A DNA stretch of 64,000 nucleotides, taken from assembly GCF_015169395.1 (NCBI RefSeq), contig NZ_CP063458.1, forward strand, positions 1,178,001 to 1,242,000, given 5' to 3'. Position numbers and translations under genes: made by a program. Under the pieces are notes generated by a model. That model was given only the letters and a program-made list of their open reading frames with translations. It had not been told where the DNA came from and did no database searches. Source of the DNA: Humisphaera borealis (GTDB lineage Bacteria; Planctomycetota; Phycisphaerae; Tepidisphaerales; Tepidisphaeraceae). The stretch's first letter is position 1, and every line of letters starts with the position of its first letter. Shown piece after piece: positions 1-64,000 of this stretch.

Positions 1-741
1 GAAATCCTTGTAGCCGCGGGAGCCGGGGTCGTACTCGGTGATCGGTTGACCGAAGCTGGCGGCTTCCTTCAGCTTGGTGTTGAAGTTGACCGTGCTGGTC
101 ATCAGGTAGTCTTTGAACTTGGCGCGCAGCTCGCTCAGCACTTCGCGGGCGAGCTTGGTCCGGGTGTCGTAAAGCGTGGGAAGCACACGAATGACGATGT
201 CTTTGCCGGCCCGCTCGCGGAGCATCACCAGCGTTTCCATCATCTTGGTCAGGCCGTGCAGGCTGAAGTAGCCGGTCTCGACCGGAACGATTGCTTCATC
301 GCATGCCTTCAGCGCGTTGAAGGTGATCAGTCCGACGCTGGGCGGGCAGTCGATGATGCACCACTTGTAGTTGTCTTTGACGGCCGACAGTGCGTTGGTC
401 AGCCGATCTTCGCGACCGGACCGACCCGCGAAAACCTGCTCGAAGGCGGCCAGCCGGATGTTGCTGGGTGCCAGGTCGAAATCGGTGGCGATCTGCCAGA
501 CGATGTCGGAGATCTTGGGGACGCGGCCGTCGCGGGTGTCCGCCGGCTCGAGCATCGCGTCGTAGATGGTTCGTTCGATCTGCTCTTCCGGCACAGCCAG
601 CCCGGTGCCGCAATGGCCCTGTGGGTCCATGTCAACCAGCAGCGTTTTCTGGCCGAGTCGGGCCAGGCACGCGGACAGGTTGATGGCGGAGGTGGTCTTT
701 CCGCATCCGCCCTTTTGGTTGATGATCGCGACCGTGCGCAT
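1..741 (-). CDS. parA: ParA/Soj-family ATPase, 3' end cut by window edge
   Basis: The minus strand is open from an ATG at 739-741 to the window edge (247 codons, no stop seen). The N-terminus carries the deviant Walker A motif KGGCGKTT at residues 10-17. A Walker A' stretch (LLVDMDPQGH) follows at about residues 34-43, and a Walker B-like CIIDCPPSVG lies in the middle of the protein. This is the ParA/Soj/MinD-type chromosome or plasmid partitioning ATPase layout. A GGAAGG ribosome-binding site lies just upstream of the ATG. ParA proteins form ATP-dependent dimers on the nucleoid and usually act with a ParB partner; a parB gene would be expected beyond the left edge but cannot be seen. The family is secure; a role in chromosome partitioning rather than positioning some other cargo is inference. 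Confidence 0.9.
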   Translation of the reverse strand, partial: MRTVAIINQKGGCGKTTSAINLSACLARLGQKTLLVDMDPQGHCGTGLAVPEEQIERTIYDAMLEPADTRDGRVPKISDIVWQIATDFDLAPSNIRLAAFEQVFAGRSGREDRLTNALSAVKDNYKWCIIDCPPSVGLITFNALKACDEAIVPVETGYFSLHGLTKMMETLVMLRERAGKDIVIRVLPTLYDTRTKLAREVLSELRAKFKDYLMTSTVNFNTKLKEAASFGQPITEYDPGSRGYKDF

Positions 742-1155
742 TGTCGTGCCTTCCGTGGAACCCGATGGGACCGCCCGCCGTTCCGTCGGCGTTTGGTGCG
801 AGGCGACTGCCCGTAGCCCCGGCAACGCTGTGGACTTATCGTGAAATCCGGCAGCGTCTGCTGAAAGATCGGAGTGTGGCGGGGGTTTCCTTTAGCCTTA
901 TCGGACAGACCTCATTGAAAAGCTGTTTTTCAGTGCTGCTAGCCAGCCGGAGCAGGATGTTCTGTGTTTTGGGTTGCTTAATCAGGCAGATGGTCCGCCG
1001 ACCACCGTAATCGTGAACCTGCGATCCACGCGAGTCAGACTGTGGTGGACAGGGACTAGGCCGAAAACTGACAGCAATTTCGCCGATCGTCGTCAGTTGT
1101 AGGTGGGTACAATCGCAATCGCCTGGTAGCCCTTACATTGATCGTTTTTTCCTGC
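742..1155. promoter_or_regulatory. Divergent intergenic region with a dyad (AACTGAC...GTCAGTT)
   Basis: This gap of about 410 bases separates the divergently read parA-like gene and the first PSD cytochrome gene and must hold both promoters. It contains a perfect 7-bp inverted repeat, AACTGAC at 1066-1072 and GTCAGTT at 1092-1098, centred about 75 bases before the cytochrome start. A TACAAT that could serve as a -10 box is at 1108-1113, but no convincing -35 is spaced to it. A second small dyad (TGAAAA at 916-921, TTTTCA at 927-932) lies nearer parA. No RNA gene or convincing ORF was seen. Operator function is only a guess. Confidence 0.25.
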
Positions 1156-3570
1156 ATGAGCATCCGCCCGCACAGCATCCTTCTGCCGGTTGGCATGACT
1201 ATCGTCGTGCTGTGCGGCATCCGATGGTTCACGCGGTCTGATGTCACGATAGCGGCGAGCCCTGCGAGCGCTGCGATACCTCCGCAGGTGTCGGGCGACG
1301 GTGAGTCTCACCGGCGTGCGGCGCTGGTCACGAAGTACTGCTCGGACTGTCACAACGCCGATCTCAAAAAAGGGGGTCTGAACCTGGATCCCGCCGTGGC
1401 CGGTTCGGTGACCGACCAAGCGGAGGTTTGGGAGAAGGTCGTTCGCCGGCTCGCCACCCGTCAGATGCCCCCTTCGAAAGTGAAGGAGCGGCCGACTGAG
1501 GCGGAGTACAGCGAGCTGCTGAACGCACTTTCAACGACCCTCGACGCTGCCGCGACCGAGCGGCCGCATCCCGGGCGAACGCAGTCGATTCGACGGCTGA
1601 CCCGTGTCGAGTACCAGAACGCGATTCGCGACCTGCTGGCACTTGATGTCGATGCCGCGGCTCTTCTACCTGCGGACGAGGCCAGCCATGGTTTCGACAA
1701 CGTGACCGTCGGCACGCTCTCGCCGACGCTTCTGGACCGCTACGTCAGCGCCGCAGAGCATGTGAGCCGATTGGCTGTCGGGTGTGCCCAGCGAGTTCCC
1801 GGCGGAGAGACCTTCCGCATCAAGCCGGATGTCACACAGGAGGAACAGGTCGAAGGACTGCCGTTCGGCACGCGTGGTGGTGCGCCGATACGCTACACCT
1901 TTCCACGTGACGGCGAGTACGAGGTGACGATTCGCCTGTCGCGGGATCGCAATGACGAAGTGGAGGGGCTCCACGAGCCGCACGATTTGCTCGTCCTGCT
2001 CGGCGGCGTCGAAAAGAAAGCGTTCGTCGTGAAGCCGCCGCCCCGCGGGGCCGGGCACAACGACGTGGACAAGCATTTGCAGCTTCGCTTTCCGGTGACT
2101 GCCGGTCCGCACGTGCTGGGGGTGACCTTCGTTAAGAATCCTTCGTCGTTGCTGGAGTACAAGCGCCAGCCGTACGAGGCCCGGTTCAACTTCCACCGTC
2201 ATCCCCGAACATCCCCGGCGATCTATCAGGTGTCGATCGTGGGCCCCTTCGGCCCCGGCACGGCCGGCGATACACCCTCCCGCCGCAGAGTCTTCGTGGC
2301 TTATCCGGCGGCCGAGGCCGAGGAGATCGACAGCGCCCGGAAGATTCTCGGTGCCCTGCTGCGCCGCGCATGGCGCCGTCCTGTGACCGACGCCGACGTG
2401 GCAAGACTGATCTCCGTCTTCGCGGCGGCCCGCCGTGACTCAGATTTCGAGACGGGGATCCAGGCCGCACTGAGTGCTGTGCTCGTCAGCCGCGAGTTCC
2501 TATTCCGCGTGGAACGGCAACCCGAATCTGTCCCGGCCGGTACGGTCTATCCGGTGAGCAGCCTGGAACTGGCGTCGCGACTGTCGTTTTTTCTCTGGAG
2601 CAGCCTCCCGGACGACGAACTGCTCAAGCTGGCCGAGAACGGTGAGCTTTCGCGGCCGGAGGTACTTGCCGGCCAGGCTCGACGCATGCTTGCCGACCCG
2701 CGGGCTCAGTCGCTTGTGACCAACTTTGCCGCGCAGTGGCTCCACCTGAGGAACCTCGATTCGTTTACACCCGACGGGCGACTGTTCCCGGACTTCGACG
2801 ACAACCTGCGGCAGTCGATGCGCCGGGAGACGGAACTTCTGCTGGCTGAGATCGTCCGGCAGGACGGCAGCCTGCTGAGTCTGATCCGTTCCGATCACGC
2901 CTGGCTGAATCAGCGGCTGGCGATGCACTATGGCATCCCTCACGTGTACGGAAGTCACTTCCGCCGGGTGACCTTGCTCCCGGAAAGCCATCGAGGCGGC
3001 CTGCTGCGGCAGGCGAGCGTGCTGGCGGTGACGTCGTACGCGACGCGGACGTCGCCGGTGCTGCGCGGGAAGTGGGTGCTCGAGAATCTGCTCGGCACGC
3101 CGCCACCTCCCCCGCCACCAGACATTCCGGCCCTGGAAAGTGCCGCGGTCGCCGAGTCGCTTCCGGTGCGCCAAAGACTTGCCGTCCACCGCGATAACGC
3201 TGCTTGCGCCAGTTGTCACGAGTTCATCGACCCGCCCGGCTTTGCGCTCGAAGGCTTCGACGCCGTGGGCCGCTGGCGCGTCTCTGATGGCGGGAGTCTC
3301 GTCGATGCCTCCGGCGGACTTCCAGACGGTCGAACGTTCGACGGGGTAGATGGCCTTGAGCGGGCCCTGACCGAGCGCCCGGAACTCCTGGTCACCACCG
3401 TTGCCGAGAAACTGCTCACGTTCGCGCTGGGCCGGGGTATCGAGTATTACGACGCACCTGCCCTGAGGCAGGTTGTTCGCGATGCGAGGCGAGATGACTA
3501 TCGGTTGTCGGCGATCATCGTCGGTTTGGTCCGGAGTGCGCCGTTTCGGATGAGAGAAGCCCATGAGTAA
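1156..3570 (+). CDS. PSCyt/PSD-type (DUF1587/1592/1588/1585) planctomycete cytochrome c protein
   Basis: The protein has about 804 residues with an N-terminal hydrophobic export segment (about residues 7-35). A first haem-binding CxxCH (CSDCH, about residues 62-66) lies in a PSCyt1-like segment. Next come a DUF1587/PSD3 region (RRLTRVEYQNAIRDLL), a beta-rich insert, a DUF1595-like segment (RAWRRPVTDADV) and DUF1592/PSD4 (LSFFLWSSLPDDELL). The C-terminal part holds DUF1588/PSCyt3 with a second CxxCH (CASCH, about 684-688, then DPPGFALEGFD) and DUF1585/PSD2. Such proteins are abundant in Planctomycetes and Verrucomicrobia; they are thought to be periplasmic dihaem electron carriers or oxidases, with no proven substrate. 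The ATG at 1156 was preferred over an in-frame TTG at 1138; neither has a strong ribosome-binding site. The stop overlaps the next gene by 8 bases, so the two are probably co-translated. Confidence 0.88.
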   Translation: MSIRPHSILLPVGMTIVVLCGIRWFTRSDVTIAASPASAAIPPQVSGDGESHRRAALVTKYCSDCHNADLKKGGLNLDPAVAGSVTDQAEVWEKVVRRLATRQMPPSKVKERPTEAEYSELLNALSTTLDAAATERPHPGRTQSIRRLTRVEYQNAIRDLLALDVDAAALLPADEASHGFDNVTVGTLSPTLLDRYVSAAEHVSRLAVGCAQRVPGGETFRIKPDVTQEEQVEGLPFGTRGGAPIRYTFPRDGEYEVTIRLSRDRNDEVEGLHEPHDLLVLLGGVEKKAFVVKPPPRGAGHNDVDKHLQLRFPVTAGPHVLGVTFVKNPSSLLEYKRQPYEARFNFHRHPRTSPAIYQVSIVGPFGPGTAGDTPSRRRVFVAYPAAEAEEIDSARKILGALLRRAWRRPVTDADVARLISVFAAARRDSDFETGIQAALSAVLVSREFLFRVERQPESVPAGTVYPVSSLELASRLSFFLWSSLPDDELLKLAENGELSRPEVLAGQARRMLADPRAQSLVTNFAAQWLHLRNLDSFTPDGRLFPDFDDNLRQSMRRETELLLAEIVRQDGSLLSLIRSDHAWLNQRLAMHYGIPHVYGSHFRRVTLLPESHRGGLLRQASVLAVTSYATRTSPVLRGKWVLENLLGTPPPPPPPDIPALESAAVAESLPVRQRLAVHRDNAACASCHEFIDPPGFALEGFDAVGRWRVSDGGSLVDASGGLPDGRTFDGVDGLERALTERPELLVTTVAEKLLTFALGRGIEYYDAPALRQVVRDARRDDYRLSAIIVGLVRSAPFRMREAHE

Positions 3571-4912
3571 CTTCATCGCACGCAGGTCCATTCCACGCCG
3601 CACCTTTCTTCGCGGCGTCGGGGCGACCCTGGCACTGCCGCTGCTGGACGCCATGGTCCCGGCGCTGTCGGCCGGCACGGCGTCGGCGGCGACGCCGGTT
3701 CGCCGGCTGGGCTACGTCTTCATGCCCATGGGGGCCGACATGACCCGCTGGACGCCTCCGCCCGGCGAAAAGCTTGACAAGCTCTCGTTCATCCTCGACT
3801 CGCTCGAGCCGGTGAAGCAGTACCTGACAGTCGTCAGCAATCTCGAACTGCGTAACGCCTATCCCGGCACTCACGCGACGTCCAACGCGGCATTCCTGAG
3901 TTGTGCGCGGGCGAAGCACACCGAGAGCAACGACTACTACCTGGGAACCACGGTGGATCAGGTCGCGGCGAGGGAGATCGGCCGCCAGACACAGCTGCCG
4001 TCGCTCGAGTTGTCCATGGACATGATGCAGACCGTCGGCCAATGCGATAACGGCTACGCCTGCGTGTACCAGAACAATCTTTCCTGGTCGTCGCCGACAA
4101 CACCATTGCCGGCCGAGGCGCACCCGCGAATCGTCTTCGAGATGCTGTTCGGCGAAGGCGGCAGCAAGGCAGACCGCGCCGCGGCGCTTCGACGTCGAGC
4201 CAGCCTGCTCGACTTCGTCAAAGACGACCTTTCCCGGCTGAACGGCGAACTCGGAGCGGCCGACCGGGCTCGCGTGGACCAGTACCTAGAATCCGTCCGA
4301 GACGTCGAAAGGCGGGTTCAGAAGGCGATGGCAGATGTGAAAGACAAGTCGCTGCCCGATCTCGACCGCCCGGTGGGTGTTCCCGCGTCTTATGCAGCAC
4401 ACGCGAGATTGATGTTCGACCTTCAGTTGCTCGCATTCCAGGGTGATGTCACCCGGGTCACGACATTCCAACTCGCCCGCGAGACGAGCAATCGCACCTA
4501 CCCGGAAGCCGGCGTGGCCGACCCGCACCATGCCCTGTCCCACCACGGCAACGACCCCGATAAGGTTGCCAGGATGGCGAGGATCAACCGCTTTCACGTG
4601 TCGCTCTTCGCCGAGTACCTGCAGAAGCTCAAGTCGACACCCGACGGCGACGGCACGCTACTCGACCACACACTGCTCCTCTACGGCAGCGGCATGGGCA
4701 ATCCCAACGTCCACGACCACGTGAACCTCCCGGCCATTGTCGCCGGTGGCACCGCCCATGGCATGAAGGGTGGCCGGCACATTCGATTCGAGAAGACGGC
4801 TCCGCTGGCCAACCTCCATCTCACCCTGCTTGATAAGGCCGGTGTACGCGTCGAAAAGTTTGCCGACAGCTCGGGCAAGATTGACGGCTTGTTTGAACCA
4901 TTGGGAATCTAG
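3563..4912 (+). CDS. DUF1552 (HXXSHH) protein with Tat signal
   Basis: This 449-residue protein begins with a twin-arginine signal (SIPRRTFLRG followed by an Ala/Leu-rich stretch, cleavage expected near residue 43), so export through the Tat system, folded and perhaps with a cofactor, is likely. The HXXSHH motif that names the family is present as HALSHH at residues 323-328. It overlaps the preceding cytochrome gene by 8 bases, with a GAGA-type ribosome-binding site inside that gene's end. The cytochrome/DUF1552 pair recurs in planctomycete genomes, implying joint work, possibly as an oxidoreductase with its electron acceptor. The substrate is unknown. The family call is firm; the biochemical role is not established. 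Confidence 0.9.
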   Translation: MSNFIARRSIPRRTFLRGVGATLALPLLDAMVPALSAGTASAATPVRRLGYVFMPMGADMTRWTPPPGEKLDKLSFILDSLEPVKQYLTVVSNLELRNAYPGTHATSNAAFLSCARAKHTESNDYYLGTTVDQVAAREIGRQTQLPSLELSMDMMQTVGQCDNGYACVYQNNLSWSSPTTPLPAEAHPRIVFEMLFGEGGSKADRAAALRRRASLLDFVKDDLSRLNGELGAADRARVDQYLESVRDVERRVQKAMADVKDKSLPDLDRPVGVPASYAAHARLMFDLQLLAFQGDVTRVTTFQLARETSNRTYPEAGVADPHHALSHHGNDPDKVARMARINRFHVSLFAEYLQKLKSTPDGDGTLLDHTLLLYGSGMGNPNVHDHVNLPAIVAGGTAHGMKGGRHIRFEKTAPLANLHLTLLDKAGVRVEKFADSSGKIDGLFEPLGI

Positions 4913-4937
4913 CCGATTAGGAGGGGTGCAGGATTCA

Positions 4938-6482
4938 ATGCCAGACTTCATCGCGACACGCAGACCGATCCGAATTGACCGCGTGCTGCGCCGCGCCGCC
5001 GTCGGTGCGCTCGTGGGTTGTGTGCTTGCGTGCGGCGTCGTGTCTGGCGCGACGGGAGCCGAACGCCCCGCATCCCTCGCCGACGCGGCCGAGAAGGCCG
5101 ATTGGCCGCGCGTCGCAAAGCTGATTGAGACCGGAGCCGACGTCAATACCGGTCAAGCGGACGGTGCTACTGCCCTGCACTGGGCGGTCCATCGCGACGA
5201 TTCCGCGACGGTGAAATTGCTTCTGACGGCGGGCGCCAACCCTAAGGCTGCCAATCGATATGGTGTGACGCCTCTCTCGCTGGCGTGCGTCAACGGGAGC
5301 GGAATGATTGTCACCGCGCTGCTCGAGGCCGGTGCCGATCCGAATGCGACCTTGCGCGGTGGCGAGACGGCGCTCATGACCGCGGCCCGGACCGGCCGCA
5401 TCTCGCCCCTTCAGGCGTTGCTGCGCCACAAGGCAAACGTTGACGCTGCCGATCGGAAGGGACAGACGGCGATCATGTGGGCCGCTGCCGACGGTCACGC
5501 TGACGCCGTGCAGTTGCTGATCAAGGCTGGTGCCGACTTTCGTCGGCGGCTCGATTCGGGGTTCACACCGTTTCTGTTCGCGGCGCGCAACGGGCGAATC
5601 GAAGTTGTACGGACGCTGCTCAAGTCCGGCATTGATGCCAATGAAGTGATCAAAACGGAGAAGGGAGCAGGCCGAGCACCGCGTGACGGGACCAGTGCGC
5701 TGCTGCTTGCAGTGGAGAACGGGCACTTCGACCTCGCGACCGAGTTGATTGCCGCAGGTGCCGATCCTAATGACATGCGGTCAGGCTTCACCCCGCTGCA
5801 TGCCTTGTCGTGGGTTCGCAAGCCCGATCGTGGCGATGATCTGGGTGGACAGCCGCCACCGCAGGGGTCGGGAAGAATGAGCAGTATCGAGTTCGCAAAG
5901 TTCCTGATTGCACACCGGGCCGACATCAACAGGCCGCTGAAGAACGGCAACCCCGGCAGAGGAAAGCTGAACATGGCCGGGGCAACGCCGCTGCTGCTGG
6001 CGTCGAAAACGGCCGCCCTGGAACTGATGAAACTGCTGGTGGCTTCCGGGGCCAATCCACAACTGGGGAACGCCGACGGTGCGACGCCGATCATGGCAGC
6101 GGCGGGCCTCGGGTGTCTCGCCCCCACCGAGGAGGCAGGGACCGAGCCGGAGTGTGTGGCAGCGGTCGAGTACCTCCTGTCTCTGGGCGGAGATATCAAC
6201 ACGCGTGACAAAAATCTCGAGACGGCAATGCACGGTGCGGCGTACAAGAGTCTGCCAAAGGTCGTGGCGTTGTTGGCACGAAGTGGGGCGAAGATCGACG
6301 TCTGGAATCAGCGGAACAAATACGGCTGGACACCGGTCACGATCGCCGAGGGGTTTCGGCCGGGTAACTTCAAGCCGTCCGTCGAGACACTTGATGCACT
6401 GCACAAGGTGATGCGCGACGCCGGGGTGACCCCGCCACCGCCCACGCCAAGATCCGAGGCAGCCAAGCCGCCTCAACAGTGA
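4938..6482 (+). CDS. Secreted ankyrin-repeat protein
   Basis: The 514-residue protein has an N-terminal signal peptide (basic start, then an Ala/Val/Leu core ending near GATGAE). About ten ankyrin units follow from residue 45 to 490, each with the usual 'TPL/TAL..AA..GH...V..LL..GAD.N' pattern. A Pro-rich tail ends the protein (PPPPTPRSEAAKPPQQ). The ATG at 4938 was chosen because GGAGGGG lies about 13-19 bases upstream; the same frame is open further upstream, but that stretch overlaps the DUF1552 gene. It lies 25 bases after the DUF1552 stop in the same direction, so the three genes look like one operon. Periplasmic ankyrin proteins usually act as binding scaffolds; here it may dock the neighbouring cytochrome or DUF1552 protein, which is inference from position. 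Confidence 0.85.
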   Translation: MPDFIATRRPIRIDRVLRRAAVGALVGCVLACGVVSGATGAERPASLADAAEKADWPRVAKLIETGADVNTGQADGATALHWAVHRDDSATVKLLLTAGANPKAANRYGVTPLSLACVNGSGMIVTALLEAGADPNATLRGGETALMTAARTGRISPLQALLRHKANVDAADRKGQTAIMWAAADGHADAVQLLIKAGADFRRRLDSGFTPFLFAARNGRIEVVRTLLKSGIDANEVIKTEKGAGRAPRDGTSALLLAVENGHFDLATELIAAGADPNDMRSGFTPLHALSWVRKPDRGDDLGGQPPPQGSGRMSSIEFAKFLIAHRADINRPLKNGNPGRGKLNMAGATPLLLASKTAALELMKLLVASGANPQLGNADGATPIMAAAGLGCLAPTEEAGTEPECVAAVEYLLSLGGDINTRDKNLETAMHGAAYKSLPKVVALLARSGAKIDVWNQRNKYGWTPVTIAEGFRPGNFKPSVETLDALHKVMRDAGVTPPPPTPRSEAAKPPQQ

Positions 6483-6625
6483 GTGGCGTCCGCTCAGTTC
6501 GGTGATTGCGGTGCCGGCTCAACAGCGGAACGAACAACGGGTAAGGGCTGGTATCAGGCGTCGGCTCGCGGAAGCCGCTTCGGCAGATTTTCACTTCATT
6601 TCATCGCACTTCATCCGGCACGCGT

Positions 6626-9139
6626 ATGGTTAGAGAACCGTTGCTAGTGTTAAGCCTGGTCTGGTCGAGCCTGGTAGTCGCGTCTACCTCGGCAGCGGCG
6701 ACGCCGAACGGCTTTGCCGAAAAAATACAACCATTTATCGAGGCGCACTGTGTCGGATGCCATGGGCCCGATTCACAGAAGGCGGGACTTCGCCTCGACA
6801 CGCTTTCGCCGGATCTCAACGACCAAGGCGCGTCCACGCAATGGACACATGTGTACGACAAGCTGCTGTCCGGGGAAATGCCACCGAAGAATCGCCCGCG
6901 TCCGTCGCAGCAGGATGCACAGGGTGTGGTCGAATTCCTCCGTGGGCAACTGCACACTGCTTCGTTGCAACAGCAGCAGATGAACGGGCGGGTCGTCGTC
7001 CGGCGGCTGAATGGAACCGAGTATCAGAATACCCTCCAGGACCTGCTGGGAACCCGAGTGCCGCTCAAGGAGATGCTGCCGGAAGACAACTCGGCTTTCG
7101 GTTTCGATAATGTCAGCAAAGTGCTGGACCTTTCTTCCACCCACCTGCTTCGGTACCAGGAGGCCGCCGGGGCGGCGATCACCTCTGTGGTTCCGATCCA
7201 TCCGCCGATCCCGTTCAGCGATCGACGCACCGGTCTGGAGATGTCAAAGAAGGGACCAAACTTCCAGCAGACGCTCGGGCGGTCCTGCAAGCTGCAGGGT
7301 GAGGCCTTGATCGTCTACAGCAAACTGCCCCGGTACGGTTTGTGTAGTACGGGCTTCGCGCCGACGGCTGGGCGGTACCGCGTGAAGATGTCGGTCTGCG
7401 CGGTGGGCGGAGAAGGGAAGCCCATCCCGGTAGGTCTGATGACGGTCGAACAGAGCGGACGCGAGTCCCCGGTTCTCAAGGATGTTCGCGAGATACCACA
7501 TTGCAAACCACAGGTCATCGAACTGGAGTTCGACCTGCAGCGTCGCCAGGCGTTCGTTGTGAACCTTCTGACGACGTGGGATAGTCGCGAGTTCAAGAAG
7601 CCGATCGACGAATACACGGGCCCGGGGCTGCTGGTCGAGTGGATGTCCATGGAGGGGCCGATCGATGCGTTCCCGCCGCCCAGCTACAACACCTTGTTTG
7701 CGGGCGTTCCGCTGAAGGCGCGGTCGGTTGTAAAAGCCGAAGCTGAGCGAGCCCGTGTTCCGACGATCGCGCCTGATCGGTCGGCCCAGTCCTGGCATTC
7801 CGATCCGCTTGAGCCCGCGTCTTCCGATCCTCGCAAAGACGCCGATCGGCTGATTCGCGACTTTCTTCCTCGGGCCTTCCGGCGGCCAGTAAATAAGGAG
7901 GTAGCGGACTTTTATGTGGGGCGTGTGCTCAGGAAACTCGACGAGAAGTACAGCTTCTATGACGCGATGCAGTACGGGTACAAGCTGGCCCTCTGCTCCC
8001 CGGATTCCCTGTTCCTGATCGATTCGCCTGCGAATACGCCCGATGCCAGCGGCCGATTGACATCGACCCTGCTGGATGACTATTCGCTTGCACAGCGGCT
8101 GTCGTACTTTCTGTGCTCGACCTCGCCCGATTCCGAACTGCTTGCTGCCGCGACCAGGAATGAGCTAAGTCGACCCGCCGTACTTCACGCGCAGGTCGAA
8201 CGGCTGTTGAACTCGCCGGGCGCCGCTCGCTTCACAAAGAACTTCGCCGGGCAATGGCTCGACCTGCGGAAGATCGACGCGACGATTCCCGATCCGAAGC
8301 TGTTCCCCGATTTCGACGCTCTGCTGCTTTGGTCCATGCCGCTGGAGACGGAGAAGTTCTTCGAAGAGGTGCTGCGGAAAGACCTTAGCTTGCTGGAGTT
8401 TGTGGAGTCGGACTGGTCGATGATCAATCAGCGTCTTGCTGAGGTCTACGGCATTCCGGGCGTCAGTGGGGCTGCATTTCAGAAGGTGAAGCTTCCACCG
8501 GGATCGCACCGCGGCGGCGTGATGACGCAGGCCAGCGTGCTGAAAGTAACCGCCGACGGAACCCGCACCAGTCCTGTGCTGCGCGGTCGATGGGTATTGG
8601 AGCGGATTGTCGGCAAGCCCCCGGCGCCGCCTCCGCCCGATGTGCCGGCGATCGAGCCCGACATTCGTGGTGCAACGACGATTCGGCAGCAGCTTGATAA
8701 GCATCGCAACACACCTGCGTGCGCTTCCTGTCACATTCACATCGATCCCCCCGGCTTCGCGCTGGAAACGTTTGATCCGATCGGCAACTGGCGGGATTTT
8801 TACCGTGTGACAGTCAAGAGCAATCGAGGGAATGTTCAGCTCAAGAACCTCAACGGCCGGCCGGTGTATCGTGGGCTGGACGTCGAGACCGGGGGAGTAA
8901 CACCGGACGGAAAGGTGTTCGGCGGGATTGACGACTACAAGAAGATTCTATTGAACGACAAGGATCAGCTCGCCAGGAACCTGGCACAAAAGCTTTTGGT
9001 GTACTCCACCGGAGCCGAGATTCAGTTCGCCGACCGCGAGGTCGTCGAGAAGATCGTCGCCAGCGTACGAGCGAGAAACTACGGGTTCCGAAGCCTGATT
9101 CACGAGGTCGTGCAAAGCCGGGTATTCCTGAACAAGTAG
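6626..9139 (+). CDS. Second PSCyt/PSD-type (DUF1587/1592/1588/1585) cytochrome c protein
   Basis: This 837-residue paralogue of the gene at 1156 has a signal peptide (residues 1-25) and a PSCyt1 haem motif CVGCH at residues 42-46. It continues with the DUF1587 segment (RRLNGTEYQNTLQDLL), a beta-rich middle, a DUF1595-like stretch (LPRAFRRPVNKEV) and DUF1592 (RLSYFLCSTSPDSELL). DUF1588 carries the second haem motif CASCH at 699-703 followed by DPPGFALETFDPIG, and DUF1585 closes the protein. An insertion after the second haem (about residues 715-750) is not matched in the first copy. It starts 143 bases after the ankyrin gene, so it may have its own promoter. Periplasmic electron transfer is the likely role; the substrate is unknown. 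Confidence 0.88.
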   Translation: MVREPLLVLSLVWSSLVVASTSAAATPNGFAEKIQPFIEAHCVGCHGPDSQKAGLRLDTLSPDLNDQGASTQWTHVYDKLLSGEMPPKNRPRPSQQDAQGVVEFLRGQLHTASLQQQQMNGRVVVRRLNGTEYQNTLQDLLGTRVPLKEMLPEDNSAFGFDNVSKVLDLSSTHLLRYQEAAGAAITSVVPIHPPIPFSDRRTGLEMSKKGPNFQQTLGRSCKLQGEALIVYSKLPRYGLCSTGFAPTAGRYRVKMSVCAVGGEGKPIPVGLMTVEQSGRESPVLKDVREIPHCKPQVIELEFDLQRRQAFVVNLLTTWDSREFKKPIDEYTGPGLLVEWMSMEGPIDAFPPPSYNTLFAGVPLKARSVVKAEAERARVPTIAPDRSAQSWHSDPLEPASSDPRKDADRLIRDFLPRAFRRPVNKEVADFYVGRVLRKLDEKYSFYDAMQYGYKLALCSPDSLFLIDSPANTPDASGRLTSTLLDDYSLAQRLSYFLCSTSPDSELLAAATRNELSRPAVLHAQVERLLNSPGAARFTKNFAGQWLDLRKIDATIPDPKLFPDFDALLLWSMPLETEKFFEEVLRKDLSLLEFVESDWSMINQRLAEVYGIPGVSGAAFQKVKLPPGSHRGGVMTQASVLKVTADGTRTSPVLRGRWVLERIVGKPPAPPPPDVPAIEPDIRGATTIRQQLDKHRNTPACASCHIHIDPPGFALETFDPIGNWRDFYRVTVKSNRGNVQLKNLNGRPVYRGLDVETGGVTPDGKVFGGIDDYKKILLNDKDQLARNLAQKLLVYSTGAEIQFADREVVEKIVASVRARNYGFRSLIHEVVQSRVFLNK

Positions 9140-9171
9140 CGATTTGTCTGTCCCACAGAAGAGGTTGACCT

Positions 9172-10431
9172 ATGCCAGCTCCCCGACTTGACCGACGGAC
9201 ATTCCTGCGTTCTGCCGGCGTCGCAATCGCACTTCCGTTCATGGACGCCATGATTCCAGCCGGCGCCTCGGAGGCGAGGAAGGCGATGACCCAGCCTCCC
9301 CGTATGGTTTTGGTCGGCCAGCCATTGGGGATGTACGCGCCAAACTTCTTCCCCGAGCAAGCGGGGCGCAAGTACGAGCCCAGCCGCTACCTCAAGGCGC
9401 TCCAGCCGCTGCGCGACCAGTTCACGGTCTTCTCTGGCATGTCGCACCGGTATGCCGCCGGCCACTTCGCGGAGGTCGGCCTACTGACCGGGGTGGCACC
9501 AGAGTTCATTCGCGAACGGGATATCAAGAACGGAATCTCACTGGACCAGGAAGTGGCGTCGCACGTCGGTAATCAGACGAGATTCTCATCTCTCGTACTT
9601 GGAGGGGGCGATGTGGCCTGGAATCGGCGCGGGGTACGTATTCCGGCTGAGCAGCGGGCGACACAGGTCTTCAAGAAGCTGTTCATTGCCGGAACGCCAG
9701 AGGAAATGTCGCGAGAAGTTCAACGTGTTCGCGATGGACGGAGCATCCTGGACGACGTGGGCGGACAGATCAAATCCCTCAATGGCAAGGTAAGTTCCAA
9801 CGACCGGCAGCGGCTGGACTTGTTCCTGTCCTCGGTCCGCGAAGCCGAGCAGCACCTCCAGCAGGATGAACATTGGAGTACCACCCCCAAGCCAAAGCTA
9901 GAGTACAAGACCCCTACTAGCGACTTCGGAGGACCAGAACTGCTGCAGCGGAGCAGGCAATGGTACGACATCGTCCATTTGGCGCTCCAGACGGATTCGA
10001 CGCGCGTCGTGTCACTGTTCCTGGGCACGCAGGAAAGGCCTGAGATTGACGGGGTCAACATCGGTCACCACGATGCATCCCATCACGGGCAGGACCCGGC
10101 AAAACTGGAGCAATTGGCGCTGATCGAAGAGGCAGAGGTCAAGGTCTTTGGTGAGTTCCTGACGAAGCTGAAGGCCAGCACCGAAGGCGACCATACGCTT
10201 CTCGAACGCACCGCGGTGTTCTACGCGAGCAACCTGGGCAACTCTTCGTCGCACGACAACCACAACTTACCGGTGCTACTTGCGGGCGGCGCGTTCAAAC
10301 ATCAGGGGCATGTCGCGTTCGACCGAGAGAACAACATGCTTCTTTCGAACCTCTTTGTTCGAATGCTCCACCACATGAACATCGAAGCAAAATCGTTTGG
10401 GGCAAGCACCGGCGTGATTGGCGAGGTCTGA
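9172..10431 (+). CDS. Second DUF1552 (HXXSHH) protein with Tat signal
   Basis: The 419-residue protein starts with a twin-arginine signal (DRRTFLRSAG then a hydrophobic run) and contains the family motif as HDASHH at residues 300-305. A GAAGAGG ribosome-binding site precedes the ATG by about 8 bases. It lies 32 bases behind the second PSD cytochrome gene and repeats the cytochrome/DUF1552 order seen at 1156-4912, which argues for functional pairing rather than chance. The two DUF1552 proteins are clearly diverged, so they may serve different substrates. Enzymatic activity has not been assigned to the family. Confidence 0.9.
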   Translation: MPAPRLDRRTFLRSAGVAIALPFMDAMIPAGASEARKAMTQPPRMVLVGQPLGMYAPNFFPEQAGRKYEPSRYLKALQPLRDQFTVFSGMSHRYAAGHFAEVGLLTGVAPEFIRERDIKNGISLDQEVASHVGNQTRFSSLVLGGGDVAWNRRGVRIPAEQRATQVFKKLFIAGTPEEMSREVQRVRDGRSILDDVGGQIKSLNGKVSSNDRQRLDLFLSSVREAEQHLQQDEHWSTTPKPKLEYKTPTSDFGGPELLQRSRQWYDIVHLALQTDSTRVVSLFLGTQERPEIDGVNIGHHDASHHGQDPAKLEQLALIEEAEVKVFGEFLTKLKASTEGDHTLLERTAVFYASNLGNSSSHDNHNLPVLLAGGAFKHQGHVAFDRENNMLLSNLFVRMLHHMNIEAKSFGASTGVIGEV

Positions 10432-10433
10432 CG

Positions 10434-10447
10434 CCCGAAAAATCGGG
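10434..10447 (+). terminator. Weak hairpin after DUF1552 gene
   Basis: CCCGA-AAAA-TCGGG lies three bases after the DUF1552 stop. The stem has only five base pairs and no T-run follows, so termination here is doubtful, but nothing better is visible in this convergent gap. Confidence 0.25.
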
Positions 10448-10491
10448 TTCCAGTCGAATCCCAGTCGTGAAGTCCAGCATGAATCTCGAAG

Positions 10492-10686
10492 ATGAGCACT
10501 GCGCGTTCATCTCGTTTCGCGGAAGGATTCGAGGCGCCCTCGAATTCATCGAAAAACACGCAAATTCCCGGGGAAAATGGCGTAAAACCCGGCGCACCCG
10601 ATGCAGAACTTGCCCGCCTGATCGACGGATGGAATGATTTGCCCACTGAAGTGCGTCGAATGCTCTCAAAAATTGTTCAACCGTAG
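10492..10686 (+). pseudogene. Small ORF resembling the C-terminal tail of a planctomycete site-specific integrase
   Basis: A 64-residue ORF lies in the convergent gap. Its last part (PDAELARLIDGWNDLPTEVR, then a short hydrophobic end) resembles the tail 'D..L..L...W..LP...R..I...V' that I associate with tyrosine integrases annotated in planctomycetes. No catalytic integrase domain is present upstream; the DUF1552 gene ends only 60 bases before it, and the ribosome-binding site is weak. It may be a leftover of an excised or decayed element, or a chance ORF. A profile search of the translation is needed. Confidence 0.3.
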
Positions 10687-10694
10687 TCTGTCGT

Positions 10695-10750
10695 AGTGCA
10701 TGCACTTTCGTGCACCGACGCGCACCAAGGCGCACGTTCGCGCACGCATG
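10695..10750. repeat. 12-bp palindrome followed by GCAC repeated at exact 10-bp spacing
   Basis: AGTGCATGCACT at 10695-10706 is a perfect palindrome. From there GCAC recurs at 10702, 10712, 10722, 10732 and 10742, exactly one helical turn apart, in units of the form NGCACNNNNG. The array sits between the integrase-tail-like ORF and the 3' end of the minus-strand gene at 10766. It could be a protein-binding array or part of a recombination site; no function is known to me. Confidence 0.5.
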
Positions 10751-10765
10751 CGCGGCCATCGCCGA

Positions 10766-13111
10766 CTACCCGCCAACGGCCGTCTTGCCGTACTTCACGA
10801 TCAACTGAAACTCCTCTGCCGATGTGTTCTTCTGAATGGACGTCGCCCAGTTCGACGACGCACGGCGATAGCGATCGCCCAGGAGATGCATCGCCGCGAA
10901 TAAGACGCTCTCGCTCCGCTGCTTTGCATCAGTTGCGACGGCGACCTCCACGTCGCGATGAAGCTGATGCAACTTTTGAGCGTCGGCCGCTGTGTAAGCC
11001 TGCGGTGCCGACTGCACCATCGCCAGGAGCTGCTTGTAGCGGTTGTAATCCGTGCGAAGCGGCGCGAGGTTGGCGCTGTTGGACATTAGGGCGGGGAATC
11101 CGGCGCGGACGATGCGGGCTTCCTGCGAAGGCTCGGTAATCGTCAGCCTCGGGCCACCCGGTACGGCCGCATCGAAGGCCACCGTGACGCCGTTGTGGTA
11201 GTACGACGACGACAAGGGGCTGATCTGCGTGACCACCGCATCGCGTGGTCGCGAACCGTCCAGCGGCAACTCGTCAGGCGCGGCAATCGGCAGCAAGCGG
11301 GCCTGACCGCGTAGCACGTTGACCGAGATATCGGTGATCTGCGCCTTGCCGCCGACGGCAAAGACGCCAACGGCGGCGCGATCTGGCAGTGCGTAGCCGG
11401 CAGGCACCGTCAGATCCGTCGCCTTGCCTTCCCAGCGGCCGATCTCGACACCGTCGTACGCGATCAGGATCGCCGCCAGGCCTTCGCGGACGACGACGCG
11501 CGCGTAGAGCGTATGGCGATCGGTGTCGCGGGCGAGATCCGGCATCGCTGAGTTGAGCGGAAGCGCCGACGTTTTGACTTCGCTTAGCGTGCAGGCGGTC
11601 CCGCTTCGCGAGATCGTCACCACTCCTGCACCTACGGGCAGCACCAAGCCTATACCGCTGGCACCTTCGGCCATGAACTGCATGGTGATTTCGTAGGCTT
11701 CGCCGGGAGAGACGGGGAGCGTGAGCAGTGCGGGTGTTGCCGTTGCCAAGGCCGCCACCGCCGGCGACGTAACTGTCATCCCCCCACCAGTCGGCGCCCA
11801 AGTGCCGCTGATGCGATTCCGCGCCACGTCAACAGTGGTCAGCAGTGCAGCTCCGTAACGATCCAACTCAAAGGCCTGAGGCCGGGGACCACGCGACAGT
11901 TCTTCGGCGACCTGTTGGGACGCGAGCAGCACGCGCAGTCGCTCGGAGTCGAGTTCGAGGTGCATCGCCAGGAACCGCGCGTACCACGCCGCGGAGACCC
12001 GCAGCAGAGCGACCCGGTATGGCGTAGGCCCCTTCGCCGGTGGCGTGGAGGGTCGGTCGGCCGCCTGGCGGAAGTAGTCCCCCATCCACGCCGCTTGGAC
12101 GGACGTGGTTTTCGACGCCGGCTGACGCAGGACACCGGACAGATAGGTGAGCACTTTGTCGTCACCCATGGGCAACGCGCGCACTTCGGCACCGCGCGGA
12201 AGGACACCGCCGAGCAGTTCGGCCGCTTCGGCGAGCGTGGTCGGCTTGGCTTCCGCCGTTCCCTTGGCGAAGGCCTCGACCAGGTCGGTCGCCCGCTTAT
12301 CGACCCGTTGGCGATCGGTGATGGCCCGCGTAAGTTCCTTGACCTCTTCAATCGCCTCGGCATCAAGCACGCGCGCCATCTCCGCTGCACGGCGTACCAG
12401 ATTCTGCGATTCGACGTAGTTGTTCAGCCGAACCTGTCGCTCTGCCGCGTGTTGGAGCATGCGTCGATAGACATCGGTAATGATCAGGCGATCTGCGGCC
12501 GGGGCCGCCCGCCAGATCTTCTCCTGGAGCGCAACGGCACGGTCGTCCCAGGTGTCGCCTTCGGTGGGGAAGAGCTTGCGAAGTGACATCACTGCGTGCA
12601 TGGCATCACCAGTGCCTGCGGGGTCCTTCATCGCATACGAGTAAGCCTTCTCCAGCATCAGGCGTTGAAGGCCCGGAGATTCGACCGCGACTCTGGCTGA
12701 TTCGATCAGCTTCTTTGCCAGTTCAAGGTCGTCCTTTGGCGAAGGCGTTCCATCAACCCGTGTGATCTGCGCTCCCCAGATGGACGCGAACATGTGTCCC
12801 GGCGAAGGCTCGGGAGGCTTCGGATTGACTGGGACCGAGGGCTTTGTGGCAGGGTTAGGAGTGACTGCCGGTAGCGTGGCTGGCGGTGTAGGTACCGCAG
12901 GAACGGCTGGCTTCTCCTGGGTGGTGGGTTTCGTCGCAGGTACGGCCGGGTCTACCAACGCCGGCGAGGGCCTCGTCCCTGGCACCCCGACCCCGGGCCG
13001 CTTTACATCCGGTAGCCGAAGATCGGGGTCGTCAAAGAGGCTGCTCTGTGCGACCAAAGAGGTCGGCATTAGGAGCAGGCATAGGCAAAGAAGAAGGAAA
13101 CGGTTGGTCAT
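10766..13111 (-). CDS. Large secreted protein of unknown function with LamG/DUF1080-like domain
   Basis: The 781-residue protein starts at ATG 13111 with a clear signal peptide (basic MTNR, Leu-rich core, cut after LVAQ); a longer in-frame start at 13135 would spoil the signal. Residues about 20-95 are a Pro-rich, low-complexity linker. The middle is predicted helical with many Ala/Glu/Leu/Arg residues. The C-terminal half (about 440-640) is beta-rich and includes stretches such as RHTLYARVVVREG and AAILIAYDGVEIGRWEGK, reminiscent of laminin-G/DUF1080 jelly-roll folds that bind carbohydrate. It is transcribed convergently to the DUF1552 operon and lies downstream of the Calx-beta gene. I do not recognise a named family for the whole protein. 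Confidence 0.7.
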   Translation of the reverse strand: MTNRFLLLCLCLLLMPTSLVAQSSLFDDPDLRLPDVKRPGVGVPGTRPSPALVDPAVPATKPTTQEKPAVPAVPTPPATLPAVTPNPATKPSVPVNPKPPEPSPGHMFASIWGAQITRVDGTPSPKDDLELAKKLIESARVAVESPGLQRLMLEKAYSYAMKDPAGTGDAMHAVMSLRKLFPTEGDTWDDRAVALQEKIWRAAPAADRLIITDVYRRMLQHAAERQVRLNNYVESQNLVRRAAEMARVLDAEAIEEVKELTRAITDRQRVDKRATDLVEAFAKGTAEAKPTTLAEAAELLGGVLPRGAEVRALPMGDDKVLTYLSGVLRQPASKTTSVQAAWMGDYFRQAADRPSTPPAKGPTPYRVALLRVSAAWYARFLAMHLELDSERLRVLLASQQVAEELSRGPRPQAFELDRYGAALLTTVDVARNRISGTWAPTGGGMTVTSPAVAALATATPALLTLPVSPGEAYEITMQFMAEGASGIGLVLPVGAGVVTISRSGTACTLSEVKTSALPLNSAMPDLARDTDRHTLYARVVVREGLAAILIAYDGVEIGRWEGKATDLTVPAGYALPDRAAVGVFAVGGKAQITDISVNVLRGQARLLPIAAPDELPLDGSRPRDAVVTQISPLSSSYYHNGVTVAFDAAVPGGPRLTITEPSQEARIVRAGFPALMSNSANLAPLRTDYNRYKQLLAMVQSAPQAYTAADAQKLHQLHRDVEVAVATDAKQRSESVLFAAMHLLGDRYRRASSNWATSIQKNTSAEEFQLIVKYGKTAVGG

Positions 13112-13325
13112 TGCTCGAAGGTCTCCGCACTGCACCCAACGCGAGTTGGCCGGTCGCCGCCATTTTCGACCGTTGAGTGCCCCACCTGTACAAGATCATA
13201 AACGCTGGCTGCAGGAACCAAAAAGGATTCCGGTCGCCATGACGCACCGGGGCTTACCTGTGTAGTCCAGCATGATGGCGGTGTTGTCTTGGGGGGGAGC
13301 GATCATGGAAAGACCAGTCCAAACG

Positions 13326-13363
13326 AAAGTCGCACCGCTCGGGGTTCCGGGCGGTGCGACTTT
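13326..13363 (-). terminator. Strong intrinsic-type hairpin after Calx-beta gene
   Basis: AAAGTCGCACCGC (13326-13338) and GCGGTGCGACTTT (13351-13363) form a perfect 13-bp inverted repeat around a 12-base loop. A/T runs on both ends make it usable from either direction. It lies 37 bases beyond the stop of the minus-strand Calx-beta gene and separates it from the next minus-strand gene. Confidence 0.7.
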
Positions 13364-13399
13364 GATCGCACAGGAAGATTGATGGCGGAAGATGGAGGA

Positions 13400-14299
13400 T
13401 CAGTCGTCGTTGAGAATGATGCCCACGCCCTGTCCGTCAAGGATAGTGGCCGCAACGGGATTCGAGAGATTCACGAAGAGGGTTTCGTTCACACCCTTGA
13501 TGGTATCGCCGTTAATCGTGACCGTCACTGTCTTGCTCGTCTGACCGGGCGAGAAGACGAGTGTGCCACTCTTGGCCACGTAGTCGTTGAAGGAGATTTT
13601 GGCCGTACCGTCGGCAGTTGCGTATTTGACGCTTACGGTGACAGCGGAAACCTTGTCGAGGGTGACGGGGAACGACATCAGCTTGGTGCCCGAGTTACCT
13701 TCGATCACGGACGGGGCGTCATAAATCCGAATCTTCGGAAGCGCAGACACCGGATCGAGGATCGTGCCGCGACCGAGGCTTCGTGAGATCGTCGTTCCAC
13801 TGCTGTTGCTGTAGAGCGACACGTAGAAGAACTCGCTCGATTCGAACGGGGGCTCGGCGTTGTCGATGATGGAAACCGTCACCGTCTTGGAAAGCTGTCC
13901 GGGCGAAAAGGTCAATGTGCCTGACTTGATCACGTAGTCAATGCCGGAAGCGGCCGTTCCGTTGGCCGTCGAGTACAGGACCTTCAGCGTCTGATTCGAT
14001 ACCTTGTTCAGAGTGACAGTAAACGTGAGAGTTGCCCCCGCCGCTTCCGTGACAGTGCCAGCATCGGAGATACTGAAAGACCGTTCGTTTGGATCAACGG
14101 GAGACGACGTACCGGCAGCGACCGCCGGCACCTGAACCGAAGAACTGCTCGACGTAACGGTGGTGGAGCCCGAGGACGACGAGGGATTAAAGGGATCGAA
14201 GCTCGCGGCGTTTGCAGAGCCCGTTGCGAAGAGGGCAATGGCAAGGGAATACAGAGCCAACCGTAATCCTACGCACGTTTTTTCAGATCGATGATTCAT
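13400..14299 (-). CDS. Secreted protein with two Calx-beta domains
   Basis: The 299-residue protein starts at ATG 14299, with AAAGG about 11 bases upstream; the frame is open further upstream but lacks a signal in that form. A signal peptide (residues 1-34, ending SANA) and a Ser/Thr-rich linker (about 35-60) are followed by two Calx-beta domains (about 73-183 and 187-297). Both have the pattern 'G.DY..KSGTL.FSPGQ..KTVTV.I..D', seen near residues 115 and 230. Calx-beta domains are Ca-binding immunoglobulin-like folds found in adhesins and matrix proteins. No anchor or sorting motif is visible, so it is probably released or held by the surface polymer made by the neighbouring locus. It is flanked by a terminator at its 3' end. 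Confidence 0.88.
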   Translation of the reverse strand: MNHRSEKTCVGLRLALYSLAIALFATGSANAASFDPFNPSSSSGSTTVTSSSSSVQVPAVAAGTSSPVDPNERSFSISDAGTVTEAAGATLTFTVTLNKVSNQTLKVLYSTANGTAASGIDYVIKSGTLTFSPGQLSKTVTVSIIDNAEPPFESSEFFYVSLYSNSSGTTISRSLGRGTILDPVSALPKIRIYDAPSVIEGNSGTKLMSFPVTLDKVSAVTVSVKYATADGTAKISFNDYVAKSGTLVFSPGQTSKTVTVTINGDTIKGVNETLFVNLSNPVAATILDGQGVGIILNDD

Positions 14300-14473
14300 T
14301 CTCAAACGCCTTTCAATATCGACCGCCACCCATGAGGCTCCCCTCCCAGAGGATGCCTTCAGAGGTAAAGTTAGCATCCCAACGGAGCACGTCAATCATA
14401 TCTTGCAGAAATACCGCGCAATCGGGTGCTTCCGCAAAAAAACGCAATATTCCCGAGTCGCCTGCACTCAAGT

Positions 14474-17041
14474 CTATTGAACTTCGCCCACGACCGCTTT
14501 GAGGCGCTCGGCCAGCTTCTCAGCCTCAGCCCAGCCGGGACGTTGTCGTAAGCAGGACTCGATCTCACGAAGCGCCTCTGCGTTTCGCCCGGCCGCTGCC
14601 AAACATTTTGCCAAGTTGAACCGCCACTCGACCTGGGTGAATGCCAATGCCAGCGCCCGCCGGTACTCAATGATCGCAGCCGCCGAATCGCCGCGCTCTT
14701 GAAGCATATCGGCGAGTGCTGCCAAGTCGTTTGCTGTGGGGCCGGGCGACGCACACCGAATTTTGTACAGTGCGAACGCCCGGTCCCGCGCCTGGCGGGC
14801 CAATTCGGGCCGGGCGGGCGGTTCGTCGGATTCCGGAACGGGTGCCTTGTCGAACCTCGCGGCCAGGAACATCAACTGTTCTGGATCGTCATTGACTAAC
14901 GCGAGGGCCAGGTCCGGCCGTTCGGCGACTTCCAGGTATTGATTGATTGCTTCCTGAAGGAGACGGCCTTCGATTTTCACCGCCCGCTGGAAGTTGGCTA
15001 GCGACGACTCCCACTGGCCCTCCCTGACCTCAAGACGTCCGGAGGCAAAGCAGACGGCGGCGTCGGTGGGCGCCAGCTTGTAGCCCAGCCGGACATGATC
15101 CGGACCTGCCGGGTCGCCGAGCACAAAAGCTTCGATCTGTCCGGCCAGCGAGACCGGGGCGCCGAATGTTGGACAGAGCTTCCGAACCTGATGCAGTTCG
15201 TCCACGATCCGTCGTGCGTAAGCCATGTACGGTTCGCTGTAAGCCTCATGAAGCCGCGTGACGGCTCTCCACCGATGTGCATTCAAGCCGTAGCGGTAGG
15301 TTACGTCGCCCGGTTGCAGATCGGACGCGGCCGCAGCTTCGGCAATGAGGGTGGCAAAGTCTGCTTCAGTTCCGCTGTTCCAAGCATCTGCGGCTAGAAC
15401 TTGTTCCAGCTCGGTCACCTTGGCCCAATGCGCATCGGCTCGACGGGCGGCTTCGGCGGCAGGAAGTGTCATCCCCATCGCTACGGCCAGCGCGAGCATC
15501 GCAGCCATACCAGTGGAGATCCTTAAGCGGCGAACGCCACCACTAGGCGCAACCCTCGCGGGCGTGGCCGTTCGAGCCGGCGACGCTTGTCTTCGCATTC
15601 GCGACAGGCTCACCAGCAATCCGCAAAGGACTGCCGACAATCCTCCGATCGCCGGGAAATGCTGGCCGAAGTCCGTAAAGCTGTGAACGGCAGCGGCGAT
15701 CAGACCAAATCCCAACCCGTACGCCGACGCCGCAAGCGGAAATGTCGATCGGATATTGGCAATGAAGTGCCGTCCGATCATCGCCATGAACGCGACGACG
15801 ATGACCAACCCGACGACGCCGGTTTCAACGAGGATCTGTGCGTACTCGTTCTCCGCGTGAGTCGCGACCAGGCCGAGCGTCGCCGAGTCGACCATCGGGA
15901 ACACGAACTGAAAGGTGCCGAACCCGGTTCCGAGCGCCGGATACTGTTGGAACAGGTTGATCGAATCCCGCAGAATGCGTTCGCGTTCGCCGTAAGGTGT
16001 GCCGCCTGAGTCGACGGTGAAGCGGTGATACATGGCGTCGTAGCCGAAGTAGATCGCCGCGCCAAAAGCCGCAAGAAGTAGGCCCGCCAGGAGGGGGCCT
16101 CGACGCCCGGCATTACCGAGTAAACTGAGAAGGACCACCGTGCTGACTAGTGCCACTAGAAGTGCCACCGCCCCGCCGCGCGACAACGACAACGCAACAG
16201 CAACAACTTCCGCAACGATCGCAGTCCCGATGAGCCAGGTCACCCAGGATTCAAAGTTGCGGTTTTTCCCGAAGTGCTTTGTTGGCCAACGCTCCGCCTG
16301 CGACTCCCTGAACATGATGAGCAGCAGGCCAATCGAAGCGCCAATCGAGAGATTGGTGAATTGTGCAAAGTGACCGCGATTGACGAATGGCCCGCTCCTG
16401 GCAACGGCGCCGCCGGGCATGGGGAGTGACCAATAGATATCGGTTGTGCCGCTCAGAGTCTGCGCGAGCGCCAGCGCGGTAACCGCCCCGCCGATGACAG
16501 CAATGGCGGCAAGCAGCCGCTTCAACTGTTCGGGACGCTGGACCAGATTGATTGTCACAACGAACAGCGTGATCGGAACAAGAAGCAACCGAAGAGCACG
16601 CGCCGTTCCATGAGCATAGAACGTTAACGCGGTCGATCCGGTATCGCCGAGGTAGGCGGGCTCGAGCAGCGTAGATTTCGCGTCGACAGTGCTGGCGGAC
16701 AGCGAAGCTAGCACGCCGTTGGGCAGCGGTATCAGGTGACAGGCAGCGAGAAGCAGGAACAGTGCAATGGGGAGGTAGGTCCAGGACCAGGCAAAAGATC
16801 GCAAGGGATTGACAAGCAGTCGGAGCGCGATGATGGTTGCCAGCACGGCAGTCAGGCTGTGAACGACGAGTTCACTCCATGGCCTGACGACCCCGAGCGC
16901 AAAAGGCATGAATGCCAGAAGCCCGATCAGGAGGGTTTCAGAGCAAGCGTCCCACCAATTCACCCCCAAGTCAGGATCCTTTGGAACTAAACCCGATTCA
17001 TGAGCGACGGCTGGCTGAAGCACGGTACGCGTGGTCTTCAT
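14474..17041 (-). CDS. O-antigen ligase/polymerase-like membrane protein with C-terminal TPR region
   Basis: This 855-residue protein has about a dozen membrane segments in residues 30-530, including the Wzy_C/O-antigen-ligase region with SRGG near residue 285 and a large periplasmic loop (GTGFGTFQFVFP, HAENEYAQILVETG) near 370-405. After about residue 545 it continues as a soluble helical, TPR-like half ending with repeats such as 'GDSAAAIIEYRRALALA'. Ligase/TPR fusions of this size are known in planctomycetes and some Gram-negatives, where they polymerise or transfer polysaccharide at the periplasmic face. It lies 86 bases downstream of the Wzc-like kinase, fitting a polymerase/co-polymerase pair. 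No strong ribosome-binding site precedes the ATG. Confidence 0.85.
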   Translation of the reverse strand: MKTTRTVLQPAVAHESGLVPKDPDLGVNWWDACSETLLIGLLAFMPFALGVVRPWSELVVHSLTAVLATIIALRLLVNPLRSFAWSWTYLPIALFLLLAACHLIPLPNGVLASLSASTVDAKSTLLEPAYLGDTGSTALTFYAHGTARALRLLLVPITLFVVTINLVQRPEQLKRLLAAIAVIGGAVTALALAQTLSGTTDIYWSLPMPGGAVARSGPFVNRGHFAQFTNLSIGASIGLLLIMFRESQAERWPTKHFGKNRNFESWVTWLIGTAIVAEVVAVALSLSRGGAVALLVALVSTVVLLSLLGNAGRRGPLLAGLLLAAFGAAIYFGYDAMYHRFTVDSGGTPYGERERILRDSINLFQQYPALGTGFGTFQFVFPMVDSATLGLVATHAENEYAQILVETGVVGLVIVVAFMAMIGRHFIANIRSTFPLAASAYGLGFGLIAAAVHSFTDFGQHFPAIGGLSAVLCGLLVSLSRMRRQASPARTATPARVAPSGGVRRLRISTGMAAMLALAVAMGMTLPAAEAARRADAHWAKVTELEQVLAADAWNSGTEADFATLIAEAAAASDLQPGDVTYRYGLNAHRWRAVTRLHEAYSEPYMAYARRIVDELHQVRKLCPTFGAPVSLAGQIEAFVLGDPAGPDHVRLGYKLAPTDAAVCFASGRLEVREGQWESSLANFQRAVKIEGRLLQEAINQYLEVAERPDLALALVNDDPEQLMFLAARFDKAPVPESDEPPARPELARQARDRAFALYKIRCASPGPTANDLAALADMLQERGDSAAAIIEYRRALALAFTQVEWRFNLAKCLAAAGRNAEALREIESCLRQRPGWAEAEKLAERLKAVVGEVQ

Positions 17042-17127
17042 AAGGATGGCCGCCGGTGTTTACGGGCCGCAATGGCGTAACGCGTTCAGGCCAGATCAGT
17101 GATACGCCAGGCCAATGCATGGGCAGA

Positions 17128-19326
17128 TCAATCCGTCGCCGGGCGAACCTTGGCGCGCACCTCGGCTTTATCTTTGGATGCCCTCATTGCGAGCTTTGCG
17201 GCCTTTCTGTTGCCGTACGAGTAGCTGCCGTAGGCGTAGTAGCCGTTCTTGCCCATATGGCGTGGAACGGCGTTGACAACCACCCCAAGCAGACGCGACC
17301 CGACCGACGTCAGGCTCTCTGAAGCTCTGATGGCGTCGCGCCACTTCGTCTTGTGCATCCGGACAACGATCACAGTGATGTCGCAAGACGCCGCCAGGAT
17401 TTGCGCATCCGTCACTGGTAGTACGGGGGGCGAGTCGATGATGATGCAGTCGAATCGCTGCTTCGCCTTGGCGATAATCTGCGCAAAAGTACGGCCGCTC
17501 AGGATCTCCGCAGGGTTGGGAGGAATCGGCCCACAAGGCAATAGGAATAGGCCTGGGGTGGATGTGGCTTTGACTGCTTTGGAGATAGGGGCTTGTCCAG
17601 CAATGACGCTGATGATTCCCAGACCATCCTCGATGCCAAACACTCGATGCTGCATTGGCTGTCGAAAGTCGCAGTCGATCAGCAGCACTTGCTTTCCCGC
17701 CTGAGCCATAGCGATAGCAAGGTTGCTCGCGGAAGTCGTCTTGCCTTCGCCGGGCACAGAAGAGGTGACAAGGATAGTCTTGGCCTTCACATCTGACGCG
17801 CCAAAGCTGATCGCAGTGCGGATGGAGCGATAGGATTCCGCCTCATCGGACATGGGGTCTAGTTCCACCTTCTGCCCGCGCACACCAATCGTTTCCCTCG
17901 CCGACATCTGCGGCAAGACACCTAGGACGCTCATTCTCAGTTTGGCGGGAACTTCGTCCAGAACCCCTATTCGCTTATCAAGCATCGCACGCAGGTAGGC
18001 GATGCCGCAGCCGAGCATCAAGCCAGCGATGATGGCCTGGAACATGATCGTTCCACGCTTGGGCTTGACGGGGATCATCGAGGCGCGAGCGGGTTCCAAT
18101 ACGGTGACGGTCAACGGCTGAACATTCTCCGTGATCTTCACTTCCTTCATGCGCGTGTCGAGCAGATCGCAAAGCTTCTCGATCCGCTTGGCCTCAGCTT
18201 CCATGAGCATGAACTCGGCACCCTCCGTGTTCTGCGACATCACCTGATTTCGCAGAGCGTCTGAAGACTTTACAAGTTCAGCCTCGCGCATCTGCACGAA
18301 CGCCATGCGCTGCTCAGCATTTGTGCGCTGTGCCGAGAACGATTCGTTGGACTGTGCGGAGATGCGTTGGCGAATCGCCTCGAGCTGTGATTCTGCGGCC
18401 TTCACACGGGGATGGTCAGCAAGAAGCGTCTGCCGAAAGATCGACAACTCAAGTTCGAGCCGTTGTGCCTCTGCTCGCAAGGGGGTGTTGTCGGCGGTCG
18501 TCTGCTGCTGCTGCTGCTGCCATTGCGCCATGCGCATGGGGTCTTTCGCCATCGCCTGCACTGCGTCGTAGGCGGCTTTGGCGTCGAGGTACTCCATTCG
18601 AACGACGGTGAGCGCATCGGACAGTTTCTGCAGTTGCCCCAAGAGCACCTCCGACTTGCCGCTGGAATCCAGCATCAATCCAGGGTGCGCCTGCCGGAAG
18701 GCGAGCATCTTTCGAGATTTCTCCTGGAGCTCCACGTCCCGCTCGCGTTTCTCCCGGGTCAGGATCTTGAGAACCTCGGCGTTGTTCGACCGCTGACGAT
18801 TGGTGTGATAGGCCTTGAATGAGCCTACGACCGCATTCACCACGCTGGCCGCCTCCTGTGGTTCTGTCGATTCAAAGCTGACGTAGATCAGGTCGTCCTT
18901 CACCCCCGCTTCGGCGGTCAGGCCGGCCTTGAGTCGTCCGATTGGGTTGTCCGTCCCCGCGAACGTCTTCATCTGTTGGATCTCTGGCAACTCGGCGACC
19001 GGTCCAAGGATTTGTGATGATTTCAATAAGGCGCATTGCGTCGGCAAGTAGTTGGCCGACTGGGATCGGACGCCGTCGACATTCTCAATGATCTTGACGC
19101 CTTCTGATTCGATGAGTATCTGGGAACCGCTGGAGTAGATCGCGATCTGCTGAGACAAGTAGGCGAAGCCCCCGCCGGCTCCCAATGCGATCATCACCAG
19201 GATGATCCAGCGGCCGTTCCAAAGGATCTGCGGAATCTTTATCTGTGGGCCAGCGGTACCCGCAACCTGGTTTGCGGATTCCTCCCCCCCGGAACGAACG
19301 ATAGAGTTCGACATAAAACGTTCCAT
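17128..19326 (-). CDS. Wzc-like polysaccharide co-polymerase / BY-kinase
   Basis: The 732-residue protein has an N-terminal membrane segment (about 35-57), a Wzz-type periplasmic domain with long coiled coils, a second membrane segment (about 425-445), and a cytoplasmic BY-kinase domain. That domain has Walker A SVPGEGKTT (about 525-533), Walker A' LLIDCDFRQP (about 552-561) and Walker B CIIIDSPPV. A tyrosine cluster (YYAYGSYSY, about 692-702) near the C-terminus is the expected autophosphorylation tail. Such proteins control chain length and export of capsule or exopolysaccharide. A run of six CTG/CAG triplets (18502-18519) encodes poly-Gln in the coiled coil. An in-frame ATG at 19314 with a GGA-type site is an equally good start. 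A gap of about 400 bases upstream suggests its own promoter. Confidence 0.92.
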   Translation of the reverse strand: MERFMSNSIVRSGGEESANQVAGTAGPQIKIPQILWNGRWIILVMIALGAGGGFAYLSQQIAIYSSGSQILIESEGVKIIENVDGVRSQSANYLPTQCALLKSSQILGPVAELPEIQQMKTFAGTDNPIGRLKAGLTAEAGVKDDLIYVSFESTEPQEAASVVNAVVGSFKAYHTNRQRSNNAEVLKILTREKRERDVELQEKSRKMLAFRQAHPGLMLDSSGKSEVLLGQLQKLSDALTVVRMEYLDAKAAYDAVQAMAKDPMRMAQWQQQQQQTTADNTPLRAEAQRLELELSIFRQTLLADHPRVKAAESQLEAIRQRISAQSNESFSAQRTNAEQRMAFVQMREAELVKSSDALRNQVMSQNTEGAEFMLMEAEAKRIEKLCDLLDTRMKEVKITENVQPLTVTVLEPARASMIPVKPKRGTIMFQAIIAGLMLGCGIAYLRAMLDKRIGVLDEVPAKLRMSVLGVLPQMSARETIGVRGQKVELDPMSDEAESYRSIRTAISFGASDVKAKTILVTSSVPGEGKTTSASNLAIAMAQAGKQVLLIDCDFRQPMQHRVFGIEDGLGIISVIAGQAPISKAVKATSTPGLFLLPCGPIPPNPAEILSGRTFAQIIAKAKQRFDCIIIDSPPVLPVTDAQILAASCDITVIVVRMHKTKWRDAIRASESLTSVGSRLLGVVVNAVPRHMGKNGYYAYGSYSYGNRKAAKLAMRASKDKAEVRAKVRPATD

Positions 19327-19723
19327 TACGCTGGCCTAGCACCGACGCCCCGCGACTCAACTACCTGATAGTAACCTATCGGGCTTTGCCGATGGCCGCG
19401 TTTTAAGCGACCGCGGCCAAGGGCGACAAACCTTTCCTGGCAACAAAATGAAAAAGCGTGTCGTGCTCCCCTTTGGCCTTACCGACCGTCTCGGTAACGC
19501 TTTCAATGCTAGCGGCAAGCGTCTTAAAGGGGCCTGGATGCCGGCTGGCCTTCGGGAGTATACCACATTCGGATGTCAGTCCGAGCCAATTCGCCTGAGA
19601 CCTAATAGACGCTACGAGCCCCGTTGCGACCTTCGAAAAGCTGGGAACGCATCGAAACTTGGCAACAGTTATTGGCCCAATGGGCTCTATGGACCGAGGT
19701 TCGTTCGACCGACCGAATAGGCG
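19327..19723. promoter_or_regulatory. Gap upstream of the Wzc-like gene
   Basis: About 400 bases separate the Wzc-like gene from the upstream glycosyltransferase. Two small dyads are visible: GGCCGCG/CGCGGCC (19394-19400 and 19412-19418, loop containing TTTTAA) and TTACCGA/TCGGTAA (19479-19485 and 19491-19497). GATAG-TAAC-CTATC lies at about 19368-19381. A 90-codon plus-strand ORF (19448-19720) has no recognisable features. A promoter for the wzc/ligase pair is expected here, but no clear -35/-10 pair was found. Confidence 0.3.
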
Positions 19724-21046
19724 TCATTCGGTGCGCCGGTTCGTGCCATCAGTTAACCCAGATTTCCACAGGGGGTCGTAAAGTTTCGAAACCTTCTCTG
19801 GCAGGCACTGGGGATTAAACTTCGCTTCAACCGATTTTCGAGCATTCTCCCCGATGCGCTCTCTAAGCGGAGAGTCCCCGGCAAGGCGAATGATTGCCGA
19901 GGCGAGAGATCCTACATCACCTGGACGAGTGCCGACGGCATCGTGCCCATCGGTGAATAGCTCGGCGGCACCGCCAGCCTGCGAAACAATGGTGGCACGA
20001 CCGCACGCCATGGACTCAACAATTGTGAGTCCGAACGGTTCGGGCAGTGTGCTGGCATGAACGACAATGTCAGCAGAGCGATAGACGTCATTCGTACGGT
20101 TTTGGTACGCCACAAAGCCTACGCTCGCATGTACCCCAAGCTGTGTCGCGAGCGACTGCAGCTCGTCGCGAGAAAACTGAGATCCGGCGGTCTTGTAGAT
20201 CGGTCCCCCTACGATGTAGAACCAGATCGGGAAGGATTGACTCTGCTGAAGCACTTTTGCGGCAGCCTTCAGGAAGACGTCCTGTCCTTTCCAACGGGCG
20301 TAAGTCGCCACGAGAACAACGCGTATGGTGCCAGGTATTGCAGGCGGGAAGCCAGCCTGTTGATCGAGCCAGTTCCCATCGACCGGGCCGGGCGAGAATC
20401 GATTCAGATCGACAACGTTATGGATAACGCGGATGGGAAGCTGTGGTGCCACCGCGCGGGCATCACTTGCCACGGCTTCCGAGACGGCTACAGCTGCCCG
20501 CACGCCCCATGCCATGATTCCCAGTGCCTTGGCTACCAGGGGGCGTTGTCCAATAAAGTCATGAATGTGCCAGAAAATCGGCGGGCCGTCAGATCCGCTC
20601 CGTCCCCTCCCGGTTGATGCCAACCACAACGCAAGATGGCTCTTTATGCCGTTCGAGTGGATGATGTCAGGAGCCATCTTGGCGAGAATCGCGCGGAACT
20701 GAAAAGCATACTTCCATGCTGCTGGAAGTGCGATGAGGACTCGACTGAGCAAACCGGCTAATGCAGAAAGTCGGCCCCCTCGCGCAGTGCTATCGCCAAG
20801 CTCAGCGATCGCGTCAGGGATTGGGAGTACTTCAACTCGAACTCCCCCGGCCCTAGCACGATCGGCGAGCGGCCCCAAGGCTGGTACGATCAGAACGATC
20901 TCGGCTTGGGGAAAAGCTTCGGTAACCGCTTTCATCCATGAAATCAGGCTTTGCTCGCCGCCGCCAAACTCAGCCACGGGGTTCAAGAACACGAATCTCA
21001 CCGGCGGGTCCTGTCGCTCAAGTGTGTTGGAACTGTTGGCCGGCAA
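19724..21046 (-). CDS. GT4-family glycosyltransferase
   Basis: The roughly 440-residue protein has a GT-B fold layout. The N-terminal half holds GGGEQSLISW (a GT4 donor-side loop) and HSNGIKSH, and the C-terminal half holds VATYARWKGQD and the EX7E-type motif EPFGLTIVE (about 334-342). It should transfer a nucleotide-activated sugar to the growing repeat unit at the inner membrane. The annotated frame opens with TTG at 21046 next to GAGG; a GTG at 21001 with AGGA seven bases upstream is an alternative that starts closer to the first beta strand. It lies 30 bases after gmd in the same direction. Confidence 0.88.
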   Translation of the reverse strand: MPANSSNTLERQDPPVRFVFLNPVAEFGGGEQSLISWMKAVTEAFPQAEIVLIVPALGPLADRARAGGVRVEVLPIPDAIAELGDSTARGGRLSALAGLLSRVLIALPAAWKYAFQFRAILAKMAPDIIHSNGIKSHLALWLASTGRGRSGSDGPPIFWHIHDFIGQRPLVAKALGIMAWGVRAAVAVSEAVASDARAVAPQLPIRVIHNVVDLNRFSPGPVDGNWLDQQAGFPPAIPGTIRVVLVATYARWKGQDVFLKAAAKVLQQSQSFPIWFYIVGGPIYKTAGSQFSRDELQSLATQLGVHASVGFVAYQNRTNDVYRSADIVVHASTLPEPFGLTIVESMACGRATIVSQAGGAAELFTDGHDAVGTRPGDVGSLASAIIRLAGDSPLRERIGENARKSVEAKFNPQCLPEKVSKLYDPLWKSGLTDGTNRRTE

Positions 21047-21076
21047 AATACCTCAATGACCAAATGTCGCTTGCCT

Positions 21077-22045
21077 TCAATCAAGTCGTCGCAAATCTTC
21101 TTCAACCATCTCCGCCACGATGTCGGAAAATTCGACGGTCCTTTCCCAGCCGAGAACGGATTTTGCCTTGCTCGGATCACCCTGAAGAACATCCACCTCG
21201 GCAGGCCTGAAGAACCTCGGATCGGTCTTGACATAGTCGCGATAGTCGAGCCCGACACACCGAAAGGCGACGTCACAGAAGTCTCGCACGGACCTCGTTT
21301 CGCCCGACGCGATCACAAAGTCGTCCGGCGTCGGCTGCTGAAGCATAAGCCACATGGCGCGGACATAATCCTTCGCGTGACCCCAATCCCGGCGGGCATC
21401 GAGGTTCCCCAGCCGGACCTCCGTCGCCAGCCCTCGCTTGATTTTCGCCGCATGACTCGTGATCTTACGAGTGACGAACTCAAACCCGCGCCGAGGCGAT
21501 TCGTGGTTGTACAGAATCCCGCTTGCAGCAAAAATTCCATATGCCTCGCGGTAGTTGCGCGTCAGGTCGAAGCCGGCACACTTGCTGATGCCGTAGGCAG
21601 ATCGCGGATAGAAGGGGGTTGTTTCCGTCTGCGGAACTTCTCTCACCTTCCCGAACATCTCGCTGGACGCGGCAAAGTAAAAGCGGCAATGCGGAGCCCC
21701 CTCCTTGACCGCCGACAGTGCATAGTGCGTCCCGTTCAGATTGCCCTGTAGCGTCGAAAACTCATCCTCAAATGAGTAGCTCACGAAGCTTTGAGCCGCC
21801 AAGTGATAGAACTCATCCGGTTGAACGCGCTGAACAATCTTGAACAGACTCGGATAGCTCTCGAGTGACCCGGAATGCAGTTGCAGCCTATCTGCTATGT
21901 GCCGGAGGCGACCCATTCGATGTTCAGGGTCCTCGAAGGCCGCCCGTCGCACGATGGCGTGGACCTCGTACCCCTTCGAAAGGAGAAGTTCTGCCAGATA
22001 GGAGCCATCCTGCCCGGTGATTCCTGTGATCAGCGCGCGTTTCAT
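21077..22045 (-). CDS. gmd: GDP-mannose 4,6-dehydratase
   Basis: This 322-residue short-chain dehydrogenase/reductase has GITGQDGSYLAELL at residues 8-21 as the NAD(P) loop, the SSEMFG active-site strand and YGISK (YxxxK, about 149-153). The Gmd-typical segments FYHLAAQSFV, NHESPRRG and RPAEVDVLQGDPSKA are also present. It converts GDP-D-mannose to GDP-4-keto-6-deoxymannose, the precursor of GDP-fucose, GDP-rhamnose or GDP-perosamine. It is somewhat shorter than E. coli Gmd but similar to many bacterial homologues. The presence of gmd means the polymer made here probably contains a mannose-derived 6-deoxy sugar; no partner reductase or aminotransferase was found in the window. Confidence 0.95.
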   Translation of the reverse strand: MKRALITGITGQDGSYLAELLLSKGYEVHAIVRRAAFEDPEHRMGRLRHIADRLQLHSGSLESYPSLFKIVQRVQPDEFYHLAAQSFVSYSFEDEFSTLQGNLNGTHYALSAVKEGAPHCRFYFAASSEMFGKVREVPQTETTPFYPRSAYGISKCAGFDLTRNYREAYGIFAASGILYNHESPRRGFEFVTRKITSHAAKIKRGLATEVRLGNLDARRDWGHAKDYVRAMWLMLQQPTPDDFVIASGETRSVRDFCDVAFRCVGLDYRDYVKTDPRFFRPAEVDVLQGDPSKAKSVLGWERTVEFSDIVAEMVEEDLRRLD

Positions 22046-22098
22046 AATTATTGGTTCTTGTGCCAGTCTGTCTTAACGGGCCTGGGTACTCGATAGAG

Positions 22099-23250
22099 TC
22101 AACTCAGAAGTTGGAGATAACTATTTGCAATTGTCCGGGCATGCGCTTGCCAAGTGTAACGGGACGCCCAGTCGAGCCGCACTGGCAGCAGTGGTGCCGC
22201 ACTAAAATCGTTCAACAGTTGAAGCGCGGCAGCGACCCACTGATCAACATGCCCTACCGGGCTGTAGATTGCCGCCGGCCCTCCCACTTCTCGAAGGACC
22301 GGAATGTCGCTGGCAGCAACGATGGCACCACAGGCGAGCGCTTCGATCACAGGGAGCCCAAATCCCTCGGCTTCGCTGGGCTGAAGCACCAGTGCAGCGC
22401 GCCGGTAGAGGGACGCGATTTGCCGGCGGGTTAGCCCGCGAAACTGAACGATCCTGTGCCCTATTTCGAGCCTCGCAATCTGTTTAACTTGCTCTGTCGT
22501 CCACGTGCCGCCGACCTGAACGAGTCGAAGCTCTGGCCTGACTTGCGAAACCTCCGAGAAGACTTCCAGCAGTACATCGATGCGTTTGCGTGCGATGCAG
22601 CTTCCGACGTGGAGAACGAGAGGATGCCCGCTGATTGCTGACGACGCGAGCAAATCTTCGGCCGGTTCAACCTCCGGAGCAACCGATGTGAACTCGATCG
22701 ACGTGCCGTACGGGGCATGCACGAGCCGCGAGGGATCGATCCAGCCCGAGTGTACAATCTGCTCGCGGACGGCGAGCGTTGAATGAAACACCACGGCCGC
22801 CTTTTGCATTCCGGCGAGAATGTGCCGCCCCATCCGCCTGAACCACGCCGGCCGTGGCTCCAGATCCGGCCGAACGAGGCAGCGAAACGTGTCTAGGTCG
22901 TGGCAGTAGACCCCGGTGCGATCAGCGGGCAGTGCGTGGACCAGCTGGCTATAGCTGTGATCGACGACATGGAAGAGGTCGAACCGTTGGCGAATCGAGT
23001 GGACGTACCGCGGATAATCCCAAAGCCGGTTGAGCAGCCGATCGGCGTTGACCGCGCCGCCGCGATCGCTGAGCGGTGGCAATCTCGTCAGCCGGCGACG
23101 AAACGGCGGACAGATGCGTGCAGGCGTCAAGCCAAGTGACGAATCGCCGGCGAGTTGCTCCAGGAGCATTTCGCCAGCGAGGTCCATGCTGGCCCAGCGC
23201 TCCTCGCGGAAGTCGCACAATACGGCCAGCCCAGGCAACTTTGAAGACAT
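22099..23250 (-). CDS. GT4-family glycosyltransferase
   Basis: The 383-residue GT-B protein resembles mannosyltransferases of GT4. It has a donor-binding C-terminal half with LHVGSCIARKRIDVLLEVF and the EX7E motif in SEAEGFGLPVIEALACG (near residue 290-300). HVVDHSYSQLVHALP lies in the acceptor half. It sits between gmd (53 bases downstream) and a short gene of unknown function, and gmd next to it suggests it may use a GDP-sugar, which is inference. The ATG at 23250 has no strong ribosome-binding site. Confidence 0.88.
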   Translation of the reverse strand: MSSKLPGLAVLCDFREERWASMDLAGEMLLEQLAGDSSLGLTPARICPPFRRRLTRLPPLSDRGGAVNADRLLNRLWDYPRYVHSIRQRFDLFHVVDHSYSQLVHALPADRTGVYCHDLDTFRCLVRPDLEPRPAWFRRMGRHILAGMQKAAVVFHSTLAVREQIVHSGWIDPSRLVHAPYGTSIEFTSVAPEVEPAEDLLASSAISGHPLVLHVGSCIARKRIDVLLEVFSEVSQVRPELRLVQVGGTWTTEQVKQIARLEIGHRIVQFRGLTRRQIASLYRRAALVLQPSEAEGFGLPVIEALACGAIVAASDIPVLREVGGPAAIYSPVGHVDQWVAAALQLLNDFSAAPLLPVRLDWASRYTWQAHARTIANSYLQLLS

Positions 23251-23386
23251 GACGGCGTTGCTAGAAATGAACCGGGTTCGGTTGCCATGCCAGGAAAGGG
23301 TTCAGTGGCAGACGGCAAGCGAAGGAAACCATCGACTACGCCAAGAACACCGTCGATGGCTACTGGGCAAGAACGCAGGCGTAGGA

Positions 23387-23869
23387 TCAGGCCGAGAGCA
23401 CCGCCCGCGGGGCTCGGACGGTTCCCGTGACCAGAACCGAGACATCGCCCAGAAGATGGGGATGTTGCCGCATTAACTTGGCCAGGTCATTCCTGGCGTG
23501 ACACGCCTGACTCCAGATACCGGAAAGACGGGACTCGGCCAAGTAGAGCCGAAACCTGTCGGCGCGTCGCTGCTCAATCGGCGCCTCGGTTTCTTTGTCG
23601 AAGTCTTGAACAGCGTGATGTGCCGCAGCTCGGCGATCACCCAGTGCGTCACCTGCGGCGACTCGCTGCTGAAGGTCACGAACCTTGGCGATGACCTTTC
23701 GTTCGGCGGTCATCTCAGGTAGCGCCTTTCCCAGATTGGCCGCGACTGCTTGCATCTCCGCCTCTTCTTCCGGCGTCCAGTCGGTCTCATGTTGGATGAG
23801 GGCGACATACCGATCAAAAGCGCGTTCGCGGGCGAGGCGTGCTCCGACCTGAAGTCGTGTGAAACACAT
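23387..23869 (-). CDS. Unknown 160-residue helical protein
   Basis: From ATG 23869 (AAAGGGC about 8 bases upstream) the frame gives a 160-residue, charged, mostly helical protein rich in Ala, Arg and Glu. It has a DWTPEEEAEMQAVAANLGK segment near residue 30 and a possible coiled coil around KVIAKVRDLQQRV. No membrane segment or signal is visible. I do not recognise the family. It sits within the polysaccharide locus but looks unlike its neighbours. Immediately upstream is a short tandem repeat of AGATTCGGC. It may be a small gene dropped into the locus or a remnant; the codon pattern on this strand is good enough to treat it as probably coding. Confidence 0.5.
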   Translation of the reverse strand: MCFTRLQVGARLARERAFDRYVALIQHETDWTPEEEAEMQAVAANLGKALPEMTAERKVIAKVRDLQQRVAAGDALGDRRAAAHHAVQDFDKETEAPIEQRRADRFRLYLAESRLSGIWSQACHARNDLAKLMRQHPHLLGDVSVLVTGTVRAPRAVLSA

Positions 23870-23937
23870 GGGACGCCCTTTCTGCCGCCCGGAGCAAAGT
23901 CGAAGCGGCGGAGTGTTGGATAATGCAAGGCCACACT

Positions 23938-23966
23938 TCAGATTCGGCAGATTCGGCAGATTCCTT
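23938..23966. repeat. Short tandem repeat AGATTCGGC (about 2.6 units)
   Basis: CAGATTCGGCAGATTCGGC followed by AGATTCC forms a 9-bp tandem repeat about 70 bases upstream of the start of the unknown gene at 23869. It could vary by slippage; its position suits the 5' leader of that gene. Confidence 0.5.
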
Positions 23967-24103
23967 GGATAGGCCAAACAAACGACGAAATGTCAAGTCA
24001 TTGGGTCTCTCGGCGGATAGTTGGAGAGATCGTGCGACAGCATCTTCTACCGCGATGAAACGTAAAACCACGGACGCGGAAACCTGGCCCTGCCGTCGTG
24101 CGA

Positions 24104-24931
24104 TCAGAAAGCAGGTGGGTCCAGAGAGCCGTCCTTAATCCGTTCGGGACTGGTTCCCTGAACAGCCCAGAGAAGCCCGTTCCATAGACCCGGGGTGTAG
24201 CCAACTTCAAATCCCCTCGCTCGAAGCCAATCAGCCAAACGAGCCGGCGTCCAGTCGCCGGTACAGTGAAACTCCATGACAATCCGTTGGATTTGAGGCA
24301 GCACATCTTCAGACGACGGGATGATCTCCCACTCCGCGCCCTCGCAATCGAGCTTGAGCAAGGAAACAGTAGAGATGGATAGCTCACTCATCAGGTTCCC
24401 GAGCGTTGTCTGTCTGACAGTTTCGACCGTTCCATTGCCGAATCCCACGCTGGAATGACTTCCTGCGCCGTGAAGACGAACTTCTCCCTCGCTTCCACCG
24501 AGTGCCGTCCGCACAACGGTCACATGGTCGAATCCGTTTAGCAGCTTCTGCACTTCGATCATTCGACAATGCTCGGCGGCAGGCTCGATGGCCACTACAC
24601 GACCCTTGGGACAACTGCGGGCGATACTCATTGTGAAGTCGCCGATGTTTGCACCAACGTCAATCACAACCGCATCGGCGGGAAGCTGAGTGATACCCGC
24701 CACGGCATAGGGGTCCGCGAGGCTCGCCTCGTTCACTACAGCAAGATCTGTCGTCGATGGTCTCACGAGGTACTTGAGTCCGTTGCGGAGCAGTAAGACG
24801 ACGCCGACCCCCAGTTTCGGCAGTGGTAACGCCCACCAATTTCTATAGACGAAGGGCGCTCGTACCAGATACCGCAGCCGATTTCGCCACCGCGACCGCA
24901 AGACCGAGACCTTCCAGCGTAAGTCTGACAT
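24104..24931 (-). CDS. FkbM-family SAM methyltransferase
   Basis: The 275-residue protein has a class I SAM fold: motif I VIDVGANIGDFTMSIAR (about 89-105), acidic loop VVAIEPAAEH (about 113-122) and LLKLDCEGAEWEI (about 190-202), the post-I/IV signature of FkbM proteins. FkbM enzymes methylate hydroxyl groups, and in polysaccharide loci they O-methylate sugars. An AAGG ribosome-binding site lies about 9 bases before the ATG at 24931. It stands alone, with a gap of about 350 bases on its upstream side, so it may be separately expressed. Confidence 0.9.
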   Translation of the reverse strand: MSDLRWKVSVLRSRWRNRLRYLVRAPFVYRNWWALPLPKLGVGVVLLLRNGLKYLVRPSTTDLAVVNEASLADPYAVAGITQLPADAVVIDVGANIGDFTMSIARSCPKGRVVAIEPAAEHCRMIEVQKLLNGFDHVTVVRTALGGSEGEVRLHGAGSHSSVGFGNGTVETVRQTTLGNLMSELSISTVSLLKLDCEGAEWEIIPSSEDVLPQIQRIVMEFHCTGDWTPARLADWLRARGFEVGYTPGLWNGLLWAVQGTSPERIKDGSLDPPAF

Positions 24932-25283
24932 TTTCGATTGCCTTGGTAGACCGGATGCCCCCGAGCGTCACAGTTCAGTGAAGTAAGCTGTCGATAGTCG
25001 GAGCATGGGTGCAGGCCCGAAAATGCCTTCCGAGATAGTCCCAGAGGGGATTGAGCAGACGGTCGGTGTTAAGCCACCCACAACGGCAATGACCGACAGA
25101 CCGAATCTTGAGTTACGCCAAACGACGAATCCGCAACGGACTACCCAAGTTCCGCAGGACGAAGACGCCATTCGATGCTGTAGCGACACGTTTATCTCTC
25201 TACACGCTGGGGTTTTCGGGCTGAACATCGGTCCAACATGGACTTCGCTGCCGATATGGAGGAGTTGTTCGCCATCGCCTACT
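24932..25283. other. Gap of about 350 bases between methyltransferase and glycosyltransferase
   Basis: No supported gene. A 119-codon minus-strand ORF crosses it but overlaps the end of the glycosyltransferase gene and shows no recognisable features. No clear hairpin terminator or RNA motif was seen. Confidence 0.4.
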
Positions 25284-26465
25284 TCACCGCCGACCACCGG
25301 CTGCCACGAGAATTTCGCCCAAATCACGAAAGGCCTTGGAGCGTTCCCAGTCGGGGACGATATAGGTCTCGCGGGCGCGGAGCGCCTGTGAACGGGCTTC
25401 TTCCGGGTGACTCGCGATCCAAAGGAATTCCGCGGCCATGGCGTCAGGGTCTTGACGGGGGGTGAGCCGCGCGTGCCCGTTGAGTTGGACTGCCATGCCG
25501 CCGACGGCGGTCGCGACTACCGGGGTGGCACACGACAGTGCCTCAAGCGTTGAATACGCGGCACCCTCGGCCAGCGAGGCCAACGCCATGACGTCCGCGG
25601 TACGGAAGTAGTCCGCCACCTCGGTCATCGGGTGAGCCGCCGGGCGACCGAGCACCCACTGCTTCGGATCGGGAAGCCCCATTTTCTCTGCCAACGAAAG
25701 AAAGTCGCGATAGCCTCCCCCAAGGTTGAGCAGGACCGCCGGTAGTCCGCGCTGCCGGGCGGCGTGAGTCGCCAACAGGACAGTTTCCGGGTCTTTTTCG
25801 TGACTCATTCGACTCGAAAGGAAGATCAGGAACGCGTTCTCCGGCAGATCGTGCTTACGCCGAAGCTCGCGCCGTTCAGAGGCACAGGCCGGTCGAAAGA
25901 AGTTTGTGTCAACGCCGTAGTAAAGACCGATGATCGTGTTGCTGCAATAGTGCTTACCGATATCCCTGAGGTAAGGTCCCATCGCGAGCCACATGGACGT
26001 CAATCGCCCGTTGACGTGAAGGAGGGTCCGAATCACCGCGTTGCCCAGGAGGTGTTTCGCTAGGCTGATCTGACGCCTCTCACGTCGGCAGGCAAAATAT
26101 TCAACGGGCGCGATCCCCATATAGTTCACTACTGGGACGCCCAATAGTCGTCCGGCCAGATTCGCGTTTAGCGCGCCACGCGTCACTTCTTGCGCCAGCA
26201 CAACGTCGAAAGCGCTGATGCGGGACAGCAATTGGATGAAGGATCGCACTTGGAACTCGACACGCCCACCAGCGATCTCGACGACAGTGACTCGCGCGCC
26301 GCTGGTGGCGACGCGTTCCTTAAGGCAACTTGCCTCGTATGTACGGGCGGGAATGACCATCGTCAGATGGCACAGCTGGCTAAGTCCGACGACAAACCTG
26401 ATATCGGTGAATCCTTCGACGAAGAAGAGCACTCGCAGCTGTTCCATTGATGCCGCGGAAGTCAT
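25284..26465 (-). CDS. GT4-family glycosyltransferase
   Basis: The 393-residue GT-B protein has an acceptor half with FFVEGFTDIRFVVGL and VLAQEVTRGALNANL, and a C-terminal half with SSRMSHEKDPETVL and the motif EGAAYSTLEALSCATPVV around residue 296. The first E of EX7E is in an EGAAYSTLE variant. The ATG at 26465 overlaps the upstream gene's TGA as ATGA and has AGGAG five bases before it. Translational coupling to the preceding glycosyltransferase is therefore likely, and a longer in-frame start at 26525 was rejected. Confidence 0.88.
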   Translation of the reverse strand: MTSAASMEQLRVLFFVEGFTDIRFVVGLSQLCHLTMVIPARTYEASCLKERVATSGARVTVVEIAGGRVEFQVRSFIQLLSRISAFDVVLAQEVTRGALNANLAGRLLGVPVVNYMGIAPVEYFACRRERRQISLAKHLLGNAVIRTLLHVNGRLTSMWLAMGPYLRDIGKHYCSNTIIGLYYGVDTNFFRPACASERRELRRKHDLPENAFLIFLSSRMSHEKDPETVLLATHAARQRGLPAVLLNLGGGYRDFLSLAEKMGLPDPKQWVLGRPAAHPMTEVADYFRTADVMALASLAEGAAYSTLEALSCATPVVATAVGGMAVQLNGHARLTPRQDPDAMAAEFLWIASHPEEARSQALRARETYIVPDWERSKAFRDLGEILVAAGGRR

Positions 26466-27607
26466 GCTTGCTCCTGGAGAATCTTCCTGTAGACGGCCAT
26501 GGTCTGTTGGGCTGTTCGATCCCAAGTGTAAGCCTCGACCTTTGCCCGTGCCGCGAGGCCGATCTCTGATCGAAGCCGTGGGTTGTCCCGCAGGCAGGCC
26601 AAATGCCTTGCGATCTGGTCGATGTCCCAGGGTTCATCTGTCAGCAGTCCGTTGACGCCGTCGTCGATCAGTTCGGCTGCGCCCGCCGCCCGGTTGGTGA
26701 TGACCGGTAGTCCCGACGCCATAGCCTCGGTGATCACGAGGCCGAATGACTCGTAGATCGTGGGAAATACAAATGCGTCAGCAGCCGCGAACAATTTTTC
26801 AACTCTCGTCGAATGCGGGCTAAAGACGACCCGGTCTTGGACACCGAGCGACGCGGCGAGGGATTCGACGTAGGACACGTCCGAGCTGGAGACGATCAGT
26901 AGGGTTACGCCCGGCACCTTCTCTGTCGCCCGGATCGCCGCCGCCGCGCCCTTTTTCACGTCGCCGACGTACAACGCCATGAAGCCGTCGTTGGACAGCC
27001 CAAGATCAGCCCGGACTTCATCCCGAAACCGCGTGCGATTGTCCGGGCGAAAAGTCGAATTGTCTGTCCCATGGTAGATGACTTCGACGCCCTCCGTCCG
27101 GCCGTAGGCGTCGGCGAGGTCCAAACGGATTCGCTCCGACACCGCGATCACGCGTCGCGTCGCCGGCTGACACAAGGCTAGGCGTTCCAAGGGCGTGACG
27201 AAGGTTTTGAACAACCGCTGCCTCCAGGAAAGTCGCATTCCCATCCGCTCAAGCCCCTCAAACCACGCTCTTTGGCAAATGTGTGCTGTTGTCAGGTTGT
27301 GGCGAAAGCCACACAGTCCCTGCGCGTGAACAATGTCGAAGGGACCGCGAACTAGCAGCGTAGCGGGAACAATAAACGACAGGATCGACGCCAACGCATT
27401 CGGCCGCCAAGCCGGAACATGATGAAACGTGATACCTGGGGTATCAGTGGCGTCAACGGTGTTGGTGAAGACGTGAACCTCATGATCGTGGTGAAATCGT
27501 GTCGCAAGCTCGACCACGTAGCGAGAGTGTCCGATGTGGCGATTGTAGTCGTGGACAACAAACGCGATACGGAGCCTTGAGGTTCGGGAAGAACGGATTC
27601 CAGTCAT
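26462..27607 (-). CDS. GT4-family glycosyltransferase
   Basis: The 381-residue protein has a typical GT4 N-terminus (RIAFVVHDYNRHIGHSRYV) and HAQGLCGFRHN. Its donor half has ALYVGDVKKGAAAAI and the EX7E motif in YESFGLVITEAMASG (about 284-295). It overlaps the genes on either side by four bases (ATGA), so it is the middle member of a tight run of three glycosyltransferases. The GH/SR donor loop is family-like; the sugar specificity cannot be read from sequence. Confidence 0.9.
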   Translation of the reverse strand: MTGIRSSRTSRLRIAFVVHDYNRHIGHSRYVVELATRFHHDHEVHVFTNTVDATDTPGITFHHVPAWRPNALASILSFIVPATLLVRGPFDIVHAQGLCGFRHNLTTAHICQRAWFEGLERMGMRLSWRQRLFKTFVTPLERLALCQPATRRVIAVSERIRLDLADAYGRTEGVEVIYHGTDNSTFRPDNRTRFRDEVRADLGLSNDGFMALYVGDVKKGAAAAIRATEKVPGVTLLIVSSSDVSYVESLAASLGVQDRVVFSPHSTRVEKLFAAADAFVFPTIYESFGLVITEAMASGLPVITNRAAGAAELIDDGVNGLLTDEPWDIDQIARHLACLRDNPRLRSEIGLAARAKVEAYTWDRTAQQTMAVYRKILQEQA

Positions 27608-28788
27608 GCATACCCGAGTCGACGGGTTTTTCCTGTTGCTGGGCTCGGATTACGAAGCCGCTCGATGACACGCTCGACACTGAACTGAGAACGGTAAAGA
27701 TCCGCCGCCCGCGCGCCCAGTGAGCGGCGATCAGCAGACGGGAGCGCGAGCACGGCGCTCGTTGCCGCGGCGATCCCATCGGGGTCCGGTTTGGGAGCCA
27801 TCGCGATACACCCGCACATCGCCCAGAACGGCTCCGTCAGGTGCCCGCCGTTCGATACCAACGCGGTACCGTTTGACAACGCCGCCATCGCCGTGGTTCG
27901 ACGGCTGCTAACACCATCTGGGAAAGGCAGCACCATCACTTCGCAAGCGCGGATGTGCGCTGCGACGGATTGCGGTTCGAGTTCCCCGGCCGCCACCACG
28001 CGAGTTCTCCAATCCGGCATCGCCGCGACAAATCGATCGAGAAACGCCTGCGAGCCCCTGCCGAACAGCAGGACGGAGAGCGAAGGGTCCCCTCGCAGCA
28101 GCCGTGCAAGCACAGGTTCCAGAATGTCGGTGATCGGTTTGCCGAAGGTTCCGAAATGTCCGACCAGCCGACCAGTGCCGGAGGGCAGAACTCGGGCTCG
28201 AATGGCTTCGACCTCGGCGTCGTTGAACAGCGCGGGCACGTTCGATGGCACCGGGAGCCATTCGGCCGACTTGTCACGGAGCCCGCAGTGCCGAAGGATC
28301 GCGGTCCATCCAGGGACTGTGACAAAAACGCGTTGGGCCGCTGCCAAAACCAGCCGCGCCATAGCGCGATGTGCCGTGGCCAGCGCGATATGTTTCGGTC
28401 GCCAGCCGAATGGAAACGCGACCTCGTGGAACATTAACCAGACGGCGTGGCGCCGAGCCCGGGCTGCGATCCACACCGCGAACGGCAGGTTCATCGCTTT
28501 CATTCCGAATGCGTGGGGGACGTACTGGATAAGCATTCGGTCCGGCGGATCGAGTGCCAGCGCCCGGTCAAGCAAAGCGAGTCCACGAGGGCCAAAGTGG
28601 TCGCACAGTCGAACGACGCACACGCCTCGGCACTCAGCGATACCAGTGGCGTATACCGGAGCGTACACGCGCACGTCGTCGCCGGCTGCGGCCAACCCCG
28701 CGGCGAGTTGTGAGGTGTAGTCGGCGACCCCACCGGACTGCGGTGGGAACTCGCCGGTCAGTATGGCCCAGCGGGTCGGCTCGTTCAC
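27604..28788 (-). CDS. GT4-like glycosyltransferase with weak EX7E motif
   Basis: The 394-residue protein has the GT4 N-terminal signature GEFPPQSGGVADYTSQLA and a donor half with VGHFGTFGKPITD and LLFGRGSQAFLDRF. In place of a clear EX7E motif it has FPDGVSSRRTTAMAALSNG, so the donor-binding glutamates appear substituted. It could be an altered or inactive transferase. The ATG at 28788 overlaps the upstream SGNH gene by ATGA, and its own stop overlaps the next transferase. Confidence 0.8.
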   Translation of the reverse strand: MNEPTRWAILTGEFPPQSGGVADYTSQLAAGLAAAGDDVRVYAPVYATGIAECRGVCVVRLCDHFGPRGLALLDRALALDPPDRMLIQYVPHAFGMKAMNLPFAVWIAARARRHAVWLMFHEVAFPFGWRPKHIALATAHRAMARLVLAAAQRVFVTVPGWTAILRHCGLRDKSAEWLPVPSNVPALFNDAEVEAIRARVLPSGTGRLVGHFGTFGKPITDILEPVLARLLRGDPSLSVLLFGRGSQAFLDRFVAAMPDWRTRVVAAGELEPQSVAAHIRACEVMVLPFPDGVSSRRTTAMAALSNGTALVSNGGHLTEPFWAMCGCIAMAPKPDPDGIAAATSAVLALPSADRRSLGARAADLYRSQFSVERVIERLRNPSPATGKTRRLGYA

Positions 28789-29735
28789 CGGCGCTCCCGC
28801 GTATCAATAGCGAGCCGTGCGGAGAAAGCGGCCGCGCCGGCAGCGTTCAGGTGCAGGTGATCCGCGAACCCATCATCACCGATCCAATCGGCCGCCTGCA
28901 CGTAGCGACCGCCGGCGGCGCTAACCAGTTCCACGATGTGGGCTCGGTATGCGGCCCAGGCGGGCGTGTTGTATAATCGGCGTCGGTGCTGTTCCGTAAC
29001 CGGCATTTCGATCACCCAAACAGGCGCGCTGCGATCGCGCGCCATCGCAAGCAAGGCCGCGACTGACGGCGCCAGCGGGGCTCGCGCCTCGGTAGCACGA
29101 GCGCAATGCAGCGCGAATACCCCGCGGTCAGCTTCGAGCAGCGAGAAGTCCTCGACGCGACCGAACAGGTTCGATTCCTTCTTCGGCAGGCCGATCTCGC
29201 CCAGCGACCGGCGTACAAGCTCGACCTTTGCCCAAATCGCGGACCGCTCGACGAGCACAGGGATCTGGGCCACCGCGCGGAACGCCGCCTGTCTCGTGGG
29301 GTCATTCGGGAAGTAGAACTCGGCCGCTGTCTCGGTTTCGACGTAATAACCCATTGCGCGGTTTCCGAACAGAAAGCTCCAACCGCTGTCCGGGGGATCA
29401 GTGAGTTGAGTGTCGAGGAACCCATAGTAAAGGGCGCCGCCGCGGTGCCGGTCCTGCTGCCGGTAAATCAGGTAATGCTCGATCGGTTTGGTCGCCCCGA
29501 GGCCTAAATTAAGTGGTCGTGACCCAGGTTGAGCGGCCGCGAACGCCATTTCATCCAACCCTGCGGCCATCGTCGAGTTCCCGAGAAACAAGTCGGTCGC
29601 CGGTTTGGAACGCTCGGAGCGGTCGAGTAATTGACGTGGGACCGACTTTCGCGCCAAACGCGCCACCCCGATGTTCAAAGCAATCAGAGCGCAGGTTGCG
29701 AGTGCAAGCTGAAGGGCGAGGGGACGAAACGTCAT
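28785..29735 (-). CDS. SGNH-like membrane-anchored protein of an O-acylation cassette
   Basis: From ATG 29735 (AGG about 11 bases upstream) the frame encodes 316 residues with one N-terminal membrane segment. An SGNH-like block I (FLGNSTMAAGLDE, near 48-60) and a C-terminal block with DHLHLNAAGAAAF (near 298) bear the Asp-x-x-His pair. Proteins of this kind sit beside MBOAT acyltransferases in alginate, DltB and cellulose O-acetylation systems, where they pass acyl groups to the polymer in the periplasm. It follows the DUF5989-like gene by 8 bases and the MBOAT gene lies just upstream, completing such a cassette. Block I has Asn-Ser where Asp-Ser is usual, so the fit is loose. Confidence 0.7.
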   Translation of the reverse strand: MTFRPLALQLALATCALIALNIGVARLARKSVPRQLLDRSERSKPATDLFLGNSTMAAGLDEMAFAAAQPGSRPLNLGLGATKPIEHYLIYRQQDRHRGGALYYGFLDTQLTDPPDSGWSFLFGNRAMGYYVETETAAEFYFPNDPTRQAAFRAVAQIPVLVERSAIWAKVELVRRSLGEIGLPKKESNLFGRVEDFSLLEADRGVFALHCARATEARAPLAPSVAALLAMARDRSAPVWVIEMPVTEQHRRRLYNTPAWAAYRAHIVELVSAAGGRYVQAADWIGDDGFADHLHLNAAGAAAFSARLAIDTRERR

Positions 29736-29743
29736 GAATCTGC

Positions 29744-29926
29744 CTAGAAGTCGATGTAGATGAACTTCGAGGACTGCCCGCAAAACGCGATGATGGCACA
29801 CGCGAGCAGTCCCCACCATACACCCCAGAGCGGTGACCGGAGGCCTACCGGCAGCCCCTTAGGGCGTTCGTCATCCTCACCGCCTAGGTACTCAAGCAAA
29901 CGTTTCAGCCACAGAACTGAGTTCAT
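29744..29926 (-). CDS. DUF5989-like small membrane protein
   Basis: This 60-residue frame starts at an ATG that overlaps the MBOAT stop as ATGA (29923-29926) and ends 8 bases before the SGNH gene. It has an N-terminal amphipathic part (LWLKRLLEYLGG), one membrane segment (about residues 32-49) and a C-terminus SSKFIYIDF. That ending recalls the 'S..APFIYTLF' end of DUF5989 proteins, short membrane proteins found beside SGNH, carbamoyltransferase and acylation genes. It is too short for a firm family call, but position, coupling and pattern make it a real gene rather than a chance ORF. Confidence 0.65.
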   Translation of the reverse strand: MNSVLWLKRLLEYLGGEDDERPKGLPVGLRSPLWGVWWGLLACAIIAFCGQSSKFIYIDF

Positions 29927-31107
29927 CCGACAACCACCCGGTGGAAGAAGAACATTGCCGTTTCTAGGTCCATCGCGAAGAACGCCCAGCCCGCGTTTAC
30001 CGCGATGTAGGTGAGTAGCCAACCTCCAAGTTTTTCGGCTCGCGACTCAGGTCGCGGGTCGGTCGTCCCGCCGCGCCGGGACCATAGCCGATGAATCACC
30101 AACAGCAGGCCGTGCCATGCGCCCCAAACGACAAAGTTGAGCCCGGCTCCGTGCCAGATGCCGCTCACGAGCATCACCACCATCACGTTGCGGCATGTGA
30201 ATACAGTCGACCCGCGTGATCCGCCGAGCGGAATGAACAGATAGTCGAGCAGCCACTTGTACAGCGACATGTGCCAGTGCCGCCAGAACTCCGCGATGTT
30301 GGTGCGGAAGTATGGCCAGTCGAAGTTCTCGGGGATCTTCACTCCGAACAGCCGGCCAGAGCCGATGGCGATGTCCGAGTACGCTGAGAAGTCGAAGTAG
30401 ATCTTCCACCCGTAGGCGAACAGCCATACCGGTAGTACCCATCGTTCGGCCTGTGCGATGTCGGCTCGGTTCAAGTGGTCCGTGACGCTGGTTAGTAGGT
30501 CTGCGACCGCAAACTTCTTTACTAGCCCTGTGAGGATGCGAGTTATCCCGCGGTTCCAGTCGGTCGCCCACTCGGCGGACGGGTTCCGCAGGCACGGTGC
30601 GAAGTCTTGGAACCGCTTGATCGGCCCAGCCACCATTGTCGGGAAGAAGAATATGAACGCGAGGTACTCGGCGAACGTCCCCGGCTCCACTTTCCCGCGA
30701 TATCGGTCGGACGCGTAATGGATAAACTCAAATGTGAAGAATGACACGCCAAGGGGAAGGAATGCTTCTTCCCACCGTACCGGGTTTGTACCAAGTGGGC
30801 CGGTCACTAACCCGGTTACAAAGTTCCAGTACTTAAACACCCCAAGCACCGCGACACTGATCAGAATTCCGAACAGACACGCCCGCGATCGCGGCCCGTA
30901 CAGCGATCGGAACGTCGCTTCCCAGAGAAAGATCAGAATGCACGCGGCTCCCCACCAACCGCCGAACTGCACTGCGGAGAAGTAGACAAAGAATGCTACG
31001 CCGGTGAGGGAACACACCCATGGCCGCCCCCGTGCCGGGGCCAGCCGGAAGAGCGCAGCGCCCGGCACAAGGAACAAGAAGTAGTAGACGAATGTGTTGA
31101 AGATCAT
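29923..31107 (-). CDS. MBOAT-family O-acyltransferase (AlgI-like)
   Basis: The 394-residue protein has about ten membrane segments. It carries the MBOAT hallmarks AEFWRHWHMSLYKWL (about 269-283) and SGIWHGAGLNFVVWG (about 312-326, with the conserved active-site His). PLGVSFFTFEFIHY and GPIKRFQDF are also typical of AlgI and DltB. It would move acetyl or other acyl groups from the cytoplasm for transfer to the polysaccharide. It starts 9 bases before the FkbM gene end, and its stop is coupled to the DUF5989-like gene. Together with the SGNH gene it forms the O-acylation cassette. The final step enzyme is presumably the SGNH protein. Confidence 0.92.
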   Translation of the reverse strand: MIFNTFVYYFLFLVPGAALFRLAPARGRPWVCSLTGVAFFVYFSAVQFGGWWGAACILIFLWEATFRSLYGPRSRACLFGILISVAVLGVFKYWNFVTGLVTGPLGTNPVRWEEAFLPLGVSFFTFEFIHYASDRYRGKVEPGTFAEYLAFIFFFPTMVAGPIKRFQDFAPCLRNPSAEWATDWNRGITRILTGLVKKFAVADLLTSVTDHLNRADIAQAERWVLPVWLFAYGWKIYFDFSAYSDIAIGSGRLFGVKIPENFDWPYFRTNIAEFWRHWHMSLYKWLLDYLFIPLGGSRGSTVFTCRNVMVVMLVSGIWHGAGLNFVVWGAWHGLLLVIHRLWSRRGGTTDPRPESRAEKLGGWLLTYIAVNAGWAFFAMDLETAMFFFHRVVVG

Positions 31108-31116
31108 CGTGCCGCG

Positions 31117-31947
31117 CTACACTCCGGCCGTCCGGTGCAACGCCGTCAGGAAAAACCGGGCGGAGAACTTTTCCGCAGGTGCGGAACCGAGCGGTATCGC
31201 CTCCTTATCCCCTTCGGAGTGAACGAACCGCTTGAACTCGCTTTCCGGGAACCGGCCCAAAACCTCCTCAACTGATCCCCCCGCAGCTTCCAATCCGCAC
31301 CCCACATGGACCTCCACGAACCAATCTGGAGCGGCGGCAAACGTTGCGAACGCGGCGGCTAGCGCTCGGCACTCATACCCCTCGACGTCCACGAATACCA
31401 CGTCCGGTGCGCCGTACTCGGCGGTGAGAGTATCTAAGGTAACCGCGGGGACGTCGATTACGCCGCCGTAGTCACTGACCTCGGCTGCGGCACCGTTCAG
31501 CCCGCCGCTGAACGCGAGCACCCCGACGCGGTCAGATACAGCCGCCTGAAGTGGCACCACCCAGGGCATCGCGTTCAATTCAACGTTGCGCCTGCACATC
31601 GCGAAGTTATGTGGGTTTGGTTCGACGATTATCACCTGCCCGGACGAGCCAACTCGGCGGCCCAGCATCAGCCCGACTACCCCTTGGTGAGCACCGACAT
31701 CGAACACACGTGCCTTGGCCCCAAGCCGCCCGCGCCCAAGCACGGCCAGTTCCGGGAGCGGCTCCCAGTCATGGTCGTACCAGCCGTCGGCCAAGCCGTC
31801 GGCCAACTCGACCTTCAGGATCGCGTCGCCGTACCGGTGCTGGACCACGCGCCGCGGGTATGCGGCCACCTGGCGATCGAGCTTGCGCTTCTGGAGGAAC
31901 CGGCGTAGCGGCCCCGGGACGACGGCACGGGCGACCCTTTTGAACAT
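31117..31947 (-). CDS. FkbM-family SAM methyltransferase
   Basis: The 276-residue protein starts at ATG 31947, which shares a base with the upstream glycosyltransferase stop (TAATG). It has motif I VFDVGAHQGVVGLMLGRR (about 86-103), the acidic strand VIIVEPNPHNFAMCRRN and the DVVFVDVEGYECRAL signature (near 195-205). A much longer open frame extends upstream to 32817, but that is antisense-like sequence within the preceding gene and is rejected. The role is inferred to be O-methylation of a sugar in the polymer made here. Confidence 0.9.
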   Translation of the reverse strand: MFKRVARAVVPGPLRRFLQKRKLDRQVAAYPRRVVQHRYGDAILKVELADGLADGWYDHDWEPLPELAVLGRGRLGAKARVFDVGAHQGVVGLMLGRRVGSSGQVIIVEPNPHNFAMCRRNVELNAMPWVVPLQAAVSDRVGVLAFSGGLNGAAAEVSDYGGVIDVPAVTLDTLTAEYGAPDVVFVDVEGYECRALAAAFATFAAAPDWFVEVHVGCGLEAAGGSVEEVLGRFPESEFKRFVHSEGDKEAIPLGSAPAEKFSARFFLTALHRTAGV

Positions 31948-33149
31948 TACTTCGCTCCCGTCGCGGCTAGACGTCCGGCGTGTGACACCGCGTGGAACAC
32001 GTCGATCAGTTGTGCGAGATGTGCTTCTGGAGTGAACCTCGCCGCCATCTCCCGCGCCCCGACTCGCAACCGCTGCAAGTGCTTTTCTGATGACAGTGCC
32101 CGGACCAACGCCGCGGCCAATTCCTTTGGGTCCGGCCTTTCGCCGGGCGCGGATTCGCCCGATACCCCAGGCGAGAGCCAGTCCGGAATGCCGCCAGTAG
32201 CGTACCCAACGGCGGGTAGGCCCACGCACCCAGCTTCGACACCCACCAGTCCGAACGGTTCGGGCCATACGCTCGGCACCAAGAGCACGTCGGCCCCTCG
32301 CATTTCCCCTGTCCGACGGGCCGAATCGACCCACCCCAAGAATTCGACCGGTACGCCATGACGCTTCGCTTCGGATTCGGCCGCGCCGCGATCCGGACCA
32401 TCGCCGGCGACGACCAGAGTGAGCGGACGGCCGATTCTGGCAGACGCAATAGGCACCGCTTCGATTAAGTGCCGAAGCCCCTTCTGCACGGTGACCCGGC
32501 CGACGAATAGGACCCGGTCCGAGCGCTGCCGCGATTCGGGCGGTTTGGGGTCGGGTACAGCGTCGGGCGGGAACAGAGGTACCAACCGGAGCCGGTCTTC
32601 GGGCGCCCCGTGCCGCCGGAACTCTGCGGCCATGTGCGCGCTCGCGACCAGCACTGCCCGGTAGCGCCCTAGGTTCGACCTGCTTCGGCGCTGGGACCGG
32701 TACAAGCTCAGCATCGTGACCGGGTTCCGGCCACCGCACCCGCGTGGTAAGTACGCCGCCAGGCACCCCGGCCCTAGGACCCGCGCGCACGGCGCGAACT
32801 CGGGCCGCGTCTGGCATTTGGTCCCGCTCACGCAGGTACCCTGATAATTGTGCGCGTACAACACAGTTGGAAATCGGTCCGCGAGCGCCGCTTCAAGGTT
32901 CGGGTCACCTAGCCCGTGCGCGTACACCACGTCCGGCACCCATCGCTCCACTTCTGCGATCGCCCCGGCTCCAGCGAGCCATACCGGCACCCCGGGGACG
33001 CCCGAGACCACGCCTCCGGACGGTTCGCCGTGTTCGGCCAGGACCGCGAGGTCGAACCCGTAGTCCCGGAGCCGCGGGAGCACCGCACGGAGATACGTTT
33101 CGACACCGCCAACAATGCTGAGATGCCGTGTCGCGATGAGAACGCGCAT
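31947..33149 (-). CDS. GT4-family glycosyltransferase
   Basis: The 400-residue protein begins at ATG 33149, sharing a base with the acyltransferase stop (TGATG). It has a GT4 N-terminus with RVLIATRHLSIVGGVETYL, LFVGRVTVQKGLRHLIEAVP in the donor half, and the EX7E motif within WPEPFGLVGVEAGC (near 293). A Cys-containing stretch near residues 100-125 is unusual for the family. The high GC at the third codon positions matches its neighbours on both sides rather than the genes further along. Confidence 0.9.
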   Translation of the reverse strand: MRVLIATRHLSIVGGVETYLRAVLPRLRDYGFDLAVLAEHGEPSGGVVSGVPGVPVWLAGAGAIAEVERWVPDVVYAHGLGDPNLEAALADRFPTVLYAHNYQGTCVSGTKCQTRPEFAPCARVLGPGCLAAYLPRGCGGRNPVTMLSLYRSQRRSRSNLGRYRAVLVASAHMAAEFRRHGAPEDRLRLVPLFPPDAVPDPKPPESRQRSDRVLFVGRVTVQKGLRHLIEAVPIASARIGRPLTLVVAGDGPDRGAAESEAKRHGVPVEFLGWVDSARRTGEMRGADVLLVPSVWPEPFGLVGVEAGCVGLPAVGYATGGIPDWLSPGVSGESAPGERPDPKELAAALVRALSSEKHLQRLRVGAREMAARFTPEAHLAQLIDVFHAVSHAGRLAATGAK

Positions 33150-34291
33150 CACGCCCCCGCGCCTGCGTGCGCTGGCTGCGCGGTACCCGCCCCGGTCTCC
33201 TGACGTGCCGAGCGACGGAACCACCGGCGGCACGGGCGCTCCACCAGGTAGTAGGTGGCCAAACAGCAGGCTACGATCAGCGCAAGGTAAACTGCTAGCA
33301 CCCCGACGCGCGTGACGACGCCAGCATCGGCGAACCGCGCGGATGGAAGCAACTTGTACGCCACTTTTTGGGCCAGCGTGTGCGTCATATAGAGCGCGTA
33401 CGAGACCTCACCGACAAACGCTACAGTGGTGGCGGTCCAGAGTGGATGGCACCCAGCCCCAGCCCGGGCCAGAACCGCGATCAGCAGCAACGGCAGACAC
33501 ATCAGTAGCCCAACTACCACTGACGCGTCGGGCACGAAGCAACACGCTGCCATCACCGCCACCAGCGCCAACGACGCCCATTGGGCCGCCGGACCGGTCA
33601 CCGGTTCACCGTTGCGGACCGACCAGCACAGCACCACCCCCGCCAGAAACGTCGGGACGACCAGCACCAACTCGTAGAACGGCCACGGCCGCCAGAAAAG
33701 GCCTATCCCGACCGACCCGGCGGCACCGAACACGGCGAGGGCCATCGCGGGAAGACGGGCTGTCAGCCCTAGCCGAGTCCCCAGCGACACGGCAAACGGG
33801 AACAGTAGGTACGCGAACCACTCTGAACTGATCGACCACGATGGGTAGTTCCAGTTTAGCGAGAAGTGCGGCACCCAAGTATGCACCACGAGCAGGTTCA
33901 GGGCGAAGTCGCGACTCGTATAGCCGGCGTCCGTGAGCCGGAACCCGGCCCGTTCGCTCACGTACACCATCGCCCCCACCGCGAGCAGTGTCACCAGGTG
34001 AACTGGGTAGATGCGGGCTAGGCGGCGCAACAGGAAAACGAACACGCGGTGGGCCGACAGAGTGGCGAGATTGTCGGTGTAGGTGTGCGCGAGAACGAAC
34101 CCGCTGAGCATGAAGAACGCTGGGACCGCCATATGGCCACACCGGGCCAGCGGCGAGAAAGCATCCGCGCCCGGGAATAGCACAAGGACGTCGTTCCAGA
34201 AGTGGTACACCACCACCCACGACGCGAGGACGCCGCGAAGGGCGGTCAGCGAGACGATTTCGGCGGTCGGACGGAGCGCGTGGGCGGGCAT
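33149..34291 (-). CDS. Acyltransferase-3 family membrane O-acetyltransferase
   Basis: The 380-residue polytopic protein has the acyltransferase_3 (OatA/ExoZ/NolL type) signature near the N-terminus: SLTALRGVLASWVVVYHFWN (the catalytic His in YHFW) followed by FFMLSGFVLAHTY. It has about ten membrane segments and a C-terminal basic tail. It would acetylate a sugar residue using acetyl-CoA from the cytoplasm. With the separate MBOAT/SGNH cassette this gives the locus two independent acylation routes. It lies 14 bases after the glycosyltransferase at 34306 and is coupled to the next one. Confidence 0.92.
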   Translation of the reverse strand: MPAHALRPTAEIVSLTALRGVLASWVVVYHFWNDVLVLFPGADAFSPLARCGHMAVPAFFMLSGFVLAHTYTDNLATLSAHRVFVFLLRRLARIYPVHLVTLLAVGAMVYVSERAGFRLTDAGYTSRDFALNLLVVHTWVPHFSLNWNYPSWSISSEWFAYLLFPFAVSLGTRLGLTARLPAMALAVFGAAGSVGIGLFWRPWPFYELVLVVPTFLAGVVLCWSVRNGEPVTGPAAQWASLALVAVMAACCFVPDASVVVGLLMCLPLLLIAVLARAGAGCHPLWTATTVAFVGEVSYALYMTHTLAQKVAYKLLPSARFADAGVVTRVGVLAVYLALIVACCLATYYLVERPCRRWFRRSARQETGAGTAQPAHAGAGA

Positions 34292-34305
34292 TATTGTTGC
34301 GCCGG

Positions 34306-35388
34306 TCAGCGTGCGGTGTAGGCTTCAAGGCACCGCGCCACCGTGCCGGACCAGGTGAACCGGTCCAGCACACGACGGCGACCGGCCTCACCCATCGTTG
34401 TCACTGCGGTCGGGTTGTCGCGCAGGAGTTCGAGACGCGCGCGAAGTGCCGCCGGGTCGTTCGGGGGCACTACGAACCCGGTCTCGCCGTCTGCGACCAC
34501 TTCCGGCAGGCTCGCGACGTTCGTCACGATCGCCGGCGTCCCGCAAGCCATCCCTTCCAGTGGTGTCTGGCCGAGCAGTTCAGGCACCTTCGACTCATTG
34601 CCATAGCAGTCTCGATAGACGCTTGGAAGTACCACACACACAGCTCGCTGGTACGCCGTCACGATATCGCCATCCGTACAGTCGTGTCGGAACAACACGC
34701 GCTTTCTGGCTGCCAGTCGTTTCAGATCCCTCTGATATGTGGCATTGTAGGGTCGACCAATGAGCTCCAAAGTCATCCCTTTAGGAAGGGCATCGATCAG
34801 GTCGTTCACGCCCTTATGCGGCATAAGTCGCCCAACGAAGACAACGAGCGGCTCTTTCGGGATGACTGGGTTTGGTGAGAACATCGCGGTGTCTACACCG
34901 CCGTAGATTACCCCAGCGCCGGGTCGAGTCTCATGCGCGGCAGTCCTTAGACTGTATTGACTAATGTGCAGGTGTCCGTGAAACCATTGGTCTGTCTTCA
35001 AATAGGATGAGAATCCCCACCCGCCTCCGCCGAGGTCCGAGGCAAACACCCCTCGCCCAGAAATGCGGGCCAACATTGCGGCGAGTTCCGCCGCGAGCGT
35101 GTGGGGCTGGTGGCAATGTACCACATCGGCCTCCGCGACGGCGCGGACGATGCCGCAATGGAACCGATTGAAACGTTGCCCGCGCGCTCGCCAAGCCGGG
35201 CCAAGTACCTGAACCGTTAGGCCATCGCCCGTCGTGAAGCGCGAAGGCTGATCGCCGAAGCTGATTAGCGTCGTGTCGGCCACCCGGGCCATGTGACGCG
35301 CCAGCTCAAACGAATACCGCTCCGCCCCGCCGTACGCTCCGGCATGGCCAAAGAGCGCGGGGGTGATGTGCAGGACCGTACGCCTCAC
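34306..35388 (-). CDS. GT4-family glycosyltransferase, GTG start
   Basis: The 360-residue protein starts at GTG 35388, whose bases overlap the upstream methyltransferase stop as GTGA and which follows a GGAAGGA ribosome-binding site. A longer in-frame start upstream was rejected on this evidence. It has GAYGGAERYSFELARHM near the N-terminus, HCHQPHTLAAELA, VVFVGRLMPHKGVNDLIDA and an EX7E-type stretch PELLGQTPLEGMACG (near 265-278). That order is typical of GT4 enzymes in exopolysaccharide loci. Confidence 0.88.
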   Translation of the reverse strand: MRRTVLHITPALFGHAGAYGGAERYSFELARHMARVADTTLISFGDQPSRFTTGDGLTVQVLGPAWRARGQRFNRFHCGIVRAVAEADVVHCHQPHTLAAELAAMLARISGRGVFASDLGGGGWGFSSYLKTDQWFHGHLHISQYSLRTAAHETRPGAGVIYGGVDTAMFSPNPVIPKEPLVVFVGRLMPHKGVNDLIDALPKGMTLELIGRPYNATYQRDLKRLAARKRVLFRHDCTDGDIVTAYQRAVCVVLPSVYRDCYGNESKVPELLGQTPLEGMACGTPAIVTNVASLPEVVADGETGFVVPPNDPAALRARLELLRDNPTAVTTMGEAGRRRVLDRFTWSGTVARCLEAYTAR

Positions 35389-36134
35389 CCAAACATCCTT
35401 CCGATCCGCCTGCGCACGCGTGAACCCAGCGAGTTGAGACGATGACATCCGCGGTCAAAACGCAATCGAGCAGCAGAATAGGGCGCAACGGACTGTACAT
35501 ATTCCCGAAGCGCTGCGCGCTGATTGTCGAGGCCGTGAATGGTCAACTCCTCGAATTCGAACCCGTCCTGCCACCAGATCCATTTGACCGTGCGTTCGAG
35601 CGGCATCCGGCTAAGGTGCGACGCGGGGAATGAGTAACTCCAGTGCGAGTGTATGAGGTGGAACTTCTGGAGAAAACGAATCCGATTGCCTTCGATGTCG
35701 ATCAACCAGCGGTGGTGTGACAGTCCTGCTAACCGAGGATGTTCCGCCCCGCGGCAGGTCTCCCATTCCCGTGACGGCACCTCCAAGTACCCGCGCTTCG
35801 CGACTCGGATAAGCTCGGAGCAGACCCAGAGCGGATCCCGCAGGTCCTCAAGAGTGTGCGAGCAGACTGCGAAATCAAATTGCTTGTCCGCGAACGGCCA
35901 CCTTTCTCTCGCACAGATGTCTCGCTGGACCCAAGTGGCGGAGGAAAAGAACTCCTTATCGCCGCCTTGGTGAGTAGGGCCACCAAAAGTGCGGTAATAG
36001 CCGCGGGTCTCGTAAGGTTCAGCGTCCAAAATCCACTGAGCTCGGTTGAATGGACAGGCCCACCCACCGACATCCAAGACTAGATCAGTCCCGGCCAAGA
36101 TCCCGACCAAACGGTCCGCGTTAGCCTGCAGCAT
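35385..36134 (-). CDS. Class I SAM methyltransferase
   Basis: The 249-residue protein has motif I LVLDVGGWACPFNRAQWILD (about 18-37) and the FDFAVCSHTLEDLRDP loop (near 87-102), typical of Methyltransf_11/25-type enzymes. The histidine-rich segment near residues 130-145 is unusual. GAGGT lies about 5 bases before the ATG at 36134. It overlaps the upstream GT2 gene by 14 bases and the next transferase by GTGA. A sugar or lipid-carrier methyltransferase role is likely from context. Confidence 0.82.
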   Translation of the reverse strand: MLQANADRLVGILAGTDLVLDVGGWACPFNRAQWILDAEPYETRGYYRTFGGPTHQGGDKEFFSSATWVQRDICARERWPFADKQFDFAVCSHTLEDLRDPLWVCSELIRVAKRGYLEVPSREWETCRGAEHPRLAGLSHHRWLIDIEGNRIRFLQKFHLIHSHWSYSFPASHLSRMPLERTVKWIWWQDGFEFEELTIHGLDNQRAALREYVQSVAPYSAARLRFDRGCHRLNSLGSRVRRRIGRMFG

Positions 36135-37119
36135 TAGTACCTCGAAAGTTTCGTGCGGTATCTGCGGACAGTGAAGCGTTTGGTGCCTGCGGATCCGCGC
36201 ACGAATGTTTGCGGAAGCGGATCAACCGGGTGGCATCCCATAGCGCAATCAAGAATGCGCAGTTTTTTGCTAATAGCCGCCACGGTTGATACGATAAACC
36301 GACATAGGTTCGGTATGCATCAATGATCCAGCGCGAGCGCTTAGGACCTTGAAAATGTTTGAGCAAGAAACACAGATTGTCTCTGTAGTGGAGGTAATGC
36401 TTTCGGTACATTTGCAACTCTCTCGCGAGTAGTCCGACTGCTCTCCCCTCCCGCGTACCTCCTTCATTTGCGCTTAGGTGAGTCAGCCAGGCGGCTGGGC
36501 GGTACACGAGCCGGTATCCCATCGCTCGTACCCGAAAACAGAGATCGCTGTCCTCCCGCCATGCTAGCTGGAACAGAGGATCGAAGCTTCCCGCCTGTAA
36601 CACCGCATTCCGACGAAGCGAGAGATTGCAAGTCGGCGCGTGTGAAACGTCGAGCTCAATGAAGTGGTCGTACGTGGTCCACCGCCAGCCGTCAACCGCG
36701 TCAAGGGCTCGCGGATCAAGGTTGCCCACCGACTGTCGGGCCAAGTCAACAACCCGGCCGGCAACTCCCCCTACCGTCGGATCTCGGTATTCAGCCAGGT
36801 GGGCCGCGATGAACCCGGCGGGGGAAATGACGTCGTCGTCCACGAAAATCAGAATGTCACCTCGAGCGATGGTGATTGCGTGATTTCTTGCAGCTACTGT
36901 GCCCGGTCTGGGCAGAACGACGTAGATTAGTCGATCATACTGCGAGAGCTCCGGACGAAGATCCCTGAGTGGCGCCTGTTCGACGACGATCACCTCACCT
37001 TCGGGGCCGACCTGCGGCATAAGTTGGTCAATCGTTTGGAGAAGAAGCTTTGGCCTTCGGAAGGAGGCGATCACCACAGTGTACTGTAGCGTCGAAAGTT
37101 GTGCGCGCTGGTGAATCAT
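36121..37119 (-). CDS. GT2-family glycosyltransferase
   Basis: The 332-residue protein is the one GT-A-type transferase in the cluster. It has YTVVIASFRRPKLLLQTI at the N-terminus, the DxD-like GDILIFVDDDVISP (about 85-98) and the REDSDLCFRVR acceptor-side motif near residue 193. The ATG at 37119 makes an ATGA overlap with the preceding gene; a longer in-frame start was rejected. GT2 enzymes with this pattern add rhamnose, galactose or glucose to oligosaccharides. One gene lies between it and a FkbM-adjacent transferase, in a tight coupled run. Confidence 0.9.
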   Translation of the reverse strand: MIHQRAQLSTLQYTVVIASFRRPKLLLQTIDQLMPQVGPEGEVIVVEQAPLRDLRPELSQYDRLIYVVLPRPGTVAARNHAITIARGDILIFVDDDVISPAGFIAAHLAEYRDPTVGGVAGRVVDLARQSVGNLDPRALDAVDGWRWTTYDHFIELDVSHAPTCNLSLRRNAVLQAGSFDPLFQLAWREDSDLCFRVRAMGYRLVYRPAAWLTHLSANEGGTREGRAVGLLARELQMYRKHYLHYRDNLCFLLKHFQGPKRSRWIIDAYRTYVGLSYQPWRLLAKNCAFLIALWDATRLIRFRKHSCADPQAPNASLSADTARNFRGTNAAG

Positions 37120-38213
37120 TGATGTCCGGCAGCACGCAAGGCGGTAAGGAGACATCGCCCATACTCGGCCCAAGTTTGCAGTGCGGCCACCTCGCGTCCC
37201 CGCCCTCGATACTCGTCCCGAAAGCCACGCGACCCAATCGCCATCTGAATCAAGTGTGCGAGGGTCAGCGGATCATCGGGGGGAAAAAAGCAGGCACCGT
37301 CGCCACCAATTTCACGGAACACCGGAATGTCCGCTGCCAGGACTGGAGTGCCGACCGCCATCGCCTCAACCAATGGAAGGCCGTACCCCTCCAACTTGGA
37401 CGGGAACACCTTAATGGTGGCGGCAGCGTAGAGCGGGGGTACATCTCCCTCTGGGATGTATCCAATGTGGCGTACCCACGGGCGATCAAGCCCCCAGAAT
37501 GCGAGCGGTTCGGCGGGAGTTGGGCCAGCCAACACCAGTGGCACCACCCCTCCCAACTTTTCCAACGCTGCGATGAGAACGGGAATATTCTTACGCTCGT
37601 TAATGCCTCCAACGTACAGCACGAATGCATCCGGAAGACGGTAAGTGGATCGGATCCGAGCGACGTTGACGGCAGAGACGTTCCAAAACTCATCCCCGAC
37701 ACCCAAGGGAGCCACTGTGACTTTCGATGGCGCGAGGCCGCCATGGTGCAGGGCCTCGGCGGAAGTGCGACTAATTGTAATGATGTGATCGGCGCCACGA
37801 ATCGCTCGTTCAGCGAGCTCTATCTGAGTGTCGTTGAATGTGGTGCGGTACTGCTTACCGAACGTCCGCCAGGAAACGTCCGCGACGGCTTGAAGCAGCG
37901 GAGCTTTAGTCCGTAAAGCGTTTAGGTTCATCCCGAGAACGACGTCTACCACACCTAGTTGGCGGATCCGCTCAACAGGCATTGTGAAGTAGTTCATTAG
38001 CCCTGACTGGCCACGCCCCGGCACCCAAGTAGTCGCGTATCTGATCTCCGGCGGCATCCACTCGGGCCGTGGATAGCGAGTCCCAAACGAGAATGCCGTC
38101 ACCGCGGCTAGGCCCATGCTATCCCAACGACGAGCCATCTGCCGGAGGGTCTCTCGCTGCCACCGGCCAACGCCCGCCTGAACCCCCGGCAGAATATCCA
38201 CGCCAACGTTCAC
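37116..38213 (-). CDS. GT4-family glycosyltransferase
   Basis: The 365-residue protein matches GT4 mannosyltransferase-type enzymes (WbaZ/WbdA-like). It has VGVDILPGVQAGVGRW at the start, SWRTFGKQYRTTFNDT, VLYVGGINERKNIPVLIAAL and EGYGLPLVEAMAVGTPVLA with the EX7E pattern near residue 273. AAGGA lies five bases before the ATG. It may use GDP-mannose, consistent with gmd in the same locus, but this is inference. The ATGA junction couples it to the GT2 gene. Confidence 0.9.
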   Translation of the reverse strand: MNVGVDILPGVQAGVGRWQRETLRQMARRWDSMGLAAVTAFSFGTRYPRPEWMPPEIRYATTWVPGRGQSGLMNYFTMPVERIRQLGVVDVVLGMNLNALRTKAPLLQAVADVSWRTFGKQYRTTFNDTQIELAERAIRGADHIITISRTSAEALHHGGLAPSKVTVAPLGVGDEFWNVSAVNVARIRSTYRLPDAFVLYVGGINERKNIPVLIAALEKLGGVVPLVLAGPTPAEPLAFWGLDRPWVRHIGYIPEGDVPPLYAAATIKVFPSKLEGYGLPLVEAMAVGTPVLAADIPVFREIGGDGACFFPPDDPLTLAHLIQMAIGSRGFRDEYRGRGREVAALQTWAEYGRCLLTALRAAGHQ

Positions 38214-38222
38214 ATCATTTCC

Positions 38223-39383
38223 TTAGGCTCGGTGGACTATGGGAAGGCTCAAAAGGGCGAGCAGCCTTTGTGCCACTCCTACGGGGCTGACTAGCGGCCG
38301 CCAGTATGCCGCGATCGCCTGAGGATTACGCTCGCCACGGTCCCATGCATCCGACTCCTTCGAGACTGCGGCAGCAAGTGAGTGGGGGTTGTGGTAGCTA
38401 CTAACCCTCCCATACGCTGTTTCGGCCACTAGTCCCGAAATGGAGGGGATTGGAGTACCGACGACTGTACCGCCAAGTGCTAGCATTTCATTCGCGACGA
38501 TGGGTGACCCCTCCCATCGGGATGAGAGGAGTAGTGTCCGGGATTCTGCCATCAGATCCCGGATCCGCTCACGTGGCTGCACTCCCAGCACCTGAACGTT
38601 ACGAACCTGACGAGCGAGGACCGAGAATCGCTCCTTCGCCCCTTGGCCGATAATCACAATCCTAGATCGTGAGCCCCTATTACTCAATTGACGAACAGTA
38701 GAAGCGAGTAATGCAGCATTCTTTTGCGGTGAATTCCAACGACCGATCGCGATGATTCGATCCAGCCGACCCGTCGATAGTTCGCGTGAACAGAAGCTAT
38801 GTGGAACCGGGTAGGGAAGCCAATTGACTCGCTCAGCCAACTCTCCGGCACCGATCCGACGAAGTAGGTGGCGGAACTCGTCCGCGGGCCCTAGTCCACC
38901 GAATGTCGTGATATCTGCGGCCGCCGTATTTGCGACCAGTGCTCGATGTTCTTCGCTGGCGCGGAATATGGCTCGGTCCAACCAATGCTTGGTCGCGCCC
39001 AATTTCCCTCGAAAGGTCGGCTGAAGGAATGTCATGTATCGGAATGTGGACCATTGGTGAAGTCTCGGACTGACATGGCCGTCAGAGTCTGTTATTGAAA
39101 GCACCCGCAATCCAGCCAATCTAGCTGCCGCCATTAGTTCTGTCATTCGGTGCCAGGTGATGAATACAGCGGCCCGGCACCCTGACAGACGCCAGAAATT
39201 TGGATCGACTAGCTCCCGCTCACTACCGAAGGCGCGCGTCGGATAAGGATACCCAGACTCGGTGCCGGTCGGGCAGATGGTGAGGCATGGCATCCCGAGG
39301 GCGCGCAACCCCTCGACGTACAACTCAAATCGCACCGAGATTTCCATTAAGCGGACGGGCGCGTTCCAAACTAGTCCGATCAT
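38223..39383 (-). CDS. GT4-like glycosyltransferase
   Basis: The 386-residue protein has a GT-B C-terminal half: IIAIGRWNSPQKNAALL (near 213-229), IVIIGQGAKERFSVLA and RWEGSPIVANEMLALGG (EX7E variant near 289). The N-terminal acceptor half is less typical. It couples to the upstream FkbM-like gene by ATGA and stops nine bases before the next transferase. Its AT-richer sequence differs from the GC-rich 29-35 kb block. Confidence 0.85.
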   Translation of the reverse strand: MIGLVWNAPVRLMEISVRFELYVEGLRALGMPCLTICPTGTESGYPYPTRAFGSERELVDPNFWRLSGCRAAVFITWHRMTELMAAARLAGLRVLSITDSDGHVSPRLHQWSTFRYMTFLQPTFRGKLGATKHWLDRAIFRASEEHRALVANTAAADITTFGGLGPADEFRHLLRRIGAGELAERVNWLPYPVPHSFCSRELSTGRLDRIIAIGRWNSPQKNAALLASTVRQLSNRGSRSRIVIIGQGAKERFSVLARQVRNVQVLGVQPRERIRDLMAESRTLLLSSRWEGSPIVANEMLALGGTVVGTPIPSISGLVAETAYGRVSSYHNPHSLAAAVSKESDAWDRGERNPQAIAAYWRPLVSPVGVAQRLLALLSLPIVHRA

Positions 39384-40285
39384 TGGCCGAGCACCTCCGA
39401 CTTGACGGGAATAGCATCAAACTCACGTGGGTCTGCCGGGTAGCCACCGAAAAACGGGCCAAAATAGTATCGCGCGGGTTCGTAGTGGTACTCTGCGGAG
39501 TCGTTGGCTGGAAACGCGTTGACGTCCAAATCGTCACGGACGAAGAAGGCATTGACGCCTGTCCAGTTGCAGCCGACCAACCGATAGCCCCTCTTGCGAG
39601 CAAGTCGCTCGAATGCCTTCAGGCTCGCCCCGTGCGCTCTGGTGCCCGAGTTGCAGAACTTCGCATCATATGGCATCACCCAATCGAGTGAAGGCCCCAA
39701 GCCGGCGTTGTACTCGACGACGACCACGCGCGGGTGGACCCTACGCAGCGCCTCCCAAACCCACCACTCGTTTCCGTCAATGTCTAAGCTCAGAAGGTCA
39801 ACTTCGTTTGGAACTCCGGCTGATACCAGAAGTTCGTCCACGCACTCTGCAGTCACAAAGGATTGCAAAAATTTCAAGCGTTTCGATGCAATCAACTGCG
39901 CAAACTCTGCCGTAATGTAGCTTGCATTAGAAGCACTAGCATCTATCCAGACCCCCGACCATCCCTTCTGCATCAGGTACGCGGTGTTGTTCTCCAGCCC
40001 GTTCCCCACGCCTATCTCGACGAAACTCTCGCTGCCGGACCCGATGCGGGCGAAGATCTGTTCCAGTATGCCGTCCTCGTCGTTCTGGGAATACACCTTA
40101 AAGCCATGTCGCGTCACAGCGCGACTGTCTTGGTACCGTGGGTCAAAGCGGAGAGCGTGGATCCAAAGCTGCTCGCGAATTAGGTGCAACTGTCGGTCGG
40201 CAACCATATAGGCGGATCGGATCGATGGGATCGCTCCGATGATGCCCTTGATCTTTCTCAGCGAGATTGCTAGGAAACGAAGCAT
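39380..40285 (-). CDS. FkbM-type methyltransferase
   Basis: From ATG 40285 (AAGGAG nine bases before it) the frame encodes 301 residues with an N-terminal amphipathic helix. The FkbM-like core follows: KVYSQNDEDGILEQIFARIG (near 70-90), FVEIGVGNGLENNTAYLM (near 95-112) and VDLLSLDIDGNEWWVWEAL (near 165-183), the last being the FkbM-type acidic/post-motif. The protein differs from the other three FkbM members in the cluster and belongs to the longer, Asn-rich subgroup. It probably methylates a sugar; the annotation beyond family level is inference. Confidence 0.82.
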   Translation of the reverse strand: MLRFLAISLRKIKGIIGAIPSIRSAYMVADRQLHLIREQLWIHALRFDPRYQDSRAVTRHGFKVYSQNDEDGILEQIFARIGSGSESFVEIGVGNGLENNTAYLMQKGWSGVWIDASASNASYITAEFAQLIASKRLKFLQSFVTAECVDELLVSAGVPNEVDLLSLDIDGNEWWVWEALRRVHPRVVVVEYNAGLGPSLDWVMPYDAKFCNSGTRAHGASLKAFERLARKRGYRLVGCNWTGVNAFFVRDDLDVNAFPANDSAEYHYEPARYYFGPFFGGYPADPREFDAIPVKSEVLGQ

Positions 40286-40403
40286 GTGTTTCAACTCCTT
40301 GACATCGTGCGATCCAACGCACGGCCAAGATTATCGCCGCCGGACAGAAGGAAGCGCGTTCTATCGCCCTCATGCAAGGAAGCCGCAACGTCCTCATGTC
40401 GCA

Positions 40404-41078
40404 TCAATTCGGCACTCGGCGAAGCCACGTAGTTAGATGAACCTGGCCAGCTAAAACCCAATTTCCGGTGGCGAGCAGTTCGCCGATCGCGCGTCCTACC
40501 CCGGTGGTTCCTACACTGTCGTGAAAAACCATGACGCCACCTGGTCGGACGCGCCATGCGGTGACTTCCACGTCCTTAGCCGCTGCGGAATACTCGTGAT
40601 CGCCATCAATAAACACGAGTTCGAGCGATTTGGGCAGGTCCTCCCGACTAATGTGAGCACTGTTCATTCTCACCGGCCGAATGATGTCCACTAAATCCTT
40701 GATATTGTCGGTGAATGTTGCGTACGTGTCTATAGTGGGCTCTGATCCCATCGCATCGTTGTTCCAAGTGTCAACGCAATACAATACCCCATTTACCTCG
40801 CGAAGCCCTGCAGCCAGAAAGCACGCGGACGCGCCAAGGTGAGAGCCAATTTCTACGGCGGTTGAGCCTGACGGGGTCGACACCGCGAGCTTATAGAGGA
40901 CGGCCAGTTCGGATGGGGAGGTGTAAGTCGGGATGCCTATGCATCGCCTCCCCGCAGCTTTTGCAACGGCTCGTCGAACCCACCAGTCATCCAGACTATG
41001 TGACATCCTGAAGATTCGCTGAGCAGCGCTCCGGGCGATGCGATAAATCGTCGGTAAGGAACTGGGGCCAAGGATCAT
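40404..41078 (-). CDS. Class I SAM methyltransferase (CmcI/Methyltransf_24-type)
   Basis: The 224-residue protein has motif I AVEIGSHLGASACFLAAGL (near 74-92), VDTWNNDAM (near 102-110) and the strand LELVFIDGDHEYSAAAKDVE (near 153-172). RPGGVMVFHDSVG follows near 179-190. This is the CmcI/TylF/Methyltransf_24 arrangement, often associated with O-methylation of sugars or antibiotic precursors. It sits between the FkbM-like gene and the ABC exporter ATPase, with a 118-base gap upstream of the FkbM-like gene. Confidence 0.85.
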   Translation of the reverse strand: MILGPSSLPTIYRIARSAAQRIFRMSHSLDDWWVRRAVAKAAGRRCIGIPTYTSPSELAVLYKLAVSTPSGSTAVEIGSHLGASACFLAAGLREVNGVLYCVDTWNNDAMGSEPTIDTYATFTDNIKDLVDIIRPVRMNSAHISREDLPKSLELVFIDGDHEYSAAAKDVEVTAWRVRPGGVMVFHDSVGTTGVGRAIGELLATGNWVLAGQVHLTTWLRRVPN

Positions 41079-41099
41079 ATTGAGTGGTCACCTGTACGA

Positions 41100-42329
41100 T
41101 TAGATAGACTGGCTGACGATCCAGGACTCCGGCACAATGGAACCTGCTGCCGGGCTGTGCGGAAACGTGCGACTGGGCGTTGGACTCCGGTCAATAGTGA
41201 AAGAAACGCAGGGCGGCGTTTGATCGAAAGTCTCCGTATTGTGACTACCGAGCCAGATCGCGACAGCGTAAACGCTTGGAACGAGGGGAGGAAGGGCCAC
41301 GACGATTTGAAGTGCGTGAAGCGTACAGTCGTCGAAAATGAATGGCGTAACACGGGGAATAGTTTGCATGAACCTGATCCCAGCCGCGTCGTGGAAGTCG
41401 ATGGCCAAGAACGCAGCCTTATGCGGTGGGCGTGAACGAAGTCTTATATTCACTTCTAGAGTGTGATTGGGTTGCTCACCCGCCAGATGAACGTTGACCT
41501 CCTCAACGCAAAGTGAGATCTGTTCAATACCGTGCGGACGCTCCCACATGCTGCTCTGTCTGTCGCCCCCTCCCGCCGTATAATGTTGGACCGCAGCGTC
41601 TGCAGCGCCTGTGAAGCATGTTTGACCGCGTAAAAGTACTATACCCGATGTGCAGAGTTGCTGAACTGCCTGCATATTGTGGCTCACGAACAGTACTGTG
41701 CGACCACCGCGAGCGACATCGCCCATTTTTCCGAGGCACTTCTTTTGGAACTCCGCATCACCTACAGCCAACACCTCGTCGACGATAAGAATCTCCGGCT
41801 CCAAGTGCGCCGCGACGGCGAACGCGAGCCTCATGTACATGCCCGAGGAATAGTGCTTTACTGGTGTGTCGATAAACTTCTCGATCTCGGCAAACGCGAC
41901 GATCTCGTCGAACTTTCGGGTGATCTCCGAACGCCGCATGCCGAGGATCGCGCCGTTGAGGAAGATGTTCTCGCGACCGGAGAGTTCCGGATGAAAGCCT
42001 GTACCGACTTCAAGGAGGCTGCCGACCCGGCCGTGGATGTCGGCGCCGCCTTCGGATGGTTCGGTAATGCGGCTGAGGATTTTAAGAAGCGTACTCTTAC
42101 CTGCCCCGTTGCGGCCGATGATCCCGACGACCTGTCCCCTTTTCACCTCAAATGATACATCCTTCAACGCCCAGAACGGTTCGCGCGACGCAGGTCGACG
42201 CCCGTGCCTGATCAGCCGCCCTGCCGTTTGCATGATCGCATCGCGGACCGTCTTGTAGCGCGGCACCGCGGCGGCACCTAGTTGGTAACGCTTGCCAAGA
42301 CCATTCACACTAATCGCGATATCACCCAT
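41100..42329 (-). CDS. wzt: Polysaccharide ABC exporter ATPase with C-terminal Wzt-type domain
   Basis: The 409-residue protein starts at ATG 42329; a longer upstream frame lacks support. The N-terminal ABC domain has Walker A GRNGAGKSTLL (about 71-81), the YSSGM signature (near 156) and Walker B ILIVDEVLAVGD (about 176-187), with a typical H-loop (VSHNMQ). After about residue 270 comes a beta-rich C-terminal domain like Wzt of O9a/O8 O-antigen exporters, which binds the modified end of the polymer before export. It lies 73 bases after the permease gene, the usual wzm-wzt pair. Confidence 0.93.
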   Translation of the reverse strand: MGDIAISVNGLGKRYQLGAAAVPRYKTVRDAIMQTAGRLIRHGRRPASREPFWALKDVSFEVKRGQVVGIIGRNGAGKSTLLKILSRITEPSEGGADIHGRVGSLLEVGTGFHPELSGRENIFLNGAILGMRRSEITRKFDEIVAFAEIEKFIDTPVKHYSSGMYMRLAFAVAAHLEPEILIVDEVLAVGDAEFQKKCLGKMGDVARGGRTVLFVSHNMQAVQQLCTSGIVLLRGQTCFTGAADAAVQHYTAGGGDRQSSMWERPHGIEQISLCVEEVNVHLAGEQPNHTLEVNIRLRSRPPHKAAFLAIDFHDAAGIRFMQTIPRVTPFIFDDCTLHALQIVVALPPLVPSVYAVAIWLGSHNTETFDQTPPCVSFTIDRSPTPSRTFPHSPAAGSIVPESWIVSQSI

Positions 42330-42402
42330 GAGTTGCTGCTGCTGGCTTGGTGGCCTGTTCACTTCCAAATAGGTGCAAGTTCGCCGAGATGCAATACAGA
42401 GG

Positions 42403-43332
42403 TCAGACGACGTCGGCGAACTGGGCCTCAACCCGGCGGAAGTAGAATAGCCCGCCGATAAGCAGCGCCACGACAACCGCGACCGAAGCGGCCATGAGGC
42501 CCGGATCGGGAGCTGGCCCGCCGACCAGTGCCCAGCGGAACCCGTCGACCACGCCGGTCATCGGGTTGATTCCGTAGAGGATGCGCCAGCCTTGTGGCAC
42601 TAGGCTACTGGGGTAGGCAATTGGCGTAAGGAAGAGCCAGAGCTGCGTGAGGAACGGGACGACGTAACGAACATCGCGGTATTGTACGTTAAGTGCCGCC
42701 AGCCACAGCCCGACACCCAGCGCGGCGGCCAGCGCCAGCAGCGTGAATACCGGGAGCATCGCAACAGCCACGGTGATTCTTGGTGGGAAGCCGGCGGCGG
42801 CGTAACCAACCATCATCAGTCCGACCAGTCCGAATGCGATTGCAAAGTCCGCCGCACCTGCCAGGACAGACGACAGCGGAATGACAAGCCGCGGGAAGTA
42901 GACCTTACTGATTAGCCTCTGCTCATTCACGAGGCTGTTGCTCGATTGCTGAAGGGCGTAGGCGAACAGTTGCCACGGGAGCAATCCAACCAGCGCGAAA
43001 ATGGGGTAAGGAATACCGTCCGACGGCATCTTGGCAAGCCGGCCAAAGAAGATTGTGAAAACGACCATCGTGCAGAGTGGCTGCAGCACGGCCCAGGCGA
43101 CTCCGAGTACCGTTTGCTTGTAGCGGACGCTGATGTCCCGAGCCGCAAGAAAGCCTAGGAGCTCGCGATAGCGCCAGAGCTCACGTAAATCAAGCGCGCG
43201 CCAGCCGGTACCGGGCCGGATCCGGACGACATCGTCCGCTATACACACAGGAATGGCAGCCGAGCTTTGGCTGTCGATTACTTTAGCGGGCGACGGTGAT
43301 ATCTTGATAGGGTTTGCCGATGGCACGGTCAT
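42403..43332 (-). CDS. wzm: Polysaccharide ABC exporter permease
   Basis: The protein has about 309 residues from ATG 43332 (an in-frame GTG at 43371 is possible). An N-terminal cytoplasmic stretch (about 20-60) precedes six membrane segments. The ABC-2 polysaccharide permease signatures are VLGVAWAVLQPLCTMVVFTIFFG, QLFAYALQQSSNSLV and LTPIAYPSSLV near the C-terminus (each shown within 25 residues). It would move lipid-linked polymer across the inner membrane with the ATPase encoded just downstream. Its start overlaps the upstream polymerase/ligase-like gene by 50 bases, and the gap to wzt is 73 bases. Confidence 0.92.
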   Translation of the reverse strand: MTVPSANPIKISPSPAKVIDSQSSAAIPVCIADDVVRIRPGTGWRALDLRELWRYRELLGFLAARDISVRYKQTVLGVAWAVLQPLCTMVVFTIFFGRLAKMPSDGIPYPIFALVGLLPWQLFAYALQQSSNSLVNEQRLISKVYFPRLVIPLSSVLAGAADFAIAFGLVGLMMVGYAAAGFPPRITVAVAMLPVFTLLALAAALGVGLWLAALNVQYRDVRYVVPFLTQLWLFLTPIAYPSSLVPQGWRILYGINPMTGVVDGFRWALVGGPAPDPGLMAASVAVVVALLIGGLFYFRRVEAQFADVV

Positions 43333-44638
43333 GAATGGTTCGCATTTGAGGAACGGTCGTTTTGGAAGCACGCCGACCGACGAGAATACCCATTTGAACG
43401 ACCAGTAGAAGTGACATGGGTATGGAGGACAGAATTCCCGTCCCGATGAATGCTGTCGCCCAAGCGATCAGCACGAAGGAGAACATCATCTTGTAGCCGA
43501 GCCGCCAGTTGCCGGTCTGTTCTGAAGTCGGTGGCGGCCAAACAACCCAGACGATGAACGCCAGCCAGAAGACCAAGCCGAGGATGCCTTGGTCAACCAG
43601 TATTCGAGAATACTCATTCTCCATACCGATGGGCTTTGGTGCCCGATCGGCTAGGAAAGATGGCAAACTCGTTCCTATCGAACTGCCCATCCCCGCCCCC
43701 ATGGGGTATTCCACCAAGAGATCGAGGAACGATGCGTTCATGCTCATGTAGGCCCGGCCGTAGACTTGTTGGGTGTCCTGCATTTCTAGCACGCGTTGAA
43801 ACCGAGGGTTCGCGATGACGAGCCACGCTGACAATCCGACGACAACTGCCAAAAGCGTGCCGTGTTTTACAGGAAACCCGCTTACGATCCAAGTGGTAAC
43901 CAACGTAAGTGCGGCTGTCACAACCGGCTGACGAGCGCCGCACATCAAGATGCCGATGCACGCCGCGACAATGCCGAGGACGAATGCAAGTCGTTCCCAA
44001 GCGTGCGGTCGGGCCATCATTCCACCCATCAGCAAAGGCAGCGTGGCCATCATCGTTCCACCATAAGCGTGCGCGCTCATGAATGTGGCCGGGATTCGGT
44101 TCCAAGATTCACCGCCTACCCCTAGTATGGACCGGTACATAAGCTCGGTCACGGCATTCTTCGGGTACAACGCCTCGAGGCCATAGAAGTACAGGTAGAA
44201 CCCCGCGCCGGTCGCGATTAGGTTGAGGGGTATCAAGACGCGGGAGATTACAAAGAGATCCCGGTCGGTCATCAGACTCGCAAAAAGAATGGCGGGCAGC
44301 AGCCAAATCGTGCCCCGGAGAGCCACGAGCTGAACCAATAGGTCATTTACGGGGGCCAACGCGATAACTGCGGCCAAACCACAAAGGAGAATGACCCGGT
44401 CAAGCAGCCCGGGCGGGAATCGAACGCTACCTGACTGTTTTAGTTTCGCATAGGCACCAAGATAGAAGCCCAGCATCCCACCATCAAACATGAAAGTTGA
44501 GAAGACACCTAGGAAGTTCGCGCGGATGATGCCGTTGAAGTAACCGACCGCAATGGCTGTGCCGAGCCCTGCCCCCAATGACCGACGGGCCGCGATCGTG
44601 GTGATCAGAAAGGCGAGGATTGGAAACGCGATTTCCAA
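43283..44638 (-). CDS. O-antigen polymerase/ligase-like membrane protein
   Basis: The 451-residue polytopic protein has about eleven membrane segments and a Wzy/WaaL-like loop region with GMENEYSRILVDQGILGL near residues 340-357 and GMGSSIGTS before it. It fits the O-antigen ligase/EpsE-type polymerase group. The frame starts with TTG directly after a TAG, with no ribosome-binding site, so the true start is uncertain and may lie further downstream or reflect a small frameshift. Its 3' end overlaps the ABC permease gene by 50 bases, tying polymerisation or ligation to ABC-dependent export. Confidence 0.78.
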   Translation of the reverse strand: MEIAFPILAFLITTIAARRSLGAGLGTAIAVGYFNGIIRANFLGVFSTFMFDGGMLGFYLGAYAKLKQSGSVRFPPGLLDRVILLCGLAAVIALAPVNDLLVQLVALRGTIWLLPAILFASLMTDRDLFVISRVLIPLNLIATGAGFYLYFYGLEALYPKNAVTELMYRSILGVGGESWNRIPATFMSAHAYGGTMMATLPLLMGGMMARPHAWERLAFVLGIVAACIGILMCGARQPVVTAALTLVTTWIVSGFPVKHGTLLAVVVGLSAWLVIANPRFQRVLEMQDTQQVYGRAYMSMNASFLDLLVEYPMGAGMGSSIGTSLPSFLADRAPKPIGMENEYSRILVDQGILGLVFWLAFIVWVVWPPPTSEQTGNWRLGYKMMFSFVLIAWATAFIGTGILSSIPMSLLLVVQMGILVGRRASKTTVPQMRTIHDRAIGKPYQDITVAR

Positions 44639-44761
44639 CTACATGAACCGTCATAGCGGACGAGGCCGACAATGGCTAAGACATATCGCTTGAAGTGACA
44701 GAAAGCGAACGCCCGTCCGGAACCGAATGAGCGGTGATCCGCACGCCCAACCAAGTCAAGT

Positions 44762-45742
44762 TTAAAGTTCTATTGAAGGGGCCAGAAAAAGCAGGTGGGG
44801 CCAGTTATCCAGGCCGACCATCGTATCGATGGGAGTAAGTATATCCGCCAATTGAAGGTGGCGAGAATAGGCCGCCCGGCGGGTTGCTCGGAGATCGTGG
44901 GAGACACGAAGGCACCGATAGCCGAAGTTTGTGAGGCTTTGCAGGATATCTTCGGCTCGGATCCCGTATCGTAACAGGTCATGTGGATGGACTTCGAGCA
45001 ATAGGCGGCGAACACGGTGCGTGCTTAGTGATTGCTCTAGCCCTCGAAGTGCCAGTCCTTCCGCCCCTTCAATGTCCATCTTGAGCACATCAACGGTGTC
45101 GATATTGTACTCCTCCAGAATTGTGTCAAGGGACGCCGTTCTAACGGGGAAACATCGTCCATGAACTTTGTCACCATTGGCAACAAGCCGGGAGACGCCG
45201 AAGTTTTCCCCGGCTTCGTCAAAACCGGCAAGCGTCATCGTCCCCTCTCTGTCGGCCGCAGCAACCTGGATCGCCTGTACATGGGCGAGACGGTTGAGAG
45301 TAATGTTCGTTTGGAGCTGGGGAAAGAGACGGGGGTCCGGCTCTAGGCTAATGACTCGCCCGGCCGAACCTACACAATGTGCCGCAAGTAAAGTGAAGTA
45401 TCCCCAGTTTGCGCCAACATCGAGCAAGACCTGCCCCGGACTGAGTAACTGCCGAAGTACAAGAGTTTCCTGAGGTTCATACATGCCGGTAAAGCAAACT
45501 TCCCGGGCAATCCCGTCCTGTAGGTTGCACAAAAATCGGTAAGCTTTTCCGTCTTGGCGAAGTTCTGCAACAAACGTTGCAGCAGATCGTCGGCCGACTG
45601 CGTTCATGAGACGGTAGCGGCCGAACGGAAGAAGCTGAATCAAACGAGAAGCCGCCTTGACCCAGAGTGGTGTGCAGGGAAGCAACGCGGCGCTCGATGT
45701 TGCGCTCGTGGCGGCAGTTACATTGAGGGGCATGTCACTCAC
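44762..45742 (-). CDS. FkbM-family SAM methyltransferase
   Basis: The 326-residue protein starts at GTG 45742, six bases after GAGGA, overlapping the upstream gene by eight bases; an ATG at 45733 is a possible alternative. It has VLLDVGANWGYFTLLAAH (near 108-125), VISLEPDPRLFPQL and the VDVLKMDIEGAEGLALRGL strand (near 217-235). These are all FkbM motifs. A long N-terminal extension of about 80 residues is typical of the polysaccharide-linked members. It is coupled to the small methyltransferase upstream. Confidence 0.9.
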   Translation of the reverse strand: MSDMPLNVTAATSATSSAALLPCTPLWVKAASRLIQLLPFGRYRLMNAVGRRSAATFVAELRQDGKAYRFLCNLQDGIAREVCFTGMYEPQETLVLRQLLSPGQVLLDVGANWGYFTLLAAHCVGSAGRVISLEPDPRLFPQLQTNITLNRLAHVQAIQVAAADREGTMTLAGFDEAGENFGVSRLVANGDKVHGRCFPVRTASLDTILEEYNIDTVDVLKMDIEGAEGLALRGLEQSLSTHRVRRLLLEVHPHDLLRYGIRAEDILQSLTNFGYRCLRVSHDLRATRRAAYSRHLQLADILTPIDTMVGLDNWPHLLFLAPSIEL

Positions 45743-46424
45743 TGCGTGTCCTCGCAGAAATCATGAAATTGTCGGAGCATGCTTGTGGGAACAGACGTGA
45801 CAAAGCGTTTGGATAGCGCCATGGGGTCAATACCACCCGGCCGCTTCGCGAGTAGTCGACCGAGACATCCGTCAGTCCACACTCGGCAGCAATTCGGCGT
45901 AAGTCCACTTCGAGGAGCGCAGTGAGGTGTGCGGGGTACGACCCGGCTCGAAAAGCACTGAACTCATTTCGCAACAAAAGTGTCAGCTTACTTAGCAGGC
46001 TCAGCTGGTTCGGTGTAGTAATCATTACCCAACCGCCGGGCCGGGCTAAGCGCGTCAGCTCTCGCACGAATGCGCGCGGATTCTCCAGATGTTCGATCGT
46101 CTCAGCTGCAACGACGACATCGGCGAAACCATCCGGCAAGGGAACTCGGCCGGAGTCGAGATCCACTTTCACAAACTCTGCGTCATCGGGGAACTGTTCG
46201 AAGTGCAGAACATCGGCACCGACGTATCGACTGATCCCATCCGGCGCGAACGGGCGAAAGGAACCGACGCCGCACCCGACATCGAGCAGTGTTCCGGAGA
46301 CATTCAGAGAGCGAATTCTCCGCTCGATCATTCGGTAGATCGGGCCCGCGCTGGTTCCACCACTTTGCACGGCTCGGGCTTCGACCGACAAGGCATTCTC
46401 GGCTGCTGCAACCAAGGTTCTCAT
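45735..46424 (-). CDS. Class I SAM methyltransferase
   Basis: The 229-residue protein starts at ATG 46424, overlapping the upstream transferase stop by ATGA. Motif I is LLDVGCGVGSFRPFAPDG (near 46-63), and FADVVVAAETIEHLENPRAF (near 100-119) carries the acidic post-I loop typical of Methyltransf_11 enzymes. It is followed by a FkbM enzyme that overlaps it by eight bases. It is one of seven methyltransferases in the locus and most likely modifies a sugar hydroxyl or the lipid carrier. Confidence 0.87.
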   Translation of the reverse strand: MRTLVAAAENALSVEARAVQSGGTSAGPIYRMIERRIRSLNVSGTLLDVGCGVGSFRPFAPDGISRYVGADVLHFEQFPDDAEFVKVDLDSGRVPLPDGFADVVVAAETIEHLENPRAFVRELTRLARPGGWVMITTPNQLSLLSKLTLLLRNEFSAFRAGSYPAHLTALLEVDLRRIAAECGLTDVSVDYSRSGRVVLTPWRYPNALSRLFPQACSDNFMISARTRSE

Positions 46425-47563
46425 TGCCCTCCCGATGTAGCACGCGAACCTGCCAAACCTCGGAACAATCGCATCAGTTGCAGAATCTGGCTTGCGGGGG
46501 CACATAGTTCCGCGGCTCGATTCCGACAGGCATCCGAGAGTTGGGAGTCGCTTTTCACGCCGGTGACTAGTTCACGCAAAGCCCGTGCGAGTGCGGAGGG
46601 GTCGGCTGGCGGTACAAGCCGACCGCATGCGGGTGTCACGATCTCGGCCGCCGCGCCGATTTCCGTGGTTACCAGCGGCAGTCCAGCTGCTAGCGCCTCA
46701 ATGAAAGCCAGTCCGAAAGGCTCGGGCCCCATGTTCGGCTGGCAGTGAATGTCCGCTGCAGCGAGCAGTCGCGGGATGTCGCTGCGCTGGCCGAGAAAAC
46801 GGATGCGACCCGACACAGGCGATTCGGATGCGAGATTGCGTAGGCGGTCGAGGTACTGATGCTCAGATGGACGCTGCGCGCCGCCGGCAATCCAGCATGT
46901 CCAACCGGGCAGGTCGTTCAGTTTTCGTAGCGCGGCCAGCAAAAGATCGTGTCCCTTCCATTCTTCCATCCGGGCGAACATTACGATGGCTACATCCGCC
47001 GAATCCGTCTCCAGTTCTCTTCTGACGTCCTCACGGATTGTCGGGCTTAGGTGAGCGGATCCTAGAGATACGGGGGCGTAGCATACCTCTGTCTTCACCG
47101 CGGGAAACAGCGTTGGCAAGCGCTCGGCCGTGTATTTGCTGTTGGCAAGCACTAAATCGGGATGAACCTTGGCGGCCTTGCGTTCGGACCAATGGACCAT
47201 GCGCGGGATGTCATGCGCCCAAAAAACCAACGGCACTCCAACATCCCGAATCACAGAGCCGAACAGAGCGTGCGGCCAGCAGGCGTGGCAGATCGCGACA
47301 TCGTATCGCTCGCGGCGAAGCAGATTGCGCAGCCCACGCCGGGCACGCCACATTGTCCAGGGACGACTGAACCGGACGTCGCCGAGGAGATGTACTGGAA
47401 CACCTTCAGACCGGAGTTCAGCGGCAACTTTTCCATCGAAGCACAGCCCGAAGCTTGGCTCCATTTGTTCACAACAGGCCCGCTCCAGAGCCAGAGTCGT
47501 CAGCAGGCGCTCGATGCCGCCGTATAGGTTGCCGGCCGATAGATGAAGAACGCGTAAGGTCAC
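46421..47563 (-). CDS. GT4-family glycosyltransferase
   Basis: From GTG 47563 the protein starts TLRVLHLSAGNLYGGIERLL, the usual GT4 N-terminus; an upstream in-frame TTG at 47626 extends it with unlikely sequence. It has VPLVFWAHDIPRMVHW, IVMFARMEEWKGHDLLLAAL (each under 21 residues) and the EX7E motif GPEPFGLAFIEALAAG (near 278). It follows the antiterminator gene by 64 bases and is coupled to the methyltransferase behind it. It is the first transferase after the antiterminator. Confidence 0.88.
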   Translation of the reverse strand: MTLRVLHLSAGNLYGGIERLLTTLALERACCEQMEPSFGLCFDGKVAAELRSEGVPVHLLGDVRFSRPWTMWRARRGLRNLLRRERYDVAICHACWPHALFGSVIRDVGVPLVFWAHDIPRMVHWSERKAAKVHPDLVLANSKYTAERLPTLFPAVKTEVCYAPVSLGSAHLSPTIREDVRRELETDSADVAIVMFARMEEWKGHDLLLAALRKLNDLPGWTCWIAGGAQRPSEHQYLDRLRNLASESPVSGRIRFLGQRSDIPRLLAAADIHCQPNMGPEPFGLAFIEALAAGLPLVTTEIGAAAEIVTPACGRLVPPADPSALARALRELVTGVKSDSQLSDACRNRAAELCAPASQILQLMRLFRGLAGSRATSGGQ

Positions 47564-47627
47564 AAGGATGTGCCAGCACAGGCAGATGTTAGGATGCCCA
47601 GTATGCCCAGTGCCAACGCGATACAAC

Positions 47628-48179
47628 TTACTCGCTGACAGGCTCCAGCAGTGCCGGATCGATCTCCAGCGCCACGCCGGAACCCAGCAAGGTCACAGCC
47701 AGCACGAGAATCTGTCGGTTATCTCGGCGGATCACCCTCCCCTCGATCCCAATCAGAGGCCCGGAACGCACTCTACAACGCTTCCCGACAACAGCGAAGG
47801 GGTATACATCGAGGGACGGCCTGACCAAAAGGGCCGTTTCGATGGATCGAAGTTCCTCTACAAACTCTGCTTGGTTTGCGACTGGAATCGGCCGAACTAT
47901 TTGGCCGCTTTCCAGTGCCCTCAACCTGTCGGCTTCATCGCCACAAACGAAGACGTAAGACGGAAAGGCAGGAATCAGACTGCTGCGCTTCCGGCCGCCG
48001 GAGACGTAGTCCTTGCGGCACATGGGCAAGTAGTACCCTACGCTGTTGGTCAGCAAATCGAAGGCGAGCGTTTTCTCGCAGCGGGGCTTGGTGTGGGCAA
48101 CCCACCATTTACCTTGCAGGTCACCGACGCTCTTGCATCCTGATGGCAGCATCGGGGGGTTGTCGCGGAGGCGTAGCAT
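47628..48179 (-). CDS. NusG-like transcription antiterminator (RfaH/UpxY type)
   Basis: The 183-residue protein has a NusG N-terminal (NGN) domain starting at KWWVAHTKPRCEKTLAFDL (near 24-42) and continuing through LIPAFPSYVFVCGD. A C-terminal KOW domain follows (VGKRCRVRSGPLIGIEGRV, near 131-149). NusG paralogues (RfaH, UpxY, LoaP) at the head of long polysaccharide operons keep RNA polymerase from terminating. It leads the minus-strand locus: after it come the transferases, methyltransferases and exporter. The ATG at 48179 has no clear ribosome-binding site, so it may be poorly translated or use a later start. A 15-bp palindrome lies just upstream. Confidence 0.9.
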   Translation of the reverse strand: MLRLRDNPPMLPSGCKSVGDLQGKWWVAHTKPRCEKTLAFDLLTNSVGYYLPMCRKDYVSGGRKRSSLIPAFPSYVFVCGDEADRLRALESGQIVRPIPVANQAEFVEELRSIETALLVRPSLDVYPFAVVGKRCRVRSGPLIGIEGRVIRRDNRQILVLAVTLLGSGVALEIDPALLEPVSE

Positions 48180-48541
48180 AAAACAGTCTGCGCGGACTTC
48201 GTCCCCGTCGGTGCACGTCGTGCACTGAAGCTCTATCAGTCGTTCCGGCCGCCGAGATGCGTTGGGCGGTCCAGATTTTTACAGCGACTTTCGCCTAGCC
48301 AATCCAATGGCTACAACGAATACTCACACTTTCGTCGAGCCGCGGTCAACCTGCAAGGAATTCAAGGGAGCTTTGTCGGAAGATAACATGATGCGCTACG
48401 TGAAATCCCCTAGTTGGCCGCTACAGCGTACACAGTTTGCCCAGATCGGCACATCTTGTCGCACCTGCTGGCGACGGAGGCCGGCTGTAGCGAAGCGAAC
48501 AGCAACGATGCGTGGCAACCGCCCTCCTGAAACCGCGACGA
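48180..48541. promoter_or_regulatory. Leader of the antiterminator gene with 15-bp palindrome
   Basis: About 360 bases lie between the upstream glycosyltransferase and the antiterminator start. GTGCACG-T-CGTGCAC at 48211-48225 is a perfect palindrome about 30-45 bases upstream of the ATG. It could be an operator or, if transcribed, a hairpin sensed by the antiterminator. The rest shows no obvious gene or tRNA. A promoter for the locus is expected here, but no good -10/-35 pair was found. Confidence 0.4.
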
Positions 48542-49909
48542 TTACCCGATTGCGACTCTTACCTCAAGTTCTTCTGTCGGGTAGCTCTCACGGAGCTTCT
48601 TTCCGCTACCTTTTGCCTTGGCAGGAGTGTCGATAACGGATTCGCTGTTGGTAGACATCGGCGTTGGCTTCGGCAAACTTCTCACTCTCACTACCTTGGC
48701 GTCGGAACGGGTAGCACGCCTCCGAAAGACGTCGTCGTACAACTCGATCGTTCGCTCGGCCATGGCAGCGTCACCGAATTTTTCAATGGCGCGAGCCCTC
48801 CCTGTGGACGTCAGCCTGCCATGTAGGCCTGGGTTCTCGAGCAGACGCCGTGCGGCGGCGGCGAATGCCTGGGGGTTGTCCACCGGGACGGTCAGACCAG
48901 TCGCTTCGTTTTCGCTCACCCAGGGCACGCCGCTGTCGGGGATCGCCGTGTTGATCACCGGGCACCCGCTCGCCATCGCTTCAACTTGCACCAGTCCGAA
49001 GGCTTCGCTTCGAGCGTTCGACGGGAACCAGAAAGCAGTGGCGGCGTGATAGGCCCCCACCAAATCATCAGCTTCCACGTATGGCGACCAGACCAGGCGA
49101 TTGGCGACGCCCAGTTTCTGAGCCGCTTGCACCAGATTCTCTTTGTACGGCCCCTGCCCGACCAGGAGTAACTTGCCTGGTACATCCTTCAGTGCCCGAA
49201 GCGCCGTGTCGAAGCCCTTGTAATAGACGCACCGGCCGACCGCAAGCCACAGCGGCGAGCCGTGTTCTGCTCTCAACGCGGCAGCCGCGGCCAGCGCTCT
49301 TGGCGACGGGTTCAGAAACGGTTCTAGCTTCAATCCCATCGGCACCGTTTCAACCTTGTTTGCAACGTGTAGCAAACGCGATGAACCGGCGATGTACGTG
49401 GGGCTGTTGGAGATGACGCGGGCGGCACTGTTGTAAACGAGTTGCTCGAACGGCTGAAACGCCTTGTAAAGAACCCGCTGCTTCACAACATCGCTGTGGT
49501 GCGTGATGACAATCGGGATCCAAGGCCGCAATGCCGCGACGATCAGAAGCATCGTGGGGTTCGGCGTGTGCAGATGAATGATGTCGAACGAATCTCGCCG
49601 CAGCATGCGGTAGAGAAGCGACACATCCGGAACGAAGTCGATCTTTGCCGCGTGGGCGCTGCGGCCCAGCCGGGTCACTTGCACGCCCTGATCGACCTCG
49701 GTGATCGTCTGGGTTGCGCCTCGGCGGCTCCACGTCACCTCACGCCCCTGGTTGTTTAAGTGATTCACGCAGACGACGTGAACATCAGCCCCCAGTGCTG
49801 CCTGAGCACGAGCCAACACCTGAACGTGCGTCTCAATGCCGCCTGGGGCAGGCGGATAGTACTTGCCCAAGTGGCATATGCGAATGCGCTGCTTACTTCC
49901 CATGCCCAT
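48542..49909 (-). CDS. GT4-family glycosyltransferase with charged C-terminal tail
   Basis: The 455-residue protein starts at ATG 49909, with GTGGGA about 6 bases upstream; the next in-frame ATG at 49903 is a possible alternative. It has ICHLGKYYPPAPGGIETHV near the N-terminus, VITHHSDVVKQRVLY, LAVGRCVYYKGFDTALRAL in the donor half and the EX7E motif in ARSEAFGLVQVEAMASG (near 296-312). The last 50 residues are a Ser/Pro/Lys-rich tail not seen in the other members. It lies upstream of the antiterminator gene, with its own promoter region at 49910-50586, so it may be expressed apart from the rest. Confidence 0.88.
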   Translation of the reverse strand: MGMGSKQRIRICHLGKYYPPAPGGIETHVQVLARAQAALGADVHVVCVNHLNNQGREVTWSRRGATQTITEVDQGVQVTRLGRSAHAAKIDFVPDVSLLYRMLRRDSFDIIHLHTPNPTMLLIVAALRPWIPIVITHHSDVVKQRVLYKAFQPFEQLVYNSAARVISNSPTYIAGSSRLLHVANKVETVPMGLKLEPFLNPSPRALAAAAALRAEHGSPLWLAVGRCVYYKGFDTALRALKDVPGKLLLVGQGPYKENLVQAAQKLGVANRLVWSPYVEADDLVGAYHAATAFWFPSNARSEAFGLVQVEAMASGCPVINTAIPDSGVPWVSENEATGLTVPVDNPQAFAAAARRLLENPGLHGRLTSTGRARAIEKFGDAAMAERTIELYDDVFRRRATRSDAKVVRVRSLPKPTPMSTNSESVIDTPAKAKGSGKKLRESYPTEELEVRVAIG

Positions 49910-50586
49910 ACATTTCCCACTTTCGACCAGCATGACCCGCAAATGGTTTCTGAAACGACACCCGACGAATCGAAACCGCGACCCCACCGTCCGACCAAGT
50001 TACGACTGGAAACTGCCCGCTCGAAACGACTTACAACAACCAACATGTTTACGCACAGTCCACCCGCTCTCTTCGAAGTACCCGGTATAGCTGTAGTTCC
50101 GTGCTGGTTCAATCGCTGACTATAAAACTAGCAATTTTGGAACGAAACACAGACGTCATTCAAGCGGAGCAACCGACGTACCGCTTCCAGCGACAACAAA
50201 TCCAGTCGCATCAGAAATTCCAAAGAATTAACGTAGCGGTCGTGCCTACCGCACCAGGATTTCTGCACTACGTGAGGTGACAAAGTGGCCTACGCCCGTA
50301 GAAAAGTCTCCAGCAGCAGCCTCCTCGCTGCCTACGCACCGCAATGCTTTGCAGGTAAAACAAACGGCGCTACCCTCACGTCGTTACTACCAAGTTACAC
50401 AAGAAACATTCACGATCAAAACAATCTTTTCCCATTTGGTCGGCACCTAGGTGTTTCTCTTGTCGCGTTACGGCGCTCCGCCGGTTACAAGGGCACTCGA
50501 CGCCCAATAACTCAGCGAACGAACAGCCAGCCGGCATGCGGCCTGCAAAATGCCGATCGACTGCATGTGAGGTAGACTCCAGCTGG
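49910..50586. promoter_or_regulatory. AT-richer divergent intergenic region
   Basis: This gap of about 680 bases lies between divergent genes and is visibly richer in A and T than its flanks. TATAAA occurs around 50120. Near 50268 a GAGGTG precedes GTG at 50285, opening a 96-residue plus-strand frame of unremarkable composition (listed separately as doubtful). The region should contain the promoters of the glycosyltransferase and of the TPR membrane protein. No RNA gene or repeat was recognised. Confidence 0.35.
50285..50575 (+). CDS. Doubtful small ORF with good ribosome-binding site
   Basis: A GTG start five bases after GAGGTGA opens a 96-residue frame. The product is rich in Ser, Arg and Ala with no membrane segment or recognised motif. 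Codon usage lacks the strong GC3 bias of neighbouring genes, so it may be noncoding. Only the ribosome-binding site speaks for it. Confidence 0.22.
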   Translation: MAYARRKVSSSSLLAAYAPQCFAGKTNGATLTSLLPSYTRNIHDQNNLFPFGRHLGVSLVALRRSAGYKGTRRPITQRTNSQPACGLQNADRLHVR

Positions 50587-52749
50587 ATGCGATATCGGTT
50601 ACGCCCCAGCTTCCTCCAAGTCTTCGACGACTTGCCCTACTACCCGGGCCACGTCTTCGATTCGCGCTGGAAGCAATTCCTCTTTCGCGGAACCGCCCTC
50701 GTTCTGATCGTCTTGGCCGTCTACGCGCCCGTGCTGCTGAGCCAGCTGCTCTGGGTTGACTCCGCCAGCGAGACCGGCGAACTCTTCCTGCGGAGCAGCG
50801 AAGGCCTGGCCCGACTTTGGACTTCACCCGGGATCAGGCCCGCCTATCAGCCCCTCTCCGACTCCCTCCTTTGGCTTCAATACCAGTCGTGGGGCTCACA
50901 TCCGCTGGGATTCCACCTCGTCAGCCTGGTCCTTCATGCCTTAAATGCCCTGCTCGTCTGGATCATCTGCCGACGTCTGTCGATCCCGGGCGGCTGGCTC
51001 GTCGCTACCCTTTTCGCGCTGCACCCGACCCAGGCCCAGGCCGTCGCGTGGGTAGGCGGTCAAGGCGCCATCCTCGCCACGACCTTTCTCCTGTCATCTT
51101 TACTGATGTATCTCCGCTTCGCCCGCATCGCTCCCGCCGAGGACGACACCCCGGACGATACAACCGACGACTTTCGTTCCGAGCACTTTTCCTCGTGCGA
51201 CGGCGGACCGCTCAACTACCTTGTCGCGCTGACACTCTTCGGGCTCGCCCTCCTGGCCGGCTCCTGGACCTGGATAACGCCGCTCGTCCTTATCCTTTTG
51301 CTCTGGTGGCGGCGAACCAAGGTGACAAGGGCCGACCTGAAGCCCCTGCTCCCGTTCCTCCTACTCGGATTGGCCGCCTGCGTCTTCCACGCTTGGCGGG
51401 CAGAACTCTACGCCAGCAGGCAGGGTATCGCCGCCGACCTGACCGCCATCGATCGCATTCTGCTCTGGGGGCGGTCGTTCTGGTTCTACCTTGCCCAGCT
51501 TGCCGTCCCTAGTGACCTCCTCTTCGTCTACTCTCGTTGGGAGTTCGATCCCTCCCCCTGGTGGCAGTATCTCTTCCCCCCCGCCGTTATCATCACCGTG
51601 GTGGCGGTTTGGCGTTGGCGATTGGTGGTCGGCCGAGGCCCCGTCGTCGCTGTTCTCTCGTTCGCGGTCTGTCTGCTCCCTACTGCCGGCCTCGTTAGGC
51701 ACGAATGGATGCGATACGCCTATGTCGGCGACCACCTGGCCTATCTCGCCCGCCTGGGCCCGATCGCCCTGCTCGTCGCGGGGTTGATCCGCCTGACGGA
51801 CCGTGCAACCGATGAAGATTTCCGTCGCTTCCGCCGATCGGTCGGCGGTGCCCTGCTCATCACTACCCTGGGCACGTTTGCCTTCCTCCAAGCTCAAACC
51901 TACGCCGACGCCGAAACCCTCTGGCGGCACGTTCTGGCGAGCGATCCCAGTTCCACCGTCGCCAACCGCCAGCTCGCAAAGACTTACATGGCTCAGGGCC
52001 GAACCGACCTCGCCGCCCGACACCTGCGGTCAGCCGTCGCCGATAACCCGGACGATGTCGACCTCGTCGTCGATTGGGGAGCCGTTCTCGAAGCCGAGGG
52101 AACACTGGACGAGGCCGAGAAGCAACTGCTTTGGGCAATTCACCTCGATCCCGCCAACGATCGCGCCTACCGCCTGCTCGCGTCCATCAACGCCAAACGA
52201 GGGAAAGACACCGAGGCCTTGAGGTACGTCGAGCTGACGCTCCGCTACAACCTACGTGACGCCACGGCCCATGGCCTACGCGGAGCCATCTATCGCCGCC
52301 AGAAACAGCCCCAAGCCGCGATCGACGAACTCAACGCTGCCTTGGAGCTCGATGCAACGCTGGTTTCCGCCCGGCTTGAGTTGGCCGACCTCCTGTTCCA
52401 GCTCGGCCGACTCCCCGAATCGGCAGAACAACTGCAGGAGCTTGTTCGGATCGACCCCCGCAATTTCGATGCCTTCATGAAGGCCGGCGACCTGCTCGGC
52501 CGCCTGAACGACTTCGCGCGAGCCGAGCGCATGTTCCGCAGTGCCGTGCGCGTCCGCCCAACATCCGCTGAGGCCCACAACAATCTCGGTGCCGCTCTGG
52601 CCACCCAGGGAAGAGTGAGCGAAGCGATCTATTGCTTCGCACAGGCCGTGCGGCTCAAGCCGGATTTCGCTTCTGCCCAAAAGAATCTTGCCTGGGCGAC
52701 TGCTAGGCGAGAGGCGGATGTACCGGCAAGCTTGCCGGCTCGCGAGTGA
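50587..52749 (+). CDS. Polytopic membrane protein with C-terminal TPR repeats (TMTC-like)
   Basis: The 720-residue protein starts at ATG 50587; a GAGG is about 14 bases upstream, and an in-frame ATG at 50536 is possible. Residues about 30-440 hold nine to eleven membrane segments with a luminal-loop pattern (PLSDSLLWLQYQSWGSHPLG near residue 93, LHPTQAQAVAWVGGQGA near 145) reminiscent of GT-C or TMTC-type proteins. Residues about 440-705 are seven or so TPR units (for example AEAHNNLGAALATQGRVSEA near the end). TMTC-like proteins in bacteria are associated with glycan transfer; no catalytic residue can be pointed to. It is divergent from the polysaccharide locus. Confidence 0.82.
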   Translation: MRYRLRPSFLQVFDDLPYYPGHVFDSRWKQFLFRGTALVLIVLAVYAPVLLSQLLWVDSASETGELFLRSSEGLARLWTSPGIRPAYQPLSDSLLWLQYQSWGSHPLGFHLVSLVLHALNALLVWIICRRLSIPGGWLVATLFALHPTQAQAVAWVGGQGAILATTFLLSSLLMYLRFARIAPAEDDTPDDTTDDFRSEHFSSCDGGPLNYLVALTLFGLALLAGSWTWITPLVLILLLWWRRTKVTRADLKPLLPFLLLGLAACVFHAWRAELYASRQGIAADLTAIDRILLWGRSFWFYLAQLAVPSDLLFVYSRWEFDPSPWWQYLFPPAVIITVVAVWRWRLVVGRGPVVAVLSFAVCLLPTAGLVRHEWMRYAYVGDHLAYLARLGPIALLVAGLIRLTDRATDEDFRRFRRSVGGALLITTLGTFAFLQAQTYADAETLWRHVLASDPSSTVANRQLAKTYMAQGRTDLAARHLRSAVADNPDDVDLVVDWGAVLEAEGTLDEAEKQLLWAIHLDPANDRAYRLLASINAKRGKDTEALRYVELTLRYNLRDATAHGLRGAIYRRQKQPQAAIDELNAALELDATLVSARLELADLLFQLGRLPESAEQLQELVRIDPRNFDAFMKAGDLLGRLNDFARAERMFRSAVRVRPTSAEAHNNLGAALATQGRVSEAIYCFAQAVRLKPDFASAQKNLAWATARREADVPASLPARE

Positions 52750-52757
52750 GAATGAGA

Positions 52758-52866
52758 AGCTTCGCCGTCGGTGAAGAAGACGACGTTGTACGACTGGACG
52801 GGCCGCAGGCCGGCGACCGCCTTGGCAAGCTCGTGCTTTAGGGTGCCGAGCCAGCCGACCCACGCC
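52758..52866 (-). pseudogene. Remnant of a von Willebrand factor A-type domain gene
   Basis: On the minus strand the sequence translates to LGTLKHELAKAVAGL, then RPVQSYNVVFFTDGEA. This is the usual 'ELKKAV.GL.P.QSFNVIFF.DG' piece of planctomycete VWA proteins, following their MIDAS-bearing first strand. The first strand and everything after GEA are missing; the frame runs on into the end of the TPR gene. It is a fragment of about 36 codons, so this is a relic of a decayed or rearranged gene rather than a working one. Only the match of this short segment supports the call. Confidence 0.5.
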
Positions 52867-53336
52867 CGGTGGAGCGGGGTGAAGCGGTCGTCAGCGTGTT
52901 GACGCGGCCGACGGATTAAGGGGCGCGCGGAGCAGGTTCGCATTCCCTTGGCGATTGAACAGGACTTAGTAGGTAACGAAAGCTTAGTGGATTCCTTGTG
53001 CCTTGCGAATGTCCTCGCGATACCGTGACGACGGAGAAGGGACGAGGGGTGCGTCCAAGTTGGGTGAGAGAGTATTCAAGGTTTGTCGGGGGATTCCCTG
53101 CCAGCTCTCAGTCTTCCGGCAGCTCGAAGACTTTAATTCATCGTGGCCACTGTCGTGGATGGCCTTGCCTGCCTATCGGTGATAGGTCTCACACTCGGGT
53201 CGCGGCGAACGCATGCCGGTCTCCAACTTACGCGGAAGCCGACGGGTTTGCGGCGGGTATGTATCTGAAGCTCAAAATGGAACGGCTCGAGCCCGCCACC
53301 ACGGGTGCGGCGCTCAACGGACGGGAAGAATCGCAA
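52867..53336. other. Region upstream of plus-strand beta-repeat gene
   Basis: About 470 bases with no recognised gene, ending in the GGGAAGAA ribosome-binding site used for the ATG at 53337. A long plus-strand frame is open through it (from 52998) but its residues are low-complexity and basic, and I treat it as untranslated. No clear promoter was found. Confidence 0.35.
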
Positions 53337-54770
53337 ATGGCAAGACAAAGATGCGAAAAAGTGGCTGCAAACGGTCGGGCCGGGGTTTCGGTACCCGGTC
53401 GACGTATCCCCGGGTTCGCTAGGCGAGGATCGAGAATTCGAACTGGCTGCGGAAGCCTTAGCGTGGGCGCGCTGCGTGCAATCTTGGCTGGCGTTGGCTT
53501 GGAAGCACGCGCCGGAATCAAGCATTGCGACACGAGCGCGGGTGCAGGCAACGGCGTAGGAGGTTCGCGGACGTGGGGCGTTTCACGCTTCGTCGTCGTG
53601 ATCTTGCCGGCACTGGCCTTTGCCGGACCGGTTGGCGCGCAAAGTACGTTCATTACGACAACAGGAACACAACAATGGGGAACTGCGGGTAACTGGTCTC
53701 CGAGTGGTGTGCCAAGCGCAATTGGTGCCAGCGTGACCTTCAACACGCCCGGTGGCAATCAGACTGTGAATCTCAGCCCGAGCGGAACCAATGTACGCAC
53801 AGTCGGTTCGATTTCGATCACCAACAATAGCAGTTCCAATACGTTCTCGCTTGTGAACGGAACCGGCGGGTCTTTGATTCTTGATCAAACCGGAGGGGGG
53901 CCAGCAACTATTGTCGTCAACGGCAATGGCGATGTGATCAATACGATCAGCGCAACAACGACTCTGACAGATAGCGTTACAATCACGATCAACAACACAA
54001 CGACCTCAAGTGGCAGCGGTGCGCTTACGCTGACCGGTGCAATTTCAGGTTCGGGTGGCATGACCAAGGAAGGCGCAGGCACACTTTCGCTCACCAGCGC
54101 CGCAAAAACATATAGCGGCACAACTCTTGTCAATGCTGGAATTTTGCGAGTTTCCGAAATCGCACAGCCTTCTAGTTCCTCGTCGCTGACAGTCGCGGAT
54201 GGAGCACAACTTCGCCTCGACTCCAACGGTATCCGAAGTTGGAACGTCAGTGCAGGATCAGTCACTCTGAATGGAACGCCGCCGCTATCTGCGGTTAGGG
54301 TTCCGATGGTCTCCGAGCCGGAAACTACCCGGAATGTCACGCTGTTGTTCCGCATATTGACTGGAGAGGTGTCGCTGATCGCACTTCCACCAGACACCTG
54401 CAGAACGCCTTCATCGATGTTGACAGTGCCCGTCTCATTGTTTGTCCCACTGAGAAGCACGGTACCAGTACCGTTCTTGGTCACGTTGGGGAACGCTGCA
54501 GTTCCATTGTTGTTGGCGCGGAGGCGGGACGCAACAGTTAGAACGCCGGCAGCGGCATTGTTTTGCGTGAGGATGAAGTCGTTGACGCCGCTGAGCAGGT
54601 TGCCACCTGTGATGGACGAGGTCGAGGTGCCAACGGTGCTCGTGGTCAGTATGCCACCGCTGGTGACGTACAGCGACTTGCCAGCCGCGACGGTGATTGT
54701 CGAGTTGGCCGACGCATCAAAACGAAGACTGTTAATCGTATTGCAGTCATCGTCTACCGTTCCGGTGTAG
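53337..54770 (+). CDS. 5' fragment of an autotransporter-associated beta-strand-repeat protein, broken near 54,290
   Basis: From ATG 53337 (GGGAAGAA about 8 bases upstream) the frame gives a long basic N-region of roughly 77 residues, then a hydrophobic signal (FVVVILPALAFAGPVGAQS, near 81-99). A GNW-type module follows (QQWGTAGNWSPSGVPSAIG, near 112-130), then beta-strand repeats such as TKEGAGTLSLTS and YSGTTLVNAGILRVSE (near 242-270), the PF12951-type pattern. Genuine sequence runs to about 54,290. After that the frame turns Val/Pro/Leu-rich and is merely the antisense of the minus-strand gene, ending at a chance stop at 54768-54770. The C-terminus is therefore missing at a junction. It is probably a surface or secreted protein. 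Confidence 0.6.
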   Translation: MARQRCEKVAANGRAGVSVPGRRIPGFARRGSRIRTGCGSLSVGALRAILAGVGLEARAGIKHCDTSAGAGNGVGGSRTWGVSRFVVVILPALAFAGPVGAQSTFITTTGTQQWGTAGNWSPSGVPSAIGASVTFNTPGGNQTVNLSPSGTNVRTVGSISITNNSSSNTFSLVNGTGGSLILDQTGGGPATIVVNGNGDVINTISATTTLTDSVTITINNTTTSSGSGALTLTGAISGSGGMTKEGAGTLSLTSAAKTYSGTTLVNAGILRVSEIAQPSSSSSLTVADGAQLRLDSNGIRSWNVSAGSVTLNGTPPLSAVRVPMVSEPETTRNVTLLFRILTGEVSLIALPPDTCRTPSSMLTVPVSLFVPLRSTVPVPFLVTLGNAAVPLLLARRRDATVRTPAAALFCVRMKSLTPLSRLPPVMDEVEVPTVLVVSMPPLVTYSDLPAATVIVELADASKRRLLIVLQSSSTVPV

Positions 54771-57700
54771 CCGCCGGAATTCGTGATGTTCTGGTTGCTT
54801 TGCCAGAGCGAGGCGTTGTTCTGCGTTGTATACGTGGCGACGACGACCTGACCACCGGAGATGGTGGCAAAATCATTGTCGTTCAGCGTTAACCAACCAC
54901 CGACAATCCCGTTCGTCCCGGTAATGTTGTTTGTCGCTGCACCCGTGGCTGCAAAAATGGTGTTGACGTTCGGGAGGTTTACGTTGAGGGTGCCCGCAGT
55001 TCGAGTCAGTGCTCCGTTCACCGCGAAGGTGATATTCTGCCCGCCGACCGAGGTCACGTTAAGCTGCGAAGGCCCGCCAGCGACTGCTAGACCGGCTACC
55101 GTCTGAGTGCTGGGCGCGGTGGCATTACCGATCAGATTGGTAATCGCCGGGGCGTCATTGTTTAACGTTGAACCAGTCGTAAATGCTCCTGTGCCGATCT
55201 TATTGTTCGTTCCAGCGTTCGTGCTGAAATCTAGATTGAGCGTTCCTTCACGGTTCAGCGTGGTGCCCGTCAGGCTGTTGTTACCACTTAGCGTGAAAGG
55301 GACATTGATATCCTTGGTGGTGGCCGCAGCACCGGCCAAGTTCGCTGATATCGTTCCTTGATTCAAGGTTAGGGTCGTCGTGACTGTCAAGGTACCGGTA
55401 CCGGTGACGTTACCCACTTCGGCCGATATGCTATCAAATCCGGCGGTAAGGACGCCCACGCTATTGGTGGTCCCAGGCGCGAGGAAGAGGTTGCCAATAC
55501 CTTGGGTATCGTCACCCAGAACGATCTGATCGGCGGCACCGAACGACCCGATGGCGTTTGTTGCGTTGAGATTGATGGTTGAACCGTCACGCGCGAAGAT
55601 TCGATTCGTAGTTAAGTTGTTCCCAACGATCGAACTGAGCACATTAAAGTTCGCGACGGTTGCCGTGGTATCTGCGATGAAATCCTGCGTTGTCGCGCCT
55701 GTCGCGTTCCAACTCAGACTTCCAGACCCGGAAACTGTCAGCGTACCGACGTTTATCAGGTAGTCGTCACCAACGGCCACAGTTCCCTGAAGCGTCCAAG
55801 CTCCTGTGCCGTTCTTCGTTAGATCCGCGTTAGCGCCGTCCGTCGTACCGTTGGCCAGGCTTATATCGCTAATGACACCGGTGCTTCCCGCGCCATCAAG
55901 CACAAGGCCGATACCGTTCACTCCCACGGCACCGGCGGTTGAACTGACAGCACCTGAAATTGTCAAATCAGTTGCTGCTGTTAACGAGTTATTCGCGGTG
56001 AAGGTCCGGCTGGCAGCTCCTAGGTTCAGCGGGGCCGCAATACTTGCGCCCAGGGGATTATTGGTGGCGTCGTAGATGACATTGCCGCCGAGCGTGATCG
56101 AGCCCGTGCCACCGGTGTTGAGGATGACCGGCGTGGCCGTGGGGCCGGCACCCCCGAGCGTTATGCCACCGGCTCCGAACGCGATCGTCCGACTGTTGTT
56201 GTCGAAGGTCGCAGTGGCACCAAGTGAGGCGTTAACAACAAGGGAAGAGCTTTGTGTCAACGTACCAGCCGAGCCGATCTGAAGTATTCCCTGATTGACC
56301 GTTGTGGCACCGAGATAGGTGTTTGCACCGTTCAGGACCAGCTTCGCGCTGCCCTGTTTCGTGATCGCCAGCTGGTTTTCATTGCCGGCACCGCCGCCTA
56401 TCGCGCCATTGAACGTGCAGTCGCTCGTAGGAACAACGGTTAGCGTAGAGGCGGAAGTAAAACCACCCACAATTGCGTTCGTCGTGAGAGCCCCGCTGTT
56501 CAGTGTTCCAATCGTAGTGTTCGAAACTCCGCTTGCGTCGCCTAGTTGAACAACGGCATCCCGGGTTGCGTCGCCCAAGGTGAGGGCGGTGTTGGTGGGC
56601 AGGCGGTCGGTCGCTCCACTTTCCAGAACGAGACGCCCGTCCACGACATTGGTCGCGCCGTTGTAGTTGGCAATACCACCTGCACCGCGCAGAGTCACGA
56701 TGCCTGTTGCCCCGGTGCCCGCATTGATGTTCAGATCTGTCGTTCCAGCAGTCCCGTCGATGCTGTTGGTGAAGATCAGGTTCGAAGCGGCATCGACGAC
56801 ATTCCAAGTCTGGCTGGCACCCAATTTGAAGGGTGCGTTGATTGTGACAGTCGGCGAGCCGCCTGCGGCGATCGCAATGCCGGCTGACGACGACTGCGGC
56901 GCCACTTCCAGGCGACTGGTTGTAATGGTGCCCGGATTGATGGTGACGGAAGTGGGAGTGTTGCCGGGGACCACATCGGCGGCGAAGGTCAACGAGTTGA
57001 TCTTGAAGTTCTGCTCGAGCGTTGTTGTCACCGCTGCGTTGGATACGGTGTCGATCTGGAAGATGACGTCGGTCCCTGCGCCTGGAATGGATGCCGCCAC
57101 ACTCGAGTTGGCTTTGTCCAGCGACCAGTTGTTCGCATTCCCGTTCCACGCCGTGCTGGTCCCGCCTCCCGCCAACCCGCGCCAATAAGACGACCCGGTA
57201 ATCAAGTTTCCGGTCGTGATGGACATCTGTGTGTCCGTCTTGTTGAAGGTTATCGAAGTAAAGCCGCCGGGAGTTGCGCCGAGAAGCCAGTCGCTCGCGG
57301 CAAGGTTGCCAGTCGTCAGACCACCGTCGGTCGCGGACAAAAACACGTAGGTCTGGTTTGCCTGCAAGCCGGCGTCGTTCAAGTTGAACGTGATCTGATT
57401 GCCTGTTGTGAGGCTGAGCGTACCGAGTGTAAGCAATGTCAGTCTGTCTGTATTGATCTGGTCCCCAGGGGTGGGACCGTCGCCGACGTTCAGATTAAGG
57501 AATGTGTTCGTGCCAGAAGCACTGCCGAGCGTCAGCGATGTGAGATTGGTGAGCTTGTCGCCGACGCTGTTCACCAAGCTTAGAGTGGCAAGGTTCGCCA
57601 CGTTGACACTGGTGATGGACCCAGCGCCAGTAACGGGCCCGCCCAGCGTAAGCGAACTTCCCGCCCCGCTTACGCTCAGGCTTGGAGTACCATTGATCGT

Positions 57701-60700
57701 TCCGCCGATCGAGAGCGATCCACCGGTGACAATGGTATTGCCCGTATAGGTCGCGTTCCCAGTTACGCTGAGCCCGCCGCTGCCAGTCTTGGTGAAGTGA
57801 AGGTTGTTCTCGTTCGCGCCAATACCGCCGAGGTTGCCCTCAAACACCGTTGTCGCGGTCTGGTTGACCGTAAGCGTCGAATAGGCGGCATTGCCGCCGA
57901 CGATGGCGTTGGTGGTGCCGCTACCCGCCGTGGCCAACGAACTGACGGTCTGACTTGATGCCCCCGACGCATTACCGAGCCGCAGCACGCCAGACGTTGA
58001 GGCATTACCCAGCGTGAGTGTAGAAGTCGTTGACAGGCGGTCGTTAACGCCGCCGACGGATACGAAACTTCCGTCGCGGATGACAGTGGCACCGGCCGAG
58101 CTCGTTCCAGAGAACGTCATCGTTCCTGTACCGGCCTTCGCTAGGGTACCCGTTGCGCCACTGATTGTCCCGGTGAAGGACGAGTTCAGGTTATTGATTG
58201 AACCGACCGTCAGGGTGGAAGCCGCGCTGATGGCGACCGCTCCCGTATTCAGAACTGTTGTGGCGTTATTGAGAGCCCCGATGGTCGTACTGACGCCGGC
58301 ACCAATATTAAGGGTCGCGCCGTCGGCGACATCGACGCTCGCCAACGTCCCAAGCGCGGTCGCATTGGTCAGGCTCAGCGTGCCGTTACTGATATTGACG
58401 GTCGTGCCATCGACCAGGCTCGTTGCCGCACCGCTCAAAATCAGCGTGCCGTTACCCTGCTTGGTGATCGTGCGAGCGACGGCGTTGTCGTTGATACCCC
58501 CGAGTGCGACGCTGACTGCACCGCCGCCGGTGGCATTGGTCACATTGAAGGTGGGAGAGACCAGGAAGGTGGTCGAGCCGGTGAAGCTGACTGCTTCCGT
58601 GCCGCTGGTGATGTTGTTGCCCCCGCCAATGTTCAGCACGCTAGAGCCCGCGCCCATGGTGAGCCCTGCTCCCGTACCGGTGCCGATCGCCTGCACGATC
58701 CCGGCGCGGGCGGTGGCTCCATCCACAGTGATCGTTGTGGGGGTGGCCGTTACGTAGACATTTGCTCGAGCAATGCTCACCGTATCGGTCTGGATACCGA
58801 GGTTGCCACCATTGAGTTGGATCGCCATCGAGGTCGGATTGATGTCACCGACCACACTATTGCTGATGCCCTGCAATAGAAGCGTTCCGTTATCGACACG
58901 GAAGCCGGCCAGACCAGCGGCACCGCCGGTTCCAACCCCCTGCGCATCGTACGCAGAACTCGACACGGTCAAGGCCAGGGTGCCCGGACCGGTCTTGATC
59001 AAGCCACCTCCGTTCGAGGTGGCCGCGGCAGTACCGACAATCGCGCTAGCGAGTGACAGCGTCCCGCTGTCGACTTGAATCGTCCCCGGTCCGGCTTGAA
59101 CGGAGAATACCTTGCCGGAATTGGCGGCAAACCCGGTCGTGACCTGCAACGTTCCGCCGCCCGTGCCGAACGTGACGTCGTTCGCGACGACACCGAGACC
59201 GAGCTCGGCATCAATCTTAACGACACCGCCGCCGCTGATCGTCGTCGTACCGGTGAACCCGTTGGTGTTGGACAGGTAAAGCGTGCCAGCACCTGTCTTG
59301 GCCAGGCTGGTGATCCCAGTCTGGACCTGGCCGCTAATCGTCACATTGCCAGGGCCCGCAACGGTAAGGCCAAACGCTCCCGTCACGTTACCGCCGACCG
59401 TTAACAGGTTGGTCGTGGAGTTATTCGTCCAAGTCTGTGACGCACCCAGAGCGATCGCGTTGTTGAGCGTTACCGCACCGGCCCCGTTCTCGACCGTAAT
59501 GCCTGTCGTTGAACTTGCCGGGGTGACGGTCAGCGTGTTTCCTGCGGCGATCGACGTGGCGCTGGTCGCCGCCGCATCGAAAGTCAGGGTCTTAACCGTG
59601 AAGTTCTGGCCCAGCGTCATCGCGAAGTTGTTCGCCACCGGATTCGTTGTGTAGACGTGGACATCGGTCGTGGCGGAGGGATAAGCAAAGGTGTCAACAG
59701 CGCCTGCTGCACTGGTGCGCCAGTTTGAGATCGCCCCGCTGCCCAGGGTGTTCCAGTTACCGTCGATACCACCTGCCCAGTAGGCCGAAGTCAGGTTGGC
59801 GGTGACGACCAGAAGCTGTAGGGAACCGGCATTGTTCTGGAGAACACCCGTCTTCGTGGTGTCAACGCCAGTAGACGTGGCGACCGTAATATTGCCGATG
59901 TTGGCAATCGTGCCGCTATAGCCATTCACCAGCGTATAAACGCTGCCGACCGAGAGGGCTCCGAGTGTGTTGATGTTCAGTTGGGTCGTCGCCCCGAATA
60001 CAGGGAGAACGTTCGTCGAGATCAGGTCGTTCACCCCGGAGCCGGTCGTCGTCGCCGTCGCCAGGTCGAAGTTAAGCTTGCTGAAGTTATTGGTGGTCAG
60101 ACCGACGGTGTTGATGGTGAGCGTACCCGCCGTGCCCGCCGTGCCCGGGTTGAGGGAGGCGCCCTGAGCGAAACTGGTAGCTCCGTTTGTGGCGAGAGTG
60201 ACGCCACCAGTGATGATCCCGGTCCCGCCCAGCGTGCCCTGAGTTGTTGTCCCGCCGTTCACCGTTGTCAGTCCGGTGCCAAGGCCCGAACCGCTGACAT
60301 TGTTGACCAGCAGCGTTCCGTTGTTGACCGACGTCGTGCCAAAGGTATGCCCGCCGTTGGAAAGCGTAAGCGTACCGGTACCTGCTTTTGCCAGCGTGCC
60401 CGTGCCGGTAATGGTTCCCGTGAACGTCGAGTTAAGGTTATTTGTGACATTGCCCACGGTCAGAGTGAAGCCACCGCCGATCGTAACGTTCCCGGTGTTC
60501 AAGACCGTCGTGGAATTGCTGATCGAGCCGATCGTCTGAGATGCCCCGACGTTGAAGACTGCCCCGTCTGCGACATCTACTGCAGCCAGCGCGCCGAGCC
60601 CAGTAGCGCTAGTGGAGCTGAGCGTACCGCCCGCAATGTTAACTTGTGTTCCATTGACCAAGCTTGTGGCCGCACTACCGAACACCAGCGTACCATTGCC

Positions 60701-63700
60701 TGTTTTTGTGATGGTTCGAGCGACCGTTCCGTCATTTACGGCTCCCAAAGTAAGCTGGGAAACGCCACCTCCAGCAGGGTTAACAACATTGAGAGTTGTT
60801 GCCCCCGTGAGCGTAACAGCTCCCGTTGTAAGCTGTGCAGTTCCAGAGGTTACCAGCGCGCCACCTTGAACGGTGAGCTGCTTACCACCACCCAGCGTGG
60901 TGGCACCGATGCTATGAGCAACGCCCGCACCTATCGTCGCAGGATTCACCTCCACGGTGCCGTTCGCGCCTGACACGTCCAGTTTTGTTAGGAAGGTCGT
61001 TGCTCCTGCCTGCAGACGTAGTACACCCGCTCCGGCACCGCCAAAGGTCACCGTGTTTGTCGCCGGCCCGAACGCCTGGGCAACGGTGCCGACCACAATA
61101 CCGTCGTTGAGGGCAATCCCGCCTCCGAAGGTGTTCACGGCGGTGAGTTGGAGTGCACCACCACCAGTCTTCAAAATGGTGGCATTGGCACCGCTGATGA
61201 TCGAAGCGACGGTCAGCGTGGGCTGCTCGGTAGTGTAAACCTGCGTGCCGATCTGAATGGGGGCAATATTGAAGGTGTTATTGCCCGTCGTGGCCAGCGC
61301 CAGGGTGCCGCCGGTAATGGTCGCGGTAGTGGAGGCGTTGCTGCTGGTGGCCGTGATGGGGCTGGCGCTGTTGAGGGTGAGCGTGCCAGTCGTAAGGGTG
61401 ACCGTCGGATTGCCTTCACCACCGTTGTTGTTCAAGGTCAGACTATTGACGGCAGACGAGGCGGTCGCAATCGTCAGCGACGCACGTCCATTGAGCGTGA
61501 TGTCGTTCGCGGAGGCAATGTTGGTCGAGTTCACCGCCGTCACTGTGGCGGCGGTGCCCGTCACGCCGCCATTGATTGTGAAGCCACCAGCGGGGATGAC
61601 GACATCCGTAGTTATGGTCGGAGCGATGGTGAGGGTGCCACGATTGACGACGGTGCCGAGGCTGTAACCATTAGCCGCCGTTAGCGTGAGTGTGCCAGCA
61701 CCGTCCTTGATGAGCTTGGTCGCGCCCTGAATGACAGAGTTGATGGTGACGGTGCTCTGGTTGTTGTAAACGACAAGTTCACTGGTGCCGCTGGTGATGA
61801 TGCCGCGAGTCCCGGTAGTGCCGAAACTCGTGGTGTTGTTGTTGTCGCTACGGAGGATGCCGCCGAGGGTGAGGTTCAGCGTGTCCCCGGCGTTGGTGAA
61901 AATGATGTCATTGGTGAAACCGCCGCCGACGCGCAGGAGGCCGGTGTTGGTGGTACCGCCGGGCAGAAGGACGGAAGCGTTGGCGGTGGCAGTGAGATTG
62001 GTGATCTTGCCCGACGCGAAGACGCCCGCGAGCGCAGGGGTGCTGGCGGCACTGATATTCTGCGCGGCATAAGCGGTGTACCCGCCCTGGCCAACGATGC
62101 CCACGCCCTGGCCGGCGTTGTAGGCGGCGTAGTCCGTCTGGTTTGCGACCGCCCAGGCACCAAGGATTCCTCCGCCGACCAAAGCGGGAGTTGAGGCGAA
62201 GACGATGCGCGAGTTATTCCCCTGCTGACCGAGGTTGGTCCCGGTGAAGTTGACGGTGGCACCCGGGCTGCGGGTCAGCGCACCGAAGGTGAGGTCCACG
62301 GAGCCGATGGTCTGAGTGGTCTGAACGGTGGCGGTGATGATGTTCGCCCCCTGCGCCAAGGACAACGCGCCCAGCGTCTCCGTGGCGATCGTGTTCGTGC
62401 GCTGGTTGTAGGTGATGGTGCCGCCGCGCAGGGTGATCGGCGCAGTGTCACTGAGCCGGTTGTTGTTTTGGGTCTGAAGGCTGGCATTGTTGTCGAAGGT
62501 CAGTGTGGCGTAGTTGACGTCCACGCTGGTGACGCTGGGCAGCGTTCCATCGTCACGCAGCGAGATCGTGCCGCCTTGGAGACTAAGTGTTCCAGCCACG
62601 GAGTTGGCACTCGACAGAACCAAGGTACCGGTCCCGATCTTGCCCAGGTTCATCGTGCCGGTGATCTGACCGCCAAAGTTGCCGGCACCGTTGGTGACGA
62701 ACAATGGCGTACCGGCCGTGGTGGTCAGGGTGCCGCCAGTCCCGGGTAGTCCGGACCCGACGTTACCGAACGGACCCACATACTGGGTGTTGCCGTTGAG
62801 ATCGAGAGTGGCGCCAACGTCCAGGTTGACTGTAGCTGGAGCGGCTGCGCCGGTGGCGAACAGGGTGTTCGTCCCGCCGTTGAGCACCAGGGTGCCGCCG
62901 GAGATGTTAGTCGTGTTGTTGTAGAATTGCGCGGCATTAAGTCTCAGAGTACCAGCACCCACTTTATTAATGCCAGCGGTTAAGAACGAGCCGTTCACAT
63001 CGAGCGTGGTGCCGGAATCCACCTGAACGAAGCCAACATTGGCAGATGAAATCTGCGCAGCGTTGAGCGTGTTGTTGCCGCCGGTGTTGAGGATGCTGCC
63101 GGCAGTCAGGGTGAGGATGGTCCCGGCTGTGCCGACCGTGAGGCCGGTGCCGTTGATCTTGAGTGCGTTTATCGTGCGGTTCGCGGTGAGACCGGCCGAC
63201 GCGGTAACGTTCATGGTGTCAGTGGCCGCCGCGGTGTTGATGTTGTTGGTGTTGTTGTAGGCAGTGAACGCCTGCACACCGTTGGTGACATTGTAGGTGG
63301 CAAAGTCGCCGGAAATCATCACGCGGGTCAGGACATTGCTGACCATGGTCGGCGTAGCCCAGAAGACACGATTATTCGTGCCCAAGCTCGTGATACCTGA
63401 GAGGTCGAAGGCGGAACCCGAGTTGGCGAAGCTGACCGAGGTAAAGATGAGGTCGGCGGGCGCGCTGGCGCCTGCGTTGCCGCCGGAAACATTGACCGTG
63501 GCCATGATGCCATTGACCGCGGTGGCACCGACCGTTTCAGCGGTCGCTGCAGCGCCATTGCCAACGAGGGACAGAGTGCCGCCGGCAATCGTAACTGCCC
63601 CGCCATCGAGCAAGCGGTTGCTGTTGTTGCTGCCGCTGCTGTCGAGCTGAAGGACACCGTTGGCGTTCAGGATGAAGGTGTTGCCTGTGGTATTCCAGGC

Positions 63701-64000
63701 ACCATTGAGGCCGCTCAGGACTGTAGTGCCGCGGTTGACGGTCAGCGCTCCGTTGGCGGTGTTGTTGGCGGTAAGATTCAGTGTTCCGGTGCCGCTCATG
63801 GTGATTGCACCGGCGGTACCAGCAACAACTCCACCAACATTTGTGGTGCCCGTACCGTTGACGGTTAGAATTGCTGTCGCGCTGATGGCGGCAGTTGCAC
63901 CGGTCAGGTTCAGCGTAGCCCCGCCGCTGAGGTTGTTGACCAACAGGCGGCCAGTCGTGGTGAAGGCCAGGGAGGTGGCGGCATTGAACTCCATGCTGTT
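53885..64000 (-). CDS. Giant autotransporter-associated beta-strand-repeat protein, both ends missing
   Basis: The minus strand is open from the window edge (the ATG at 63994 is not a real start; coding continues through it) down to about 54,290, over 3,200 residues. It is dominated by Gly/Thr/Asn/Ala beta-strand repeats of the PF12951/TIGR02601 type ('K.G.GTL.L.......G.T.V..GTL.I'). Two interior GNW-type modules start blocks at about 59.8 kb (AYWAGGIDGNWN) and 57.2 kb (SYWRGLAGGG, then NANNWSLDK), and at least two pairs of long super-repeats are present. From 54,290 down to the stop at 53885 the frame is only antisense to the plus-strand fragment and should not be counted. No anchor, beta-barrel or PEP-CTERM is seen. 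Such proteins are large secreted or surface fibres; function here is unknown. Confidence 0.8.
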   Translation of the reverse strand, partial: NSMEFNAATSLAFTTTGRLLVNNLSGGATLNLTGATAAISATAILTVNGTGTTNVGGVVAGTAGAITMSGTGTLNLTANNTANGALTVNRGTTVLSGLNGAWNTTGNTFILNANGVLQLDSSGSNNSNRLLDGGAVTIAGGTLSLVGNGAAATAETVGATAVNGIMATVNVSGGNAGASAPADLIFTSVSFANSGSAFDLSGITSLGTNNRVFWATPTMVSNVLTRVMISGDFATYNVTNGVQAFTAYNNTNNINTAAATDTMNVTASAGLTANRTINALKINGTGLTVGTAGTILTLTAGSILNTGGNNTLNAAQISSANVGFVQVDSGTTLDVNGSFLTAGINKVGAGTLRLNAAQFYNNTTNISGGTLVLNGGTNTLFATGAAAPATVNLDVGATLDLNGNTQYVGPFGNVGSGLPGTGGTLTTTAGTPLFVTNGAGNFGGQITGTMNLGKIGTGTLVLSSANSVAGTLSLQGGTISLRDDGTLPSVTSVDVNYATLTFDNNASLQTQNNNRLSDTAPITLRGGTITYNQRTNTIATETLGALSLAQGANIITATVQTTQTIGSVDLTFGALTRSPGATVNFTGTNLGQQGNNSRIVFASTPALVGGGILGAWAVANQTDYAAYNAGQGVGIVGQGGYTAYAAQNISAASTPALAGVFASGKITNLTATANASVLLPGGTTNTGLLRVGGGFTNDIIFTNAGDTLNLTLGGILRSDNNNTTSFGTTGTRGIITSGTSELVVYNNQSTVTINSVIQGATKLIKDGAGTLTLTAANGYSLGTVVNRGTLTIAPTITTDVVIPAGGFTINGGVTGTAATVTAVNSTNIASANDITLNGRASLTIATASSAVNSLTLNNNGGEGNPTVTLTTGTLTLNSASPITATSSNASTTATITGGTLALATTGNNTFNIAPIQIGTQVYTTEQPTLTVASIISGANATILKTGGGALQLTAVNTFGGGIALNDGIVVGTVAQAFGPATNTVTFGGAGAGVLRLQAGATTFLTKLDVSGANGTVEVNPATIGAGVAHSIGATTLGGGKQLTVQGGALVTSGTAQLTTGAVTLTGATTLNVVNPAGGGVSQLTLGAVNDGTVARTITKTGNGTLVFGSAATSLVNGTQVNIAGGTLSSTSATGLGALAAVDVADGAVFNVGASQTIGSISNSTTVLNTGNVTIGGGFTLTVGNVTNNLNSTFTGTITGTGTLAKAGTGTLTLSNGGHTFGTTSVNNGTLLVNNVSGSGLGTGLTTVNGGTTTQGTLGGTGIITGGVTLATNGATSFAQGASLNPGTAGTAGTLTINTVGLTTNNFSKLNFDLATATTTGSGVNDLISTNVLPVFGATTQLNINTLGALSVGSVYTLVNGYSGTIANIGNITVATSTGVDTTKTGVLQNNAGSLQLLVVTANLTSAYWAGGIDGNWNTLGSGAISNWRTSAAGAVDTFAYPSATTDVHVYTTNPVANNFAMTLGQNFTVKTLTFDAAATSATSIAAGNTLTVTPASSTTGITVENGAGAVTLNNAIALGASQTWTNNSTTNLLTVGGNVTGAFGLTVAGPGNVTISGQVQTGITSLAKTGAGTLYLSNTNGFTGTTTISGGGVVKIDAELGLGVVANDVTFGTGGGTLQVTTGFAANSGKVFSVQAGPGTIQVDSGTLSLASAIVGTAAATSNGGGLIKTGPGTLALTVSSSAYDAQGVGTGGAAGLAGFRVDNGTLLLQGISNSVVGDINPTSMAIQLNGGNLGIQTDTVSIARANVYVTATPTTITVDGATARAGIVQAIGTGTGAGLTMGAGSSVLNIGGGNNITSGTEAVSFTGSTTFLVSPTFNVTNATGGGAVSVALGGINDNAVARTITKQGNGTLILSGAATSLVDGTTVNISNGTLSLTNATALGTLASVDVADGATLNIGAGVSTTIGALNNATTVLNTGAVAISAASTLTVGSINNLNSSFTGTISGATGTLAKAGTGTMTFSGTSSAGATVIRDGSFVSVGGVNDRLSTTSTLTLGNASTSGVLRLGNASGASSQTVSSLATAGSGTTNAIVGGNAAYSTLTVNQTATTVFEGNLGGIGANENNLHFTKTGSGGLSVTGNATYTGNTIVTGGSLSIGGTINGTPSLSVSGAGSSLTLGGPVTGAGSITSVNVANLATLSLVNSVGDKLTNLTSLTLGSASGTNTFLNLNVGDGPTPGDQINTDRLTLLTLGTLSLTTGNQITFNLNDAGLQANQTYVFLSATDGGLTTGNLAASDWLLGATPGGFTSITFNKTDTQMSITTGNLITGSSYWRGLAGGGTSTAWNGNANNWSLDKANSSVAASIPGAGTDVIFQIDTVSNAAVTTTLEQNFKINSLTFAADVVPGNTPTSVTINPGTITTSRLEVAPQSSSAGIAIAAGGSPTVTINAPFKLGASQTWNVVDAASNLIFTNSIDGTAGTTDLNINAGTGATGIVTLRGAGGIANYNGATNVVDGRLVLESGATDRLPTNTALTLGDATRDAVVQLGDASGVSNTTIGTLNSGALTTNAIVGGFTSASTLTVVPTSDCTFNGAIGGGAGNENQLAITKQGSAKLVLNGANTYLGATTVNQGILQIGSAGTLTQSSSLVVNASLGATATFDNNSRTIAFGAGGITLGGAGPTATPVILNTGGTGSITLGGNVIYDATNNPLGASIAAPLNLGAASRTFTANNSLTAATDLTISGAVSSTAGAVGVNGIGLVLDGAGSTGVISDISLANGTTDGANADLTKNGTGAWTLQGTVAVGDDYLINVGTLTVSGSGSLSWNATGATTQDFIADTTATVANFNVLSSIVGNNLTTNRIFARDGSTINLNATNAIGSFGAADQIVLGDDTQGIGNLFLAPGTTNSVGVLTAGFDSISAEVGNVTGTGTLTVTTTLTLNQGTISANLAGAAATTKDINVPFTLSGNNSLTGTTLNREGTLNLDFSTNAGTNNKIGTGAFTTGSTLNNDAPAITNLIGNATAPSTQTVAGLAVAGGPSQLNVTSVGGQNITFAVNGALTRTAGTLNVNLPNVNTIFAATGAATNNITGTNGIVGGWLTLNDNDFATISGGQVVVATYTTQNNASLWQSNQNITNSGGYTGTVDDDCNTINSLRFDASANSTITVAAGKSLYVTSGGILTTSTVGTSTSSITGGNLLSGVNDFILTQNNAAAGVLTVASRLRANNNGTAAFPNVTKNGTGTVLLSGTNNETGTVNIDEGVLQVSGGSAISDTSPVNMRNNSVTFRVVSGSETIGTLTADSGGVPFRVTDPALTFQLRIPLESRRSCAPSATVSDEELEGCAISETRKIPALTRVVPLYVFAALVSESVPAPSLVMPPEPEIAPVSVSAPLPLEVVVLLIVIVTLSVRVVVALIVLITSPLPLTTIVAGPPPV
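54270..54305. other. Junction where two opposed beta-repeat genes collide
   Basis: To the left, plus-strand coding (SVTLNGTPPLSA) is repeat-like; to the right, minus-strand coding (SETIGTLTADSGG) is repeat-like. Each continues past this point only as the antisense of the other. The small dyad CCGC-TATCT-GCGG (54282-54294) lies at the switch. The exact base cannot be fixed by eye within about 15 bases. An inversion breakpoint or an assembly mis-join are the two explanations considered. Confidence 0.65.
56268..56613 (-). repeat. Super-repeat B, copy 2, inside the giant protein
   Basis: Segment with DRLPTNTALTLGDAT, VQLGDASG, TTNAIVGG, STLTVVPTSD and GAGNENQLAITKQGS in the same order as 57705-58050, about 1.4 kb away. 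Confidence 0.55.
57705..58050 (-). repeat. Super-repeat B, copy 1, inside the giant protein
   Basis: Segment with DRLSTTSTLTLGNAS, LRLGNASG, TTNAIVGG, STLTVNQTAT and GANENNLHFTKTGSG, matched in order by the segment at 56268-56613. Confidence 0.55.
58105..58590 (-). repeat. Super-repeat A, copy 2, inside the giant protein
   Basis: Second copy of the segment at 60351: VARTITKQGNGTLIL, AATSLVDGT, VDVADGATLN, TTVLNTG and LAKAGTGTMTFS in the same order, about 2.2 kb away. By eye well over half the residues agree. Confidence 0.6.
60351..60812 (-). repeat. Super-repeat A, copy 1, inside the giant protein
   Basis: About 150 codons with the order VARTITKTGNGTLVF, AATSLVNGT, VDVADGAVFN, TTVLNTG and LAKAGTGTLTLS, matched in the same order by the copy at 58105-58590. 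Confidence 0.6.

What the first reader, a model, noticed from the sequence alone, without database searches (positions are those of the whole stretch)
28785..31107. MBOAT - small DUF5989-like protein - SGNH cassette with translational coupling
A 60-residue membrane protein sits between an MBOAT acyltransferase and an SGNH-like protein, with ATGA coupling on one side and an 8-base gap on the other. Its FIYIDF end resembles that of DUF5989 proteins. If real, it would be a small third subunit of a polysaccharide O-acylation machine, of a type that is easily missed in annotation.
Basis: partly seen in the sequence, partly recalled or inferred. Interest (0 to 1): 0.55.

Follow-up and report, generated by a model that had tools for sequence, protein, structure and literature searches.

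The report
Split acyl-transfer machine with shuttle microprotein
A tiny membrane protein encoded between two sugar-polymer acylation genes looks like the detachable arm that carries an acyl group on a tyrosine from one enzyme to the other, a part so far described as a separate protein only in the Gram-positive Dlt pathway.

Summary
Confirmed: an MBOAT gene (31107..29923), a 60-aa ORF (29926..29744, ATGA overlap, ending FIYIDF) and an SGNH-like gene (29735..28785) form a minus-strand cassette. FIYIDF fits the FxYxxF 'acyl shuttle' (PMC12148441), whose tyrosine carries the acyl group in DltX and at the C-terminus of PatA. This MBOAT lacks that tail; the microprotein supplies it. The trio is conserved in 9 of 9 readable close relatives (Acidobacteria, Verrucomicrobia), with the Tyr invariant and unrelated flanks. 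Of 107 MBOAT ORFs, 82 carry the motif themselves and none has a strict microORF beside it; of 25 without it, 20 have an adjacent microORF (17 by script, 3 by hand). On a core-only tree rooted on DltB, motif-fused MBOATs form one clade (100/98) and the window's clade is its nearest split relative (89/85). So this is a DltX-like shuttle in an MBOAT/SGNH cassette without linked DltA/DltC, although print says such pathways lack one. DUF5989 membership fails, but DUF5989 proteins also end FxYxxF. Chemistry, donor and acceptor are inferred, not shown.

The parts
29923..31107 (-). MBOAT O-acyltransferase, 394 aa, DltB-like length, no C-terminal FxYxxF motif (ends ...FFFHRVVVG)
   Evidence: PF03062 7.7e-34; TIGR04091 DltB 173.9 bits, cut-off 375; invariant WHG histidine H319; DltB 6bug E 6.5e-35
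29744..29926 (-). 60-aa single-pass microprotein, DltX-like acyl shuttle (proposed)
   Evidence: 9-sequence alignment, invariant Y13 G16 W38 I45 F48 G50 Q51 F55 Y57 I58 F60; dN 0.24, dS 1.36; one hydrophobic stretch 32-50
29747..29764 (-). C-terminal hexapeptide FIYIDF; codon of the proposed acyl-carrying Tyr57 at 29756..29758
   Evidence: motif FXYXXF from PMC12148441
29923..29926 (-). ATGA stop/start overlap, MBOAT to microprotein
   Evidence: same 4-nt overlap in the split systems L183 and L185
28785..29735 (-). SGNH-fold protein with N-terminal helix, 316 aa; candidate catalytic S54, D292, H295
   Evidence: G52, S54, D292, H295 invariant in 8; model pLDDT 79.7; DltD 7dxm E 3.9e-4; DltD 6o93 Z 12.5 over 245 residues; PatB 8tlb Z 11.9 over 166

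Best explanation
The three genes encode one transmembrane acyl-transfer machine in a split, DltX-like layout. The MBOAT takes an acyl group (most likely acetyl from acetyl-CoA) at its cytoplasmic side and, using its conserved His, puts it on Tyr57 of the FIYIDF tail of the 60-aa single-pass microprotein, whose tail lies outside. The tail swings to the membrane-anchored SGNH protein, passes the acyl group to its Ser54, and the SGNH protein esterifies an extracytoplasmic glycan, here probably the exopolysaccharide made by the surrounding glycosyltransferase cluster. Shown here: gene structure, conservation, invariant Tyr and SGNH triad residues, complementarity between MBOAT-fused and free motifs, tree position. 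Inferred: all chemistry, topology, donor, acceptor and the physical complex.
For: FxYxxF tail on the microprotein and absent from the MBOAT. The motif's Tyr is the shown acyl carrier of PatA, and of DltX as cited there (PMC12148441). Tyr57 invariant in 9 aligned microproteins; trio conserved as a unit in 9 of 9 loci with unrelated flanks. Complementarity: 82 motif-fused MBOATs with 0 strict microORFs beside them; 25 motif-less ones with 17 by script plus L095, L100, L187 by hand. Of the 10 short-frame MBOATs, chosen on frame length alone, 8 have an adjacent microORF. Two of 9 microproteins hit the DltX family PF12459 below cut-off (E 0.0019 and 0.077). Clade profile versus fused MBOAT C-termini: hhalign 92.6%, E 4.5e-7. 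Core tree: fused MBOATs one clade 100/98, split ones and DltB the remainder. SGNH fold like DltD. Surrounding window genes: GT4 glycosyltransferases, FkbM methyltransferases, Wzz/BY-kinase.
Against: P0001 itself hits neither DltX nor any other family at E 10. The profile match to fused C-termini vanishes when the hexapeptide is cut from both (12%, one column), so homology of the rest is not shown. The microprotein model is poor (pLDDT 67.7, pTM 0.33) and no complex could be modelled. One motif-less MBOAT (L179) has no microORF found, one (L182) has its candidate 2.4 kb away, one (L190) is an overlapping frame that may be a frameshift. The rows of the complementarity count are not independent, since the fused ones are one clade. 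Donor and acceptor are guesses: three phosphopantetheine-carrier matches exist elsewhere in the genome.
Confidence: 0.82

Rival explanations
1. The small ORF is the broken-off C-terminus of a fused AlgI/PatA-type MBOAT: a recent frameshift or sequencing error, not a gene.
For: Of the 29 family/class loci L003-L031, 26 have an MBOAT with the tail fused; the others are L024 (split), L020 (fragment) and L029 (runs off its contig). The ORF overlaps the MBOAT end by 4 nt.
Against: Separate ORF with its own start in 9 of 9 close relatives on Acidobacteria and Verrucomicrobia contigs, dN/dS about 0.18, conserved N-terminal EYLGG region; window clade 100/100 apart from all fused MBOATs.
Confidence: 0.03
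2. The microprotein is a structural or regulatory subunit (AlgF-like helper, or stabiliser of the MBOAT-SGNH contact) and the acyl group passes from MBOAT to SGNH another way.
For: DltX was still thought possibly regulatory in PMC11035591 (passages); no chemistry is shown here.
Against: Tyr57 and both Phe of FxYxxF invariant in 9 of 9; the free motif occurs where the MBOAT's own motif is missing; the motif's Tyr is the acyl carrier in PatA (PMC12148441).
Confidence: 0.1
3. It is a true Dlt-type system: a carrier protein and an adenylating enzyme encoded elsewhere load an amino acid or other acid, and the MBOAT draws on the carrier, not on acetyl-CoA. (This shares the shuttle step with the best explanation and differs in the donor.)
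For: Microprotein layout, DltB-like MBOAT length and DltD-like fold; the genome has three PF00550 matches and generic adenylating enzymes; other split MBOATs sit beside AMP-binding or carrier genes (L182, L188).
Against: No DltA over cut-off, no carrier within 1.7 Mb, and none among the ten flanking genes scanned around six relatives' cassettes.
Confidence: 0.2

Closest known systems
DltB-DltX-DltD (teichoic acid D-alanylation)
   Same: MBOAT without its own motif + single-pass microprotein ending FxYxxF + SGNH protein; DltB is the best solved relative (6bug E 6.5e-35), DltD the best Foldseek match of the SGNH model
   Different: No DltA over cut-off in the genome and no linked carrier, gene order MBOAT-micro-SGNH, MBOAT under the DltB equivalog cut-off, micro under the DltX cut-off, set in an exopolysaccharide locus
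PatA-PatB / AlgI-AlgJ/X (fused MBOAT-SGNH O-acetylation)
   Same: MBOAT + SGNH pair without linked carrier, polysaccharide setting, FxYxxF shuttle; window clade is sister to the sampled fused MBOATs (89/85); named PatA/AlgI sequences were not themselves in the tree
   Different: Shuttle is a separate 60-aa gene instead of the MBOAT's own last helix
DUF5989 (PF19451) microproteins
   Same: Short, one hydrophobic stretch, end F[IVL]Y..F; some DUF5989-like ones lie near motif-less MBOATs (L180-L182)
   Different: No profile match to the window clade; typical DUF5989 genes sit with carbamoyltransferase and SxtJ-family genes, or are fused to an SGNH-like protein

Membership tests
MBOAT (PF03062) | profile score over the curated cut-off | tested here: met
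   117.9 bits against 27
DltB equivalog (TIGR04091) | score over the equivalog cut-off | tested here: not met
   173.9 bits against 375
DltX (PF12459) | score over the curated cut-off (25 bits) | tested here: not met
   P0001 no hit at E 10; 2 of 9 clade members hit at 18.1 and 13.0 bits; no match in own genome
DltX-like acyl shuttle (works-like) | single-pass microprotein with C-terminal FxYxxF, beside an MBOAT that lacks it and an SGNH gene | tested here: met
DltX-like acyl shuttle (works-like) | acyl-Tyr intermediate in the hexapeptide | not testable with these tools
   needs mass spectrometry
Dlt operon | dedicated ligase DltA and carrier DltC | tested here: not met
   no DltA over cut-off in the genome; PF00550 matches only at 2.92, 5.13 and 5.90 Mb, cassette at 1.21 Mb
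Fused AlgI/PatA-type MBOAT | FxYxxF at the MBOAT's own C-terminus | tested here: not met
   ends ...FFFHRVVVG; 82 of 107 sampled MBOATs do have it
SGNH hydrolase superfamily | Pfam PF13472 over cut-off | tested here: not met
   21.4 bits against 32.9
SGNH hydrolase superfamily | SGNH fold with Ser, Asp, His invariant | tested here: met
   GxS, D292, H295 invariant in 8; DltD E 3.9e-4; SGNH-fold chains at Z 11.6-13.2
DUF5989 (PF19451) | profile match | tested here: not met
   no hit at E 10 (and none among 9 members); none in own genome; hhalign 6.6%

The most novel reading that the evidence does not exclude
The FxYxxF tail is a modular acyl-shuttle part that exists in three linkages: free microproteins (DltX, the window's family, several others, probably DUF5989), the C-terminus of MBOATs, and the C-terminus of SGNH-like proteins next to carbamoyltransferases. 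The free form is ancestral, MBOAT fusion happened once in the sampled tree, and the DUF5989 systems extend Tyr-relay chemistry from acyl to carbamoyl groups.
Probability: 0.3. Interest if true: 0.82.

Novelty: new variant of a known kind. Interest (0 to 1): 0.62.

Why it matters
The current model (PMC12148441, Discussion read in full) states that MBOAT/SGNH pathways other than Dlt lack a DltX-like microprotein and use a tail fused to the MBOAT. Here is a self-contained cassette with no linked carrier genes that does have one, conserved across phyla, and it is the closest split relative of the fused enzymes in the tree made here. That makes the order of events (free shuttle first, fusion once) testable, gives a natural three-part system in which the shuttle can be deleted or mutated apart from the enzyme, and supplies a rule (short MBOAT without FxYxxF: look for a 35-65 aa ORF ending FxYxxF) that finds genes which the Pfam and NCBIfam models used here do not name.

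Tried and rejected
DUF5989 membership: rejected. Frameshifted MBOAT: rejected. Direct search of the phylum with the 60-aa protein: 294 genomes, only itself significant (best other E 0.0063), uninformative for so short a query. Homology of the microprotein's helix to the fused helix: not shown once the hexapeptide is cut off. A general control (494 ORFs of 250 aa or more in large loci, 29 with a strict microORF nearby) was dropped because it includes the MBOAT and SGNH genes themselves and overlapping frames; the motif-fused MBOATs serve as control instead. First tree kept C-terminal columns of the trait; replaced by the core-only tree. Rows left out of the trees: L020, L105 and L099 (fragment, contig edge, near-duplicate); fused rows were thinned by random draw (with five names forced in). 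Structure of the microprotein alone: too weak to use. The taxon of the window's own genome was not determined.

Literature: full-text searches for DltX/MBOAT/SGNH/acyl-shuttle terms, DUF5989 (none) and SxtJ with carbamoyltransferase listed no report of a DltX-like microprotein outside Dlt; the library holds open-licence papers only. The 2023 paper on the DltX mechanism is not held; it is known here only through PMC12148441. Of PMC12148441 I saw the outline, passages and the Discussion; of PMC9487903 and PMC11035591 passages only; of all others the search listing.
Full report
Observation. On the minus strand the window holds MBOAT (31107..29923, 394 aa), a 60-aa ORF (29926..29744) and an SGNH-like gene (29735..28785, 316 aa); MBOAT stop and small-ORF start overlap as ATGA, and 8 nt separate the small ORF's stop from the SGNH start. 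MBOAT is PF03062 at 7.7e-34; against NCBIfam it scores 173.9 bits on DltB, far under the equivalog cut-off of 375; the SGNH gene is weak by sequence (PF13472 E 3.9e-4); the small ORF hits nothing at E 10. It is the only PF03062 match in the 7.19-Mb genome.

The key. PMC12148441 (passages and Discussion) describes a C-terminal FxYxxF 'acyl shuttle': PatA acetylates its own Tyr there and PatB takes the acetyl from it; in the Dlt pathway the same motif sits on the microprotein DltX. It states that other MBOAT/SGNH pathways lack a DltX-like microprotein and have the motif fused to the MBOAT. The window's MBOAT ends ...FFFHRVVVG with no motif, and FIYIDF is on the 60-aa protein.

Conservation. A scan of one genome for each of 84,980 species with the MBOAT gave 24 loci. 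Ten are close (56-72% identity over their best segment): L091-L099, and L113, which ends inside the MBOAT. In 9 of 9 readable ones a 54-62 aa ORF follows the MBOAT directly and ends with the motif, and an SGNH gene follows that (L094 by hand). L098 and L099 are near-identical in the MBOAT, so the separate cases are eight plus the window. Contigs are labelled Acidobacteria, Chthoniobacterales/Verrucomicrobia and (probably mis-binned) Nitrosomonadales. Ten flanking genes from L091, L092, L093, L095, L096 and L097 are kinases, peptidases, a hydrolase, DNA polymerase I, a formyl transferase, a pterin-binding enzyme and a transporter, with no carrier or ligase. Nine microproteins align with Y13, G16, W38, I45, F48, G50, Q51, F55, Y57, I58, F60 invariant. 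Window versus L091: dN 0.24, dS 1.36; differences by codon position 12/15/28. Of the other 14 loci, L100 (Coriobacteriia) and L104 (Myxococcota) are also split (ORFs ending FLYVDF and FIYIDF), ten are fused, and L105 and L107 end at or near a contig edge. In the window's own phylum all but one of the 149 non-self matches listed have open frames of 460 aa or more, the length of fused enzymes, so the window's split MBOAT has no close kin there among 392 genomes.

Complementarity. Over 107 distinct MBOAT ORFs in the loci held, 82 end in the motif themselves (78 strict, 4 relaxed); none has a strict microORF beside it and one has a chance 25-aa relaxed one. Of 25 without, 17 have an adjacent microORF by script (16 strict). 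By hand L095, L100 and L187 have one whose upstream start had made it too long for the filter or whose start lies outside it; L182 has one 2.4 kb off on the other strand; L190 is an overlapping frame that may be a frameshift; L179 has none found; L020 and L105 cannot be judged. Counting rows as independent, strict microORFs are 16 of 25 against 0 of 82, p 5e-13, but the fused rows are one clade, so the number is only descriptive. A fairer test: the 10 non-self MBOATs with open frames under 430 aa in the listing were chosen on length alone; 8 have an adjacent microORF (L180, L181 tail-to-tail; L183-L188, of which L188 ends FRYANI, a relaxed motif), one a distant one (L182), one none (L179). L189 and L190 were added because a microORF had already been seen. 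ATGA overlaps recur in L183 and L185, and a GTGA in L100.

Ancestry. With only the alignment region spanned by the DltB fragment (6bug), so without the trait's own columns, 44 fused MBOATs form one clade (100/98; one change; 100% of 200 bootstrap trees). DltB and the split MBOATs are the remainder. The window clade (100/100; with L100 100/99; with L104 86/48) is sister to the fused clade at 89/85. Rooted on DltB, the split layout comes first and fusion happened once; the root rests on one long branch, sampling is mostly one phylum, and no named PatA or AlgI was in the tree.

SGNH partner. Eight SGNH proteins share G52, S54, D292, H295. The model (pLDDT 79.7) finds DltD first in Foldseek (7dxm E 3.9e-4); VIA-align gives DltD 6o93 Z 12.5 over 245 residues and PatB 8tlb Z 11.9 over 166, tied with many SGNH esterases.

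Donor and acceptor. No DltA over cut-off in the genome and no phosphopantetheine carrier near the cassette. Neighbours in the window are GT4 glycosyltransferases, FkbM methyltransferases, an AT3 acyltransferase and a Wzz/BY-kinase. Acetyl-CoA to an exopolysaccharide is therefore the likeliest route, by inference. Some other split MBOATs do sit with AMP-binding genes, one with a carrier domain (L182, L188), so the split layout probably serves more than one donor type.

DUF5989. Each of 30 DUF5989 loci (L149-L178) holds an ORF ending [FL]xYxx[FY]. DUF5989-like microproteins (PF19451 E 0.025 to 1.5e-4, below cut-off) lie near motif-less MBOATs in L180-L182. Of 12 long-frame DUF5989 cases read (L180, L191, L192, L199-L207), all end FxYxxF; 11 are, or match at E 2e-46 or better, the 528-aa SGNH-like protein of L191 with DUF5989 at its C-terminus (its PF13472 score is below cut-off), and the same 11 have a carbamoyltransferase gene beside them; L199 matches only at 8e-6 and has none.

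Verdict. The cassette is a DltX-like split acyl-transfer system without linked carrier genes. What it works like is well supported; that it is DltX, DUF5989 or the Dlt operon by family is not. The chemistry is untested.

Noticed in passing
L180, L191, L192, L200-L207: DUF5989 (PF19451), ending FxYxxF, is the C-terminal domain of SGNH-like proteins of about 510-535 aa in 11 of 12 long-frame cases read, each with a carbamoyltransferase gene beside it (L199 is the twelfth, weak and without one). It suggests a tyrosine relay for carbamoyl groups.
   Followed up: partly
L193:5516-9044, L194, L195: Stand-alone DUF5989 genes sit in carbamoyltransferase - SxtJ-family - DUF5989 clusters, with an SGNH gene directly next in L193 and SGNH-like genes 2.5 kb or more away in L194 and L195.
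   Followed up: partly
L188:4417-9969 and L182:5063-12710: Motif-less MBOATs near AMP-binding ligases (L188 also with a phosphopantetheine domain), with microORFs ending FRYANI and FLYGVF: possible Dlt-like systems outside the Gram-positive Dlt operon.
   Followed up: partly
L184/L185 and L186/L189: Further, differing microproteins next to short MBOATs...NPFFYQAF (MBOAT-micro-SGNH order) and ...FRYEGF / FRYVGF upstream of the MBOAT.
   Followed up: no
L179:8425-9660: A 411-aa MBOAT with neither its own FxYxxF nor any microORF found nearby: an exception to the rule.
   Followed up: no
window 33149-34291 (-): An AT3-family acyltransferase (PF01757) in the same exopolysaccharide locus, a second, unrelated transmembrane acylation route.
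   Followed up: no
L098 and L099: The same MBOAT DNA in bins labelled Acidobacteriaceae and Nitrosomonadales; one contig is probably mis-binned.
   Followed up: no
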